A stretch of DNA of 64,000 nucleotides. It comes from Faecalibacterium prausnitzii. GTDB taxonomy: Bacteria > Bacillota > Clostridia > Oscillospirales > Ruminococcaceae. Positions 1 through 64,000 of the stretch are shown here, piece by piece. The position numbers were made by a program, and so were the translations under genes. The stretch lies in the NCBI RefSeq assembly GCF_019967995.1, contig NZ_CP065377.1, positions 1,798,001 to 1,862,000 on the forward strand, in the 5' to 3' direction. The stretch's first letter is position 1. Every line of letters begins with the position of its first letter. The notes beneath the pieces were generated by a model, which did no database searches, had not been told where the DNA came from, and saw only the letters and a list, made by a program, of their open reading frames with translations.

Positions 1-78
1 GCAGAGTGTCTCTATCAGCCGGGCAAGCTGACCGCCCTTGCTGCGGTCAAATTCACAGTGAAAGGAGCTGACGATGAT

Positions 79-272
79 ATGGCAGTATTCCGCGTGGAGA
101 AGAACAAAGGCTATACGGTGATGTCAACCACCACCTGCGGAACAAAGCCCTGTCCCTGAAAGCCAAGGGCCTGCTGTCACAAATGCTGTCCTTGCCGGAG
201 GATTGGGACTACACCCTATCCCCCTTAGCAATATCAATAATAACTGGTAAAATTATATCATATTTTAAGTGA
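79..272 (+). pseudogene. Frameshifted N-terminal remnant of a replication initiator (RepA/DUF6017-like)
   Basis: An AAAGGAG box at 61-67 precedes an ATG at 79 whose product starts MAVFRVEKNKGYTVMS, the usual start of replication initiator proteins carried by Firmicutes plasmids and conjugative elements. The reading frame breaks near 121-130: restoring one missing A lets translation continue as NHHLRNKALSLKAKG and then QMLSLPEDWDY, as in intact homologues. After about 221 the similarity stops and the frame runs into unrelated AT-rich sequence to a TGA at 270-272. The gene is therefore both frameshifted and truncated. The identification rests on recalled family sequence, not on a search. It marks the left end of the window as decayed mobile DNA. 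Confidence 0.7.
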
Positions 273-303
273 AGTCGAAACCAGTGTGTTTAATAAAACG
301 AAA

Positions 304-345
304 AGCGCCGGGCGCGGGGGCTACATGGCCTCTGCGTCCGGCGCT
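304..345 (-). terminator. Hairpin downstream of the small HTH gene
   Basis: GCGCCGG and CCGGCGC arms flank a GC-rich loop. T-rich tracts lie on both sides (TTTTCG on the minus strand, TCTTTTTT on the plus strand), so it could terminate in both directions. It sits 8 nt past the stop of the minus-strand gene ending at 354. Confidence 0.6.
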
Positions 346-353
346 CTTTTTTC

Positions 354-548
354 TTATGCCTGCCCCATCGGGAAGTGTGGCAGTTCTTCCAGCAGCTTCA
401 AAATAAGGTGCTGCCTCATATCTTCGTCAACAGTCGGCTCGTCGATCATAGGGGTGTAGTGTTCGATCACCTTTTCTTTGGCCCACTTCTCACCGGCGAC
501 GGCGGCCCTGATGGTATCAGTGTCCAGTAACATTTCCTGTTCACCCAT
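354..548 (-). CDS. Small helix-turn-helix protein of conjugative elements (64 aa)
   Basis: The ATG at 548 is preceded by CAGGAG at good spacing, so I prefer it to the upstream in-frame start that would add a 41-residue hydrophobic leader. The product (DTDTIRAAVAGEKWAKEKVI ... DEDMRQHLILKLLEEL) resembles the short HTH/sigma-like proteins found next to replication and transfer genes in Tn916-type conjugative transposons. Compared with my memory of that family the segment between the two conserved blocks (around residues 32-37) is about 20 residues short, so this copy may carry an internal deletion. Function in the family is presumed regulatory. It lies next to a broken replication gene, consistent with a decayed element. 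Confidence 0.6.
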   Translation of the reverse strand: MGEQEMLLDTDTIRAAVAGEKWAKEKVIEHYTPMIDEPTVDEDMRQHLILKLLEELPHFPMGQA

Positions 549-775
549 CGTGTCAACTCCTGTCGTTTTTTGTCTTATTCCAGCATACCACAGAACCGGC
601 AGGAAAACCAGCGCCGGAAACATTTTCCTACGCATTTCAAAGCCCGTTCCGACAGGGATTTGATAAATCATTCTGCCACCCCACCGACCAACGCCGAAAA
701 GCCTTGATTTCTGTGGGCTTTTTGCCCCCTAAATGCGTAGATGGTTAACCTTGTTATGGGCAAACAAATAATTTC

Positions 776-1732
776 TCACGAAGGAAAAATATCTTCCAAA
801 TTATATATCATTCGAGAAATATCATCTATTTTCAATAACAACCATTCTTCTGTTTGACCAATACTCGAAACTGCTGAAGTTAGGGTAGCTGTAATCAGGT
901 TGCCTTCTTTTAACTTTAGATTTTTTATCATTTCACATTGTGGCAATGTTAAATCAACCACAACTGGATAAAGATTATTTAGATCAATCAATGTCATCTC
1001 GTGGAAATACTCTGAAATGTCTATTTCGTTAATATAGTAAACTGATACAAAAATCATTTTTTCCACATTGGGACTAATTTGCAGATTGATGTCTTTTGTT
1101 TGGTGCAAAACATTTCTATGTTTGTAAAGATATTCTCTTAAATTCGATTTTTTTGCCTTAACAAAATCCGCAATAAGATCTTCCTCGCTTCTATCATCCA
1201 CTTTAATTGCTAACGGATGTAAGCAAGCTTTGTACTGGACAATCATATCAAAGGCGTGTTGCTCTAACTCGTTTTCGTCTAACTGCTTAAAGGAAATATT
1301 GTAGTGCATGCAATCGTTTCGCAATTTTCGAACAGTATGTAGTGCATCTTTTATGTCGCTTGTAATTACTCCGTCTTGATACAACTTGTCTATTCGCTTT
1401 TCTTGAGTTTTTACATCTGCAAGTTTATGTTTTGCTACTAAATATCTACAGTATTCTTCGCAAGCAATTCCAACAACTGCAATTGTTCCTGTATAAAAAC
1501 CAAAACTATATAGTTGCTCTGCTTCTTTCAGAAGATCCAAAAATTTTTCTTCCTGAGGGAGAAATCCAATGTCGCTTAACTTATACCAGCGTTCTACAAT
1601 CTCCTCTGCGTTTTGAGCGATTTTCTCTTGAACAATACTAATCAAGGCCTTCTTATCTCTGTCTATGTACGCCTGCCGATCAATATCTGGAATGTCAGGA
1701 TATTCATTTTTGATAAAATCAATATACATCAT
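776..1732 (-). CDS. HEPN-domain protein (DUF4145-like), 318 aa
   Basis: I chose the ATG at 1732 because GAGAGGTG lies just upstream; the open frame extends further but without a ribosome binding site. Residues about 65-150 form a helical block (EAEQLYSFGFYTGTIAVVGIACEEYCRYLV) ending in LRNDCMHY, where R138 and H143 form an Rx4H motif. This is the metal-independent RNase signature of HEPN domains. The rest (residues 160-318) is not recognised. HEPN proteins of this size are often RNase toxins or parts of anti-phage systems, but no partner gene is next to it here, so the role is open. The DNA is clearly more AT-rich than the host genes, which points to horizontal acquisition. Confidence 0.6.
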   Translation of the reverse strand: MMYIDFIKNEYPDIPDIDRQAYIDRDKKALISIVQEKIAQNAEEIVERWYKLSDIGFLPQEEKFLDLLKEAEQLYSFGFYTGTIAVVGIACEEYCRYLVAKHKLADVKTQEKRIDKLYQDGVITSDIKDALHTVRKLRNDCMHYNISFKQLDENELEQHAFDMIVQYKACLHPLAIKVDDRSEEDLIADFVKAKKSNLREYLYKHRNVLHQTKDINLQISPNVEKMIFVSVYYINEIDISEYFHEMTLIDLNNLYPVVVDLTLPQCEMIKNLKLKEGNLITATLTSAVSSIGQTEEWLLLKIDDISRMIYNLEDIFPS

Positions 1733-1932
1733 AGCACCTCTCAATTTGCCAAAAACAATAGGATTATTTTTATTATCGCAATTTTCAAAAATAGTGCCAA
1801 TCAAAACGGCATCTTTGCGATATGCAGTTTGCGGATGTTGCTTGTGCATTATAGCAATTTTCAATAATACAGCAGCGAGTACTTTAACTTTTGAGAAAAA
1901 GTGGTATAACAGAAACAAAGAAGGTGAGTGCT

Positions 1933-2643
1933 ATGCTGCACAACGAAGCTCGAAAGTTGATTCTGGAAGGATACGATAAGGGTATCAGCGTAAAGGAACT
2001 GGCAAAGTGCTTTTCTGTAAACACCTGTTCGATCTATCGTTTGCTGAAGCGTCGGAACGAAACAGGCAGCTACGAAACTCAAACGAATCTCCGTGGAAAG
2101 AAGCCTAAATTGTCAGATGTAGATCATCAGCACATCCTTTCGCTTCTGGAGAAACAGCCGGATATCACTTGTCTGGAGATCATTGAAACGTTGAATTTTC
2201 CCGTCAGCATTGATACTGTCTGGCGTTTTCTTCAGAAAGCAGGATATCGCCGTAAGAAGAAATCTCTTCATGCCAGTGAACAGGAGCGTCCCCGATGTGG
2301 CACAGAAGAGAAAGAACTGGAACGGCCTTATGTCTGGATTCAAGGTAAGTGACCTTGTATTTCTGGATGAAAGTGGTTGCAATACAGATATGACAAGGCG
2401 GTATGCCTATTCACTTGGAGGAAGCAGAGCTGTCGATTCTGCACCACTTTCCAAGCCCAAGAACACAACTATTCTGTCATCCATCCAGTTGGATGGGACA
2501 CTACACTATACGACTTTCTCAGGTGGAACGACTGTGGAGAGGTTTAAGCGGTATCTGGAAACTGATTTGCTTCCCCATCTGAACGGCAATTCTGTCCTCG
2601 TGATGGATAATATGAAATCGCACCATGCAAAGGCAGTGCGTCC
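1933..2643 (+). pseudogene. IS630-family transposase, frameshifted and 3'-truncated
   Basis: The ATG at 1933 follows AAGGTG. The N-terminal part (about 120 codons) has a helix-turn-helix ([20 protein letters not shown]) and the helper HTH typical of IS630 transposases. At a C4 run (2290-2293) the frame shifts by one base; removing one C joins it to the second frame, which holds the catalytic core with FLDESG and VLVMDNMKSHH (first two acidic residues of the DDE triad). Homology stops after AKAV near 2640, so the final Glu and C-terminus are missing. The C-run shift could be programmed, as in some IS630 elements, but the lost 3' end makes the copy inactive. Confidence 0.75.
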
Positions 2644-2659
2644 CACGCGGCGCACTGCC
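2632..2659 (-). terminator. Hairpin at the IS/cupin junction
   Basis: Perfect 9-bp arms GGCAGTGCG and CGCACTGCC enclose a 10-nt loop. It lies 38 nt past the stop of the minus-strand cupin gene and is the natural terminator candidate for it. A TTTTT run also follows on the plus strand. The 5' arm coincides with the point where transposase homology ends. Confidence 0.5.
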
Positions 2660-2696
2660 TTTTTGCTGCTACGGTTACAAAAAGCTCCAAACCGCT

Positions 2697-3044
2697 TCAC
2701 CTGACGAAATCCTCCCGCATGGGGGTGAAGATATCCAGCAGGATGCCCGCTTCGGTGCAGACACAGCCATGCTCGACACCGTCTTCTTTCAAGATGGTGT
2801 CCCCGGCGTGGACCGTTCTGGTCACACCGTCCACCGTGAACGCGAACGCTCCCGACACTACATAAGTGATCTGGGTGTGCGGGTGGTGGTGCAGCGCTCC
2901 CACTGCACCCTTTTCAAACGTGTTTTCTACACACATCAGGCCATCGGTATAGGCCAGCACCCGGCGGGTGACCCCCGTGCCTGCGGGCTGGGGCAGAGCG
3001 TCCGCATGAAAGACCCAGCGCTGTTTCTTTTCCGGCAGATCCAT
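2697..3044 (-). CDS. Single-domain cupin protein, 115 aa
   Basis: The ATG at 3044 has GAAGGAA 6 nt upstream; longer in-frame starts lack a ribosome binding site and run into the promoter described below. Residues about 35-105 form one cupin barrel: GALHHHPHTQITYVVSGAFAF supplies the metal-binding histidines (H52, H53, H54, H56) and Gln/Tyr positions of motif 1, and GDTILKEDGVEHG supplies motif 2 with its His (H92). Small cupins of this type bind a divalent metal and act as sugar isomerases, dioxygenases or ligand-binding proteins, and the substrate cannot be read from sequence. It is transcribed alone from its own promoter. Confidence 0.8.
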   Translation of the reverse strand: MDLPEKKQRWVFHADALPQPAGTGVTRRVLAYTDGLMCVENTFEKGAVGALHHHPHTQITYVVSGAFAFTVDGVTRTVHAGDTILKEDGVEHGCVCTEAGILLDIFTPMREDFVR

Positions 3045-3087
3045 ATCAGATTCCTTCTTTCTTGTTTCTGGCAAAGCCATTTTTTCC

Positions 3088-3116
3088 ATTATAAAAGACC
3101 GGAGCCTCTTTGACAA
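3088..3116 (-). promoter_or_regulatory. Promoter of the cupin gene
   Basis: On the minus strand TTGTCA (3111-3116) and TATAAT (3088-3093) are separated by exactly 17 nt, 44 nt upstream of the ATG. The -35 box lies inside the loop and arm of the hairpin at 3099-3125, so readthrough and initiation overlap here. Confidence 0.75.
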
Positions 3117-3125
3117 GGGCTCCGG
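3099..3125 (-). terminator. Hairpin ending the LytTR-controlled transcript
   Basis: CCGGAGCC and GGCTCCGG arms with an 11-nt loop are followed on the minus strand by TCTTTTAT. It would end a transcript of about 300 nt starting at the promoter near 3408. Confidence 0.55.
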
Positions 3126-3160
3126 CCTGATCTCAAACAAAAAAGTCCCATCCGAAGCTC

Positions 3161-3316
3161 TCATCGCTGCTGCCTCTCTGCTCCGACATCCCGTTCCCAC
3201 ACAACGATGCCGGAAGAAGCAACATTTGGAAGAGTCTCTATGAACAGCAATCCCCCGATCACCGTCAAGAGCTTCGTCAGGACTTTTACCAGACAAGGCC
3301 GCCTGCACCGCCACAC
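3161..3316 (-). other. Candidate small ORF in the LytTR-controlled transcript (51 aa, GTG start)
   Basis: This open frame lies between the regulated promoter (3408-3476) and the hairpin at 3099-3125. It encodes a basic N-terminus followed by a hydrophobic amphipathic stretch (KVLTKLLTVIGGLLFIETLP) and a polar tail. The layout recalls AgrD-type peptide leaders, but there is no thiolactone-type Cys, no AgrB neighbour, and no clear ribosome binding site at the GTG (3316) or the TTG (3370). The transcript may instead be non-coding. Confidence 0.2.
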
Positions 3317-3407
3317 GCTCTGCGGTGCCGTATGAACCCGTTCCGCGCTTCCGGATCGCTCCGGCCGCAATGCGCCGTTCTTGGCTCTCTGCCTTATTCT
3401 TGCCCAG

Positions 3408-3476
3408 ATTATAGCAAATATTCACCCAAATTTCACGCAAAATGTCATATTCTGCGGGGGAGGATGTCATATTCTG
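3408..3476 (-). promoter_or_regulatory. LytTR-type direct repeats and extended -10 promoter
   Basis: The 13-mer ATGTCATATTCTG occurs twice (3442-3454 and 3464-3476) with a period of 22 bp, about two helical turns, which is the arrangement bound by LytTR response regulators of the AgrA type. Downstream on the minus strand is an extended -10 (TGCTATAAT, 3408-3416) without a good -35, as expected for an activated promoter; the repeats fall at roughly -41 to -75. The distal repeat overlaps the stop codon of the histidine kinase gene. The next-door LytTR regulator is the obvious candidate activator. Confidence 0.6.
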
Positions 3477-4750
3477 TGCACCGGCACCGAACAGGTGAAC
3501 CGGAACCATTTGTCCCGGCAGCTGATGGCGTACTCTCCCTGATACTTGCGGAGCACATCCGTCACATTCCACAGGCCAATGCCGTGGCCCGGCTCCTTTT
3601 TGGTGCTGCGTGGGAGCTGACCGTCCGGCAGGTCCAGATCCTCCCGGACCCGGTTGCGAACGGACAGCAGCAGTTCCTCCTCCGTTTTCCGCATCCGGAA
3701 ATAGACTTCCGGCGGGTCGGCCTGGGCGGCAGCGTCGATGGCGTTGTTGAGCAGGTTGGAGACGACCATCACAAGGTCGGTCTTTTCGAGCGGGATCGCC
3801 CGCAGGTCGGGCAAGTCAAAGTAGAGCATGACCCCCTTGCGGGTGGCCTCCTCGTATTTCTTGCTCAGCAGCGCATCCAGCAGCGGATTGTGCGTGTTCA
3901 TGATAGTGGTATGGGCCGCGATGATCTTTGTGACCGTGGCAAGGTACGCTTTGGCTTCCTCGTATTCGCCCTGTTGCAGCAAAAGCGTCAGCGCCTCGAT
4001 GTGGTTGGTGAACTCGTGGGTCAGGCGGCGCTGGGTGGTGTAGGAGTCCATCAGCGCTTCAGCCCGCTCCCGCTCCAGCGCCGTCTGCACATGAAGCTCC
4101 TGCTGCCGGGCCATCTGCTGATTGAACATCTGGACGATGTACATGTGGAGGAGCACCGCCACCGTCAGGCCCAGCGTCAGCAGCACCATGAGGGAATCGG
4201 CGGGTTCGTCCTTCGCCGAAAGCATCAGGACTACGTTCAGCACCACGACGATGCCGGGGAAAAAGGACATGACCAGCGCCTGCGGGGATTCGAGCGCCCG
4301 CTCATCCTTCCACTGGTGCGAGAAATAGGCCACCACCACGCCCACGATGAGGTTCGTGAGCGTCATGGTCACAAGACATCCGGGCCGCTGCCAGGCCACC
4401 TGAAGCGACGTTCCGGTCACCCAGGAGACCACATAGCGGACCGTGTTTTCGGAGAGCAGGCACATGGTGCCGTTGATGAGGGCGGCGGTCAGCTTCTGGG
4501 GCAGCGTCCCGCCGAACAGCAGGGTGGACAGCAGAACATAGCCCACATTGTACCAGACGGTCTCCAGCGTGAAAAAGCCGATCTGGAAGATCAGACTGAA
4601 CGCCAGCATCCCGACCACCAGAACAACGCTCCAGAACCCGACATGCTTCACCCGCCCTTTGCCGAGGTAAGCGCGATCCACCAGCAGGAAAGCGGCCCAC
4701 TGCGACACGCAGACCATGTGCCCGCTGAAGAACCAGGATATCTCATTCAT
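3467..4750 (-). CDS. AgrC-like sensor histidine kinase (GHKL), 427 aa
   Basis: The start at 4750 overlaps the end of the response regulator gene by 8 nt and has GGAAGGGG upstream. Residues 1 to about 200 are hydrophobic with about six membrane segments, followed by a coiled linker and a dimerisation helix with the phospho-acceptor His in RRLTHEFTNHIEAL. The ATPase domain has the N box (NLLNNAIDA) and a G box (GHGIGLWNV). This is the class-10 kinase architecture of AgrC, which senses small peptides. It works with the LytTR regulator encoded just upstream in the same operon. No agrB or agrD is present in the window, so the ligand is unknown. Confidence 0.85.
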   Translation of the reverse strand: MNEISWFFSGHMVCVSQWAAFLLVDRAYLGKGRVKHVGFWSVVLVVGMLAFSLIFQIGFFTLETVWYNVGYVLLSTLLFGGTLPQKLTAALINGTMCLLSENTVRYVVSWVTGTSLQVAWQRPGCLVTMTLTNLIVGVVVAYFSHQWKDERALESPQALVMSFFPGIVVVLNVVLMLSAKDEPADSLMVLLTLGLTVAVLLHMYIVQMFNQQMARQQELHVQTALERERAEALMDSYTTQRRLTHEFTNHIEALTLLLQQGEYEEAKAYLATVTKIIAAHTTIMNTHNPLLDALLSKKYEEATRKGVMLYFDLPDLRAIPLEKTDLVMVVSNLLNNAIDAAAQADPPEVYFRMRKTEEELLLSVRNRVREDLDLPDGQLPRSTKKEPGHGIGLWNVTDVLRKYQGEYAISCRDKWFRFTCSVPVHRI

Positions 4751-5459
4751 CGCCAAACTGCCCCTTCCATTCCAGATAGGTCTCCCGGATGGCCGCATAG
4801 CCGTTCCGGCTGACGCTCAGTTCCACCCCGTTGCGCATCGTGACCTTGTACCCGCTGATCTGGCGGATGTAGCGCATGTTGACCACATCGCTCCGCCCCA
4901 CCCGCAGAAAGCCGTTCTCGAACAGCACCTGCGGCAGATCGGTCAGCTTGCCGTAATAGGAGCAGAGCGGCTGATGCGGCACATCCCCATAGACATTGAC
5001 CTTGCGCAGGTCGCTTTCCAGGCAGTAGATGCTGTCGTAGGGCAGCTCGATGCTGGTGCGGTTCTGCCGGATGGTCAGCACCTTGCGGCTGCGGGCGATC
5101 TTTTCGTGGAAGAGCGCCTCCAGGCAGCTGGGCAGCATCCGTTCCAGATCCCGTTTGAGAATGTACCGGAACGCCTGGACCGTGTAGCCCTCCGGGGCAA
5201 ATTCCAGATAGGCCGAGATGTAGATCAGGCAGATCTCCGGGCTGCGCTCCCGCAGCTGACGCCCCAGCGAGATGCCGTTCATGGTATCCAGATCCACATC
5301 CAGCAGCGCCACCTGATACAGTTCCAGATCCGGCACGGCCAGTGCTTCTTCGCCGCTGGTGCAGACCACGATCTCCGCCGGGATCTCCAGACAGGCCCAG
5401 ACCAGCTGCTCCACCCGTGCGGCAAACCGCGCGTCGTCATCACAGATCAACATGTGCAT
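4743..5459 (-). CDS. LytTR-family response regulator, 238 aa
   Basis: The ATG at 5459 is preceded by AAGGGG; an ATG two codons later is possible. The receiver domain (residues 1-125) has the acidic pair in ICDDD and the phosphorylatable Asp in ALLDVDLD near residue 54. Residues about 135-235 form a LytTR DNA-binding domain (IYCLESDLRKVNVY ... FLRVGRSDVVNMRYI ... VSRNGYAAI). It is cotranscribed with the AgrC-like kinase. LytTR regulators bind paired 9-bp repeats one to two turns apart, and such a pair lies just beyond the kinase gene (3442-3476), suggesting activation of that promoter. Confidence 0.9.
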   Translation of the reverse strand: MHMLICDDDARFAARVEQLVWACLEIPAEIVVCTSGEEALAVPDLELYQVALLDVDLDTMNGISLGRQLRERSPEICLIYISAYLEFAPEGYTVQAFRYILKRDLERMLPSCLEALFHEKIARSRKVLTIRQNRTSIELPYDSIYCLESDLRKVNVYGDVPHQPLCSYYGKLTDLPQVLFENGFLRVGRSDVVNMRYIRQISGYKVTMRNGVELSVSRNGYAAIRETYLEWKGQFGDE

Positions 5460-5482
5460 GGTCGGTGTCCCCTTCTTTTGAA

Positions 5483-5516
5483 AAAAGCGGGCTCCCCGAT
5501 GCGAAGAGTCCGCCCT
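5483..5516 (-). terminator. Terminator of the NSS transporter gene
   Basis: Imperfect arms GCGGACTC and GGAGCCCGC are followed by TTTTTT on the minus strand. It separates the transporter gene from the two-component operon downstream. Confidence 0.65.
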
Positions 5517-5528
5517 TTCGAATGTGCA

Positions 5529-6899
5529 TTACGCAAAGAATTTGTCGTAGAGGCCGAAGGCAAAGATGAACAGAACGATCAGCGGCAGACCATAGGTCAG
5601 ATAGCCGCGCATCCAGTCCTGCATCTTGGGACCTTCGCCGGTGTTGACTTCCTGTTTGTAGTTCTTCCAGCCCCAGCCGCAGCGAGAAACGCAGAACAGC
5701 AGATAGACCAGCGAGCCCAGCGGCAGGAACAGGTTGCTGACGAGGAAATCCTCAAAATCCAGCACCGCACCGCCGAAGACTGCAAAGCCGTCCCAGCTCC
5801 ACACATTGTACCCCAGCACACAGGGCATGGACAGCGCCGCGATGAGGAACAGGTTCACAAGGCTGGATTTTTTGCGGGAGCAGCCGGTCAGCTCCATGCC
5901 GCAGCAGATGATGTTCTCGAAGACGGCCAGCACGGTGGAAAGCGCCGCAAAGGCCATGAACAGGAAAAACAGGCTGCCCCACAGCCGGCCCATCGCCATG
6001 TTGGCGAAGATGTTGGGCAGGGTGATGAAGATCAGGCTGGGGCCGGCAGTTTGGTCCACACCGTAGGTGAAGCAGGCCGGGAAGATGATAAGGCCAGCCG
6101 TGATGGCCACGAAGGTATCCAGCGCCACGATGCGGATGGACTCGCCCAGCAGAGCATGTTCCTTGCCGATGTAGCTGCCGAAGATGGACATGGCACCGAT
6201 GCCAAGGCTCAGGGTGAAGAAAGCCTGATTCATGGCACCCACCAGCGTATTGACCGCGCCGACCTCTTTCATGCGGGCAAAGTCCGGCACGAGATAGAAG
6301 CGCAGGCCCTCCTTAGCGCCGGGCATGAACAGGCTGTTGACGGCCAGAATGACCATGATGACGAGCAGAGCGATCATCATGACCTTGGTCACCCGCTCCA
6401 GACCATTCTGCAGGCCCTTGGCACAGACCAGGATGCCGAACGCCACCACGAAGATCATCCAGAACGCCATGATGCCGGGGCTTGCCAGCATCTCGCTGAA
6501 GGCATTTGATACCTGGTCTGCATTCAGACCGGCCAGCTTTCCGGTGGCAGTCATGTAAAAATAGTGCAGCATCCAGCCTGCAACGGTGGTGTAGAACATC
6601 ATCAGCAGATAACAGCCGATGAGGGTGAAATAGCCGTGGATGTGCCACTTCTGGCCCGGCTTTTCCAGCGCCTGATAGGCGCGCACCGGGCTTTTGCGGC
6701 TGGCGCGGCCCACTGCAAACTCCATGGTCATAATGGGCAGGCCCAGAATGATGAGGAACAGCAGATAGAACAGCACGAAGGCACCGCCGCCGCCCTGCCC
6801 CGCCATATAGGGGAATTTCCAGACATTGCCGATGCCGATGGCACAGCCCGCCGAGAGCAGGATGAAGCCCAGCCGCGATTTTAGGGTCTCACGTTCCAT
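5529..6899 (-). CDS. Sodium-dependent transporter of the NSS/SNF family, 456 aa
   Basis: The ATG at 6899 follows GAGGAG. The N-terminus carries the NSS signature RLGFILLSAGCAIGIGNVWKFPY with the Gly-rich unwound part of TM1 (GGGGAF), which coordinates Na+ and substrate. About 11 hydrophobic segments follow, as in bacterial members such as MhsT (also about 450 residues). Members couple Na+ entry to uptake of amino acids or related amines; the exact substrate cannot be inferred. The gene is a single unit with a downstream hairpin; the neighbouring two-component operon is separate. Confidence 0.9.
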   Translation of the reverse strand: MERETLKSRLGFILLSAGCAIGIGNVWKFPYMAGQGGGGAFVLFYLLFLIILGLPIMTMEFAVGRASRKSPVRAYQALEKPGQKWHIHGYFTLIGCYLLMMFYTTVAGWMLHYFYMTATGKLAGLNADQVSNAFSEMLASPGIMAFWMIFVVAFGILVCAKGLQNGLERVTKVMMIALLVIMVILAVNSLFMPGAKEGLRFYLVPDFARMKEVGAVNTLVGAMNQAFFTLSLGIGAMSIFGSYIGKEHALLGESIRIVALDTFVAITAGLIIFPACFTYGVDQTAGPSLIFITLPNIFANMAMGRLWGSLFFLFMAFAALSTVLAVFENIICCGMELTGCSRKKSSLVNLFLIAALSMPCVLGYNVWSWDGFAVFGGAVLDFEDFLVSNLFLPLGSLVYLLFCVSRCGWGWKNYKQEVNTGEGPKMQDWMRGYLTYGLPLIVLFIFAFGLYDKFFA

Positions 6900-7076
6900 G
6901 ATAAAATGTTCTCCTCTGTAATCCATTTGCCCCGGTCTGCCTTTTGCAGCTTGCAGCCGGGCACAACAGAATTATTATATCACAGTTTTCCCCCATTGGG
7001 GAGGAGTCGCATGACGTTTCAGAAGAGAAAAAGATTCATTTTTAACCGTTCTAAAAGGAGCGGAATTTGATAGCAT

Positions 7077-7565
7077 TCAAAACGTCAGCCGCATCTGATA
7101 CCATGTCACGCCGCCGTGCACAGACCCGGAAACGCCCTCGCTGACAAAACCGAATCGGGCGTAATAATGCACCAGTTTGTCCTTGCAGGTGAGCACAAGG
7201 CCCTTTCTTCCCTGCTGTTTTGCCGCCGCAATGGCCGTTTCCAGCAATTGCCCAGCCAGGCCGCGCCGCCGGTATTCCGGCAGCGTGTTGACCCCAAAGA
7301 TCATCTGCCATGCACCGTTTTCGTTGTGGAGCGAGGCATCTGCGTACATTGCATCGGTCAGGTCTGCCGCGTCCGTGACCATGCCGTCCACAAAGGCTGC
7401 GAGTGTTTCGTCCTCCCACAGGAGCCAGAAATGATTTCCATAATACCGCAGCCGCTCGGCAAATTCTGCACGGGTCGCTGCCTCTGCCGCCGGGAAGCAC
7501 TCTGCCTCCACCGCTGCAATGGCGTCGAGATCCTGCTCGACTGCGGTTCGAATCGTTTGTGCCAT
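7077..7565 (-). CDS. GNAT-family N-acetyltransferase, 162 aa
   Basis: GGGAGAG precedes the ATG at 7565. The product starts with the typical beta1 strand (IRTAVEQDLDAIAAVEAECFP) and has acetyl-CoA binding motif A in YRRRGLAGQLLETAI (R/Q-x-x-G-x-A), followed by KGLVLTCKDKLVHYYARFGF, the conserved motif B with its Tyr. The substrate cannot be predicted. The gene stands alone. A longer open frame that starts upstream in another frame is a shadow. Confidence 0.85.
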   Translation of the reverse strand: MAQTIRTAVEQDLDAIAAVEAECFPAAEAATRAEFAERLRYYGNHFWLLWEDETLAAFVDGMVTDAADLTDAMYADASLHNENGAWQMIFGVNTLPEYRRRGLAGQLLETAIAAAKQQGRKGLVLTCKDKLVHYYARFGFVSEGVSGSVHGGVTWYQMRLTF

Positions 7566-7737
7566 GTTTTTTCTCTCCCTTTCTCATGCTGTGCCGTCCG
7601 AGCCGTTTCCGGTCGGGCTTGCGGCGGCGATTGGCCATCCGCAGTCCGCGCTGAATGGCGGGACGTCGCAGCGGAACACACTATGACTGCTAAAATCATA
7701 GCATACGCCGCGCAACTTATCAAGGCCCGCTGGATGC

Positions 7738-7773
7738 ACAAGCCCCCGCCAACACCTGCTGGCGGGGGCTTGT
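7738..7773 (-). terminator. Strong hairpin after guaA
   Basis: Perfect 14-bp arms (ACAAGCCCCCGCCA and its complement) enclose an 8-nt loop, 20 nt past the guaA stop. There is no long T tract on the minus strand, so it may act as a weak terminator or an mRNA 3'-end stabiliser. Confidence 0.55.
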
Positions 7774-7792
7774 GATTGATTTTTGTGAAACG

Positions 7793-9340
7793 TTATTCGA
7801 GCTCGATCGTGGCGGGCGGCTTACCGGTGCAATCGTAGAACACGCGATTGACATGTTTGACCTCATTCACGATGCGGCTGGTGACAGTGCCCAGAACATC
7901 CCAAGGCATGTTATAGCTTTCGGCAGTCATGAAGTCGGTGGTAGTGACAGCGCGCAGAGCCACAGCGTAGTCATACGTGCGCTCGTCACCCATAACACCG
8001 ACGCTACGCATGTTGGTCAGAGCTGCGTAATACTGGTTGATCTCCTTGTCCAGACCAGCCTTCGCGATCTCCTCACGCCAGATGGCGTCTGCGTCCTGCA
8101 CGATGGCGACCTTTTCGGGGGTCACTTCGCCGATGATGCGGATGCCCAGACCGGGGCCGGGGAACGGCTGACGGCTGACCAGATACTCCGGCAGGCCCAG
8201 CTCACGGCCGACCTGACGGACCTCGTCCTTGAACAGGTTGCGCAGAGGCTCGACCAGTTCCTTGAAGTCCACCGTGTCGGGCAGGCCGCCGACATTGTGG
8301 TGGCTCTTGATAACGGTGGACTCGCCGCCCAGACCGCTCTCGACAACATCGGGATAGATGGTGCCCTGTGCCAGGAAATCTACCTTGCCGATCTTCTTGG
8401 CCTCTTCCTCGAAGACGCGGATGAACTCCTCGCCGATGATCTTGCGCTTGCGTTCCGGCTCGGTGACGCCTGCCAGCTTGCCAAAGTAACGCTCACGGGC
8501 ATCCACGCAGACGAAGTTGATATCAAAGTTGGGGTTGCCGGGGCCGAAGACGGCGCAGACCTCTTCCTTTTCGTTTTTGCGGAGCAGGCCGTGATCCACG
8601 AAAACGCAGGTCAGCTGCTTGCCGACCGCCTTGGCCAGCATAGCCGCCAGGACCGAGGAATCCACGCCGCCGGACAGGGCGCACAGCACCTTGCCGTCGC
8701 CGATCTCTTCCCGCAGGGCCTTGACGTTGTTCTCCACGAAAGAGTCCATCTTCCAGTCGCCCGTACAGCCGCAGACGTTGTACACGAAGTTGTGCAGCAT
8801 CTTCTTGCCCTCGGCGGTGTGCAGGACTTCCGGATGGAACTGGACGGCATACAGGCCCTTCTCTGCATTTTCCGCAGCGGCCACCGGGCAGTTCACCGTG
8901 TGCGCCGTGATCCGGAAATCGGGTGCTGCCTGCTCAATGTAGTCGTTGTGGCTCATCCAGCAGATGGTGGAGGGCTGAACATCCGCAAACATCTTGCTGG
9001 AATTGTCCACGAAGACCTCCGTTTTGCCGTATTCACGCTCCGGTGCACGGCAGACATGACCGCCCAACAGGTGCATCATCAGCTGGCTGCCGTAGCAGAT
9101 GCCCAGGATGGGCACACCCCAGTTGAAGATCTCCGGGTCGATCGTCGGGGAATCCTCCAGATAGACGCTGTTGGGGCCGCCGGTGAAGATGATGCCCTTC
9201 GGGTTCTTGGCCTTGATCAGTGCCAGATCCGTCTTGTAGGAATAGATTTCACAGTAGACATTGTTCTCGCGGACGCGGCGGGCAATCAGCTGGTTATACT
9301 GGCCGCCGAAATCCAGAACGATCACGGTTTCGTGCTGCAT
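7793..9340 (-). CDS. guaA: GMP synthase (glutamine-hydrolysing), 515 aa
   Basis: GuaA aminates XMP to GMP using glutamine and ATP, the last step of guanine nucleotide synthesis. The N-terminal class I glutamine amidotransferase domain has the nucleophile Cys in [15 protein letters not shown] and the His-Glu pair in [10 protein letters not shown]. The ATP-pyrophosphatase domain starts with the P-loop LSGGVDSSV. The C-terminal dimerisation domain contains [16 protein letters not shown] and ends with KPPATIELE, the usual GuaA terminus. Length is normal. The start has GGGAGGAG 5-6 nt upstream. It is transcribed singly with a large hairpin downstream; no guanine riboswitch is visible upstream. Confidence 0.97.
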
Positions 9341-9437
9341 GATATTCTCCTCCCTGTTGCAGGTGTGCTTTTATAGATAAGAACAGTATAGCACATTTCA
9401 CAACCAAAATCGACATCTTTTGTGGATTTGACCGGAT

Positions 9438-10067
9438 TTATTTTTTTCGAATTGGGTGCCGCAGGACTGTCTTGCACTTTTCCGGAACCGTGCGGCGAGG
9501 GTCGGAGAGATAGATCTCATGGTGGCGTCGGGCTGCAAAGTCAACCTCATATCCCTGCACCTCCGCAAAGGCGTCCATCTGGCGCAGTGTTTCCGGCTCA
9601 CTGTCGTATGAACCAAGGTGCAGACACTGAACACAAAGCCCCTCGTCATAATGGAAGAATTGCGCCTTCGAGAAATCCTTCCGTTTTTTGGCGGTCGCTT
9701 CCTGCACAGCCCAGTCAAACTCAGCTTTCGTCACGAACTCCGGCAGGCGGATCATCGACGTCCACTCGAATGTCTCCTTATGGGCATAATCGACCCCATC
9801 AACGTCTGCCTGATGCCACAGGCCCTCCAGCGGCGGAACGACATATTCGAAGTAACCGTCGATCTTGTGACTCCCCTTATAGCTCATCTTGATGGTAAAA
9901 GCAATGCCGTACAGCAGCTCCATCGCTGCCTGGTATTCACCATCCGGCTCATTGGGGTCGCCTTTTCCCTGCACCGCCACAAAATTCATGGGCGGGATGG
10001 TCACAAGGGATGGTTTCTTCGGCGGCAGATAAAATTCCTTGTACTCTTTCTTATAGTCAAAGGCCAT
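9438..10067 (-). CDS. GyrI-like small-molecule-binding domain protein, 209 aa
   Basis: GGAGGG precedes the ATG at 10067. The whole chain looks like one GyrI-like/AraC effector-binding fold (PPMNFVAVQGKGDPNEPDGEYQAAMELLYGIAFTIK; later EGLCVQCLHLGSYDSEP and YEVDFAARRHHEIYLSDPRR). Stand-alone members of about 200 residues are common in Firmicutes; some hydrolyse or sequester xenobiotics, but most are uncharacterised. No DNA-binding domain is present. The gene is monocistronic, between guaA and the terminators of tuf. Confidence 0.8.
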   Translation of the reverse strand: MAFDYKKEYKEFYLPPKKPSLVTIPPMNFVAVQGKGDPNEPDGEYQAAMELLYGIAFTIKMSYKGSHKIDGYFEYVVPPLEGLWHQADVDGVDYAHKETFEWTSMIRLPEFVTKAEFDWAVQEATAKKRKDFSKAQFFHYDEGLCVQCLHLGSYDSEPETLRQMDAFAEVQGYEVDFAARRHHEIYLSDPRRTVPEKCKTVLRHPIRKK

Positions 10068-10151
10068 CGTTTACACCCTCCGGAGATTTATTCTGTTTCA
10101 AGTGTATCACAACAACCAAAATTTGTAAAGTCGATTTTTATCAAAACGAAA

Positions 10152-10181
10152 AAGCCCTTCTGTGACAGGCGAAGAAGGGCT
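10152..10181 (-). terminator. Second tandem terminator after tuf
   Basis: AGCCCTTCT and AGAAGGGCT arms with an 11-nt loop are followed on the minus strand by TTTTCG. It backs up the stronger hairpin at 10194-10231. Confidence 0.75.
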
Positions 10182-10193
10182 GGTATAAACAAA

Positions 10194-10231
10194 AAAGAGC
10201 GTTCCCACTCTCCGGAATGGGAACGCTCTTT
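10194..10231 (-). terminator. First terminator after tuf (bidirectional)
   Basis: Perfect 14-bp arms AAAGAGCGTTCCCA/TGGGAACGCTCTTT with a 10-nt loop and A/T tracts on both sides. It ends the tuf transcript 45 nt past the stop. Confidence 0.85.
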
Positions 10232-10275
10232 GTAAGTTTAACCTTATGCCTTAGAACAAGCGCGAAGGGTCAAAA

Positions 10276-11478
10276 TCACTCAATGATCTTGCCGACAACG
10301 CCGGAACCAACGGTACGGCCACCCTCACGGATAGCGAAACGCAGGCCCTCTTCCATAGCAACGGGGGTCAGCAGCTCAACGTGCATCATGACGTTATCGC
10401 CAGGCATGCACATCTCGGTGCCTTCCGGCAGGGTGATGATGCCGGTCACGTCGGTGGTACGGAAGTAGAACTGAGGACGATAGTTGGAGAAGAACGGGGT
10501 GTGACGGCCGCCTTCGTCCTTGGTCAGAACGTAGACCTGAGACTCGAAGACCTTGTGGGGGTGAACAGAACCCGGCTTTGCCAGGACCTGGCCACGCTCG
10601 ATCTGAGTACGATCAACACCACGCAGCAGAGCGCCGATGTTATCGCCAGCCTCAGCGAAGTCCAGAGACTTACGGAACATTTCCAGACCGGTGATGGTGG
10701 TGTTCAGGCGATCGGGCTTGATGCCGACGATCTCCATAGCGTCGCCAACCTTGGCAACACCACGCTCGACACGGCCGGTAGCAACGGTACCACGGCCAGA
10801 AATGGTCATGACATCCTCGATGGGCATCAGGAAGGGCTTGTCCTCCTCACGATCCGGGTTGGGGATGTAGGTGTCAACAGCGTCCATCAGCTCCTTGATG
10901 CACTCGTAAGCAGGATCAGAAGGATCGTTGGGAGCCTCCAGAGCCTTCAGAGCAGAACCACGGATGATCGGGGTATCGTCACCGGGGAAGTCATACTCGC
11001 TCAGCAGCTCGCGGATCTCCATCTCGACCAGATCCAGCAGCTCTTCGTCGTCGACCATATCGCACTTGTTCATGAAAACAACGATATAGGGCACGCCGAC
11101 CTGACGAGCCAGCAGGATGTGCTCACGGGTCTGGGGCATGGGACCATCGGTAGCAGCAACGACCAGGATAGCGCCGTCCATCTGAGCAGCACCAGTGATC
11201 ATGTTCTTGACGTAGTCAGCATGGCCCGGGCAGTCAACGTGAGCATAGTGACGAGCGTCGGTCTGATACTCAACGTGAGCGGAGTTGATCGTGATACCAC
11301 GAGCACGCTCTTCGGGAGCCTTATCGATGTTGGCATAGTCCATGAACTCTGCATCACCCTTCAGTGCCAGGTACTTGGTGATCGCAGCGGTCAGAGTGGT
11401 CTTGCCGTGGTCAACGTGACCGATGGTGCCGATGTTAACATGCGGCTTGGAACGGTCAAATTTTGCCTTTTCAGCCAT
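10276..11478 (-). CDS. tuf: Elongation factor Tu, 400 aa
   Basis: EF-Tu delivers aminoacyl-tRNA to the ribosome as a GTP complex. The GTPase domain has G1 [14 protein letters not shown], the switch I Thr in [11 protein letters not shown]3 [12 protein letters not shown] and G4 NKCD; domains 2 and 3 follow, ending [14 protein letters not shown]. The length is standard. AGGGAGG precedes the ATG. It is the last gene of the rpsL-rpsG-fusA-tuf string but has its own promoter in the 172-nt gap after fusA, and two tandem terminators downstream, so it can be made independently and in excess. Confidence 0.98.
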
Positions 11479-11554
11479 TGGAATATCCTCCCTTTATAAT
11501 CGGATTGAATTTGGTTACAACAGTCCTGCAAAAACAGAATTGCATTGCAAAACT

Positions 11555-11583
11555 ATTCTACTAGATTCAGCCTGTAAAATCAA
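11555..11583 (-). promoter_or_regulatory. Internal promoter upstream of tuf
   Basis: On the minus strand TTGATT (11578-11583) and TAGAAT (11555-11560) are 17 nt apart, about 75 nt before the tuf start. This explains independent tuf expression. The -35 box overlaps the hairpin at 11571-11596. Confidence 0.65.
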
Positions 11584-11630
11584 GTGTTTTTACAGGAAAT
11601 TTTGCCGGAGCTACACTACCCCGGCAAAAT
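11571..11630 (-). terminator. Two hairpins between fusA and tuf
   Basis: The first (11599-11630) pairs ATTTTGCCGG with CCGGCAAAAT. The second (11571-11596) pairs CCTGTAAAA with TTTTACAGG. Neither is followed by a clean T tract, so partial termination or mRNA processing between fusA and tuf is likely. Confidence 0.5.
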
Positions 11631-11650
11631 TCGTTTTTCAATTCAGGCAA

Positions 11651-13777
11651 TCAAGCCTTGGTGCGGCCAGCAATGATCTGGTCGGCAATGTTCTTGGGCA
11701 CCGGCTCGTAGTGAGACGGCTCCATGACATACTGGCCACGGCCCTGGGTCTTGGAACGCAGGTCGGTGGCGTAGCCGAACATCTGAGCCAGAGGAACGAA
11801 AGCGTTGACACGCTGCGTACCTGCCATTGCTTCCATGCCCTGGATCTGGCCACGGCGAGCATTCAGGTCGCCAATGACATCGCCCAGATACTCATCGGGA
11901 ACGATGACAGCAACCTTCATGATGGGCTCGGTGATGATGGGGTCAGCCTTGCGCATAGCGTCCTTGAAAGCCATAGAACCTGCGATGGAGAAGGCCATTT
12001 CAGAGGAGTCGACCTCATGATAAGAACCATCCCACAGGGTGACCTTGACGTCAACGACAGGATAACCAGCCAGAACGCCAGCCTTCATAGCACCCTGGAT
12101 ACCGTTGTCGATAGCCGGGATGTATTCCTTCGGGATCGCGCCGCCAACGATGGCGTTGACGAACTCGTAACCCTTGCCGGGCTCGTTGGGCTCGATCTTG
12201 ATCTTGACGTGACCATACTGGCCCTTACCACCGGACTGACGAGCGTACTTGGTCTCCTGGTTGGCCTCCTTGCGGATGGTCTCACGGTAAGCGACCTGAG
12301 GTGCGCCGACGTTTGCCTCGACCTTGAACTCACGCAGCAGACGGTCGACGATAATCTCCAGATGGAGCTCGCCCATGCCTGCGATGATGGTCTGGCCAGT
12401 CTCTTCGTCCGTGTAGGTCTTGAAGGTGGGGTCCTCTTCGGCCAGCTTTGCCAGCGCAATGCCCATCTTCTCATTGCCGGCCTTGGTCTTCGGCTCAATG
12501 GCAACGCGGATAACGGGCTCAGGGAACTTCATGGACTCCAGAATGATGGGATGATTCTCATCACACAGAGTATCACCAGTGGTGGTGTTCTTCAGACCGA
12601 CAACGGCAGCGATATCACCTGCATAGCAGCAGTCGATATCTTTGCGGTGGTTGGAGTGCATCTGCAGGATGCGGCCCATGCGCTCCTTGCTGTCCTTCAC
12701 GGAGTTGTAGACAGTGGTGCCTGCCTCAACCTTACCGGAGTAAACACGGAAGTATGCCAGCTTACCGACGAACGGGTCGGTAGCGATCTTGAAGGCCAGA
12801 GCAGCAAACGGAGCGTCATCAGAAGAAGGACGAGTCTCCTGCTCTTCGGTCTCAGGATTCACACCCTTGATGTCCTCGACATCGGTAGGAGCGGGCATGT
12901 AGTCCACGATCGCGTCCAGCAGCTTCTGAACGCCGCGGTTCTTGTAGGAAGAACCACAGACCACGGGCACCAGAGTGTTGGCGATGGTCTCCTTGCGGAT
13001 CGCAGCCTTCAGCTCTTCACGCGTGATCTCCTCACCCTCCAGATACTTCTCCATCAGGACTTCGTCGTTCTCAGCAACAGCCTCGACCAGGATGTTGCGA
13101 TACTCCTCAGCCTGTTCGACCATATCTTCGGGGATGGGCTCGGTACGCATATCATTGCCCATGTCGTCGTAGTAGACCTCAGCGTTCATATCGACCAGGT
13201 CAACGATACCACGGAAGGTATCCTCCTGACCGATAGGCAGCTGGATGGCCACGCCGTTGGCGTGCAGACGATCATGCAGCATCTTGATGCAGCGGAAGAA
13301 GTCAGCACCCATGGTGTCCATCTTGTTGACGTACACCATACGGGGGACTTTGTACTCATCAGCCTGACGCCAGACGGTCTCAGACTGAGGCTCGACACCG
13401 CCCTTAGCAGCCAGAACGGTCACAGAACCGTCCAGAACGCGCAGGGAACGCTGGACCTCAACGGTGAAGTCCACGTGGCCCGGAGTGTCGATGATGTTGA
13501 TGCGGTGACGGTTCTTCTTGAACGCGACCGGATCCTTCTGGGTCTCGGAGTGAGACCAGTAGCAGGTGGTAGCAGCAGAAGTGATGGTGATACCACGCTC
13601 CTGCTCCTGAACCATCCAGTCCATGGTGGCGCCGCCATCGTGGACCTCACCGATCTTGTGGTTGATACCGGTGTAGTACAGGATACGCTCGGTAGTGGTC
13701 GTCTTGCCGGCATCGATATGGGCCATAATGCCGATATTTCTCGTCATCTGAAGAGAAACTTCTCTGGGAGTAGCCAT
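11651..13777 (-). CDS. fusA: Elongation factor G, 708 aa
   Basis: EF-G drives ribosomal translocation and, with RRF, recycling. G1 is [15 protein letters not shown]; the switch motif [14 protein letters not shown]3 DTPGHVDFT and G4 NKMD follow. Domains II-V continue to the C-terminus with no sign of the divergent EF-G2 type. AGGAGG lies upstream of the ATG at 13777. It is 24 nt downstream of rpsG, in the classical str operon order. Confidence 0.98.
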
Positions 13778-13801
13778 GAAATTAACCTCCTACAGAACAG
13801 A

Positions 13802-14272
13802 TCAATAACGGAAATGAGCGAAAGCCTTGTTGGCCTCAGCCATCTTGTGGGTGTCCTCGCGCTTCTTCACGGCGTTGCCAGTGTTGTTGGCAGCATCCAT
13901 GATCTCGGCAGCCAGACGCTGGGCCATGGTCTTCTCACCACGGCTGCGGCTGTAAGCGGTCAACCAACGCAGGCCCAGGGTCTCGCGGCGGGCAGGGCTG
14001 ACTTCCAGAGGAACCTGGTAGTTGGCACCACCGACGCGGCGGGTCTTGCACTCGAGGCTGGGCATGATGTTCTCCATCGCCTTCTCGAAAGTTTCCAGAG
14101 GATCGTTGCCGGTCTTCTCCTGAATCATGGAGAAAGCCTCGTAAACGATCTTCTGAGCGACGCCCTTCTTGCCATCCAGCATCACGCTGTTGACCAGACG
14201 GGTGACCATCTTGGAATTGTAAATAGGATCAGCTAAGACATCGCGCTTAGCAATGTTACCTCTTCTAGGCAT
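13802..14272 (-). CDS. rpsG: Small ribosomal subunit protein S7, 156 aa
   Basis: The start is the ATG at 14272 ([13 protein letters not shown]), with GGAGGG 8 nt upstream; the longer open frame adds a non-homologous MKEGRK. The S7 core motifs [25 protein letters not shown] and the conserved ETLGLRWL are present, and it ends AHFRY. It nucleates folding of the 16S rRNA 3' domain. It lies between rpsL (159 nt gap) and fusA (24 nt gap). Confidence 0.97.
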
Positions 14273-14431
14273 CTTTCTTCCCTCCTTCACAGAATGATAT
14301 CATCGGTACTCGAAAGTAATAAAACTCCCGTTGTGTCACAAAGAGCTGACCTTACATAAACCGTTACCCTCCGCAGTTGCGGACTTGTTATTTATATAAT
14401 GGAAAGCCGTTTATGGCGGTTCGTTCCTTAA

Positions 14432-14860
14432 TTACTTCTTCGCAGCACCGGCCTTAGGACGCTTCGCGCCGTACTTGGAGCGGGCCTGGTTACGGCCTGC
14501 CACACCCTGAGTATCCAGGGTACCACGGATGATGTGGTAACGCACACCGGGCAGGTCCTTAACACGGCCGCCACGGATCAGCACGACGGAGTGCTCCTGC
14601 AGGTTATGGCCGATACCGGGAATGTAAGAGGTGACCTCAATACCATTCGTGAGGCGGACACGAGCAACCTTACGCAGAGCAGAGTTAGGCTTCTTCGGGG
14701 TCATGGTACGAACAGCGGTGCAGACACCACGCTTCTGGGGGCTGTTCAGATCAGAATACTGTTTCTTCTGAGAATTGTAGCTCTTCAGCAGTGCGGGAGC
14801 GGTGCTCTTGGTAGCCAGGACCTGACGGCCTTTGCGTACAAGCTGGTTAAAAGTAGGCAT
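14432..14860 (-). CDS. rpsL: Small ribosomal subunit protein S12, 142 aa
   Basis: S12 sits at the decoding centre. The conserved loops [20 protein letters not shown] and [17 protein letters not shown] are intact, with the Lys residues at which streptomycin-resistance mutations occur both wild type (K57, and the K of RVKDLPG). At 142 residues it is longer than E. coli S12 because of an N-terminal loop (residues about 18-40, [20 protein letters not shown]), a form common in Firmicutes. It is the first gene of the unit driven by the promoter at 14946-14974. Confidence 0.97.
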
Positions 14861-14945
14861 TTTGTTTCTCCTTTCTTAATGATGAACATCGGACAGCTTC
14901 CGACTTTTTTGCCGCACTTCCCCTTCAGGGACGCGCAACAGTTAT

Positions 14946-14974
14946 ATAATACTCGTTTTGATTTGGAATGTCAA
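14946..14974 (-). promoter_or_regulatory. Promoter of the rpsL-rpsG-fusA unit
   Basis: Minus-strand TTGACA (14969-14974), 17-nt spacer, TATTAT (14946-14951); a near-consensus vegetative promoter about 80 nt upstream of rpsL. Confidence 0.85.
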
Positions 14975-15101
14975 CAGTTTTTCCAGAAAAATTTGCAATT
15001 ATTCTCTTCTCTTTCCGTTTTGCCACAATGCCCGGCTTTTTCTGCAATCCCGTCCCCTGCCCGGCCTGCCGATGGCCGGAGCTGAACAGACAAACGACGC
15101 A

Positions 15102-15138
15102 AAAAGCCGCCCTGCGGGGCGATTTCCCACAGGGCGGC
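15102..15138 (-). terminator. Terminator of rpoB-rpoC
   Basis: GCCGCCCTG/CAGGGCGGC arms are followed by TTTTTGCG on the minus strand, 33 nt past the rpoC stop. With the promoter at 14946-14974 it separates the rpoBC and str units. Confidence 0.85.
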
Positions 15139-15170
15139 AATTGCAGTGCTTGAATTTCAGTTCCGGGCGC

Positions 15171-18746
<3,576 letters not shown>

Positions 18747-18870
18747 GAAACGAACCCTTTCTTAATCTCTCGTTGTTTCGATGATGGCAGGCGATCCAAA
18801 TCCGCTGCTCTCCCCCGCCCTTGCGGCGGCAGCACGCGCACCGCTGCGGGGGCGGCAGCTTGTCCGGGAT

Positions 18871-22698
<3,828 letters not shown>

Positions 22699-22893
22699 AA
22701 AATCAACCACTCCTTACTTTTATACTCTACGGATGTTGCGTTCTACGGGTCAAATTTGAGCAGACGCACATAAATCGACCCGTATCCTCAGAGGAAGTTC
22801 GGCGTTTTTCACAAACTTTTCGTGTCTGCCCCTTGGGCCGACCGAACCGAAGCTCCCTTTTTGGCGCACTAGGCCATTATGTGATACTAATGC

Positions 22894-22922
22894 AGTATAC
22901 ACCGGGAAAGCCCTGTTGTCAA
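22894..22922 (-). promoter_or_regulatory. Promoter of rpoB-rpoC
   Basis: Minus-strand TTGACA (22917-22922), 17-nt spacer, TATACT (22894-22899). The predicted leader to the rpoB start is about 190 nt. The rest of the 435-nt gap between 22699 and 23133 holds a second TTGACA upstream and the terminator at 23097-23122, but no gene. Confidence 0.85.
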
Positions 22923-23096
22923 GCCATTTTTCCCATTTCGGGCCGATTTTTTTGTCAAGCCCACGCTTTTGTGGTACACCCGGTTCCGTGTCCACTTTGT
23001 GCGTTTTGGGTATTGCTTTTTGAGTTTTGCACGTTCTCACCAAAAACACCCTTGTGCATTTTGTACAGGTTTGCTCTTGTGTTTTGGGCAAAGGAA

Positions 23097-23122
23097 AAGC
23101 ACCCCGGTCAACCGGAGTGCTT
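23097..23122 (-). terminator. Terminator after the methyltransferase gene
   Basis: AAGCACTCCGG and CCGGGGTGCTT arms (one mismatch) with a 4-nt loop and a short T tract on the minus strand. Confidence 0.65.
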
Positions 23123-23133
23123 CGCGCTTATTT

Positions 23134-23760
23134 TCATAGTTCCAATCGGACCAGCAAACCCTCCTGAAGAGATTCAACATAAAATGCTTTTGCTGTCTCT
23201 CCAAATTCAGCCGTTTCTTCGGCGCTGTATGGATGGAACACCATCCCCTTCCATTTTCCCTCCGTGAACTGATAGTCGCCTTCTTCGGTCACCGTATGCG
23301 GTTCCTTTTGATACTCTTCATCCAGCCCATCAAGGGTCAACAGGATGATCCCGCCGGGTTTCGTGATACGGCACAATTCCCGGACCGCCTGTTTTGCTTC
23401 TTCCTTTGGGATGTGGTCCAGCACATCTCTGCAAACAACAGCATCAAACTCGTTGTCAGGATATCCCGTTTTCAGCACGCTGGCCGCTCTCAGCTCTGCG
23501 GTCAGCCCGCTTTTTTCTAAAAGGTCCTCCGCAATTTCGACCGCCCTGCCGGAAACATCAAAGCCCTTTACCGTGAACCCCTGCTGAGCCAATCTCCGCA
23601 CATACGCGCCGCATCCACAGCCAGCATCACAAACGGTCTGCGCCTTTCTGCTCTTCAGCGTTTCTAGGATAGGGTCCGCCTGTTCTTTCCGCTCCGCATA
23701 CTCCATTAAACGCTTTTCGTCGATTCTCTGCCAAGAACTTTCCCAAAAGTCTGTGTGCAT
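23134..23760 (-). CDS. Class I SAM-dependent methyltransferase, 208 aa
   Basis: AAGGGG before the ATG at 23760 fixes the start. Motif I is CDAGCGCGAYVRRLAQQG with an acidic end of beta2 (VKGFDVSG); motif IV is FDAVVCRDVLDHI and post-motif ITKPGGIILLTLDG. This is the Rossmann fold of UbiE/COQ5-type small-molecule methyltransferases. The substrate is not readable. It lies downstream of the Rpn-type gene but separated by a terminator, so the two are probably not coexpressed. Confidence 0.85.
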   Translation of the reverse strand: MHTDFWESSWQRIDEKRLMEYAERKEQADPILETLKSRKAQTVCDAGCGCGAYVRRLAQQGFTVKGFDVSGRAVEIAEDLLEKSGLTAELRAASVLKTGYPDNEFDAVVCRDVLDHIPKEEAKQAVRELCRITKPGGIILLTLDGLDEEYQKEPHTVTEEGDYQFTEGKWKGMVFHPYSAEETAEFGETAKAFYVESLQEGLLVRLEL

Positions 23761-23785
23761 ATTTGTTTCCCCTTCTACCAAAAGA

Positions 23786-23808
23786 GGCATCGGTTTTTCT
23801 CCGATGCC
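23786..23808 (-). terminator. Terminator between the Rpn-type gene and the methyltransferase
   Basis: Perfect GGCATCGG/CCGATGCC arms with a 7-nt loop. TCTTTT follows on the minus strand and TTTTTT on the plus strand. Confidence 0.75.
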
Positions 23809-23816
23809 TTTTTTGT

Positions 23817-24707
23817 TTATAACGTGATCTTCAGTTCTTCCATCAATTTCTGGCGATAGGCCCGGTCCTCTGTCGCGCGGCGGATGTCCTCCATCCGTCC
23901 GCATTCCAGAAGTTTCTTGACAAGGAGTGCAAACAGCTCTTCTCCCTGCTGGGTCCCGCGCTGCATTCCAATTTCGATTCCTTTATCGACTCCTCGATTC
24001 TCAACACGCTCCAGAACTTCACACATATTCTGCGGACCTCCTTCCTGTTGGTCATTGCATACATCTTCAAAACGATGGTCGCCCGTCATCGCACTCAGCA
24101 GCTGCAATGTCTCCTGCACATGCTTCATGGTCTGCGCACTGGGCGTATAATCATCTTTTTCGCGTTTCTGCACAAAGTAATCTACCACAATGCGGAAATC
24201 ACTTTGAAACAATTCGACCTGTTCCTGGGTGAGATAAGCGATTTCAAACAGATTGATTTTATAGTCGTTGACAAACGGCCGGAATTTTTCCGGGATATTC
24301 ACACGTTCCAGAAGCGATATCGGCTGATTCCAATGCTTTTTATATCCAAAGTACAATACCAGCGTCACAACGGGATAGCGTGCACCTGTTTCTTTTTCCA
24401 AAAGCTGTGCTCTGTACTCCGCGCCATCATAGCCGATCACACGAAGCGGCATATCCGGGTCAACGCCTGTCTGATTTTCTACGCCGATGCAGGCCAATCG
24501 TATCTGCTCTTTTTTCCAGCGTTTGGCTACATCCCGCTCGATTTCATGAACTTTTCCATCTGCCTTATAGTATGACCGCGGTGCCTGTTCTTCCAGTTCC
24601 TCCGGTTTCAGCACTTCTTCACCGTGAAACAGCAGCACATTCACAATATCCGAAAAAACGTCATTGTATGCTTCCAGAATTTTTTCTGTTGTATCTTTCT
24701 CTGCCAT
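23817..24707 (-). CDS. Rpn-family recombination-promoting nuclease/putative transposase, 296 aa
   Basis: AGGTG lies upstream of the ATG at 24707. The N-terminal half resembles the PD-(D/E)xK core of Rpn/YhgA proteins: FSDIVNVLLF near residues 18-27, a DxP-like element, and IRLACIGVENQTGVDPDMPLR, where the E-x-Q of VENQT is the catalytic strand. A C-terminal charged segment (GIEIGMQRGTQQGEELFALLVKKLLECGR) is the typical family tail, whose short repeats can vary in length. Rpn proteins are DNA endonucleases linked to recombination and phage defence. Paralogues are usually numerous in Clostridia. Confidence 0.8.
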   Translation of the reverse strand: MAEKDTTEKILEAYNDVFSDIVNVLLFHGEEVLKPEELEEQAPRSYYKADGKVHEIERDVAKRWKKEQIRLACIGVENQTGVDPDMPLRVIGYDGAEYRAQLLEKETGARYPVVTLVLYFGYKKHWNQPISLLERVNIPEKFRPFVNDYKINLFEIAYLTQEQVELFQSDFRIVVDYFVQKREKDDYTPSAQTMKHVQETLQLLSAMTGDHRFEDVCNDQQEGGPQNMCEVLERVENRGVDKGIEIGMQRGTQQGEELFALLVKKLLECGRMEDIRRATEDRAYRQKLMEELKITL

Positions 24708-24827
24708 TTTTTCACCTGGCCTTTTTATGCGATGGATTCCGTTCCTGCATTTTTATTTTATCATGAAATCGCAATTTCTTCAATAGTACAGCTGCACCCA
24801 GTTTCCCGGAATATAGCTGTTTCCTTC

Positions 24828-25904
24828 TTATTCCAGATAATCCCGCAGCCGTTTGGCCCGGCTGGGATGGCGGAGTTTGCGGAGGGCTTTTGCCTCGATC
24901 TGGCGGATGCGCTCCCGCGTGACGTTGAACTCCTTCCCCAGCTCTTCCAGAGTGCGGGGCCGGCCGTCGTCGAGGCCGAAGCGGAGCGTGATCACCCGCT
25001 CTTCGCGGGGCGTCAGACTCTTGAGCACACTCATCAGCTCCCGGCGGAGCAGCTGGCGGCCCGCTTCATCCACCGGGATCCCGGCTTCTTCGTCCTGAAT
25101 GAAATCTTCGAGGTGGGCGTCTTCTTCCTCGCCCACCGGCGTTTCCAGGCTGACCGGCTCCTGCGCCAGCTGCAGCAGTTCCCGCACCCGGTCCGGCTCC
25201 ATCTCCAGCCGGACGGCGATCTCCTCCGCCGTGGGCTCGCGGCCATTCTTCCGCAGCAGCTCCCCTGCCGTCTTCCGGACCCGGTTGATGTGCTCCACCA
25301 GATGCACCGGGATGCGGATGGTCCGCCCCTGGTCGGCAATGGCACGGGTGATGGACTGCCGGATCCACCATGTCGCGTAGGTGGAGAACTTGAAGCCCCT
25401 GTCCGGCTCAAACTTTTCCGCTGCCTTCATCAGGCCGAGGTTGCCCTCCTGGATGAGGTCGAGGAAGGGCAGCCCCCTGCCCGCGTAGCGCTTGGCCACC
25501 GAGACCACCAGCCGCAGATTCGCCTCGCTGAGACGTCGGCGGGCGTCCGCATCCCCTGCTCTGGCAGCACGGGCCAGCGTCTGTTCCTCTTCTGCCGAGA
25601 GGAGCGGCACCTGCCCGATCTCCTTCAGATAGGCTTTCACCGGGTCGTCCAGCGCCACGCCCTCGGCGGAAAGCTCATGTTCCAGTCGGCCGATCTGGGC
25701 TTCGTCCAGCAGCGGGAGGTCGGCGTCCTCTTCTTCCACCCGGATGCCGCGGGCCTCCAGCGCCTCATACAGCGCGTCCAGCCCGGCAACGTCGTACTCC
25801 TGCTCTTCCATGGCGCGGCTGACCTGCTCCGGCGTCAAAAGGTGGTGCCGGGCACGGCTCGCCAAAATCTTTGCAAGTTCTTCCGTCTGCGACAATTTCC
25901 GCAT
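24828..25904 (-). CDS. rpoD: Primary sigma factor (RpoD/SigA), 358 aa
   Basis: Region 1.2 ([21 protein letters not shown]), region 2 ([21 protein letters not shown] and the -10 recognition helix [20 protein letters not shown]), region 3 ([12 protein letters not shown]) and region 4.2 ([20 protein letters not shown]) are all present and in order. The acidic N-terminus is short, as in Firmicutes SigA. AAGGAG precedes the ATG. It is the last gene of the dgt-dnaG-rpoD operon, starting 43 nt after dnaG, so the primase and the housekeeping sigma factor are coexpressed. Confidence 0.96.
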
Positions 25905-25947
25905 GATTCCTTCTCCTTCCAGCTCCAGCCGGGAGGAAAGGGAGCGC

Positions 25948-27726
25948 TCAGTCTTCTGCAGGGAGAGTTCCCTGTTTCTTTTCTCGCATCGACTGGAGAT
26001 ACTGCTCTAAGTCTTCATTGGACATCTGGGCCGCCTTCTTCGCGATCGGGGTGCCGCGGGCGATGCGTTCCAGATAAAAGTTGATATCCTCGGTGGTACA
26101 GTTGACATCGCTGTATTGTGCCGCAAGGCGGCTCAGTTCATTCAGGGCCTCTTCGCTCTGCACAAAGCCGCGCAGGGTGGAAAGGCTGACCTCGATGCCC
26201 TGCGCCTGACAGTCCAGCATGGCCTGGTACAGCTCCTTCTGCTGGGGCAGGAGGAACTTTTCTGCCGGCAGTGCGGCCCGCACCCTGGGGATGTAGCTTG
26301 GCTCCCGCAGCAGTGCCGCCAGCAGCCGCTGCTCTGCCGAGGCCACACCCAGCGCCTGCGAGCCGCCTGCGCTGTAAGGAACATTGATCTGATCCATCTC
26401 ACCGGAGTGCAGGCGGGAGCGGTTCTCCTCCCGTCGTCGCTTGCTGCCCGCTTTTTTGACGGCGGTGCCCAGCTGGGTCAGGATGGCGGTCTTGGAGATG
26501 TTCGTCTCCTCGGCCAGCCGCCCGGCGTAGACCTCCTGTTCGGTGGGGTTGGAGCGCTCGGCCAGCAGATCCACGGCATCGCGGATGTATTCGAGCCGCT
26601 GGGCGTCCTGGGTCAGGTCGTATTGATCCCGCAGGCGCTTGAGCCGGAAATCCAGCGCGTTGCCCACGCCGTCCAGCAGGGCGCGGAAGCGGTCGGCACC
26701 ATAGCGCTTGATGTACTCGTCCGGGTCCTTTGCGCCGGGGATCTGAAGCACCCCCACCCGCACCGTGCTGTTCCGGAACAGTTCCAGCGAGCGGAGGGTG
26801 GCTTTCTGGCCCGCCTCGTCGGAGTCGTAGCTCAGGATGACCTCATCGGCGTACTCGCTGATGAGCCGCACCTGCTCCGGCGTCAGGGCCGTGCCGCAGG
26901 CGCAGACGGCGGTGTCGATGCCCGCCTGCTGCATACTGATGACATCCATATAGCCCTCGCAGAGGACGAACCGGCGGGAGGCACTCTTTTTGGCGATCTG
27001 CAGCGCGAACACCGTCTCGGATTTGTGGTAGACCAGCGTTTCGGGGCTGTTGACATATTTGGGCTTGGAGTCGTCCAGCACACGCCCGCCAAACGCGATG
27101 ATGTTGCCGCGCAGGTCGAAGATGGGGGTCATGACCCGCTTCCAGAACAAACAGTAGATGCGCCCGGAAGCGCTGCGCTTGAACAGGCCGCTGGCGTCCA
27201 GCTCCTGCTGGTTGTAGCCCTTATCCCGCAGGAACTGATAGAGGGCCTGCCCATCGTTGGGGGCATAGCCGAGGCCGAACCGCACGATGGTCTTGTCGTC
27301 CAGCCCGCGGCGGCGCCAGTAGGCGCGGGCCTGCCGGGCCTCCTCGACCGTCGAATTCAGGCAGGCGTGGAAGAAGCGGGCCGCTTCGCGGTTTATCGAG
27401 AGGATGCGGCTGCGCATCCGCCCGGTCTTGTCGTCCTCCTGCGGTTCCGGCATCCCGGCGCGGGCCGCCAGCATCTTGACGGCCTCGCCGTAGTCGATGC
27501 TGTTGATCTTTTTGGCGAAGCTGATGGCATCGCCGCCCGCCCCGCAGCCAAAGCAGTAAAAGCTCTGGGTGTCCGGGTAGACGTAGAACGAGGGGGTCTT
27601 CTCGCTGTGGAACGGACACAGGCCGCCATAGAGGCGGCCCTTCCGTTTCAGCTGCACATAGCTGCCCACCAGATCGACGATGTCGGTGCGGCGGTTCAGC
27701 TCTTCAATGTACTCGTGTGGGATCAT
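25948..27726 (-). CDS. dnaG: DNA primase, 592 aa
   Basis: The start at 27726 ([20 protein letters not shown]) matches the family; AGGAA lies upstream and the longer frame overlaps dgt. The CHC2 zinc ribbon uses C37, H40, C58 and C61 ([11 protein letters not shown] ... [13 protein letters not shown]). The TOPRIM core has the catalytic Glu in [17 protein letters not shown] and the DxD in [13 protein letters not shown]. The C-terminal helicase-binding domain runs from about residue 440. DnaG makes the RNA primers for replication. It lies 22 nt after dgt. Confidence 0.96.
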
Positions 27727-27748
27727 GGCTCTTTTTTCCTGCTTCCTT

Positions 27749-28747
27749 TTATAACACGTGCCACTTGCGGGGCACGAACACATCCTCAAAGGTCCGGATG
27801 GCGAACTCGTCGCTCATGCCGCTGATGTAATCGGTCACGGCGCGGTCACGGCCCTCCTGATAGGCCAGCTGCAAATAGAAGTTGGACATCTGGTCGATGT
27901 GGGTCAGGTAGTATTCGTACAGTTCCGTGAGGACCTTTTCCACTTTCTGCTCTTCGCGCTTGGCGGTGCGGTCATTGTAGACATTGGCATACATGAAATC
28001 CTTCAGCGCAAGGAAGGCTTCCTCTTCCTCCGCGCCCATGGCCACATCGCCGTCGCTGTGGGCGAGGATGCTCTGGATCATGGTCGTGATGCGCCGGGAT
28101 TTCGTTTCGCCCAGCACGGCGGTGCATTCTCTGGGCAGGATCGCCGGGTCCAGCACCCCGGCACGGACGGCATCCTCGATGTCGTGGTTGACGAACGCGA
28201 TCTGGTCCGCCATCCGGACGATGCGGCCCTCCGGGGTCGCCGCCCAGGTGCCTTTGGTGTGGGTGATGATGCCGTTCCGCACTTCCCAGGTCAGGTTGAG
28301 GCCCCGGCCGTTCTGTTCCAGCTTGTCCACTACCCGCAGGCTCTGGCGGTAATGCTTGAAGCCATCCGGACAGAGCTTGTCCAGTGCGCTCTCCCCTGCG
28401 TGGCCAAAGGGCGTGTGGCCCAGGTCATGCGCCAGGCTGATGGCCTCGGTCAGGTCTTCGTTCAGGCGCAGGGCGCGGGCGATGGTGCGGGCGATCTGCG
28501 CCACCTCCAGCGTGTGGGTCAGCCGGGTGCGGTAGAGGTCGCCCTCCGGCGAGAGGAAGACCTGCGTTTTCTGCTTGAGGCGGCGGAACGCCTTGCAGTG
28601 GATCACGCGGTCTCGGTCGCGCTGGAACACCGGGCGGATGGGGTCCTGCGGCTCCGGTCGGGCCCGGCCCCGGCTTGCATCGCTGAAGGTCGCCCAGGGG
28701 GCAAAGGTCAGCCGCTCGATCTCTTCGGTACGCTGGCGTACATCCAT
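27749..28747 (-). CDS. dgt: Deoxyguanosinetriphosphate triphosphohydrolase-like protein, 332 aa
   Basis: This is an HD-domain dNTPase: the metal site comprises H in RTRLTHTLEV, the HD pair in AISLAHDLGHTPFGHAG, and the later Asp in IAFVNHDIEDAVRAG. The N-terminal block RPVFQRDRDRVIHCKAFRRLKQKTQ is diagnostic for the Dgt family. Enzymes of this type hydrolyse dNTPs to deoxynucleosides and triphosphate. GTGAGGG precedes the ATG at 28747. It heads the dgt-dnaG-rpoD operon. Confidence 0.92.
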   Translation of the reverse strand: MDVRQRTEEIERLTFAPWATFSDASRGRARPEPQDPIRPVFQRDRDRVIHCKAFRRLKQKTQVFLSPEGDLYRTRLTHTLEVAQIARTIARALRLNEDLTEAISLAHDLGHTPFGHAGESALDKLCPDGFKHYRQSLRVVDKLEQNGRGLNLTWEVRNGIITHTKGTWAATPEGRIVRMADQIAFVNHDIEDAVRAGVLDPAILPRECTAVLGETKSRRITTMIQSILAHSDGDVAMGAEEEEAFLALKDFMYANVYNDRTAKREEQKVEKVLTELYEYYLTHIDQMSNFYLQLAYQEGRDRAVTDYISGMSDEFAIRTFEDVFVPRKWHVL

Positions 28748-28809
28748 CCGGTATCCCTCACTTTCATGCTGGTTCCTGCCCCCTTCCCAGCGCAGCTGCG
28801 CCCGCAGCT

Positions 28810-28818
28810 ATTGTAGCA
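28810..28818 (-). promoter_or_regulatory. Extended -10 promoter of dgt-dnaG-rpoD
   Basis: Minus-strand TGCTACAAT (extended -10) lies about 65 nt before the dgt start; no convincing -35 is present, which is tolerated by extended -10 promoters. Confidence 0.45.
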
Positions 28819-28936
28819 GAATTGCTCTGTCGAAGGGGGAATCTTCCTGTCCTGTCCAAAATTATCCTATAAAAATCTCTTGGTGCTGCTGCTCCCAGAG
28901 CGCAGCGGCCCTGCAGCCCTGCATCCGACTGCCAAT

Positions 28937-28984
28937 GGCTCCCACTTCGGGGGAGCGGACGAGCGAATGCGAGCCGGAGAGGGG
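28937..28984. repeat. REP-like palindromic element, copy A
   Basis: A CTCCC/GGGAG hairpin is followed by a second small palindrome (GCGAATGCGAGC region) and CGGAGAGGGG. The same architecture recurs at 36327-36375 and 40843-40892. Confidence 0.5.
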
Positions 28985-28986
28985 CA

Positions 28987-29607
28987 TCAGAACGGCGCGT
29001 AGAACGGCTGCGAGACGCTCACCTCGGCCCCGCCCCGCGTCAGCTCCCGCAGCTGTTCCAGCAGCGGCGGCTCGGTGCCCTCCGGCATCTGCCAGCGCAG
29101 GGTCACGCGGTCGGTGAACTGCGGGTCGGCGAGTTTGGCCCCGGCGGCGTGGATGAGCAACGCGGCCCGCTCGTAGAGTGCGTAGTCCACCGTCACCTCC
29201 AGCTCCACCACGCTGCGCACCGTGACGACCTCGGCGTTTTCCAGTGCGCGGGCGGTCGCGGTGGTGTAGGCGCGGACGAGGCCGCCCGTGCCCAGCAGCA
29301 CCCCGCCAAAGTACCGGGTCACGACCACGATGAGGTCGGTCAGGCCGCTGTGCTGCAACACTTCCAGCGCCGGGGTCCCGGCGGTCTTGGCAGGCTCGCC
29401 GTCGTCGGAGTAGCGCTCCCGGTTGCTCTCCCGCAGGCGGTAGGCGTAAACGTTGTGCCGCGCGGTGCGGTTGGCCGCGCGCACCTGCTCCAGAAAGGCC
29501 ACGGCCTTTTCCTCGCTGTCTGCAAACGCGAGCTGCGCAATGAAGCGGCTTTTCTTCTCCTCATATTCGCCGATGGCTGTGCCCCGGATGGTGCGGTAAT
29601 CCTCCAC
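28987..29607 (-). CDS. YigZ/IMPACT-family protein, 206 aa, GTG start
   Basis: The likely start is the GTG at 29607, 5 nt after CAGGAGGAG; the upstream ATG has no ribosome binding site. The N-terminal UPF0029 domain holds the family hallmarks EKKSRFIAQL, ARHNVYAYRL, RYSDDGEPAKTAGTPALEVL and VVVTRYFGGVLLGTGGLVRAY. The C-terminal DUF1949 ferredoxin-like domain follows. The eukaryotic relative IMPACT regulates translation; the bacterial role is unsettled. The gene is monocistronic. Confidence 0.9.
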   Translation of the reverse strand: MEDYRTIRGTAIGEYEEKKSRFIAQLAFADSEEKAVAFLEQVRAANRTARHNVYAYRLRESNRERYSDDGEPAKTAGTPALEVLQHSGLTDLIVVVTRYFGGVLLGTGGLVRAYTTATARALENAEVVTVRSVVELEVTVDYALYERAALLIHAAGAKLADPQFTDRVTLRWQMPEGTEPPLLEQLRELTRGGAEVSVSQPFYAPF

Positions 29608-29651
29608 GCTGACTCCTCCTGTTTGTGGTGTTCCTTGCAAAACAGTATACC

Positions 29652-29716
29652 ATAAATCCGGGCAAAGAAAAAGCCCGACACAAGCATTGCTCGTGTCGGG
29701 CCTTCCCCGGATTTAT
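29652..29716 (-). terminator. Nested double-stem terminator after the riboswitch unit
   Basis: The inner stem GCCCGACAC/GTGTCGGGC (29673-29701) with TTTTTC on the minus strand is a good terminator. An outer 11-bp stem (ATAAATCCGGG at 29652-29662 and its complement at 29706-29716) wraps around it. It ends the short c-di-GMP-controlled transcript. Confidence 0.75.
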
Positions 29717-29753
29717 TTGAAGCACGGAGATGTCATTTTGAAAGCGCTCTCGC

Positions 29754-29819
29754 TCAGACGAAGAGCTGCACCCACTGGTTGCCCCAGCCGAGGTTCTCGC
29801 CCTCGCCGGTTTCCTGCAT
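29754..29819 (-). CDS. 21-codon ORF downstream of a c-di-GMP riboswitch
   Basis: AAGAGG lies 8-9 nt before the ATG at 29819; the product starts MQETGEG and ends NQWVQLFV, stopping at 29754. It is the only ORF with a proper ribosome binding site between the riboswitch terminator (29854-29897) and the next terminator (29652-29716), so it is the apparent target gene of the riboswitch. The peptide is acidic at its N-terminus and aromatic/hydrophobic at the C-terminus (three Trp/Phe in the last ten residues), with no signal peptide. I do not recognise the family. An overlapping 36-codon frame starting 5 nt earlier has its ATG directly abutting the Shine-Dalgarno box and is less likely. Confidence 0.5.
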   Translation of the reverse strand: MQETGEGENLGWGNQWVQLFV

Positions 29820-29853
29820 CGGGCATTCCTCTTTTGCGTGACCCCATGAAATG

Positions 29854-29897
29854 AAAAAGGTGTCGATTTGTCAAGACAAACTCGGCAAATCGACACC
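29854..29897 (-). terminator. Riboswitch expression-platform terminator
   Basis: Perfect 12-bp arms GGTGTCGATTTG/CAAATCGACACC, a 15-nt loop and TTTTT on the minus strand, located between the c-di-GMP aptamer and the 21-codon ORF. A small hairpin (CGGGCACGATGTGTACCCG) lies between aptamer and terminator. Confidence 0.8.
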
Positions 29898-29944
29898 TGT
29901 TGTTCAGATGAAGGTCGCTCAAAAGACGGGTACACATCGTGCCC

Positions 29945-30030
29945 GATTTGAGAAGCAACTGGCTGCCATTTTACAGGCCCTATAGCTTTGCGTCACAGCC
30001 TTTCGACTGCTTTGCCGAGAATATTCAATT
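29945..30030 (-). ncRNA. Cyclic di-GMP-I (GEMM) riboswitch
   Basis: On the minus strand the conserved GEMM-I core is present in order: CGGCAAAGC, the P2 tetraloop stem AGTCGAAAGGCT, the invariant GACGCAAAGC, then the P3 arm GGGCCTGTAAA and the tetraloop-receptor side GGCAGCCAGTTGC. This matches the consensus of the class I c-di-GMP aptamer. It lies about 60 nt downstream of a strong promoter and is followed by an intrinsic terminator, so it most likely controls transcription of the short downstream ORF. Whether ligand turns it on or off cannot be decided by eye. It implies c-di-GMP signalling in this organism. Confidence 0.9.
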
Positions 30031-30088
30031 CAGTAGATCTTGCATCGCAGTCCAGCCGCCGTTCGCGCGGCTCCCTGACTACTTTTTT

Positions 30089-30117
30089 ATTCTATCATGT
30101 TTGTCTTCATTCGTCAA
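30089..30117 (-). promoter_or_regulatory. Promoter of the c-di-GMP riboswitch transcript
   Basis: Minus-strand TTGACG (30112-30117), 17-nt spacer, TAGAAT (30089-30094); predicted start near 30082. Confidence 0.85.
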
Positions 30118-30244
30118 GATTCTGCGGTCGGTTTTTTCCGTTTTTGCAGATCTTTTTCATGCCTCCCGGCTGCTGCTGTTTTGTTCCGGCCCGTTTTCTG
30201 CCGCCTAGCCCTTTCTGCCCAAAAAACATCCGGCTCGACGTTGC

Positions 30245-30320
30245 TTGCGTGAAGGATCGCAAAAAGGGAATTTCTGGAAATTTTACGTGTTTCACGCAGG
30301 AAATGCACCCATTCACGCAG
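30245..30320 (+). repeat. Repeated TTCACGCAG boxes upstream of the surface-protein promoter
   Basis: TTCACGCAG occurs at 30291-30299 and 30312-30320 (period 21 bp, two helical turns), and an inverted TGCGTGAA lies at 30248-30255. The direct pair ends just upstream of the -35 box at 30328, a position suited to an activator. Confidence 0.4.
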
Positions 30321-30327
30321 AAAAGTC

Positions 30328-30357
30328 TTGCGTTTACCCCCCCCCCCGTGCTATATT
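30328..30357 (+). promoter_or_regulatory. Promoter with an 11-C tract in its spacer (candidate phase-variable)
   Basis: TTGCGT (30328-30333) and TATATT (30352-30357) are 18 nt apart. The spacer contains 11 consecutive C residues (30337-30347). Loss of one C would give the optimal 17-nt spacing and other changes would weaken the promoter, the mechanism known for phase-variable promoters such as porA of Neisseria. The predicted 5' leader of about 125 nt contains a hairpin with TTGGAA...TTCCAA and GGCGG/CCGCC stems near 30410-30450. Confidence 0.6.
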
Positions 30358-30487
30358 TAGCTTAGCAGGCAACCTCTGTTTTCTGGTTCCTCAATCCATG
30401 TTGTGGTACGAGTTGGAAGGGACGGCGGCGCACCGCCCTGTCCGGTTCCAATATATTATAGAATATATGTAATAGGAGGTATTCTCA

Positions 30488-33079
30488 ATGGTCTCTTATC
30501 GCAGACTCGCCATGCGCGTCCTGGGGCATGTTCCGGTGCTTTTCGGCAAGAAAAAGGCATCTCCCCCTCCCCGCGTTGCCGCACAACGGATCACAGCCCT
30601 CGCTCTCGCCTGTGCCATGATGACCGGCATGACCCTTCCTGCTTTTGCCGCTACGTATGATATTGTCAGCGGCTCCATTGATATCCATGCTACGGAAGGC
30701 GGCAATCTCATCAGCCAGTGGAACTGGAATGATGAGAACCAAAAGGAATACGTCAGCGACAGCAGCGGATACATCAAAGATCGTCTGGACAACGACATTA
30801 CCATCACCGGCACAAGCACGGGGAACACGGTCACCATCGACGCAGACAAAGACCAGACGGCCAATGTCACCTTGGATAATGTGGAGATCAACGCCAGCTC
30901 GACAGGCCAGGCCGCTGTGGATGTGACCGGCAGCGGCAATACCAACATCGAATTGAACGGTGACAACACATTGACCGGCGGCAACTGGTATGCCGGTCTG
31001 CAACACAACAAAGAGACTGATGCCGAGGGAAATGAAACCAGCGGAAAACTGACCATCACAGATACCGACAACGATGGAAAATTAACTGCCACGGGCGATT
31101 TCGGCGGTGCGGGCATTGGCGGCGGAAATATGAAAGACGCCGGTAAAATCGAGATTACTGGTGGCAGCATTACCGCGACGGGCGGCCTCGATGGCGCTGG
31201 TATCGGCGGTGGCGGTTCTGGCGGTGATGCCGACATTACCATTTCCGGCGGAACAATCAATGCCATTGGCGGAACGGACCCGTCGGAGCGGCCGGATGCT
31301 ATTGGCGGAGCAGGCATCGGCGGCGGTGGTTCTGGCGGTAATGCAACTGTGACCATTACTGGCGGCGCTGTTATTGAAAAAGCGAGCGGCGGCGGCGGAT
31401 GTGCCGGCATCGGCGGCGGTTACTCCAGTAAAAGCGATGTGACAATTTCCGGCAATGCAACGATTGAAACTGTTACTGGCGGCGTACAGTCTGCCGGTAT
31501 TGGCGGCGGTGGTTGGAAGAGTACCGGCACTGTAACCATCAAAGATAACGCAACGATCAAAAATGCGCAGGGCGGCGATGGCGGCGCAGGCATCGGCGGC
31601 GGTGTCTATGGCAGCACGACGGTGTTGATTGAAGGAACCCCCACCATTGAGAACACGACCGGCGGCAACAATGGTGCTGGCATCGGCGGCGGCGCTCTTG
31701 GCCTTGGCGATGTGACCATCAAAGGCAACGCAGAGATCAAGAATGCAACGGGCGGCGACGAAGGTGCCGGTATCGGCGGCGGCGCGGGCAGCCTTGGCGA
31801 TGTGGACATTGAAGGAAAGGTCACCATCCAGAATGCACAGGGCGGTATTGGTGCAGCCGGCATCGGCGGCGGCGCAGAATCCGAACCGGACGATGACGGA
31901 ACCGGAAATAAAACTGGAAATAAGATTTCCATCAAGGGCACCGAGGCCGGTTCCCCCAACATCACCGCAAAAGGCGGCAAGGCTTCGGATGATGGACTTT
32001 CCGGCGGCGCGGCCATCGGCAGCGGCAGCGTTTATGAGAACGACCCGCAAGATCCGGAAGAAAAAGCCCCTGCCGCTATCACCATTGAAGGCAAAGTGAC
32101 CATTGATGCCACCGCAGGCGGAAAACTTGCCGATAACGATGCAATTGCCATTGGCGATGCACTGACCGGAGAACGGAAGTTTGCCGGTTTGCCAGTAGGC
32201 GCTGTCATCACACGGAGGGATTCGGACGGCAAGGATCTCACCCAAGAGGGTGACCAGCCCACTGAACCGGAAAAGCCGGAGAAACCTGACCCGGAGAATC
32301 CCAACCCCAACCCGGAGAAACCTAACCCCGACCCGGAGAAACCTAACCCCGACCCGGAGAATCCTAATCCCAACCCGGAGAATCCTAATCCCAACCCGGA
32401 GAATCCTAACCCCAATCCGGAGAATCCTAACCCCAATCCGGAGAATCCTAACCCCAATCCGGAGAATCCTAACCCCAATCCGGAGAATCCTAACCCCAAT
32501 CCGGAGAATCCTAACCCCAATCCGGAGAATCCTAACCCCAATCCGGAGAATCCTAACCCCAATCCGGAGAATCCTAACCCCAATCCGGAGAATCCTAACC
32601 CCAATCCGGAGAATCCTAACCCCAACCCGGAGAATCCTAACCCCAACCCGGAGCAGCCCAATCCTAACCCGGAACAGCCCTCTGAGCCGTCGGGTGCGGT
32701 CTCGACTTCCGCTCCGGCTGAAGAGCTGACCGCCTCGGATGCAGAGTATCTCGTTACGGTAGAGGGGCTTTCCGTCACCAATGCACTGGGAAAGCAGATC
32801 ACGCACAGCTGCACACAGAATGCCCAAGGCAAAGTCCTTACCATTCGCGTCAACAGCATTGTGGCCACCGCACATCTCACCATGGAGACGCTCCGGACGC
32901 TCAAAGCGCAGGGGGTAGAAACCATCCGTTTCTGCACCCTGCTGTACCGTCCGACTTCGGTCTCCATCGACGCACTTCTGAATCTTGGGGTCGATGAAGC
33001 CGATATCCTCTGGACGCACAACGGGCTCCAGGCCCGCCTGACGGTCGGCGGCACCGATTCCAGCAGCCTTTTGCAATAA
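30488..33079 (+). CDS. Secreted repeat protein with Gly-rich solenoid and Pro-Asn-Glu stalk, 863 aa
   Basis: AGGAGG precedes the ATG at 30488. Residues about 34-55 (ITALALACAMMTGMTLPAFA) are a Sec signal peptide with cleavage after AFA. Residues about 100-530 consist of imperfect repeats ending in GGxGGAGIGGG with intervening beta-strand segments (VTITGGAVIEKASGG type), suggesting a right-handed beta-solenoid. Residues about 603-728 are 18 heptads (consensus ENPNPNP), an extended stalk. A C-terminal domain of about 130 residues follows. There is no LPxTG motif, SLH domain or choline-binding repeat, so it is secreted or attached by an unknown route. The role is probably adhesion or matrix, which is inference. 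Expression may be phase variable. Confidence 0.85.
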   Translation: MVSYRRLAMRVLGHVPVLFGKKKASPPPRVAAQRITALALACAMMTGMTLPAFAATYDIVSGSIDIHATEGGNLISQWNWNDENQKEYVSDSSGYIKDRLDNDITITGTSTGNTVTIDADKDQTANVTLDNVEINASSTGQAAVDVTGSGNTNIELNGDNTLTGGNWYAGLQHNKETDAEGNETSGKLTITDTDNDGKLTATGDFGGAGIGGGNMKDAGKIEITGGSITATGGLDGAGIGGGGSGGDADITISGGTINAIGGTDPSERPDAIGGAGIGGGGSGGNATVTITGGAVIEKASGGGGCAGIGGGYSSKSDVTISGNATIETVTGGVQSAGIGGGGWKSTGTVTIKDNATIKNAQGGDGGAGIGGGVYGSTTVLIEGTPTIENTTGGNNGAGIGGGALGLGDVTIKGNAEIKNATGGDEGAGIGGGAGSLGDVDIEGKVTIQNAQGGIGAAGIGGGAESEPDDDGTGNKTGNKISIKGTEAGSPNITAKGGKASDDGLSGGAAIGSGSVYENDPQDPEEKAPAAITIEGKVTIDATAGGKLADNDAIAIGDALTGERKFAGLPVGAVITRRDSDGKDLTQEGDQPTEPEKPEKPDPENPNPNPEKPNPDPEKPNPDPENPNPNPENPNPNPENPNPNPENPNPNPENPNPNPENPNPNPENPNPNPENPNPNPENPNPNPENPNPNPENPNPNPENPNPNPENPNPNPENPNPNPEQPNPNPEQPSEPSGAVSTSAPAEELTASDAEYLVTVEGLSVTNALGKQITHSCTQNAQGKVLTIRVNSIVATAHLTMETLRTLKAQGVETIRFCTLLYRPTSVSIDALLNLGVDEADILWTHNGLQARLTVGGTDSSSLLQ
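32294..32671 (+). repeat. 18 tandem 21-bp units encoding ENPNPNP
   Basis: Units start with GAG (AAT/AAA/CAG) at 32294 and every 21 bp to 32651. The central units are nearly identical at the DNA level (GAGAATCCTAACCCCAATCC-G), while units 1-3 and the last are divergent. Such near-identical in-frame tandem repeats expand and contract by slippage, so stalk length is expected to vary between strains. Long open frames on the opposite strand here are artefacts of the repeat. Confidence 0.95.
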
Positions 33080-33097
33080 GACCCTCTGAACCATAAC

Positions 33098-33133
33098 AGC
33101 CGGGAGGCTTCCGTTTCGGAACGCCTCCCGGCT
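33098..33133 (+). terminator. Terminator of the surface-protein gene
   Basis: Perfect 11-bp arms AGCCGGGAGGC/GCCTCCCGGCT with a 14-nt loop, 19 nt past the stop; short T-rich tail. Confidence 0.75.
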
Positions 33134-33180
33134 GTTTGATTATGCGCGCTTTGTCTTCCGATTTTTTCCTCTTCCAGATC

Positions 33181-34110
33181 TCAACAGAATTTTGTGCGGT
33201 ATTCGCGGGGGGTGCAGTGCTTGATCTCCCGGAACGTTTTAATAAAGTAGCTGCCGTCCGAGAAGCCGCATTCCAGACCGATCTCGCCGGTCTTCAGCCG
33301 GGTGGAGCGCAGCAGCTCGGCGGCCTTTTCCACCCGGAACTGCTTGACGTACTGGATGGGCGTGATGCCCAGCAGCTGCCGGAAGCTGCGCAGGCAGGCG
33401 CTCTCGCTCAGGGCCACGCAGGCCGCGATCTTCTCCACCGTCAGCTCCTCGGCGTAGTGCTCCTCCACGTAGCGGAGCATCCGCTTCATCCGCTCCGAGG
33501 CGATCTGCTCCTGCTCCGAGACCTTGGTCTTGCCGCCCACGCACTGGGTGCTCAGCAGCCGCAGCGCCGCCGAGAGATGATACCGCACCCGGTTCTCATA
33601 GTCGAACGGCTCGTCCGCCACCTCTTTCCAGGCGTCCCGCAGGAAGATGAGTACCTGTTTCTGCCAGGGCACCGCCTCGTCCAGCAGAAAAAACGCCGGG
33701 GCACCGGGCTGCAGCAGGGGCCGGATGAGCTTTTGCCAGAAGATGGTGTCCATGCCGCCCACCAGCCGGGGCTGAAAGACGCCGGAGTGGAGCAGGGCGG
33801 TGCCCTCCGCCTGCTCCACCGAGTGCAGCGCCCCCGAATTGAGGAAGATGCCCTGCCCGGTCTGCAGCGTCAGGCGGGTCTTGTTCACATCCACATGGAG
33901 GGGGCCCTGTATGGTGAGAATGTATTCAAATTCCTCATGCCAGTGCCACGCCACCGAGTAGCTGGCCAGGTCTTCGGCGTAGCAGGCGATGGGAAACAGC
34001 GCACTGCCGTGCTGCACCAGCTCGCGCCCTTCGGCGTCGGCCACGATGTCCGGTTCGCAGTGGACGCCGCCCTCATGGACGATTGTTGCGCAGCTCGTTT
34101 GATATGCCAT
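33181..34110 (-). CDS. AraC-family transcriptional regulator, 309 aa
   Basis: The ATG at 34110 has AAAGGAA upstream. The N-terminal half is a cupin-like sensor domain (VAWHWHEEFEYILTIQGPLHV). Residues about 210-309 carry two helix-turn-helix motifs: LTVEKIAACVALSESACLRSF and KTGEIGLECGFSDGSYFIKTF, with the conserved TPREYR. Such regulators respond to sugars or related ligands. It is divergent from the MFS transporter (163-nt shared region), which is the probable target. Confidence 0.9.
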   Translation of the reverse strand: MAYQTSCATIVHEGGVHCEPDIVADAEGRELVQHGSALFPIACYAEDLASYSVAWHWHEEFEYILTIQGPLHVDVNKTRLTLQTGQGIFLNSGALHSVEQAEGTALLHSGVFQPRLVGGMDTIFWQKLIRPLLQPGAPAFFLLDEAVPWQKQVLIFLRDAWKEVADEPFDYENRVRYHLSAALRLLSTQCVGGKTKVSEQEQIASERMKRMLRYVEEHYAEELTVEKIAACVALSESACLRSFRQLLGITPIQYVKQFRVEKAAELLRSTRLKTGEIGLECGFSDGSYFIKTFREIKHCTPREYRTKFC

Positions 34111-34272
34111 ATTGACCAGTTCCTTTCCGCAAATCTTTGAACATTTTTTATCAATGCCGGTTTTGTTGTACAAAATTTCAGATTTTCTCCTACCACAGCC
34201 GCTGGTTTCGTGGTATTATTTCATCAGAGGCCGCAAGTCCAGTATAACACCGAAACGGGAGGAACACAACCC

Positions 34273-35436
34273 ATGGCACAGCTTCTTCTGCCGGTCATCT
34301 ACCTGGCGTTCATCAGCCTCGGCCTGCCGGATTCGCTTCTCGGCTCCGCCTGGCCGAACCTCTACCCCGCTTTCGGGGTGCCGGTGTCCTACGCAGGCAT
34401 CGTCTCGATGATCATCTCCTGTGGGACCATCGTTTCCAGCCTGTGCAGCGACCGGCTGACCCGTGCGCTGGGCACCGGCAAGGTCACGGCCCTCAGTGTG
34501 GCGATGACGGCGGCGGCGCTGTTCGGCTTCTCCGTGTCGAGCGCGTTCTGGATGCTCTGCCTCTGGGCCATCCCCTACGGGCTGGGTGCCGGAAGCGTGG
34601 ACGCCGCCCTGAACAACTACGTCGCCCTCCACTACGAGAGCCGCCACATGAGCTGGCTGCACTGCATGTGGGGCGTGGGCACCATCATCAGCCCGGTGCT
34701 GATGAGCCTGGCCCTGACCGGCGGGCAGGGCTGGAACGGTGGCTACCGCATCGTAGCCCTCATCCAGGTCGGCATCACAGCCGTTCTGGTGCTGAGCCTG
34801 CCGCTCTGGAAAGGCAGCCCGGCCGCCGCAAGCGCGGACGGCACCCCGGCCAGGCCGCTGACGCTGCCCCAGATCCTGGCCATCCCCGGTGCGCGGGAAG
34901 TGATGCTCTGCTTCTTCTGCTACTGCGGCCTCGAAACGACAGCGGGCCTCTGGGCCAGCAGCTACCTCACGCTGAGCAAGGGCGTCCCGGCCGACACGGC
35001 CGCTGCCTTTGCGGGCCTGTTCTATCTGGGCATCACGGTGGGGCGCGGCTTCTGCGGCTTCGTCACCCTGCGGTTCAACGACACCCAGATGATCCGCCTG
35101 GGGCAGACCGTTCTGGCCGTGGGTGTGGCCGCCCTGCTTCTGCCGGGGCCGCAGGCGCTCTCGCTGGCCGGCCTCGTTCTCGTGGGGCTGGGCTGTGCGC
35201 CCATCTACCCCAGCATCATCCACTCCACGCCGGACCACTTCGGCGCGGACCGGTCGCAGGCTGTGATCGGCGTCCAGATGGCAAGCGCCTATGTCGGCAA
35301 TCTGGTCATGCCGCCGCTGTTCGGCCTGCTGGCAAACAACGTTGCCCCTGCCCTCTTCCCCGTGTATCTGCTGGCGCTGCTGATCCTGATGATCGTCATG
35401 CACGAGCAGCTCACCCGGAAGACGGCGTGCAAATAA
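34273..35436 (+). CDS. Major facilitator superfamily transporter, 387 aa
   Basis: GGGAGGA precedes the ATG at 34273. The chain is hydrophobic with about 12 membrane segments in two halves; RLTRALGTGKVTALSV resembles the loop 2-3 motif A, and the sequence YGLGAGSVDAALNNYVALHY matches the FucP/YdjE-like sugar-transporter branch of MFS. The gene is divergent from an AraC-type regulator and followed by an 83-residue protein, so uptake of a sugar or related solute under AraC control is a fair guess. Confidence 0.85.
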   Translation: MAQLLLPVIYLAFISLGLPDSLLGSAWPNLYPAFGVPVSYAGIVSMIISCGTIVSSLCSDRLTRALGTGKVTALSVAMTAAALFGFSVSSAFWMLCLWAIPYGLGAGSVDAALNNYVALHYESRHMSWLHCMWGVGTIISPVLMSLALTGGQGWNGGYRIVALIQVGITAVLVLSLPLWKGSPAAASADGTPARPLTLPQILAIPGAREVMLCFFCYCGLETTAGLWASSYLTLSKGVPADTAAAFAGLFYLGITVGRGFCGFVTLRFNDTQMIRLGQTVLAVGVAALLLPGPQALSLAGLVLVGLGCAPIYPSIIHSTPDHFGADRSQAVIGVQMASAYVGNLVMPPLFGLLANNVAPALFPVYLLALLILMIVMHEQLTRKTACK

Positions 35437-35462
35437 ACAACTTTCTGACAGGAGGTATTTTT

Positions 35463-35714
35463 ATGCTTCGTATCGAATATTTTGATAAAGACCGTTTCAT
35501 GCGTCAGGTTTCCGCCAGCCGCGGCAGTGTGCTGCTGCATCTGGACAACGGCAAGACCTGTGACCTGAAAGAGGATGCCGCCGCATCCTCCATCCTCCGG
35601 ATGATGGACGCCCCCAGAAAGGGCTTTGACATCACCGTGACCGACCCCGCCGACGTGACCGGCTTCCTGCGCTACATGCTGGAGGCAGGCCGGATGGATC
35701 GTGTGGCCGGCTGA
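35463..35714 (+). CDS. Conserved-looking small protein, 83 aa, unknown function
   Basis: ACAGGAGG lies at ideal distance before the ATG at 35463, 26 nt after the MFS gene, so the two are probably one operon. The product (MLRIEYFDKDRFMRQVSASR at the start, then a predicted beta strand SVLLHLDNGKTCDL and a helix ending FLRYMLEAGRMD) is soluble with mixed alpha/beta content. I do not recognise it. A large hairpin follows at 35754. Confidence 0.7.
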   Translation: MLRIEYFDKDRFMRQVSASRGSVLLHLDNGKTCDLKEDAAASSILRMMDAPRKGFDITVTDPADVTGFLRYMLEAGRMDRVAG

Positions 35715-35753
35715 TCGCTCGCCATTCTCCGTTATTCGCATATTACAGCAAAC

Positions 35754-35798
35754 GCAGAGCGCCCGCTCCGGGGTCAGAAGCCGGAGCGGGCGCTCTGC
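35754..35798 (+). terminator. Terminator of the MFS operon
   Basis: Perfect 18-bp arms (GCAGAGCGCCCGCTCCGG and complement), 9-nt loop, then GTTTTTG on the plus strand. It may also serve the convergent minus-strand gene ending at 35813. Confidence 0.9.
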
Positions 35799-35812
35799 GT
35801 TTTTGTACGGTG

Positions 35813-36190
35813 TTACAGGATGCAGCGGCTGATGGCGCGAGCCACATTCAGCAGCTCGTCCTGCCCGATGAACCCGAACTTTGCCTCGTGTTCATCCGCG
35901 AAGCAGACCGTCAGCTCAGAGGTCTGGAGCGGGTCGCCGAAGCCTGCGGTCTGGACGCCGAAGTGCAGCACCTTGCGGTACGGCAGGACGAAGATCTCCT
36001 GCCGGGTGCCGGTGACCCCCTGCATATCCACCAGAAAGATACGGTGCGAGGTAAAGACTGCCTGGTCGCGCACGGTCTTGTACGCGCCCACGATGGTCTC
36101 GCCGTCCAGCAAAAGCGCCTGCACATTCTTGCAGATCTCCTTCTCCTTGATGCGAACGAGGTTCTGCATGGGCTTGTCCCGAAATTCCAT
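35813..36190 (-). CDS. Bacterial PH-domain protein, 125 aa
   Basis: AAAGGGGA precedes the ATG at 36190. Nearly the whole protein is a single bacterial PH domain (LLLDGETIVGAYKTVRDQAVFTSHRIFLVDMQGVTGTRQEIFVLPY, then VLHFGVQTAGFGD and a C-terminal helix), similar to the short stand-alone PH proteins of Firmicutes. No membrane segment is present and the function is unknown. It is monocistronic. Confidence 0.8.
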   Translation of the reverse strand: MEFRDKPMQNLVRIKEKEICKNVQALLLDGETIVGAYKTVRDQAVFTSHRIFLVDMQGVTGTRQEIFVLPYRKVLHFGVQTAGFGDPLQTSELTVCFADEHEAKFGFIGQDELLNVARAISRCIL

Positions 36191-36326
36191 AGTTCTATCC
36201 CCTTTCAGCGTGGTCGCTGGCTCCATTGTAGCACCCCCGGCGGGCTTTGACAAGCGGCACGGAACTCCATTCTACTTGTGAGCGAAAAAACTTTGAGCGT
36301 CCAGCAGGAGCTACTCGACATGCCAA

Positions 36327-36375
36327 GGGCTCTCCCTTCGGGAGAGGTGGCATTGCGAAGCAAGGACGGAGAGGG
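36327..36375. repeat. REP-like palindromic element, copy B
   Basis: GGCTCTCCCTTCGGGAGAGG hairpin, then ATTGCGAAGCAA and CGGAGAGGG; same architecture as the copies at 28937 and 40843. It abuts the end of the GH3 gene. Confidence 0.6.
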
Positions 36376-38730
36376 TCAGTAGTTCAGACCGAACCCGCTG
36401 CGGTAATAGTTGCCGTCGGCGTCGCAGTAAGCGTAGCTGCCGCCGCGCACCCCGGCGAGGATGGCCGGGTCGATGTACGGGTCCTTATCGTAGCCGGGCA
36501 CATCGTTGGGCGAAGCGCAGATCTCACGCACCACACCGTCGATCTCCTGCTCGGTGATGGCGATGACGGCGGGGTCGGACACCATGGTCAGGCTCAGCTT
36601 GCCGGTGGGGGCAAAGTCGCCGCTGATGACGTCCACCTGTGCGTTCAGGGCGTTGTTCAGCGCCACCGTGCTGACGGTGTACTGGATGGTCAGCGCGTCG
36701 CAGTAGGGTTCCAGCTTGTCCAGCAGCCAGGGGTTGTTCACCACGCAGGTGCCCACGACCTTGCCGCCGCGCGCGTGGATGGCATCGGCCAGCTCCCGGA
36801 TCTTCTCGACGTCCTTCAGGGTGGTCACCGTGACCTGCTTGCCGGTCTTCTTCTGGCTCTTGTTGGTCTCGCGCTCGTCAGTGACGATCTCACCCATCTC
36901 AATGACGGGCATGGCGAACTGGTAGAACACCACGCCGTTGCTGATGGGCCACACGTGGAGGTACAGCACATCGGCCTCCTCCGGGGTGGCGACGACGGTG
37001 TAGCCCTTCTTCTCGAAGGCTTCCGCCAGTGTCTTGCGCAGCGCCTCGTCGGCATCGGCAGAGCCCAGACCGGCACCCATGGCCTGTGCCATTTTGGCAA
37101 AGCCGGAGTCCACGCCCTTGAAGGTGACGATGCAGACCTTCTTCTCTTTGGCCAGCGGCAGAACACCGCCGTGGTTCTTGACCAGAACGACGGCCTTCTG
37201 GTTGGCTTCGTAGGCCTTCTTCCTGGCACCATCGAAGTTGTCCTGCCGGGCCTGGTCGGCCTGATCGGGGTCCTGATAGGGGTTGTCCACACGCTTGGTG
37301 CGGAACAGGCTCAGCAGACGGTTGTAGCTAGCGCGGTCGAGGTCGGCCTTGGGCAGCAGACCGTCCTCCACCGCCTTGATGATGTTCTCCGGGTCGGTGT
37401 TGCCGCCGATGACATCGGTACCGGCGGAAATGGCCTTGGCGTAGCGCTGGGGCACCGTCAAGTCCTCCACGCCGTAGATCTGCACGCTGGTGATGCCGGA
37501 GTCGGAGTTGATGTAGCCGTCAAAGCCCATCTTGTTGCGGGCCAGGTCAGTGAGCAGCTCCTTGCTGTATGCGCTGGGCACCGCCTCGGTGCTGGTCACC
37601 TCGCCCCGGTAGGTCTGGGGCACGGCGCGGCCATCAGCGGCGATGCGGGAGTAGTCCGGCATGATGGAAGATGCCTTGTGGTCGAAGGCCCGCTGGAACG
37701 GGGGCAGATGGTACTTTTCCATCGAGCCGGGGGTGCGGTAGATGCGCCACTGACCGATGGGCACATGCGGCTCGAAGCCGTTCTCGGAGGGGGCATCGCC
37801 GGGGAAGTGCTTGACCGTCAGGACGACCGAACCCTCGTTCAGGCCGTCGTCGCCGTTCTGGTAGCCCTTGATGAGGGCTTCGGTGATGTCGCTGGTCACA
37901 TCGGTGCGCTCGCCGTAGGTGCCGTTGGTGCGGGGCCAGCGGGGGTCGGTGGCCACGTCCACCTGCGGGCCGTACATGATGTGCAGGCCCTCGGCCTTCA
38001 TCATCTTCCGGTCCGTGTCGGCCATTTCATAGACGAAATCTGCGTTGCCGTCTCCCAGCACCGCTGCACCGATGCCCAGAGAGTCCGGGTAGCCGATGTT
38101 GATGGGGTTGGTGTGCAGAGAGTACGGAATCGCCACGCCGCCCTTGCAGGCTTCGTATTCCAGCATCTGGGTGCCCGCATTGTGGTACAGGGCCACCATT
38201 CCTGCCTCGCAGCGCATATCGCCGCGGTAAACGCCCGCCGTGATGTGCTTGTCCAGCACATCGGCGTCATCAATGCTCATGGTCATGCCGGGCAGCGGAC
38301 CGGGGATGGGCTTTTCGTCCGGGTCGTGGTGCTTGTAGATCTTGCCAAACTCCGGCTTGCCGTCGGCACCGGCAGCCTCGGCGCGGGTGGGGGCCACCGG
38401 GGTGTTGAACAGGGTGTTCAGCACAAGGCCAGCCTGCTGGTCCAGGCGCAGATGGGCCACCATATCCTTTGCGCGCTCTTCGGGGCTGAGCCGCCAGTCC
38501 TTATAAGGGGCCAGCTCGCCGCTGTTGTCCATATCCTTGAAGTACAGGCCGTCCCTGACGATGACGCCGCAGGTGGTCACACCGATGTCGGGGCCGTTTT
38601 CGTTGTGGAAGACCACCGGCTCCAGGTAACGATCGGTGATGCTCTCCCCCGCTTCCAGAGCATAGGGTGCCGGAATGACGCCGTCGCGGGCGTCGGCCCA
38701 CTGGGCAGCGCTGGTGTATCGAATCTCCAT
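36376..38730 (-). CDS. Glycoside hydrolase family 3 enzyme, 784 aa
   Basis: AAAGGAG lies before the ATG at 38730. The (beta/alpha)8 domain carries the substrate-binding VLTVKHFPGDAPSENGFEPH and the nucleophile block GFDGYINSDSGIT, where the Asp of SDS is the catalytic base-line residue of GH3. The alpha/beta sandwich domain follows (KAVVLVKNHGGVLPLAKEKKVCIV). No signal peptide is present, so it acts in the cytoplasm on imported oligosaccharides, most likely as a beta-glucosidase or beta-xylosidase; specificity cannot be fixed. An operator-like palindrome overlaps its promoter. Confidence 0.88.
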   Translation of the reverse strand: MEIRYTSAAQWADARDGVIPAPYALEAGESITDRYLEPVVFHNENGPDIGVTTCGVIVRDGLYFKDMDNSGELAPYKDWRLSPEERAKDMVAHLRLDQQAGLVLNTLFNTPVAPTRAEAAGADGKPEFGKIYKHHDPDEKPIPGPLPGMTMSIDDADVLDKHITAGVYRGDMRCEAGMVALYHNAGTQMLEYEACKGGVAIPYSLHTNPINIGYPDSLGIGAAVLGDGNADFVYEMADTDRKMMKAEGLHIMYGPQVDVATDPRWPRTNGTYGERTDVTSDITEALIKGYQNGDDGLNEGSVVLTVKHFPGDAPSENGFEPHVPIGQWRIYRTPGSMEKYHLPPFQRAFDHKASSIMPDYSRIAADGRAVPQTYRGEVTSTEAVPSAYSKELLTDLARNKMGFDGYINSDSGITSVQIYGVEDLTVPQRYAKAISAGTDVIGGNTDPENIIKAVEDGLLPKADLDRASYNRLLSLFRTKRVDNPYQDPDQADQARQDNFDGARKKAYEANQKAVVLVKNHGGVLPLAKEKKVCIVTFKGVDSGFAKMAQAMGAGLGSADADEALRKTLAEAFEKKGYTVVATPEEADVLYLHVWPISNGVVFYQFAMPVIEMGEIVTDERETNKSQKKTGKQVTVTTLKDVEKIRELADAIHARGGKVVGTCVVNNPWLLDKLEPYCDALTIQYTVSTVALNNALNAQVDVISGDFAPTGKLSLTMVSDPAVIAITEQEIDGVVREICASPNDVPGYDKDPYIDPAILAGVRGGSYAYCDADGNYYRSGFGLNY

Positions 38731-38789
38731 CTTGTTTCTCCTTTTTCGTGCGCGGGAATGCGCAGCTGATATATCACTTGTTGTTTTTT

Positions 38790-38826
38790 ATTATACCCCA
38801 CAGCCCGATTGTTCGCAAGCGAACAA
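38790..38826 (-). promoter_or_regulatory. GH3 promoter with an overlapping 18-bp palindrome
   Basis: Minus-strand TTGCGA (38813-38818), 17-nt spacer, TATAAT (38790-38795). The perfect palindrome TTGTTCGC-AA-GCGAACAA at 38809-38826 covers the -35 box, an ideal position for a repressor. The order (GTTC outside GAAC) is opposite to a LexA box. Confidence 0.7.
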
Positions 38827-38940
38827 CCCGTGCTTTTCTGAATTTCAGCATTGCTCACAAGGAACGCTCCCGGAATCTATGCAATTCCCCGAACCAGCGC
38901 AGCGCGTTCCCGCGCTCGGTCCGCTCCGCCGGGCACAAAA

Positions 38941-38986
38941 AGAGACCGCTGGCCCCGTCGATAACGGAAGGAGCACAGCGGTCTCT
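38941..38986 (-). terminator. Terminator of the 5'-nucleotidase gene
   Basis: AGAGACCGCTG/CAGCGGTCTCT arms with a long loop, followed by TTTTTG on the minus strand, 15 nt past the stop at 39001. Confidence 0.75.
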
Positions 38987-39000
38987 CTCGGTTCAGGGCA

Positions 39001-40776
39001 TTACCAGATCATCTGGATGCGGCCTGCGCCGTAGGGATCTTCGTAGTTGAGCAGATAGCCGGGGTAATCGGCCAGCGGGCTGTTGGCACTGGAAAGGTGC
39101 GGCAGACCGTTTGCATCCACGCCGCCGAACATGGCTGCGTAGCTGGACATGACGAGGTAATCCTCCGAGACATAGTCCTTGATCAGCTCTGCGCCGTCGA
39201 ACATGGCGAAGCCGTCGCCCAGGTTGCGCAGGGTGTAGTTCATACCGGCCAGCGCATAGGTGGCGTTCGGGTCCAGAGGCTTGTATGTGCCGGTGGTCTT
39301 GTCGTAGATCTCCACATTCGAAACACGCGGGGTCGTAGCACTGCCGACCCAGACATTCTTGTCGTCGGTCTGGACGGTGTTGGGGACCATGGCGTGGATC
39401 TCATACTTGGCACCGGCGACCTGCAGGAAACCGCCGTTCTCCTTGCCCTCGGCACCGGCGAAGCGGGCACCAAATTCGAGGGCATCCAGGATCTGCTGGC
39501 CGGTGACGGACATCAGGCAGGCCACATTGCCGAAGGGGCTGACGGTCTTGCAGGTCTTGAAGCTCCAGGGGCCTGCGTCCACATTTGCACGGATGCCGCC
39601 GCCGTTCATGATGGCGATGTCGCAGTGGAGGTCTTCGATCTCATTGAAGTAGGCATAGATGCCGTCGGCCACGAAATCGCCCAGGTTGGTCTCGCCGGAG
39701 CGGATGCGGCGCTTGCCGGTGGCGGGGTCGGTGATGTAGAACTTGGAATCGCCCACGGCGATCTCCTCGCCCAGCATGTCGTCCACTGCGCTCACCCACT
39801 CGCTGGTGGCAGCGGCCACAGCGGCGTCTGCGCCATCGTAGCTGGGCAGCAGCTCGGTGGTGATGGAGCCATCGGCACCGATGGTCATCTTGCCGACATT
39901 CTTGAAGTAGGAGCCGGTCTGGGTCAGGGTGACGGCCTTGCCGGAAGCATCGGCCACCTGCTTATTCTCCATCACGGTGTGCGAATGGCCGTCGATGAAG
40001 GCATCGAAACCGGTGGTGTGTGCGATGACCTCTTCGCTGGTCCAGGGGGCGGACGAGGGGTCTACGCCCAGATGGCCCAGACCAATGATAGTTGTTGCAC
40101 CCAGCAGCTTTGCCTTGTCGATGGCCTTCTGAACGGCCTTGTACAGCTTCTGGCCATCGTCGCCGCCGAGGATGTCATAGATATACTTGGTCTGGCTGGC
40201 GTTCATGAAGTAGGCCGGGGTGGACTTGGTAAAGGTCTCCGGGGTGGTAACGCCCACAAATGCGATGCGCGCGCCGCCGATGGTGAAGATCTTGATGCTG
40301 GGCAGCACCTTCAGGCCGGTGCGCAGATCCACCCAGTTGCAGGAAACATAGGGGAAAGCGGCTTCCTTCATGGCTGCCTTTGCGCGGGCCATGCCGTAGT
40401 CGAACTCATGGTTGCCGGGGGTGGCCAGGTCGTAACCGGCCTCGCTCATCAGCTTGATGATGGTCTCGCCGTCATCCATGGAGCCATAGGCCGTGCCCTG
40501 GATGTGGTCGCCGGCGTCCACCAGCAGGACGTTCTGGCCAGCGTCCACATAGCTCTGCTTCAGTGCAGCGATACCGGCATAGGTCAGTTCGGGGGATTTC
40601 TTGTCGATGTAGGTGTGCACATCGTTGGTGTAGAGGATGGTAACAGCCGACTTTTCGCCCAGGAAGCAATTGGTCTCTTCGGCCGATGCGGCGGGTGCGC
40701 CGAGGGAGACTGCGGTCAGTGCAGTGGCAGCTCCGGCAGCCTTGAGGAAGCTGCGGCGGGAAATGAACTGTTTCAC
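39001..40776 (-). CDS. Secreted 5'-nucleotidase / UshA-type metallophosphoesterase, 591 aa, GTG start
   Basis: The start codon is GTG at 40776, preceded by AAGGAGG. Residues 6-12 (SRRSFLK) followed by a hydrophobic segment and PAASA form a twin-arginine (Tat) signal. The catalytic domain has the dimetal motifs NDVHTYID, DAGDHIQG, GNHEFDYG and GHSHTVME; the C-terminal nucleotide-binding domain has IMNGGGIRAN. Enzymes of this kind hydrolyse 5'-nucleotides or UDP-sugars outside the cell. Export by Tat suggests folding and metal loading before secretion; no tat genes lie in the window. Confidence 0.9.
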   Translation of the reverse strand: MKQFISRRSFLKAAGAATALTAVSLGAPAASAEETNCFLGEKSAVTILYTNDVHTYIDKKSPELTYAGIAALKQSYVDAGQNVLLVDAGDHIQGTAYGSMDDGETIIKLMSEAGYDLATPGNHEFDYGMARAKAAMKEAAFPYVSCNWVDLRTGLKVLPSIKIFTIGGARIAFVGVTTPETFTKSTPAYFMNASQTKYIYDILGGDDGQKLYKAVQKAIDKAKLLGATTIIGLGHLGVDPSSAPWTSEEVIAHTTGFDAFIDGHSHTVMENKQVADASGKAVTLTQTGSYFKNVGKMTIGADGSITTELLPSYDGADAAVAAATSEWVSAVDDMLGEEIAVGDSKFYITDPATGKRRIRSGETNLGDFVADGIYAYFNEIEDLHCDIAIMNGGGIRANVDAGPWSFKTCKTVSPFGNVACLMSVTGQQILDALEFGARFAGAEGKENGGFLQVAGAKYEIHAMVPNTVQTDDKNVWVGSATTPRVSNVEIYDKTTGTYKPLDPNATYALAGMNYTLRNLGDGFAMFDGAELIKDYVSEDYLVMSSYAAMFGGVDANGLPHLSSANSPLADYPGYLLNYEDPYGAGRIQMIW

Positions 40777-40842
40777 AGGAAATGACCTCCTTCAATTTAC
40801 GGTACTCTCTTTTTTGCGGCCTCTCTGCCGCCGCCCGCACAA

Positions 40843-40892
40843 AAGCTCCCCAACGGGGAGCCGTGGTGTGCAGCGCAGCCGCAGCGAGGTCT
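40843..40892. repeat. REP-like palindromic element, copy C
   Basis: AGCTCCCCAACGGGGAGC hairpin followed by a TGTGCAGCGCAGCC palindrome and GCGAGGT; diverged relative of the copies at 28937 and 36327. Confidence 0.45.
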
Positions 40893-40906
40893 GCATTTCT
40901 GGATTA

Positions 40907-40935
40907 AGCATATCACAGAATGCCGCTCCGGGCAA
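40907..40935 (-). promoter_or_regulatory. Probable promoter of the 5'-nucleotidase gene
   Basis: Minus-strand TTGCCC (40930-40935), 17-nt spacer, TATGCT (40907-40912); the REP-like element C lies in the resulting leader. The remaining sequence up to 41112 holds only the terminator of the oleate hydratase gene. Confidence 0.5.
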
Positions 40936-41017
40936 GAGAAAACTGTAAAATCCGCGCAAATCCTTTTCACAAAAGTCGTACTATTTTGGAAATTTTCCGT
41001 AAAATCATACGAAAAAG

Positions 41018-41058
41018 GGCCGGGCCCTGCATCCTGTCTCAGGGTGCAGAGCCCGGCC
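41018..41058 (-). terminator. Terminator of the oleate hydratase gene
   Basis: GGCCGGGCTCTGCA/TGCAGGGCCCGGCC arms (one mismatch) followed by CTTTTTCG on the minus strand. Confidence 0.85.
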
Positions 41059-41112
41059 GCATTCAGGGGGGGAGGTCCAAACTGGATCGGAGGAGACGTT
41101 TGAGAAAACGCC

Positions 41113-42885
41113 TTAAATGGCGTTGTACTCCTTGAGGAACTTTTCAAGGTCGGTGCCCTCGATCTTCTTGAGCACTTCCTTGAGGGCCACCCTCTGGATG
41201 AAGGGCAGGTCCATATCGGTCAGTTTCTTGCCGTCGCGGAGCTTGACGGTGGCGTCGATCAGGCAGCGGACATCATAGGTGCTGCCCCAGACCTCCGGCA
41301 CACCGCGGTCGATGTCCAGCAGGGTGTAAACAGCCTCCATACCGGTGCGCATCGAATACTCGGTGGTGAAGATGGTGTCGCGGCCGGTCTCGGCAAACTG
41401 GCCCAGGAAGGCGAAGTTGACGGCACCCTTCGGCACGATGTCGGGGCGGTCGCCGAAGGCACGCGGCATGAAGAAGGCGTCGATATACGGCATCATGACC
41501 GGCACGGTGTTGGCGCTGTGGTCGGCCAGCTCGGCGATGTCCTCAGTGGGAACGCCCAGATGGTACAGCCACTCCATGCAGATCTCACGGCCGGTGCAGT
41601 CGCGCATGGGCTTCTTCACATAGTCGCCGGGCTTGTCGCTGAACAGGCCGTAGACCCAGACGCAGAGCTGGTTCTTGGGCTGGTCACGGAACTGCTGCTG
41701 GCGGTTCAGCGTCCAGCTGAGCAGCCAGCTGGAATCCTTGACCGTGACGATGCCGCCGGTGACGGTGTGGCCGGTAAAGGGGTCGCGCTTGCAGATCCTC
41801 TTGATATACTGCGGGATCTTGTCGTCCAGAGTGGTGATGGTGGCACTCTCCCAGTTGGACAGTTCCGGCTGCGAGCAGAACTTCTCCGGATGGCCGAAGG
41901 AGGGGTCCTGTGCGGCGATCTTCTTCCACAGATCCCAGCCGTTGCCCGGCTTGATGGTGGGGTCGAAACCGGCTGCCTTGTCCTGTGCGCCGATGGTGCA
42001 GCTCTCGACGCAGCCGCCGTTGGTGATGAAGAGCAGGTCGTTCTCGGTCAGCGGCAGCACCTTTTCCTCGCCCTTGTGCTCCACAGTGATGGAACTGGCC
42101 TGCTTTTTGCCGCCCTCGATCTGGAAGCGGACGTCGGTGACCTTGGTCTCATACCGGAACTCCACGCCGTGGTCCTTCAGGTAGGTGACCATGGGCAGGA
42201 TGATGGACTCATACTGGTTGTAGCGGGTAAAGCGCAGGGCGGTGAAGTCGGGCAGACCGCCGATGTGGTGGATATAGCGCTTGAGGTAGAGCTTCATCTC
42301 CAGTGCGCTGTGCCAGTTCTCGAACGCGAACATGGTGCGCCAGTACATCCAGAAGTTGGAGCGGAAGACCTCGTCGTCGAAGATGTCGGTGATCTTCTTG
42401 TCCTGCAGCTGCTCGTCCGGGGTGAAGAAGAGCTTCATGATCTCCATCGCGCCCCGGTCGGAGATGCCGAACTTGCCGTCGGTGTGGGCATCCTGGCCGC
42501 GCTTTTCGGTGGCACGGCAGAGGGACTTGTTGGGGTCTTCCTTGTTCAGCCAGTAATACTCATCCAGAACGCTGGCCCCCTCCGTCTCCAGAGACGGGAT
42601 GGAGCGCAGCAGATCCCACATGACTTCGAAGTGGTTGTCCATCTCGCGGCCGCCGCGCATCACATAGCCGATGTCGTACTTGTAGCCATCGCAGGCACCG
42701 CCGGGCAGCGGGTCCTTCTCGATCACATGGATGTGGTCGCCCTGCATCTGGCCGTCGCGGACCAGATAGCAGGCAGCGGTCAGTGCCGCCAGACCCGAAC
42801 CGATGATATAGGCCGATTTATTGTCAACGCCTTCCGGCTTTTTGGGGTGTGCAAACGCTTCGTAGTTGCCACTGGAATAATACAT
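41113..42885 (-). CDS. ohyA: Oleate hydratase (MCRA family), 590 aa
   Basis: CAGGAGG precedes the ATG at 42885 (MYYSSGNYEAFAHPKKPEG), the usual family start; the longer frame is spurious. FAD-binding signatures are YIIGSGLAALTAACYLVRDG and the FAD-dependent loop RGGREMDNHFE; the C-terminus has NFAFLGQFAETGRDTIFTTEYSMRTGMEAVYTLL, diagnostic of the family. The enzyme hydrates the cis-9 bond of oleic/linoleic acid to 10-hydroxy fatty acids, a detoxification step in gut bacteria. It is monocistronic, with a strong terminator. Confidence 0.95.
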   Translation of the reverse strand: MYYSSGNYEAFAHPKKPEGVDNKSAYIIGSGLAALTAACYLVRDGQMQGDHIHVIEKDPLPGGACDGYKYDIGYVMRGGREMDNHFEVMWDLLRSIPSLETEGASVLDEYYWLNKEDPNKSLCRATEKRGQDAHTDGKFGISDRGAMEIMKLFFTPDEQLQDKKITDIFDDEVFRSNFWMYWRTMFAFENWHSALEMKLYLKRYIHHIGGLPDFTALRFTRYNQYESIILPMVTYLKDHGVEFRYETKVTDVRFQIEGGKKQASSITVEHKGEEKVLPLTENDLLFITNGGCVESCTIGAQDKAAGFDPTIKPGNGWDLWKKIAAQDPSFGHPEKFCSQPELSNWESATITTLDDKIPQYIKRICKRDPFTGHTVTGGIVTVKDSSWLLSWTLNRQQQFRDQPKNQLCVWVYGLFSDKPGDYVKKPMRDCTGREICMEWLYHLGVPTEDIAELADHSANTVPVMMPYIDAFFMPRAFGDRPDIVPKGAVNFAFLGQFAETGRDTIFTTEYSMRTGMEAVYTLLDIDRGVPEVWGSTYDVRCLIDATVKLRDGKKLTDMDLPFIQRVALKEVLKKIEGTDLEKFLKEYNAI

Positions 42886-43061
42886 AACGCAGACCTCCTG
42901 AAGTTTTGGTTCTTTCCGGGCGGCTTCCGCTCGCCCTTTCGTTGTGCTTAGTATATCCCATTCCCTGTGACAGAACAACATACAAAAGATGACCAGTGTA
43001 TAAACTTTATGCAAAACCCAACCTTTGTCGGAAATATGGCGAAAGTGTGAAGCGCAAAAAA

Positions 43062-43093
43062 GCTCCCGCCTTCCTGTGACAGAAGACGGGAGC
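43062..43093 (-). terminator. Terminator of the RNase R gene
   Basis: GCTCCCGTCTTC/GGAAGGCGGGAGC arms (one mismatch) and TTTTTT on the minus strand, 19 nt past the stop. Confidence 0.85.
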
Positions 43094-43111
43094 GGATGAA
43101 ATCCGTTCGGG

Positions 43112-45232
43112 TTACTGTTTTGCCTCCGGGGCGACCTCAAAATCGATCTTGCCGAGGTTGACGTCGGCACGGACGATGGTGATCATCATGCTGTCGCCCA
43201 GATTCCAGTTCTTGCCGGAGACCGGGTCGGACAGACGGATGCCCTCGGTGAGCATGGTACCGGTGGGGGTCAGGCTGGAAGCGGGCACGAAGCCCTCCAC
43301 GCCGTTCTCCAGTTCGATGAACAGGCCGCGCTGGGTCACGCCGGAGATGATGCCCTCGTAGCACTCGCCCAGATGGCGGCGGGCATACTCGGCCTTGTAG
43401 CAGTCCTCGGCCTTGCGCTCGATCTGCACCGCGATGACCTCGCGCTCGCTGGACTGCTTGGAGGCCTGGATCGCAAAATCGGTGTAGCGGATGGCCATGG
43501 TCTCCTTGTCGGTGCCGCTGAGCAGATCGGTCATGATGCGGTGGATGGCCAGGTCCGGGTAGCGGCGGATGGGGCTGGTGAAGTGGGCATAGTCCTTCAG
43601 CACCAGACCATAGTGGCCCTTGGGCTTTTCTTCGTAGCAGGCCTTGGACATGCAGCGGAGCATGCCGGTGTTGACGATCTGTTCAAATGCCGTGCCGCGC
43701 ACCCCTTCCAGAATGGCGCTCAGCTCCTTGGGCGTGGGCACCTCCTTGGCAAAGTGGTCGTTGATGCCGCAGGCCTGCAGCAGTGCATGCAGGCGCTCCA
43801 GCTTTTCGCCGTTGGGTTCCTCGTGGACACGGTAGACGAAGGGGATCTGCTTGACGCGGGCAAAGTGGGCCGCGCACTGGTTGGCCAGCAGCATAAACTC
43901 CTCGATCATGGCCTCGCTCTCGCCGGAGGTGCGCTTCTTGACGTCGATGCAGTGGCCGTCCTCGTCGAGGATGAGCTTCACTTCCCCGCTTTCGAAGTCG
44001 ATGCAGCCGCGCTCGGTGCGCAGGCGGGCACGGTGGGCGTACAGTTCCTTCATGGCGGGCAGCTGGTCGGCCACCTCGGCGTACTTGGCCTGGATCTCGG
44101 CATCGGCCGTTCCGGCCAGCAGGGCATTGATCTCTGTGTAGACGCCCTTGACCCGGCTGCAGATGACCGACTTCACGAAGCGGTAGTCGGTCAGGTTGCC
44201 GTCCTTGTCCAGCCGCATCAGGCAGGAGAAGGCCAGGCGCAGCTCCTTCTCGTTCAGGGAGCAGATGCCGTTGGACAGACTCTTGGGCAGCATGGGCACG
44301 ACCTGGTCGGCATAATAGACGGAGGTGGCGCGGTTGAACGCCTCTTCGTTCAGCTCAGAACCGGGCTTGACGTAGTTGGAGACGTCCGCAATGTGGACGC
44401 CCAGCTCAAAGCCGCCCTCCGGCGTGCGGGTCAGGCTGATGGCATCGTCGATGTCCTTGGTCTCGGCACTGTCGATGGTGAAGATGGGCAGAGCGCGCAG
44501 GTCCATGCGGCCCTTGCAGTCCTCTTCCGAAACGGTCATGCCCTCAAACTTCTTGGCTTCCTCGCGGACTTTATCCGGGAAGCGGGTGTGGATATCGCGG
44601 GCGTAGAGCAGCGCCTTGGCGCAGCGCTTGGCTTCATCCGAGCTGCCGAACCGCATGGCCACGCCGACGCGGTGGTCTTCCTGGCGGCTGCCGCGCATCA
44701 GGATCTCGACCGCCACCTTGTCGCCGTCTTTAGCGCCGCCTTCGCAGTCCCGCATCAGCTGCATGGAGATGGCCGGGCAGTCGTCCGGCACGAACTTCAG
44801 ACGACCCTCGATCCGGCGGGCCGTGCCCACCAGGTCGTTCTTCTCGGTGAGCACCGCGAGGATGGCGCCCTCGTCGCTGCCCTCCACACGGGGATGCTCG
44901 AACTTCTCGACGAGGACCTCGTCGCCGGGCATCGCGCCGCGGGTGAAGCGGCCAGGGATGAAGATATCGCTGGTCTCATCTTCCAGCATGACAAAGGCAA
45001 AGTTCTTGCCCAGTTTGACTACTTTGCACAGCAGGGCCTTCTCGGCGCGGCCGGAGCGCACGGTGAAGAACACGCCCGAACGCTGGCAGACCACGGCCTC
45101 ATGCACCAGAGCATCCAGCGCTTCCATCACCTTGCGGTCTGCCCCGCGGTCGCCGCCGAAGCGGGCCTTCAGGTCCTTGACAGTGCAGGGCTGGTTCTGG
45201 ATGGCATGCTCGATCTTATCGCGTAATGACAT
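43112..45232 (-). CDS. rnr: Ribonuclease R, 706 aa
   Basis: AAGGAG precedes the ATG at 45232. An N-terminal helical/winged region (VKDLKARFGG), cold-shock domains (FAFVMLEDETSDIFIPGR), the RNB catalytic core with its Asp cluster (FTIDSAETKDIDDAISL and HIADVSNYVKPGSELNEEAFNRATSVY) and a C-terminal S1 domain (YEGIISGVTQRGLFIELENG) are in order. RNase R is a processive 3'-5' exonuclease degrading structured RNA. It lies downstream of secG, as in many Firmicutes; smpB and ssrA are not in the window. Confidence 0.96.
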   Translation of the reverse strand: MSLRDKIEHAIQNQPCTVKDLKARFGGDRGADRKVMEALDALVHEAVVCQRSGVFFTVRSGRAEKALLCKVVKLGKNFAFVMLEDETSDIFIPGRFTRGAMPGDEVLVEKFEHPRVEGSDEGAILAVLTEKNDLVGTARRIEGRLKFVPDDCPAISMQLMRDCEGGAKDGDKVAVEILMRGSRQEDHRVGVAMRFGSSDEAKRCAKALLYARDIHTRFPDKVREEAKKFEGMTVSEEDCKGRMDLRALPIFTIDSAETKDIDDAISLTRTPEGGFELGVHIADVSNYVKPGSELNEEAFNRATSVYYADQVVPMLPKSLSNGICSLNEKELRLAFSCLMRLDKDGNLTDYRFVKSVICSRVKGVYTEINALLAGTADAEIQAKYAEVADQLPAMKELYAHRARLRTERGCIDFESGEVKLILDEDGHCIDVKKRTSGESEAMIEEFMLLANQCAAHFARVKQIPFVYRVHEEPNGEKLERLHALLQACGINDHFAKEVPTPKELSAILEGVRGTAFEQIVNTGMLRCMSKACYEEKPKGHYGLVLKDYAHFTSPIRRYPDLAIHRIMTDLLSGTDKETMAIRYTDFAIQASKQSSEREVIAVQIERKAEDCYKAEYARRHLGECYEGIISGVTQRGLFIELENGVEGFVPASSLTPTGTMLTEGIRLSDPVSGKNWNLGDSMMITIVRADVNLGKIDFEVAPEAKQ

Positions 45233-45430
45233 AGATTTTACTCCTTAACAACATTCTCAAAATTCTCCAGCGGAATCCTGAGTTTCCCACCTTCTGCCGG
45301 AGGCATCCGCACCCGGCAGTGTTTGCCCATCGGGCTTTTCTCATCCGATGCAGGCCCACCCGGCCTGTCAGAGGCTCCCCTCAGAAGAAGAGCTGTCCGC
45401 AGCGCAGACAGAGAAATTTCAGACAGAAAA

Positions 45431-45455
45431 ACAGCCCCGCCTTACACGGGGCTGT
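45431..45455 (-). terminator. Terminator after secG
   Basis: Perfect ACAGCCCCG/CGGGGCTGT arms, 7-nt loop, TTTTTCTG on the minus strand. It partly uncouples secG from rnr. Nothing else is recognised in the gap 45233-45430. Confidence 0.85.
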
Positions 45456-45465
45456 GCGCGGGTCC

Positions 45466-45714
45466 TCAAGCCAGACGGCTGGCGAACACACAGGCCAGGA
45501 CGGCCACCACGAAGAAGACGACACCGGCGATGCGGGTCACCTTGGCCAGCATCTGGTCGGCAGGGGTCAGCCGTGCGTTGTTTGCGCCGTATGCGCCGCC
45601 GTTGATCGCACCGGACAGGCCCTGACCGTGGGTGTGCTGCATCAGGGTAAGGACGATGATGACGACCGAGGCAGCAAGCAGGATGGCGCCGCCGACGATT
45701 TCAATAGCAGACAT
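45466..45714 (-). CDS. secG: Preprotein translocase subunit SecG, 82 aa
   Basis: AAAGGAG precedes the ATG at 45714. Two hydrophobic segments (residues about 5-25 and 59-78) flank the conserved cytoplasmic loop QHTHGQGLSGAINGGAYG, the signature of SecG, which assists SecYEG-dependent export. It has its own promoter (45772-45800) and a downstream hairpin. Confidence 0.93.
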   Translation of the reverse strand: MSAIEIVGGAILLAASVVIIVLTLMQHTHGQGLSGAINGGAYGANNARLTPADQMLAKVTRIAGVVFFVVAVLACVFASRLA

Positions 45715-45771
45715 GGATGGAACGCTCCTTTTATTGTAAATTTGATTGAGACTGCATACAAATACAAGAAT

Positions 45772-45800
45772 ATGATAGCATACAACCGCGCAAATTGCAA
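45772..45800 (-). promoter_or_regulatory. Promoter of secG
   Basis: Minus-strand TTGCAA (45795-45800), 17-nt spacer, TATCAT (45772-45777) with an extended TGC just upstream of the -10. Confidence 0.75.
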
Positions 45801-45813
45801 GATGGACTCTGCC

Positions 45814-47403
45814 TCATCGGGCCAAATTTTCCAGCATTTCGGCCAGAGCGGCAAAGACTGCGGCGCTGGAATGGGCAGGTTCTGTCTGGGCGTCCTGCAG
45901 GACCACGATGGTATACCGGGGCTGTTCCGCCGGAAAAACGCCCGCAAACCAGCTGTTTTTCAGCTCTTCTCCCGCCCGGAACTGGCCGGTTTGGGCCGTC
46001 CCGGTCTTCCCGGCGGCGGTGGTCTCCGGCAGGGCCGCCTCACGGCCGGTTCCGTTTGCCACCACGCCCGCCAGCAGACCGCGCAGTGTTTGCGCCGTCT
46101 GTTCCGAGATGACCGGCTCCGCCCTCCGGTGGGCCAGCGTTTCCAGCGGCTCCCCGGTCGCCTCGTCCAGCGTGTTCCGCAAAAAGAGCGGCATCCGCCA
46201 GGTGCCAGTGACCAGCGCGTTCAGCATCCCGGCCACCTGCACCGGCGTTGCCAGCAGCTCCCCCTGCCCGAAGCAGAAATTTGCATAGGCCCCGGACGAG
46301 GTCAGGGCTTCCGCCGTTGGCAGGATGCCCGCCGCCGTGCGGAAGCGGTCCGTCAGTTCCGCGGCCTGCCCAAAGCCCACCCGCTCAGCCAGCGCACGGA
46401 CCCGCTCGGCCCCCAGCGCCTGCCCCAGCCGGATAAAATATCCGTTGCAGCTCTTTTCCAGTGCAGCGGCAAGGTCTACCTCCCCATGCGGGATGCCGCC
46501 CGCACAGCGGAACACCTGCCCGTCCACCTCGCACCAGCCGGGGCATGTGTAGACCAGACCGGTCTCCCCTGCTTCCAGCGCGGCGGCGGCCAGCACCGGC
46601 TTGAACACCGACCCCACCGCGTAGCTCTGGAAGGCCCGGTTCAGCATCGGGCTGTCCGCCGCATTCAGGCTGGCAGCCGGGTCTGCCGGGTCGTACCCCG
46701 GCACACTGACGCAGGCGCGGACTTCGGCGTTTGCGGCATCCAGCACCACGATGCAGCCGGTGGTCATCATCCGGCCCGCAACGGCTTCCGCCGCCCGCTG
46801 GACCGGCCGGGAAAGGGTCAGCTGGACGCCTACGGCCCCGCTGTCGGCGTGGGTCTGTTCCGGCTCGCTCCGCAGACGCCCCTGCGCATTGACAAGGCAG
46901 GTCAGGGTGTCGCCCTCCCCGGTGCCGGAAAGTGCCGCATCAAACGCTGCTTCCAGCCCGGCGGCTCCCCTGCCGTCGCCGTCCACATACCCGATGAGCT
47001 GCACAGCCAGCGGCGCGGCCGCATAGCGCACGGCCACCGGCCAGCAGGAAATGCCAAGCGGCGAAACATCGCGGTCCACCGTGAGCAGGAATGGAGAGAC
47101 TGCGTTTCGTTTCTGGTACAGCAGCGCCTGCCCAGCCGCATCGGTACAGGAAAAGAGCCGGGTATAGTTTCCCCCGCCGGGCACACAGAGCGCTGTCCAC
47201 TTTGTGCCAAAGCCCGTCAGAAGATGGCCCTCGCAGTCATAAAAATTGCCCCGCCGTGCCGGAAGCGCCAGCGTCACCACGCTCTGCGCCGCCGCGCGGG
47301 CTGCATAGTCCGCGTGGGAGCACAGCCAGTACAATCGGCAGACCACCGCCGCAAAACACCCCACCAGCAGCGCATACAGCGCCAGCACCCGCCGTCCGGA
47401 CAT
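45814..47403 (-). CDS. Class B penicillin-binding protein (transpeptidase), 529 aa
   Basis: I prefer the ATG at 47403, 7 nt after AAAGGGGG; an ATG at 47466 overlaps the upstream stop but has a poor ribosome binding site. Residues about 5-27 form a membrane anchor. The transpeptidase domain has the active-site tetrad SVFK (265-268), SCN (319-321) and KTGTAQ near the C-terminus. It resembles the short PBP2/FtsI-like proteins of Clostridia (PbpA/SpoVD relatives without PASTA domains). It is the last gene of the MoxR-DUF58-membrane protein-PBP operon, suggesting a shared envelope function. Confidence 0.9.
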   Translation of the reverse strand: MSGRRVLALYALLVGCFAAVVCRLYWLCSHADYAARAAAQSVVTLALPARRGNFYDCEGHLLTGFGTKWTALCVPGGGNYTRLFSCTDAAGQALLYQKRNAVSPFLLTVDRDVSPLGISCWPVAVRYAAAPLAVQLIGYVDGDGRGAAGLEAAFDAALSGTGEGDTLTCLVNAQGRLRSEPEQTHADSGAVGVQLTLSRPVQRAAEAVAGRMMTTGCIVVLDAANAEVRACVSVPGYDPADPAASLNAADSPMLNRAFQSYAVGSVFKPVLAAAALEAGETGLVYTCPGWCEVDGQVFRCAGGIPHGEVDLAAALEKSCNGYFIRLGQALGAERVRALAERVGFGQAAELTDRFRTAAGILPTAEALTSSGAYANFCFGQGELLATPVQVAGMLNALVTGTWRMPLFLRNTLDEATGEPLETLAHRRAEPVISEQTAQTLRGLLAGVVANGTGREAALPETTAAGKTGTAQTGQFRAGEELKNSWFAGVFPAEQPRYTIVVLQDAQTEPAHSSAAVFAALAEMLENLAR

Positions 47404-47462
47404 GAAAACGCCCCCTTTGGCCTTTTGAAACAGTGTGGGCCAGTCAGGGGGCGTTGATGCGG

Positions 47463-48668
47463 TCATTCGCAGATCTTTTTCACGAGCTCTGCCGCGCGGG
47501 CAGCGTCCTCGGCGGTAGCCGTTTCCGCATAGCGGGCGCGGAGGTAAATTTCGCGCAGTTCGGCCTCGGCAGCGTAGTCCATGCCGGAGGCACGGCCCGT
47601 GATGTCCAGGCTGGTATCTCCGCGCAGGATGGTCAGGCCGTGGGCCTCGCAGTAGTCGAGATAGGCCCGGTATTCCCGCCGGACACGGGCGTTCGGGCTA
47701 AGGAAGAGCCCCGGCCACCGACGGCGGGTGCGCAGGGAGGTCCGGCGTTTCGTCATCGGGGCAGCACCGGTCGGTTCCGCCGCGCGGCCCCGGCGCAGGA
47801 TGTGCCGCACCGCTAAAATCAGCAGCACCGCCGCAAAGAGCACCGCCACTCCGGCCAGCACCCGTGGGCCGTCCATCAGCAGGCCGCTCTCCTCGCCGAT
47901 GGCGTCCCGGACATCGCCCGCTCTGGATTCATACAAATCGCCCATTGCAACCTGCCGGTTTGCGAACAAGGCCAGCACCCACGCAATGGCATACCACAGC
48001 TTTTGGAACACCACGACGATGCCGTAGGCCACCACATTGTTCAGCACCAGTTGCAACACCGGCACCAGCAGCTTGAAATACACCGCTGCGGCCAGAGCTT
48101 TCACCCCGTTCATCACAGCGCTGCGGCTGAGCAGAAAGGCCGCGCCGCTCAGCGCCGCCAGAAGCCCGCCGGATATCAGCAGGTAGGATGGCGCACTATA
48201 CACCTCCGGGTCCTGCCGGGTCGTCCGAGTAAACCAGACCAGCGCAAGCGCCGCCGTGATCGCCATGGGCAAGGCTGTGGTCAGCACCGCGTCTGCGTTC
48301 CACAGCAGCATCGCCGCACCGAACAGCGGCCAGATGCGCAGCAGCCAGCGGAACCGCTCCCCCTGCTGCACTGCAGAAAGGCCGAACTCTTCCCGCACCG
48401 CCAGCAGCGTCACATAGCACACCGCCGGGAGATAGACGAGCTGATCCGCCCGTGCAGACAGAAACGGCAGCGCCGCCGCACTGGCCAGCGCCAGCACGGT
48501 GCGCAGGGAGGGATTTCCCCGGAAACAGGCCGCCGCTGCAAAACAGACAGCGGGCCAGAGAAGCACCCAAATTGTGGGATGCCCGCCGAAGCCTGCCGCA
48601 AAAAAGCCTGCAAAGGCGTAGTAGAACGCGAGGTCGCCCAGGATGCGGAGTCCATGCAGTGCTATCAT
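47463..48668 (-). CDS. Multi-pass membrane protein with C-terminal DUF4129-like domain, 401 aa
   Basis: GAGGGAC and an ATG overlapping the DUF58 stop set the start at 48668. Residues 1 to about 205 contain around seven hydrophobic segments; another (VLAGVAVLFAAVLLILAV) lies near residue 300. The C-terminal cytoplasmic part (FLSPNARVRREYRAYLDYCEAHGL ... MDYAAEAELREIYLRARYAE) resembles DUF4129, which in related operons is fused to a transglutaminase domain; no transglutaminase core is visible here. It sits in the conserved MoxR-DUF58-TM order and overlaps its neighbours by a few bases, so it is translationally coupled. Confidence 0.7.
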   Translation of the reverse strand: MIALHGLRILGDLAFYYAFAGFFAAGFGGHPTIWVLLWPAVCFAAAACFRGNPSLRTVLALASAAALPFLSARADQLVYLPAVCYVTLLAVREEFGLSAVQQGERFRWLLRIWPLFGAAMLLWNADAVLTTALPMAITAALALVWFTRTTRQDPEVYSAPSYLLISGGLLAALSGAAFLLSRSAVMNGVKALAAAVYFKLLVPVLQLVLNNVVAYGIVVVFQKLWYAIAWVLALFANRQVAMGDLYESRAGDVRDAIGEESGLLMDGPRVLAGVAVLFAAVLLILAVRHILRRGRAAEPTGAAPMTKRRTSLRTRRRWPGLFLSPNARVRREYRAYLDYCEAHGLTILRGDTSLDITGRASGMDYAAEAELREIYLRARYAETATAEDAARAAELVKKICE

Positions 48669-49777
48669 ACCGGTCCCTCCTCTCCGCGTTGTTGCACACA
48701 TTCCGGCGTGAGGACCAACAACCGGACCCCTGGCATCGGGTTCAGGCAGGCGCGGGCCTCTGCTTCCGGCTCTGTGGTCAGGAAGATGCAGCTCGTCTGC
48801 TCCTGCGCGTGATAATACCGGGCGCAGAACTCCCGGCAGGGCTGGGCGGTCTGTCCGGTGGCGCGGCCCAGCATTTCCAGCATGCGGCGGAAATGTTCTG
48901 GTCCGTACCCCTGCGGCACTTCCAGCGGCTTTTTCCACTCGTCGCCCGCCGTCACGGTCGCGTTCATCAGCAGGTCGAACGTTGCATTCAGCGCAAAGCG
49001 GTAGGACACCGCCTTTTCTTCCAGCATCCGGCAGACCGTCCGGGCCATGGAGTAACACCGCTCCACCCGCTCCGGCTGGGTATAGCGCGACGAATCCGCA
49101 TGGACCAGCACCACGACCCGTGGTTCGGTCGTGTAATCAAACCTTTTCACCATCAAGCCCCGCCCACGGACGCTCTGCTTCCAGGAGATGGCCCGCATCG
49201 GGTCGCCGCTGGTGTACTCGCGATAGCCTGCCGTCAGGATGGGGTCTTCGTAGAGGTAGCGGTTCACCGAAATGCCGCCCAGAAAGCCGCCCATCAGGCC
49301 GTCCAGTTCCGGCAGGTCGCATTCCCTGGGTGGAACGACGAGCTCATGGAAGCCCCGCTCTGTGCGGGATTGCGTCTTCAGGCCCAGCAGGTCGCCGCCG
49401 ATCAGCTGTAGCGGCTCCAATACATAGCGGCCCCGCTGCCCGACGCGGACCGCGACTTTGAACGACGCCTCCTGCTGCGGACGCAGCCAGGCCGTGCACC
49501 GCACAGTGTGCCCCTGCCCGGCGCAGTCTCTGGTCAGGTGGTCCATGCTGCACGGGGTGAGCTCCCGCCCCAGATGGAGCCGCAGGGCTGCAAATGACTT
49601 CCAGTGGGGGCCGCTGTTCCGTACGGTCAACCGCAGGTTCACCGGCTGGTCTGCCTCGGCAAGGAAGTCCTCCGTTTCCAGCACCCCCTGCAAATCGTCC
49701 AGACTGTGGACACAAGACTCCTGTTCCAGCCAGAAGAGTAGCCCCGCCAGCACCAGCGCAAATACGACCGCCGCCAT
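48665..49777 (-). CDS. DUF58 domain protein, 370 aa
   Basis: One N-terminal membrane segment (VVFALVLAGLLFWL) is followed by an Ig-like domain and the DUF58 block GDPMRAISWKQSVRGRGLMVKRF. A von Willebrand A-like strand (RVVVLVHADSS) follows; the MIDAS residues are incomplete. Such proteins work with MoxR ATPases, probably as adaptor or assembly factors for envelope complexes. The start codon overlaps the moxR stop by one base (TGATG). Confidence 0.88.
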   Translation of the reverse strand: MAAVVFALVLAGLLFWLEQESCVHSLDDLQGVLETEDFLAEADQPVNLRLTVRNSGPHWKSFAALRLHLGRELTPCSMDHLTRDCAGQGHTVRCTAWLRPQQEASFKVAVRVGQRGRYVLEPLQLIGGDLLGLKTQSRTERGFHELVVPPRECDLPELDGLMGGFLGGISVNRYLYEDPILTAGYREYTSGDPMRAISWKQSVRGRGLMVKRFDYTTEPRVVVLVHADSSRYTQPERVERCYSMARTVCRMLEEKAVSYRFALNATFDLLMNATVTAGDEWKKPLEVPQGYGPEHFRRMLEMLGRATGQTAQPCREFCARYYHAQEQTSCIFLTTEPEAEARACLNPMPGVRLLVLTPECVQQRGEEGPV

Positions 49778-50721
49778 CAGTGGTTCTCCAGCGGAACTTC
49801 AACATCGGATAGCAGCTTCCGCAGCCGCTGGGTTGCAGCTTCCGCGTTCATGCTGCCGCCCAGGACCACACGATGGCAGAGCACCGCCGGGGCCAGCCCC
49901 TTGACGTCCTCCGGAGCAACGTAGTCCCGGCCCTGCAGAGCCGCGTAGGCCTGCGCCGCCTGATACAGCGCCAGCGCACCACGGGTGGACACCCCGCTCA
50001 CGAAACCGCCCTGCATGCGGGTGGCCTCCACGATGTCCATCAGGTAGTTCTTCACATCGTCGGAGACCTTCACCTCACGGTAAGCCGTGCGGACATAGGC
50101 CGTTTCCTCCGGCGTGACCACCGGGTTCAACTGGCTGAGCACCGCCTGCGCCGACGGGCGGGACAGCACTTCCATCTCCTGCTCCCGGTTCATGTACCCC
50201 AGTGACAACCGCATGAAAAAGCGGTCCATCTGGGCATCCGGCAGAGGGAAAGTGCCAAAGGATTCCAGCGGGTTCTGGGTCGCCAGCACCATGAACGGCT
50301 CAGCCAGGCGGCTCGTCACGCCGTCCACCGTGATCTGCTTTTCCTCCATGGCTTCCAGCAAGGCCGACTGGGTGCGTGGCGTGGCGCGGTTGATCTCGTC
50401 CGTCAGCACAAAGTTGGTGAAGAGCGGGCCGGGCCGGAACTCGAACTCGCCGGTCTTCTGGTTGTAGAAGTTGATGCCCGTCAGGTCCGACGGGAGCAGG
50501 TCGGGCGTGAACTGTACCCGCCGGAAATCCCCGCCCACAGTCCGGGCAAAAGCGCGCAGAAGCATGGTCTTGCCGGTGCCGGGCTTGTCTTCCAGCAGGA
50601 CATGGCCTCCGCACAAGAAGCTGACGAGGACTTTTTCAATGATGTCGTCCTTGCCCACGATGACCCTGGCACAGTTGGTGACGACCTTATCCCGATAGGC
50701 GGTAAAAGCTGTTCGTTCCAT
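49777..50721 (-). CDS. MoxR-type AAA+ ATPase, 314 aa
   Basis: AAGAGGGG precedes the ATG at 50721. Walker A is EDKPGTGKTMLLR, Walker B FVLTDEINRATPRTQSALLEAM, sensor 1 VLATQNPLESFGTFPLP and the sensor 2 region SGVSTRGALALYQAAQAYA. MoxR ATPases act as chaperones for DUF58/VWA partners and cell-envelope enzymes, and this operon has exactly that partner next to it. A minus-strand TATAAT at about 50756-50761 marks the likely promoter. Confidence 0.93.
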   Translation of the reverse strand: MERTAFTAYRDKVVTNCARVIVGKDDIIEKVLVSFLCGGHVLLEDKPGTGKTMLLRAFARTVGGDFRRVQFTPDLLPSDLTGINFYNQKTGEFEFRPGPLFTNFVLTDEINRATPRTQSALLEAMEEKQITVDGVTSRLAEPFMVLATQNPLESFGTFPLPDAQMDRFFMRLSLGYMNREQEMEVLSRPSAQAVLSQLNPVVTPEETAYVRTAYREVKVSDDVKNYLMDIVEATRMQGGFVSGVSTRGALALYQAAQAYAALQGRDYVAPEDVKGLAPAVLCHRVVLGGSMNAEAATQRLRKLLSDVEVPLENH

Positions 50722-50800
50722 AACGATACCCCTCTTTATTTTGATGAAACAGGTCTATTATATCACATTTTGCATCAGAGGAGCAGTGATTTGAAAAAAA

Positions 50801-50836
50801 GGAGGCGGAGCCTCCCACATGGGAAACTCCGCCTCC
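50801..50836 (-). terminator. Terminator of the host gene split by the integrated element
   Basis: Perfect GGAGGCGGAG/CTCCGCCTCC arms with TTTTTTT on the minus strand. It lies 35 nt past the TAA at 50871-50873, where no complete gene is present, so it belongs to the gene whose 3' end was left at the attachment site. Confidence 0.85.
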
Positions 50837-50870
50837 TGCGGGGTATGAATCTGATTGCGCGCGAAGCGGC

Positions 50871-50912
50871 TTAGTACATGCCGCCCTTCCAAACCACGTT
50901 TTTGGAGCCGGG
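50871..50912 (-). other. 3' end of a host gene: element attachment site (attL/attR)
   Basis: On the minus strand the last 13 codons of a frame (...SKNVVWKGGMY then TAA) lead straight into a strong terminator, but the frame is closed by a TGA at 50913-50915 just upstream, next to the integrase gene. Tyrosine integrases of this type insert into gene 3' ends and restore them with a short identical segment. The rest of the target gene should lie beyond the right end of the window with the same 3' sequence. The protein is not identified. Confidence 0.6.
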
Positions 50913-51005
50913 TCACGCATATCCGGAAACGTAGACTTTTGTAGAATTATCAAGGCTACAAGCCGATTTTTCCAGATTCTCAGTTTTTGCATGATTCACG
51001 CATTT

Positions 51006-51057
51006 CTACGCAAATCTACGCCACTTACCGGGTGATTGGCGTAAGTTTTGGCGTAAG
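51006..51057. repeat. Integrase arm-site-like short repeats
   Basis: TTGGCGTAAG occurs twice at 51036-51045 and 51048-51057 (12-bp period). Inverted CTACGC copies lie at 51006-51011 and 51016-51021. Clustered short repeats between the attachment core and int fit arm-type binding sites. Confidence 0.45.
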
Positions 51058-51081
51058 CTATTCCGCTTCACACGTCGGAAA

Positions 51082-52236
51082 TCACAGGTTGCCGGCGATC
51101 TGTTCAAAGGCTCTTTCAACCGATTCAAAGCTGCTGTGCGTGTAGACATCCAGCGTCACACTGGCATTGGAGTGCCCCATCAGGTATTGCAGGCTTTTTA
51201 CATCCAGCCCGGCCTGCTGAACATTGGTGCAGAAGGTGTGTCGCAGCACATGGGGCGTGATTTTCGGTACAGGTTTGCCGTATGCAGTTTCAAACTTGCC
51301 CTGCACGCCACGCATATAGTTTTCCAAGTGCATTGCCACCTTCGGCATTCCGGACTTGTCCAGAAAGAGAAATCCGCTGCAGCCATCCACCAGCGCTTCT
51401 ACCTTTGTGGACGCTCTGGTTCTTACTACACGCAACAGCGCTGCACAAACGGTATCCGTCATGGGAACATTGCGGATGCCGCTTTTGGTTTTCGGCGGTG
51501 TGACAAAGTAGGGCTTTTCAGCCGTCCGGCAAAGTTGCCGCCGCACATGGATACAATGCCGCTCAAAGTCGATATCTGCTCGTGTTAGACCGTACAACTC
51601 GCTCACCCGCAAGCCGGTTCCCAAAAGAATGACGATATCATCATAATAGTTGCCGCCGTAGTCCTGAACGAATTGCAGATATTTCTCCTGCTGCTCTCTG
51701 GTCAGGGCATCGCGCACATAAGCGTCCTTCGGCACAACATCCGACAGCTTGAACTTGAATGGATTCTTGCGGATGATGTCATCCTCCACCGCCATCTCAA
51801 ACGCCGGTCTGACAACGCTTTGCAGGATTCCAATGGTGTTTTGCTTGAAACCGCTGTCATGCAGAAACACGAACCAGCCTTTCGCATCGGACAATTTTAC
51901 CGTTTTGATGGCTTTTTGCCCGAAAGGGTCAGCATGAATCCGTTTGACCGCTGTGTTGTACGACCGAAGTGAATTGGGTTTCAACCCACGTTTCAGATTC
52001 ATATAACGGTCAACCAGATCAGCCACCGTCATTTCTCCGGCGGCGTAGTCGATGCCGTCTGCCAGATCGCGCCACAGTTCTTCCTCTTTTTTCCGCAGCT
52101 CTGTCAGGGATTTAGCGTAAATACAACGCCGTTTCTTGTGGATATCGGTATAACGATAGTCGTAGGTGCCATTTGCTCTCTGGCTTTCGCCATCCTTCAA
52201 AACACGGCCCTTGCTATCCTTGCGCTTTTCAGGCAT
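51082..52236 (-). CDS. int: Tyrosine recombinase/integrase, Tn916 Int type, 384 aa
   Basis: AAAGGAG precedes the ATG at 52236. The N-terminus (NGTYDYRYTDIHKKRRCIYAKSL) matches the Tn916-type arm-binding beta domain; residues about 65-155 are the SAM-like core-binding domain. The catalytic domain has Arg in GTGLRVSELYGL, Lys in PKTKSGIRNVPM, HVLRHTF (H-x-x-R) and GHSNASVTLDVYTH, with the nucleophile Tyr. It adjoins the attachment site and, with the excisionase upstream, should catalyse integration and excision of the element. Confidence 0.95.
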   Translation of the reverse strand: MPEKRKDSKGRVLKDGESQRANGTYDYRYTDIHKKRRCIYAKSLTELRKKEEELWRDLADGIDYAAGEMTVADLVDRYMNLKRGLKPNSLRSYNTAVKRIHADPFGQKAIKTVKLSDAKGWFVFLHDSGFKQNTIGILQSVVRPAFEMAVEDDIIRKNPFKFKLSDVVPKDAYVRDALTREQQEKYLQFVQDYGGNYYDDIVILLGTGLRVSELYGLTRADIDFERHCIHVRRQLCRTAEKPYFVTPPKTKSGIRNVPMTDTVCAALLRVVRTRASTKVEALVDGCSGFLFLDKSGMPKVAMHLENYMRGVQGKFETAYGKPVPKITPHVLRHTFCTNVQQAGLDVKSLQYLMGHSNASVTLDVYTHSSFESVERAFEQIAGNL

Positions 52237-52363
52237 TTAGAAGCTCCTTTCTGTGAAAAGCGCATCTATAAGGTCAGTGTCAGTATAACACATCAACCAT
52301 GCGATTTCCACCCGCAGCGAATGAGAAAAGGACGGTTTCACATTTGCAGCCTTTGGCAACCTC

Positions 52364-52558
52364 TCAAATAGAATATGCTTGCTCGACAAAGCAATCGAAC
52401 AGGCGACGTTTGATCAGACGCTTGTTTCCCACCCAGAGGACGAATTTGCATTTATCTTCATTCGTGATTTCACGCAGCTTGTTGATGCCAATGCCGGAGT
52501 AAGCCGCAGCTTCTTCCAGCGTCAGATTGCTCTTTTCCCAAATAGGGACGTCTTTCAT
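52364..52558 (-). CDS. xis: Excisionase, Tn916 Xis type, 64 aa
   Basis: GGAGG precedes the ATG at 52558. The product has the MerR-like winged-helix start of Tn916-type excisionases (LTLEEAAAYSGIGINKLREI) and the basic wing WVGNKRLIKRRLFDCFVEQ. It bends DNA at the attachment site and directs Int toward excision. It lies 127 nt upstream of int on the same strand. Confidence 0.85.
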   Translation of the reverse strand: MKDVPIWEKSNLTLEEAAAYSGIGINKLREITNEDKCKFVLWVGNKRLIKRRLFDCFVEQAYSI

Positions 52559-52577
52559 AGGCAGACCTCCAATTCCT

Positions 52578-52762
52578 TGTAACCGAACGCCTGTAACCGG
52601 GCAGGAAAACTCTCTTTTTCTGTACGCAGGACATTCGGTGGACTTTATACTTTTTCTTATCTTTTTAAGGTTACATGGTTACAGAAAGCGGAAAACGCAG
52701 CAATCATGCGGCTTTTGCGCTGTAACTGAGGTGTAACCGAATCTGTAACCAGACGTGTAACC
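52578..52762. repeat. Iteron-like array of TGTAACC / GGTTACA boxes
   Basis: Copies of TGTAACC lie at 52578, 52592, 52732, 52744 and 52756, with a TGTAACT at 52721; two inverted GGTTACA copies lie at 52669 and 52677. The last four are phased at 11-12 bp. The array lies directly downstream of the VapE-type gene and upstream of xis, so it may be a replication origin, or a binding site for Xis or another regulator. Confidence 0.6.
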
Positions 52763-52769
52763 GGTGTCG

Positions 52770-54119
52770 TCAGAAGGGAAAGCCCAGTTGCTGGGCTTCC
52801 GCATCCGTCATTTCGGAGAAATCTTCAGCCCCGGTTTCGGGGCTGGTTACGCGCTCCCAGCCTTTCTGAACACCGTACTTCGGGTAACGCTTGGCGGTCT
52901 TGTGCGCCTGCCAGCCTTGGATATCGCCGCGCGAAATGCCGGTGTTCATGATCTCGCAGATAGCACGAGTCTCCCACTCTGCCGGGATATTGGTGTTGCC
53001 CAGTGCTTCCGCATAGAGCTGCTTGGAACACACCCGTTCACCCGTGTAGTCCTCCAAAAAGGCATAGATCATGCCCGCCTGTGCATCTTCCTGCATGAAG
53101 TCCTGCTGATGGGCTTGCAGGGTTTCCTGCATGGCAGGGCTGAACGCCAGCTTGTAGTTGCCGCTGTTGTAGATGGTCATAGCTTCCGCCCAGAGCTGGT
53201 CGATATAGGTGCGAGATTCCTCCTCATTGTCCAGAATGTGGACTTTGGCCTGTTCTGCATCTACCGGAACAGGGATGAAGCGGCGGTTGCCTGTGCGGTC
53301 ACGGGGCAAAAAATCCTGCCGGTTGGTCGTACCAGCAAAGACGCACTGGCGCAGACGGTCGGCAGGATGGGTCTCGTAGGGAATTTTATAGGTTTCCTTC
53401 TGCTTGCTGAGAAAGCTCTTGATTTCCTCGATGCTCTTGGCGTTGGCGGTGGCGATCATCTCTGACATTTCGATGATCCAGTGCCCTTGCAGCTTGCGGT
53501 ACACATTGTCATCGTCCAGCCGCCGCAGGTCATCCGAGAACCATTCGTCCTTGACTGCCAGCAGCCGGAAGAAAGTGGACTTTCCCACACCTTGACCTCC
53601 CACCAAACAGAGCATGGTCTCAAATTTACATCCCGGCTGGAACACCCGCTTGATGGCTCCCAGCAGGAAGATCTTCATGGCTTCGCAAGTGTACTCGTCC
53701 TCCGCAGCACCGAGAAAGTGGTGCAGGACGTGGGGGATCCGTTCCGTGCCGTCCCATTGCAGGCCGTTCAGGTAATCCCGGATGGGGTGATAGCGGTTCT
53801 CGTTGGCAACAATGCGGATGGCAGATTCGATTTTCTTTTCACTGGAAATGCCGTATTTCTCCATCCTCCGCAGGATATACTTCATGTCGGTGTCGTTCAG
53901 CGTCTTGCCGGAACGGGGCCAGCCCACAGGCTTTACAATGTCGATGCGCTCGCTCAACAGGTTCAGCCGGATGGCATCGGCAAGCACATGGTCGTTCTGC
54001 AGAATCGTGATGCAGTTCTGGATCGTCCGCTGGATTTCGCCGTTGGAGTGCTTGGTTAGCATTTCCTTCACATCTCCAACGGTTCGGGGAGTGCGTTCTT
54101 CGTTGACTTCTTTGCTCAA
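52770..54119 (-). CDS. Virulence-associated E (VapE)-family ATPase, 449 aa, TTG start
   Basis: The start TTG at 54119 overlaps the stop of the relaxase gene (TTGA) and has GAGGTGATG upstream. The P-loop is CLVGGQGVGKSTFFRLL (residues about 172-187) with downstream WIIEMSEM (Walker B) and FAGTTNRQDFLPRDRTGNRRFIPV, a superfamily 3-like helicase signature typical of VapE/primase-helicase proteins of phage satellites and mobilizable elements. It probably serves replication of the excised element. The iteron-like array follows its 3' end. Confidence 0.88.
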   Translation of the reverse strand: MSKEVNEERTPRTVGDVKEMLTKHSNGEIQRTIQNCITILQNDHVLADAIRLNLLSERIDIVKPVGWPRSGKTLNDTDMKYILRRMEKYGISSEKKIESAIRIVANENRYHPIRDYLNGLQWDGTERIPHVLHHFLGAAEDEYTCEAMKIFLLGAIKRVFQPGCKFETMLCLVGGQGVGKSTFFRLLAVKDEWFSDDLRRLDDDNVYRKLQGHWIIEMSEMIATANAKSIEEIKSFLSKQKETYKIPYETHPADRLRQCVFAGTTNRQDFLPRDRTGNRRFIPVPVDAEQAKVHILDNEEESRTYIDQLWAEAMTIYNSGNYKLAFSPAMQETLQAHQQDFMQEDAQAGMIYAFLEDYTGERVCSKQLYAEALGNTNIPAEWETRAICEIMNTGISRGDIQGWQAHKTAKRYPKYGVQKGWERVTSPETGAEDFSEMTDAEAQQLGFPF

Positions 54120-55351
54120 TAAACATCACCTCGTGTTTCTGACTTTTCGGCGGTAGGCGTGACAGATGGCTTCCGCTGTGCCTGTTCTGCCTGCAAGCGG
54201 TTCAGCAGCTGCAGAACGGAATCCCGTGCTTTCTCCTTGACCTGCTCCTTGCCCTTTTGCCGGACATCCGGCTTCAGGAGCTTCTCCTGCAAGCGGGCAG
54301 CGGTGGTCTGCATGGTCTTGAGGAACTTGTCCAGCACGGTATCCAGATGTTTTGCGGTGTACTCCCTCGTGGCCTTGGGAGCCTTACGCTCCGGGGACAG
54401 CACCCACTTCTTCGTGTCCTCGATCATCCGCATATCTTCCTTGCGGGTCTCGGTGCGCACCACCTCCGTCACTACCTCCACCGCCTTATCATAGGCTGCT
54501 GCCGAAACATCATCCAGAAGGGTCTCCATATCCGAAACTTTCAGGGTCAGCTCGTCCAGCCTGTCCTGCTGGGCGGCAAGCTGCTCCTTTTGCTTGGCAA
54601 GGATAAAATCCTGCTTTTCCAGATACTTGCGGTTGCCGTACTCCGCTTCTTCCTCCAGATCCAGCCCATGCCGCTTGGCAATCTCGAACAGCATCTTCCG
54701 GCAGGCGGCATCAAAGGCGATTTTGCGGTTGTTGCGGCGGCCGAGGGGTTTGCCCGGGTCAGGCAGTTCAAAACCCAACGCTTCCAGCGCCTTTTCCTGC
54801 TGGGGAGCTACCTCGCCGTACTTGTTCTCGCAGTCGAACACATGGCGTTCGTGGATGTGGGGCGTGCTTTCGTCCAGATGCAACGCCCAGTCCAGCACAT
54901 GAACGTGGTTGCCAAACTTTGCCTTGAATTCCTCGATGAACTCCGTGACGATGTTCAGCAAATCCTCTGCGGAAGCGTGTTCATCCAGCGTTCCAAGCTG
55001 GTAGATAGTTTCTTCCGGGCAGGTCTTGCGGCTGGACAGCAGGTCAGGAATGGAGCGGTTACGTTCAGTGTGCCGGATTTTGGCGTTGCGCTCGTTCTGA
55101 CCTTCGATGAAGGTTGTGTACCGGATCTCGTAAAACTGCCGTTCCACATCCGAGAAGGTTGCTGCCAGATCATTCGGGTCTTGTGGGTCGAGAGCCGAAC
55201 GGAAGCCATGGAAGCAGTCCCAGTAGATGTTGCCCTTGGCTCGTTCCGGGTCAATGTGCTCGCTGTTGGAAAGGTTGAAACTGCGGTCATTGTGCTTGGG
55301 GTTATAGGTGCCGTGGGTTCCGGCTCGTCCGTTGTGTCGTGTTAATTTCAG
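54116..55351 (-). CDS. MobV-like relaxase (plasmid mobilization/recombination protein), 411 aa, apparent CTG start
   Basis: The conserved N-terminus (KLTRHNGRAGTHGTYNPKHN) is preceded by GGAGGG at the right distance, but the codon at 55349-55351 is CTG; no ATG/GTG/TTG is in frame there. Either CTG is used or the start is further upstream. The relaxase motif HLDESTPHIHERHVF (residues about 158-172) supplies the metal-binding His and acidic residues of the MobV/Pre family. Residues about 255-400 are charged and coiled coil. It would nick oriT, allowing transfer by a helper element. Confidence 0.8.
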   Translation of the reverse strand: MKLTRHNGRAGTHGTYNPKHNDRSFNLSNSEHIDPERAKGNIYWDCFHGFRSALDPQDPNDLAATFSDVERQFYEIRYTTFIEGQNERNAKIRHTERNRSIPDLLSSRKTCPEETIYQLGTLDEHASAEDLLNIVTEFIEEFKAKFGNHVHVLDWALHLDESTPHIHERHVFDCENKYGEVAPQQEKALEALGFELPDPGKPLGRRNNRKIAFDAACRKMLFEIAKRHGLDLEEEAEYGNRKYLEKQDFILAKQKEQLAAQQDRLDELTLKVSDMETLLDDVSAAAYDKAVEVVTEVVRTETRKEDMRMIEDTKKWVLSPERKAPKATREYTAKHLDTVLDKFLKTMQTTAARLQEKLLKPDVRQKGKEQVKEKARDSVLQLLNRLQAEQAQRKPSVTPTAEKSETRGDVY

Positions 55352-56198
55352 ATAGACATCCCTCCGTTTCAACAGCTTGGTGGGGAGAACGCAGCAGCGA
55401 AGCTGCTGGATCTGCCGCCTTTTTGCGCCAGATAATACCCAGTAGGATATGACGCACAGCATCATATCACTGGGGCAAAGAGCTGCGCTCTCTGCACTCT
55501 TGCTCCGGGCAAGCTGTTCAGAAAAACAGCTCGTCCGGCTCAATGTAACGAGAGCCGGAAATTGTTCCGGCTCCCCCATCGCAGATAGGCTTACAGTCCA
55601 TCTGCGTCAATATGATATAGGTCTCCCATATTCGCCCTCGGCACCCTAGGAGTGGGGAATCGTCCGGCGGCGGGCTTGCACCGCACCATTGGCATTTCAG
55701 CCACCCCGCCTTCGTTATGGCCGGGCTGCGAATTACAGAAGTACCTTTTGTGAAGTACCGGACGATTGAACTATTCTGTTTTCAAGGAGCAGATTTTTAT
55801 AGAAAATCCTCGGAATTTAGGGCTTCCGAAAAATTATCCCTCTACTTGGTAGGCTTTGATAACGGCTAAATAATAGCCAGAAAAAGAAATTCGTTGAAAA
55901 GTTCTTGGAAAATATAGTCGAATCAACCGTTGAGTTAAAATATCGTCAGTTTATCGAGCAGCCAACTGAGGTAGACAATTTGCAACGGTGAGCGTGTCCA
56001 AAGTCGAAGCACTCTTGAAAAAAGATACTCTCACTTGGTAGCCGACGAGAAAGGCCATTTGGCACCCATTGACGATTCTTTGTAATAAAGTTGTTATAAG
56101 TACCTACCTCGAAAAAGTCCCCTCAATAGGTAGCCGGCGAGAAAGGCCAAAAAGTAACCATTTCAACAAATTTCCATAAAAGTTGCGCGAATAGCACA
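55352..56198. other. 850-nt non-coding region with oriT-like repeats
   Basis: No credible ORF is seen. Features: a perfect 10-bp inverted repeat AATCGTCCGG (55658-55667) and CCGGACGATT (55758-55767) with a 90-nt interior; GAAGTACC twice (55738-55745 and 55752-55759) beside the right arm; and a direct repeat of 21 bp with 20 matches (GGTAGCC-R-CGAGAAAGGCCA) at 56037-56057 and 56129-56149. Lying just upstream of the relaxase gene, it is the natural place for oriT. The AT-rich right half is also the possible leader of other transcripts. Confidence 0.45.
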
Positions 56199-56236
56199 AA
56201 AAGGCAGCCATCTGCACCCATGCAGACAGCCGCCTT
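56199..56236 (-). terminator. Terminator of the restriction-modification operon
   Basis: AAAGGCGGCTGTCTGC and GCAGATGGCTGCCTTT arms (mismatches in the middle), TTTTTG on the minus strand, 25 nt past the stop at 56262. Confidence 0.8.
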
Positions 56237-56261
56237 TGGTTTTATGCTGTATTCTATTTTC

Positions 56262-59200
56262 TCAATCTCTGAAGATCTTATCCAGTTCCCTTTCCATGGT
56301 GTCCGCCTTGGCAAATTCCAGCGTATCCGCCTGACGGATATGGTGGGCGGTGATGCCGTTACCCTTTGCAAAGCCCAGAATGTAGCTGATGGCAATGCGG
56401 TAGATGATCTCGGTCGGGGCAAGCCCATAGACCTGCTTGGCAAAGATATGTTCCAGCCGGGCGTTATCGTCCGGGAAGGCTTGCCGCATCTTCTCGCTGC
56501 GGTAAAGGTGCTTGACGATTTCCGTAATGTACAGACCGGACTTCATGTAGGGGTCCAGAAAGGTCTTGCCGGGGTCATCGAAGCAGCCGGGGTTTTCCTG
56601 CTCCAGCAGGTCTACCATCTTTTTCACCACCCACTTTGGGGTGAAGATCTGGTTGGTTTTCTGGGGCGGGATGTAATCGAAGATATCCTCGGTGCGGCTC
56701 TCGTCAAAGTAATCTGCCAGCTTGACCTTCAGGTTCAAGAACTCCTTCACCGAATCGTCAAACACTACCGGGTCGAACAGGTGGCCTGCAAAGTGCTCCT
56801 CCTGTCCGGTGGCTTGGTTGATGTACGGTCCACCGTCCCGCAAAAAGCGGAACTGTTCCAACGTGATGCTGGTGACCTCCTGAAAGACCTTGTCCGGGAT
56901 GATTTGGTCAAAGTTCGCCAGTGTCACGTTCTCGTCGCCATACGCCATAAGGAAGGACGGGATGGTGCGGGAGAAGCCCCGCAGATGGTCACGGACGGTG
57001 TCCTCGTAGCCCTTTTTCTCCTGCTCCTTCTGGTTGGTCTCCACGGTGCGCACGATGGTCTGCTGCATCTCCTGCGCCGTCTGCTGAATGGTGGTTTGCA
57101 ACGTCTCCATCAGGGCGGCGGTGCTCTGCTGCTGTTTTGCGTCAAATTCCCGGTTCACCTGCTGACGCTGCTGGGCGGTGGTGCAGCTCTGTAACTGCTG
57201 GGTGCGCTTTTCTTCCAACTGGCTCTGGTCGATGCGGTAGTTGTCCACCACCTTGTTCACCGCCACGTCCATCTTGGCTTTGGCGGTACTCTCAAACCGC
57301 TTCTGGTCGGACAGCTTCAGGTCCCGACCATACTCCTGCTTTGCCTGCTCCACCATGGGGGTGATGATCTCCTTGGTGATGCTCTTTTTCAGGGGTTCCA
57401 GATGCTCTTCTTTGGCAGGAGCCGGGGCATCGGTCAGGTCTTGCAGGGCGGTGTCCAGCGCCGGGGTGCTTTCGTAGATCTTCTCCCCGAACACATCCGC
57501 TGCCTTGCCGATGACGTAGCCCTCATCCAAGTCTACCTCGCCCTTGTCGTTCAGGGAGAGGTCTGCGCCGGTGTCCGGGGTGATCTGGATGGGCTTTGCC
57601 TTGGCTTCGCTGATGGGCTGGAAGTTTTGCAGAATGTCCAGCACCTCCTGCGGGGCACTGAACACGTTGGAAATGTTCTGGAACAGGAAGTTGCTCTGGA
57701 AACCCATCCGCACCACTTCTTTAGACTTGATCTTCCGGGGGATGCTGAGGACTTTTTCTGCATCCAGCGGGATCATCTCCCCTTCCTCGTCCTCACCAAT
57801 GACTGGGAAGAAGTTGAGCAGATTCTGAATGTGCGCCTTGCGCTCCCCGGTGCCGCCCTTGCCGCTAGCGGTGTCCTGTGAAAGGTCGTTGGCGAACTGC
57901 TCGTAGATCAGCAGAGTGCGGGCAGGGTCAAAATCGAACACATAGGCGTTCTCTTTGCGGCGGAAGGTGCCGTTTTCGTGGAAAAGGCAGGGGTTCTGGG
58001 CACGGAACGCTGCCTGCATATACAGCGCCGGGCTTTTCAGGTTGGAGAGCATCAGCACCGCCGACCACTCCGGGATGGTGACACCGGTGGTCAGCTGCCC
58101 CACCGACAGGGTAATGGTCTTTTCATGGTGGGCGATGGCGGCTTTTACCCGGTCAAAGCTCTTCTGGTTCTCGTCCGTGTCGTCCAGCTTGCCGTCACCG
58201 GCGGCAAGGATTACCTCATAGTCCCGGAACACCGGGTGCGCCTGCAGCTTTTTTGCCAGCGCTCTGGCACTGTCCACCCGGTTCAGCAGCCAGAAAGTGT
58301 GCTTCAGTTCGGCACGCAGTTCCGGGGTGGAAAACGGAAACTTGTTCTGGGTGGTCATAGCATCCAGAAAGCGGTCCACCTCGGCGTCGTGCTCAAAGCT
58401 GCCGCTGGGCTTCACCTTGAAGAATTCGTTCAGGTCAAAGGCAAATTCCTGCGTTTCGCCGTCGATCTCCACGCCCTGCTGAATTTCGTCCCGGATGATC
58501 TCGGACATCTGGTAGGTGTAGAGGTTGAGCATAGGGAGGTTTGCGTAGGGGTTCTGCTGCCCCGGTGCGCCCTGCCAGTTCCGCTTGGCGGCCTGCTCGT
58601 CGGCGTAGGTCCAGTTGAAGATGGCATCCCCGGCAAACTTATCGTTTGCCAGTGCCTTGAAGGGCGTGCCGGACAGGTGCAGCGTGAACTTGCGGCGGAT
58701 GTGGTCAAAGGCAAGGTCGGTCTTGTAGGTGTCCACGCCCTCGTGGGCTTCATCGATGACCAGCACATCCCAGTTCAGCTCGGTCAGGTGTTGCAGCTTG
58801 TCGTACTCGCCGCCGAAATACTTCGAGCCTTTCATGTCCTGCAGGCTGACGAACTCAATGCGCTTATACAGTTCCTCGCCCTGTGCGGCGGCATCCAGAT
58901 AGCCCTGCTCGTCCAGCACATGGGGCTGCCCGGCAAGGGCATCCACATGGCTGACAAACAGATAGCCGGACTCCCTGCCCAGAAAGCGCACATAGTCGCT
59001 GTACCAGCTATTGGCGATAGCAGGGCGGTTGGTGACGATGAGCACCGTCTGTGCATCGACCTGCTTGCAGAAATCGTAGACGGAAAGGGTCTTGCCAAAG
59101 CGGGGCTTGGCGTTCCAGAGGTATTCCCCGCCGGGGTGGCTCTGGTAATAGGTCTTGGTGTCGTGGACAGCCCTTGCCTGTTCTTCCCGCAGGGTGTAGG

Positions 59201-59570
59201 CGATGGCAGCATCCAGCTGCACCCGGCCCCGGTTCATGCGGAAATCCTGAAAATACCGCCGGGACTGCTGCCCATCCAGATGGAACCACTCGTTTTTGCG
59301 GTCGTTCTCCACGTTCAGCTTGCGGAGGTAGGCGTGGAAATCGTGGTCGGTGAACACCTCACCGCTGCCGTCATCGTAGACAGCATTGCCCCGCCACTCC
59401 TCATGGAACAGCACATCGGCGGTGTGGGTCTGCTGTTTCAGGCGTTTGTCCACTGACTGCTCGGTGTAGCCGATCTTCGTCCAGCCGTTGTGCCGGGCAA
59501 TTTCCGGGGTGGTATAGGCGTAGATCATGGGCACTACCTGCCGGGCAGTGCGCAGGGTTATGCCAGCCAT
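56262..59570 (-). CDS. Restriction protein: GIY-YIG-like nuclease + SF2 helicase + methylase-like C-terminus, 1102 aa
   Basis: The start ATG overlaps the methylase stop (TAATG) with AAGGAG upstream. Residues about 16-85 (MIYAYTTPEIARHNGWTKIGYTEQSVDKRL ... then GEVFTDHDFHAYL) look like a T5orf172/GIY-YIG nuclease. An SF2 translocase follows: Walker A AKPRFGKTLS (about 154-163), DEAH box LVIDEAHEG, SGTPF and QAAFRAQNP. Residues about 720-830 are Gln-rich coiled coil. The last 150 residues (NQIFTPKWVVKKMVDLL ... FLDPYMKSGLYITEI) resemble the start of an N6-methylase fold but lack NPPY. It is probably the DNA-cleaving subunit of the adjacent methylase. Confidence 0.75.
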   Translation of the reverse strand: MAGITLRTARQVVPMIYAYTTPEIARHNGWTKIGYTEQSVDKRLKQQTHTADVLFHEEWRGNAVYDDGSGEVFTDHDFHAYLRKLNVENDRKNEWFHLDGQQSRRYFQDFRMNRGRVQLDAAIAYTLREEQARAVHDTKTYYQSHPGGEYLWNAKPRFGKTLSVYDFCKQVDAQTVLIVTNRPAIANSWYSDYVRFLGRESGYLFVSHVDALAGQPHVLDEQGYLDAAAQGEELYKRIEFVSLQDMKGSKYFGGEYDKLQHLTELNWDVLVIDEAHEGVDTYKTDLAFDHIRRKFTLHLSGTPFKALANDKFAGDAIFNWTYADEQAAKRNWQGAPGQQNPYANLPMLNLYTYQMSEIIRDEIQQGVEIDGETQEFAFDLNEFFKVKPSGSFEHDAEVDRFLDAMTTQNKFPFSTPELRAELKHTFWLLNRVDSARALAKKLQAHPVFRDYEVILAAGDGKLDDTDENQKSFDRVKAAIAHHEKTITLSVGQLTTGVTIPEWSAVLMLSNLKSPALYMQAAFRAQNPCLFHENGTFRRKENAYVFDFDPARTLLIYEQFANDLSQDTASGKGGTGERKAHIQNLLNFFPVIGEDEEGEMIPLDAEKVLSIPRKIKSKEVVRMGFQSNFLFQNISNVFSAPQEVLDILQNFQPISEAKAKPIQITPDTGADLSLNDKGEVDLDEGYVIGKAADVFGEKIYESTPALDTALQDLTDAPAPAKEEHLEPLKKSITKEIITPMVEQAKQEYGRDLKLSDQKRFESTAKAKMDVAVNKVVDNYRIDQSQLEEKRTQQLQSCTTAQQRQQVNREFDAKQQQSTAALMETLQTTIQQTAQEMQQTIVRTVETNQKEQEKKGYEDTVRDHLRGFSRTIPSFLMAYGDENVTLANFDQIIPDKVFQEVTSITLEQFRFLRDGGPYINQATGQEEHFAGHLFDPVVFDDSVKEFLNLKVKLADYFDESRTEDIFDYIPPQKTNQIFTPKWVVKKMVDLLEQENPGCFDDPGKTFLDPYMKSGLYITEIVKHLYRSEKMRQAFPDDNARLEHIFAKQVYGLAPTEIIYRIAISYILGFAKGNGITAHHIRQADTLEFAKADTMERELDKIFRD

Positions 59571-61513
59571 TATGCCATCTCCTTTATAATGCTTTGTATG
59601 AATGCCACTTCATCAGAAGTTAGTTTATACTTTGAAAACAGTTCTTCATCTGTCCACGCTCTTGAAAAATCCTGAACAGGAACAAAACCAAACATACCTT
59701 TGCTGATATGCTGTGTCATCGCCAAAATCGAAATCAAAAAACGCACAAATCGTGTTTTTAGGTATCTCATATAGTTATCTGCTTCAGCTTCTGTGTCAAA
59801 TGCTCCTGCAACGAGATACGTTTCTGAACAAACTACTTTCGGCGGCTGCTTTTCCATTGTCGAGAGAATGCGGTATTGTCCGTTCTTATCGGGCTGTCCT
59901 GCGTGTTCTGCCGTCAAATATGAAATAATGATTTTATAGCGGTCTATATTTTCTATACCCGTAGAAATCAAACTTCTTTTATATGGGCCTATCCCACCAT
60001 TAAATCTCAGTTGAATATCTCCTGCTTTGAGCGGTTTCACATTTGTAGCAAGACCAAACGGCTTTCGGCTGGAAACTATCGTATCAAGCGTCTGCTCTCC
60101 TTTCAGACGCACCTTCTTAACTATCTCGGCAGCGATTGGATAACGAATAAATGTCGAAAACTCATTCAAATCACGGTATTCGGATGTCTTAACCCCATCT
60201 CGGTAATTTATGTAGTAGCATTTTCCCTCATGTGACTTAGCCCACACAAAATAGCATACACCACCAGCAACATCCACATTCGGAAAAACATCCAGCGAGT
60301 TAGGATAGTCAACGAGTACCGCCATTCGTTTGTCGTTTAACATCTGCTCTCGAAATTTATCCAACCCTTTACCACCAGAATACCATTTTGCTGGAATGAT
60401 AAAAGACATTGCCGTTGGATTCAATGTCTTTGTTTCCTCAATGAATTTGTTATATACCGGCGTTGCGCTTGCGCCTGAACCTCCATCAACTTCCTGATAC
60501 GGCGGGTTTCCGATGACATAATCAAACTTCATGCTGGTACTCCCTTCCTGAATGGTTTCAAAGTTCTGGGCGGTTCCATGGCTGCCCTTGCGCCAGTTTT
60601 TCACTTTGCAGGATACCGTGGGCGGCTGCGGCTCTGCCGCCCCGAACATGGAAAAGAGATCAAGCTGTTCTGTCTCCGGCTGGGGCTTGCCGCCGGGCAC
60701 AGACAGGTGCAAGCCGTCCATTTGCCACAGGTTCCAGCTGATGATGGTGGCGATAGGCTGTAACTCTTCTTTTGTGGGCTTGCGCTGCCAGCGGGCTTGC
60801 AGATGCTCTGCATAGGTCAGCAGCAGGTTGACCCGTGCCAACAAAAGATTATCTCCCTGATACTCATAGCCGTAGGTAGACTGCACCGCATGGGTGGCAT
60901 ATTTGCGCCACTCGTCCTCTGTGGCGGCGTTCTCGCTTACCACCCGCAGCTTGCGGTCCAGAATGCCAATGCGCCGGGCTACCGGGATCATCTCGCCAGT
61001 GGCGGCATCGTACCGGGATGCCAGAAAGGGGGCTTCGCCGCAGGTCACCTCCAAGCGGCGGCTCTGCACATACTGCACCCATGCCGGGGTCCTGCCCCCG
61101 CAAACCGGGAACTGCACCGGCGTTTCCACCGTCTGCCAGCCTTGGGGCAGCTCCACCGTGAACTGCCCGGCGCTCTCCTCTGCCCCCAGCCCACGGAACC
61201 AGTCAGCATCCAGCGCGTTATTCATCTTGTTGCAGACCCATGCGGGGCTGAACACCTCGCCTTTTTTGCGGGTGCGTTGCTGCTGGGTGTCGGTCTGCTT
61301 CATCATCCGGGGCAGCACCACCTCATAGTGGGTCAGCCTGAGCTGCTGTGCGGTGATCTGGGATCTATCCGTCACCGGCTCGTACATCACGGTTTGCAGC
61401 TCCTCCGGCGGGTCGGTTGCCCAGATGATGTTTTTACCGGTAGATTTATCTTTTAGTAGCGTATCCAGCACCGCCTGCACTTCCGGTGCGTGAAAGTCGA
61501 TCAGTTGTTCCAA
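59570..61513 (-). CDS. N6-adenine DNA methyltransferase/specificity subunit (Eco57I-like), 647 aa, TTG start
   Basis: GAGGAA precedes a TTG at 61513. Residues about 75-90 (RKKGEVFSPAWVCNKMNNALD) and the SAM-binding block RRLEVTCGEAPFLASRYDAATGE form motif X/I; GYEYQGDNLLLARVNLLLTY follows. The catalytic motif is GNPPYQ at residues 335-340, just after an abrupt switch from GC-rich to AT-rich DNA (about 60532). The remaining 310 residues should contain the target recognition domain. An internal ATG at 60532 has its own GAAGGGAG box. The protein modifies adenine in the recognition site and is coupled to the helicase-nuclease gene. Confidence 0.85.
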   Translation of the reverse strand: MEQLIDFHAPEVQAVLDTLLKDKSTGKNIIWATDPPEELQTVMYEPVTDRSQITAQQLRLTHYEVVLPRMMKQTDTQQQRTRKKGEVFSPAWVCNKMNNALDADWFRGLGAEESAGQFTVELPQGWQTVETPVQFPVCGGRTPAWVQYVQSRRLEVTCGEAPFLASRYDAATGEMIPVARRIGILDRKLRVVSENAATEDEWRKYATHAVQSTYGYEYQGDNLLLARVNLLLTYAEHLQARWQRKPTKEELQPIATIISWNLWQMDGLHLSVPGGKPQPETEQLDLFSMFGAAEPQPPTVSCKVKNWRKGSHGTAQNFETIQEGSTSMKFDYVIGNPPYQEVDGGSGASATPVYNKFIEETKTLNPTAMSFIIPAKWYSGGKGLDKFREQMLNDKRMAVLVDYPNSLDVFPNVDVAGGVCYFVWAKSHEGKCYYINYRDGVKTSEYRDLNEFSTFIRYPIAAEIVKKVRLKGEQTLDTIVSSRKPFGLATNVKPLKAGDIQLRFNGGIGPYKRSLISTGIENIDRYKIIISYLTAEHAGQPDKNGQYRILSTMEKQPPKVVCSETYLVAGAFDTEAEADNYMRYLKTRFVRFLISILAMTQHISKGMFGFVPVQDFSRAWTDEELFSKYKLTSDEVAFIQSIIKEMA

Positions 61514-61591
61514 CGGGGTATTCCTCGCTTTGCCTTAGCGTTGCGGCGGAAGTGATAATGTTCTTAGCACTTTCGGCCTATACTAACAAGT

Positions 61592-61664
61592 ATCTTATCA
61601 CTTTTACAGCCAATTCACAAGAATTTCGGCGTTTTTTGCCAAAAGTAATAAGATTCTCTATACT
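61592..61664 (+). promoter_or_regulatory. XRE promoter with a long inverted-repeat operator
   Basis: TTGCCA (61636-61641), 17-nt spacer and TATACT (61659-61664) drive the regulator gene. ATCTTATCACTTTT (61592-61605) and AAAAGTAATAAGAT (61641-61654) are complementary at 13 of 14 positions; the second arm lies between -35 and -10. A further AAGTGATAA half-site is near 61550. The region is shared with the divergent methylase gene, so the regulator may control both. Confidence 0.65.
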
Positions 61665-61691
61665 TGAAAGCAAAGAAGGGTGGTGCGCTAG

Positions 61692-61994
61692 ATGATTGGT
61701 GAGCGGCTGGCAGAATTACGAAAGCTGAATGGTGAAAAGCAACAAGTGTTAGCAAAAGCTCTTAGTGTTTCGGTTTCTACTGTCCGCAGTTGGGAGCACG
61801 ACAAAAGTTCTCCTGACCACTCAACACTGGTTGCAATTTGCAGACGCTATCATACTTCTTCTGATTTTCTGTTAGGTTTGTCCGATTACGATCCCTCCGA
61901 CAAAGCCCGCATCCAGCGCCAGCGCCTGACCGAAGAAGAACAGAACGAGATGCACCGCTACGAAGAATATTTGCTCTGGAAACGCAAAAAATAA
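61692..61994 (+). CDS. XRE-family HTH regulator, 100 aa
   Basis: The ATG at 61692 follows GAAGGG. Residues 4-62 are a Cro/CI-type HTH (ERLAELRKLNGEKQQVLAKA and LSVSVSTVRSWEHDKSSPDH, ending SSDFLLGLSD); a short charged tail follows. It is divergent from the restriction-modification operon across a 178-nt region containing an inverted-repeat operator in its own promoter, so autorepression and control of the methylase gene, as with C proteins, are plausible. It could equally be a general element regulator. Confidence 0.85.
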   Translation: MIGERLAELRKLNGEKQQVLAKALSVSVSTVRSWEHDKSSPDHSTLVAICRRYHTSSDFLLGLSDYDPSDKARIQRQRLTEEEQNEMHRYEEYLLWKRKK

Positions 61995-62029
61995 GCCGCC
62001 CAGCGAGACCGTAAGGTCGCTGGGCGGCT
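61994..62029 (+). terminator. Terminator of the XRE gene
   Basis: Perfect 13-bp arms AGCCGCCCAGCGA/TCGCTGGGCGGCT with a 10-nt loop and GTTTTATC; it also lies 24 nt past the stop of the convergent RT gene. Confidence 0.85.
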
Positions 62030-62052
62030 GTTTTATCATACAAAAGTTCTAA

Positions 62053-63369
62053 TTAAATACCTTTTAGAACTTTTCTTATTTTTCCCATATTATTTTTCAA
62101 ATCATGTCGAATTTCTTCATCTTGTCCATACTCTTCTTCAGCATGCTCAATATAGGTAAAATAATTTCCTCGTTTGCTCTTTGCACCATGTTCAGAATAA
62201 AGCGTATACAGACCAGAAAGATTGATATGATTTCCTTTTCTGGTATACCCTCCTGTTTTTGCAATATTTTTTGCCTTTCTGTGCATCCGGTAATAGTATT
62301 TGGCCGTCGTTTTAGAACGGATAAACACTTTCGTTCCATTAAACGAAAATCCCAAAAAATTGATAAATTTTTTACTATCGTCTGCACCTTTGTCTATCGC
62401 TTTTCCAATATTCTCAACCTTCTCTTCCTTATAATGAAAATATTGGGTTTTGCTCGGCTCCAATTTTAATCTAGGAGCACTTGCAATAAATGCTCTCACT
62501 TCAGAGAAGACATTCAGCGCATTATTGTTAGGTTCATCCGGCACTATCACAATAAAATCATCACTATACCGCATATAAAATCCGTGATATTGTTCAACTA
62601 GATCATGGATTTGCTTATCAACTTCCAGCATATAGAGGTTCGCCAACATTCCACTAATAGGTGATCCTTGTGGTATCCCGTAATGGTTCATATTTGGCTG
62701 TATGTGAGAACGATTGTTTTTATATTGTTCCGCTGTTAATACTCTTGATTGTTTATTGAGTGCGCGATGACCTGCTTTGTTGTCTTTCAGTTTATTTATA
62801 GCCAACAAGTCCGTCAGTTCCCATTGACTAAATGACGTGATATTCTTAAACACATTATAATGATCCTTTGGTAATCTTTCGCATTCCAATAACGAGCACC
62901 ATTGCTTCTTCAAGTAAGCATGGTCTAAGTTATCAAAGAAATGCGTAAAATCGCCAATCATCACATAGCAGTTTTCTGTCTTACGGATAAAATCGTAGGC
63001 CGCTTTGGAAAATTGAATATTGCTCTTTCCTAAATTTGTTCGATAGGCAACCGCAACATTAGAAATCCCATCACAAGTCGTTCGCTCGTTATATTTCTCA
63101 TTCAAAATGTGACTGTAATACTGATAAATGCACCGATCAATATGTGCTGCATAGCAAATATCACGTTTTTTAGGAACTACTCCTTTTCCTCTTTTAAACT
63201 TGCTCATATCCATCTCATAATGGATAAATGGATAAAATCCATGCGCTGCAACTGCTTTTGGATTTGAAGCATAATCTTTCATGCGACCGATATCTGTTCG
63301 CACATCAAAATGTGCATAATATCGCTTGCTTCTTTGAATTATCTTCTTATCACTTAACCAAGCATCCAT
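62053..63369 (-). CDS. Stand-alone reverse transcriptase, DRT2-like defence type (inferred), 438 aa
   Basis: The ATG at 63369 follows AGGGG; an in-frame ATG 8 codons earlier lacks one. Motif A is GDFTHFFDNLDH (139-150), motif B YGIPQGSPISGMLANLY (230-246), motif C YSDD (268-271), and NFLGFSF (337-343) is motif D/E. The N-terminal PKKRDICYAAHIDRCIYQYY and AYRTNLGKSNI are typical of 'unknown group'/defence RTs. There is no maturase domain (not a group II intron) and no retron NAxxH motif. The gene is AT-rich and preceded by a structured leader with its own promoter, the arrangement of DRT2 systems, where the RT copies an upstream ncRNA into repeat DNA. Confidence 0.8.
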   Translation of the reverse strand: MDAWLSDKKIIQRSKRYYAHFDVRTDIGRMKDYASNPKAVAAHGFYPFIHYEMDMSKFKRGKGVVPKKRDICYAAHIDRCIYQYYSHILNEKYNERTTCDGISNVAVAYRTNLGKSNIQFSKAAYDFIRKTENCYVMIGDFTHFFDNLDHAYLKKQWCSLLECERLPKDHYNVFKNITSFSQWELTDLLAINKLKDNKAGHRALNKQSRVLTAEQYKNNRSHIQPNMNHYGIPQGSPISGMLANLYMLEVDKQIHDLVEQYHGFYMRYSDDFIVIVPDEPNNNALNVFSEVRAFIASAPRLKLEPSKTQYFHYKEEKVENIGKAIDKGADDSKKFINFLGFSFNGTKVFIRSKTTAKYYYRMHRKAKNIAKTGGYTRKGNHINLSGLYTLYSEHGAKSKRGNYFTYIEHAEEEYGQDEEIRHDLKNNMGKIRKVLKGI

Positions 63370-63687
63370 TGCTTTAATACCCCTAAAATGCAATATCCAT
63401 CGGCACGAGGAATAGCGTCTCTAAGCCGATGGATATACGTTTGACGTGGTTACCCCTATTACCATAAAGGATTTTCAGAGTTCCCAGCTATTCTGTTAGC
63501 GCAATCATCAATTATGGTATAATTGACTGGGAGGCGATTGTCGTGATTTCATCAATCAGTCTGATTCTAGCATTTGCTACATCAGCATCAACAACCGTGT
63601 CAACTGTGCTGCTAAATATTCTCGAGAATATTCTAGCAGGAGAGTTGACAACAATCTCCTTCCCCCATACCTTTCGTATGGGGCACT
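63370..63687 (-). ncRNA. Structured leader/ncRNA of the reverse transcriptase (candidate RT template)
   Basis: A promoter (63691-63718) places the RNA 5' end at about 63684-63687. In order the minus strand folds into: a 5'-terminal hairpin CCCCATAC/GTATGGGG (63663-63683); a long stem CTGCTA-G-AATATTCTC/GAGAATATT-TAGCAG (about 63608-63640); a 111-nt segment flanked by ACAG copies; a small GCTA-ACAGAA-TAGC hairpin displaying the second ACAG in its loop; and a 12-bp stem ATATCCATCGGC/GCCGATGGATAT (63393-63436) just before the RT ribosome binding site. Such structure is not expected of an ordinary 5' UTR. The role as RT template is inference. Confidence 0.6.
63493..63603 (+). other. 111-nt stop-free unit between CTGT copies (neo-like endless ORF)
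   Basis: CTGT occurs at 63493-63496 and 63604-63607, exactly 111 bp (37 codons) apart. On the plus strand (the sense of cDNA made from the RT leader) only one frame is free of stops across the unit and across a head-to-tail junction. That same frame contains TATAAT (63518-63523), GGGAGG (63529-63534) and a GTG start (63543). The unit encodes a hydrophobic, helix-prone peptide with segments SAIINYGIIDWEAIVV and ISSISLILAFATSAS. In unrearranged DNA the frame runs to a TAG at 63753-63755 (70 aa). Confidence 0.55.
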
Positions 63688-63690
63688 TTA

Positions 63691-63718
63691 ATTATAGCAC
63701 TTTTTACCAAGTAATCAA
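63691..63718 (-). promoter_or_regulatory. Promoter of the RT leader
   Basis: Minus-strand TTGATT (63713-63718), 16-nt spacer, TATAAT (63691-63696) with extended TGC; transcription would start at the base of the 5'-terminal hairpin. Confidence 0.8.
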
Positions 63719-63764
63719 TACTGTTCATAATAAATTAACCCGCCATCGTGCATAGTCCGACTTA

Positions 63765-64000
63765 TTATAACATTTTGCCGATATACTTCCGCAGTCCATC
63801 TTCCGTCCGAATATTATACTTCTCATCCACCTTTTTGAAGTAGTCCTTCATCGCATCCAGCGAAATCTCCGCATGAGAAGTTTCGTCTGGCAGAAAGCCC
63901 TTCCGGGCATCCAGCCAAGGCGTTTCTTTGTGGGTGATGCTTTCCAGAACCTTTCCACTGTACATACCAAAGGTATCCAGCACCCGGTCTACCACCTCTT
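63765..64000 (-). CDS. C-terminal part of a Panacea/SocA-type antitoxin protein (partial, cut by window end)
   Basis: The frame is open to the right edge. The visible 78 residues (VVDRVLDTFGMYSGKVLESITHKETPWLDAR, then ISLDAMKDYFKKVDEKYN) match the C-terminal half of the DUF4065/Panacea domain, a chaperone-like antitoxin fold associated with many toxins and with phage-encoded GepA. Its toxin partner, if any, lies outside the window or is absent. It ends 47 nt before the RT promoter. The GTG near the edge is not the true start. Confidence 0.7.
   Translation of the reverse strand, partial: EVVDRVLDTFGMYSGKVLESITHKETPWLDARKGFLPDETSHAEISLDAMKDYFKKVDEKYNIRTEDGLRKYIGKML

Follow-up and report, generated by a model that had tools for sequence, protein, structure and literature searches.

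A DRT2-family reverse transcriptase locus of Faecalibacterium prausnitzii predicted to build a neo gene by an AUU-to-AUU template jump

The Locus

The 64,000-nucleotide stretch of Faecalibacterium prausnitzii DNA analyzed here (hereafter the window) carries on its minus strand a gene for a reverse transcriptase (RT), preceded by a structured leader RNA and a predicted promoter. The RT is a member of the Drt2 family: the PADLOC Drt2 models match it with 472 and 317 bits, against 76 for the next non-Drt2 model, and its best PDB matches are DRT2 structures (e.g., 9c0i, 9lv7). The initial annotation of the locus had called the sequence unrelated to DRT2, a description contradicted by the RT itself. 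The 438-residue form of the protein is also present in the protein database, and its nearest named relative by RT is that of another Faecalibacterium locus (L012, 87%). Throughout the text coordinates refer to the window, and the basis of each feature is given in brackets.

62053-63369 (-): DRT2-family reverse transcriptase, 438 aa, YSDD active site (PADLOC and PDB matches)
63691-63718 (-): predicted promoter of the ncRNA and RT, TTGATT, 16 nt, TATAAT (sequence)
63393-63685 (-): leader ncRNA, ends deduced (fold and covariation)

Structure of the Leader RNA

63663-63683 (-): 5′ handle hairpin (covariation, 22 leaders)
63611-63685 (-): Rfam RT-6 RNA (RF03027), handle and first part of the template (Rfam match)
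63653-63655 (-): AUU-1, 5′ end of the template and predicted donor end of the jump (AUU offset in relatives)
63506-63526 (-): template hairpin around the complement of the -10 box (pairing in relatives)
63503-63505 (-): AUU-2, just 3′ of the template, predicted jump acceptor (AUU offset in relatives)
63487-63493 (-): pseudoknot strand 1, GAAUAGC (covariation)
63410-63416 (-): pseudoknot strand 2, GCUAUUC, in the tower loop (covariation)
63393-63436 (-): tower hairpin, arms 63425-63436 and 63393-63404 (predicted fold)

A structured ncRNA with a 5′ handle and a pseudoknot lies upstream of the RT gene. The stretch from 63383 to 63690 folds far better than its shuffled versions (z -8.2), and covariation, scored in 22 chosen leaders rather than in the whole set, bears out most of the individual elements. 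Seven of the eight pairs of the 5′ handle show changes on both sides. The pseudoknot, formed by the strand after AUU-2 and the tower loop, is paired in 100% of the scored cells, with changes on both sides at five of its seven pairs, and the template hairpin (helices 2 and 3) is paired in 86-95% of cells. The tower hairpin is taken from the predicted fold. Five measures were compared with 500 shuffles: for four of them no shuffle attained the observed value, for the fifth three did. Versions of the structure slid along the leaders pair in 36-52% of cells versus 96.6% for the true one, which is favored in this comparison by having been drawn from the window.

The front of the leader matches the Rfam family RT-6 over the full length of the model (positions 1-75 of 75) at 78.4 bits, against a cut-off of 46.7, and the match begins where the promoter at 63691-63718 would start transcription. 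RT-6 covers the handle and the first part of the template only, not the whole leader; a literature search by term found no function for it.

A 150-nt Unit that Rebuilds a Promoter

63506-63655 (+): neo unit of 150 nt or 50 codons, a single frame being stop-free in tandem copies (head-to-tail joining, homologues)
63645-63650 (+): -35 box TTGACA, 17 bp from the -10 box only after joining two units
63515-63523 (+): extended -10 box TGGTATAAT, with TATAAT at 63518-63523
63529-63534 (+): Shine-Dalgarno-like GGGAGG (sequence)
63543-63545 (+): predicted GTG start codon, replaced by TTG in L012
63493-63603 (+): 111-nt unit of the initial annotation, bounded by CTGT, boundary poorly conserved

Of the 16 direct repeats of at least 4 nt listed for the window, two delimit an in-phase, stop-free unit: ACAG (111 nt) and GATTG (150 nt). 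The shorter was the subject of the initial annotation, and much of that description stands: the unit is present between its CTGT bounds, one frame of three is free of stops in head-to-tail copies, and TATAAT, GGGAGG and GTG all lie where they had been placed. These signals exceed chance, a find of this type (a 4-nt repeat, a length divisible by three, an open frame, an exact TATAAT, a Shine-Dalgarno and an in-frame start) having turned up in 5 of 6000 dinucleotide shuffles. As the source of a promoter, however, the 111-nt unit falls short, for it leaves out TTGACA and no full promoter is rebuilt.

The 150-nt unit is bounded in the RNA by two copies of GAUUG and ends at the foot of the 5′ handle. 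It holds 12 nt before the -10 box and 5 nt after the -35 box, it is a whole number of triplets, and its frame stays open across the predicted head-to-tail junction, TTGACAACAAT/CATCAATTATGGTATAAT (slash at the junction). The junction brings the -35 and -10 boxes to 17 bp from one another, with both hexamers perfect and the -10 box extended (TGG). A 5-nt repeat with an in-phase open frame is by itself common (2368 of 3000 shuffles); joined to a junction promoter with at most one mismatch it occurred in none of 6000 shuffles, and under looser terms (at most two mismatches, the promoter anywhere in the repeat) in 44 of 3000.

Conservation in Related Leaders

Relatives were drawn from a scan of genome contigs, of which the best 80 of 119 candidates were taken; 77 of these had a leader, and adding the window and three loci found by other searches gives a set of 81. 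Three loci (L083, L085, L087) were dropped for having little or no upstream DNA, and L008, L092, L093 and L097 stand outside the leader counts. Since the loci include near duplicates (e.g., L014/L015, L040/L041), cluster counts are used below.

A first scoring sought the RNA motif AUUGUUGUCAA downstream of the handle and AUUAUA-N12-AUU upstream of the scaffold, anchors with a score of at most 2 being called close. All 54 leaders with close anchors have a unit that is a multiple of three and free of stops in the same phase, at lengths from 111 to 192 nt; shuffling the unit interiors would leave 5.7 of 54 open. A second frame is also open in two of them (L012, L036). With looser anchors, a candidate was found in 75 of the 81 leaders, 67 of these being multiples of three and 66 also open. 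No candidate was found in six leaders (L029, L065, L074, L075, L086, L088), eight are out of phase (L058, L069, L076, L078, L080, L089, L090, L091) and one lacks an open frame (L081); nearly all of these are distant or weakly anchored.

The second scoring was blind to AUU and used exact TGTCAA together with AUUAUA plus the extended -10 box, one mismatch being allowed. It matched 53 of the 81 leaders, 50 uniquely, and at a 17-bp spacer all 50 unique units are multiples of three; each of the three ambiguous leaders has one candidate in phase and one out. Of the 50 unique matches, 47 have AUU 5 nt before the -35 complement and 41 have it 12 nt after the -10 complement. The two schemes pick different units in L067, L080 and L090. 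The bases shared at the boundaries are reduced to AU in some leaders from Paenibacillus and Lactobacillus. Exploratory reading of distant leaders yields other short repeats with open frames (e.g., TTCG in L069, TCAAGT in L090), often with many candidates per locus, and these were not counted as support.

The 54 RTs represent about 31 clusters at less than 70% identity, a number that truncated RTs such as that of L038 may slightly inflate, and their units have 16 different lengths. Spacings within the scaffold of these leaders, by contrast, are not in phase: the counts for the three residues modulo 3 are 21/14/8 for one motif (43 of the 54 leaders) and 13/6/5 for a second (24 of 54). Since certain phases of TTGACA and TATAAT are already ruled out by an open frame, the chance expectation is more safely set at one half per cluster than at one third; even so, on the sequences compared, triplet phasing is far from chance.

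These comparisons bear on where the template is cut. A jump between ACA(G) sites as in Klebsiella would give the 111-nt unit, a period of 37 residues and transcription from the extended -10 box alone. ACA is the jump triplet reported for DRT2, the ACAG pair of the window is in phase and open, and L012 also has an ACA pair 111 nt apart. However, ACA occurs near the 3′ boundary in only 16 of the 54 close-anchor leaders and ACAG in 7, TTGACA falls outside the unit, and AUU-1 occupies the foot of the handle, the position at which the template is described as beginning in Klebsiella. We therefore consider this cut very unlikely, the homologues disfavoring the 111-nt unit as a repeat in spite of the pair in L012. 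Because AUU rather than ACA holds fixed offsets in most leaders, the unit is put at 150 nt and the period at 50 residues, in place of the 37 residues given earlier.

Another account would do without repeats. The genomic frame is open from the GTG at 63543 as far as 63755 on the plus strand and could be an ordinary small antisense gene, 70 codons long and transcribed chromosomally from the extended -10 box. What is conserved, however, is the phase between the two AUU sites and not the frame past the template, and TTGACA, which in the chromosome lies downstream of the -10 box, makes sense only after joining. An antisense gene of this kind is thus extremely improbable. The principle put forward in the initial annotation, that leader cDNA joined head to tail gives a promoter-driven gene without a stop, like neo, is strongly supported by the homologues.

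The Predicted Neo Protein

Read endlessly, the 150-nt unit of the window would encode the repeat INYGIIDWEAIVVISSISLILAFATSASTTVSTVLLNILENILAGELTTI. Mean hydropathy is 0.82 over 66 predicted repeats and 1.27 for the window. The ends of the repeat, LNY.II and LTT, follow from the promoter and jump sequences, whereas the core is variable. One 49-residue repeat was modeled as a single helix spanning residues 3-48, at low confidence (mean pLDDT 71, pTM 0.37).

Selection on codons is weak. Pooled over 24 pairs, pN/pS is 0.61 for the neo frame versus 1.00 and 0.79 for the other two, and for the window against L012 it is 1.47. We infer that the main targets of selection are openness, hydrophobicity and the promoter.

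Such weak codon-level selection would also fit a product that acts as DNA or RNA, the open frame being a by-product of repeat synthesis and no protein being made; homopolymer or tandem-repeat DNA has been described as the product of DRT9 and DRT10. Against this stand the triplet lengths with one constant open phase in every close-anchor leader, the rebuilt promoter and Shine-Dalgarno of the window, and the reported requirement of Klebsiella defense for the open frame. We regard a purely nucleic acid product as highly improbable and retain the reading in which the repeats are translated.

Loci Outside the Clade, Plasmids and Phages

Six loci outside the clade (L094, L095, L099-L102) were scanned with equal boundary triplets demanded, and no in-phase open unit was found in them; L099 is bounded by two ACTG copies that lie 145 nt from each other, out of phase. 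In a freer scan L095, a drt2-annotated locus on the Photobacterium damselae plasmid pPHDD1 with 52% identity to the solved DRT2 piece, yielded an open 111-nt unit with perfect boxes spaced by 17 bp and AGAT shared at the boundary. The freer scan gave looser candidates only, which were not counted, in L099, L100 and L102, and nothing in L094 and L101. L095 yielded no ACA pair that was in phase and open, and the ACA rule is here taken from published work.

Matches occurred in 30 plasmid records. The best 30 of 240 plasmid records include no close Klebsiella-type RT, all 240 being under 60% identity, and a Klebsiella-type ACA locus that could serve as a positive control was not recovered from the plasmid records or the out-of-clade loci. 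Viral contigs gave 17 pattern matches with no relative among them. Eight phage records have a match, which in three spans 80% or more of the query. The one phage record opened, a fecal 'Bacteriophage sp.' contig (L097, MT839204.1), has a 165-nt unit with AUU (AUUGU) at both ends.

Comparison With Known Systems

Neo genes were established by Wilkinson et al. (PMC12039810) and in the preprint of Tang et al. (PMC11100668). For 42 close relatives of the Klebsiella system, Wilkinson et al. (PMC12039810) describe ACA bounds and name units of 111, 117, 120 and 129 nt. In the DRT2 of Klebsiella pneumoniae TATAAT is placed 12 nt from one end and TTGACA 12 nt from the other, 17 bp apart after joining, and the RNA is divided into handle, template (from about nucleotide 29), pseudoknot, buttress and tower (PMC12039810, PMC11100668). 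The locus analyzed here has in common with it the DRT2-family RT, the upstream ncRNA with 5′ handle, template, pseudoknot and tower, the -35 and -10 boxes rebuilt at 17 bp over the junction with about 12 nt from junction to -10, and the triplet unit with an open frame and a hydrophobic repeat.

The differences lie in the jump triplet, AUU here and ACA there; in unit length, 150 nt for the window and 111-192 nt across the 54 close-anchor leaders, against 111-129 nt named for the 42 Klebsiella relatives; and in the extended -10 box and GTG start. ACA triplets of the Klebsiella type were not found at both template ends, where AUU stands at fixed offsets. By eye, no counterpart of the SL2 basal stem of Klebsiella DRT2 was seen.

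As far as the parts of this literature consulted go, neo is defined by ACA bounds near Klebsiella, which a 2025 structure paper in NAR (PMC12596737) again treats. The titles, abstract openings and passages surveyed in the DRT2 literature since 2024 showed no AUU variant; the final journal version of Tang et al., outside this survey, may treat the clade. Their preprint (PMC11100668) describes Neo annotation in divergent clades as challenging and allows for alternative mechanisms, and a cut based on AUU offers an answer to that difficulty. Wilkinson et al. (PMC12039810) compare the jump with repeat addition by telomerase, in which a short repeat at the template end likewise re-aligns the nascent DNA, and regard the likeness as convergent. 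Unlike that of telomerase, the repeat unit here would be long, coding and promoter-forming.

Proposed Mechanism

We propose that this is a DRT2-family RT locus whose leader RNA is copied head to tail in 150-nt units, by a jump from AUU to AUU, into a promoter-driven, stop-free neo gene, and give this reading a probability of about 0.86. Sequence and its comparison among loci show the RT family, the structure of the RNA, conserved anchors, triplet unit lengths and the open frame; ncRNA binding, priming, jump, second strand, transcription, translation and growth arrest we infer from the Klebsiella DRT2 accounts (PMC12039810, PMC11100668). The RT would bind the ncRNA and copy it from AUU-2 to AUU-1 at the foot of the 5′ handle, whereupon the AAT end of the nascent cDNA would re-anneal to AUU-2, in place of TGT on ACA, and the cycle would repeat. 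After infection the concatemer would become double-stranded, and every junction would set TTGACA 17 bp from TGGTATAAT and so start transcription. Ribosomes would start at the GTG behind GGGAGG and make a hydrophobic repeat protein of 50 residues per unit, which would arrest the cell and stop phage spread. On this view the loci compared belong to a DRT2/neo system found mostly in Bacillota, which would use AUU in place of ACA and have mostly longer repeats.

A broader proposal, which we hold with somewhat better than even confidence, is that an AUU-to-AUU jump builds neo across the whole of this DRT2 branch and that the triplet is a free parameter. The place of the jump repeat, which lies between handle and pseudoknot, 5 nt past the -35 box and 12 nt before the -10 box, would be fixed, but ACA and AUU would be interchangeable there, perhaps also with AGAT or another short repeat. 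A Neo repeat would have about 37-64 residues, and RT-6 would be the front end of the template. Position may weigh more than the letters of the jump repeat, as the exploratory scans suggest. If the triplet has changed and the geometry has not, divergent DRT2 systems would become readable. Work on the function of Neo would then gain dozens of new sequences, the essential part of the jump rule would become apparent, and the Rfam family RT-6 would acquire a role.

Neighboring Genes

Upstream of the locus, a gene at 63765-64000 (-) runs past the window (L098:11766-12149; 127 codons, partial SocA/Panacea antitoxin domain) and ends directly upstream of the ncRNA promoter; upstream of it in turn lies a GroEL-like chaperonin gene, named by eye. 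On the other side, a small HTH regulator gene (HTH_3) at 61692-61994 (+) lies between the RT gene and an Eco57I-type methylase gene at 59570-61513 (-), and a similar HTH gene adjoins the RT gene in L093. The methylase gene and a ResIII helicase gene at 56262-59570 (-) adjoin the DRT2 locus, followed by a weak Mob_Pre match, under its cut-off, at 54116-55579 (-) and a VapE-like gene at 52770-54119 (-). The whole stretch at 52770-61513 (-) looks like defense cargo on a mobile element. The genome also holds a second reverse transcriptase gene (L001, G000:C1:885229-885897, minus strand), which has the stronger RVT_1 match at 143.9 bits.
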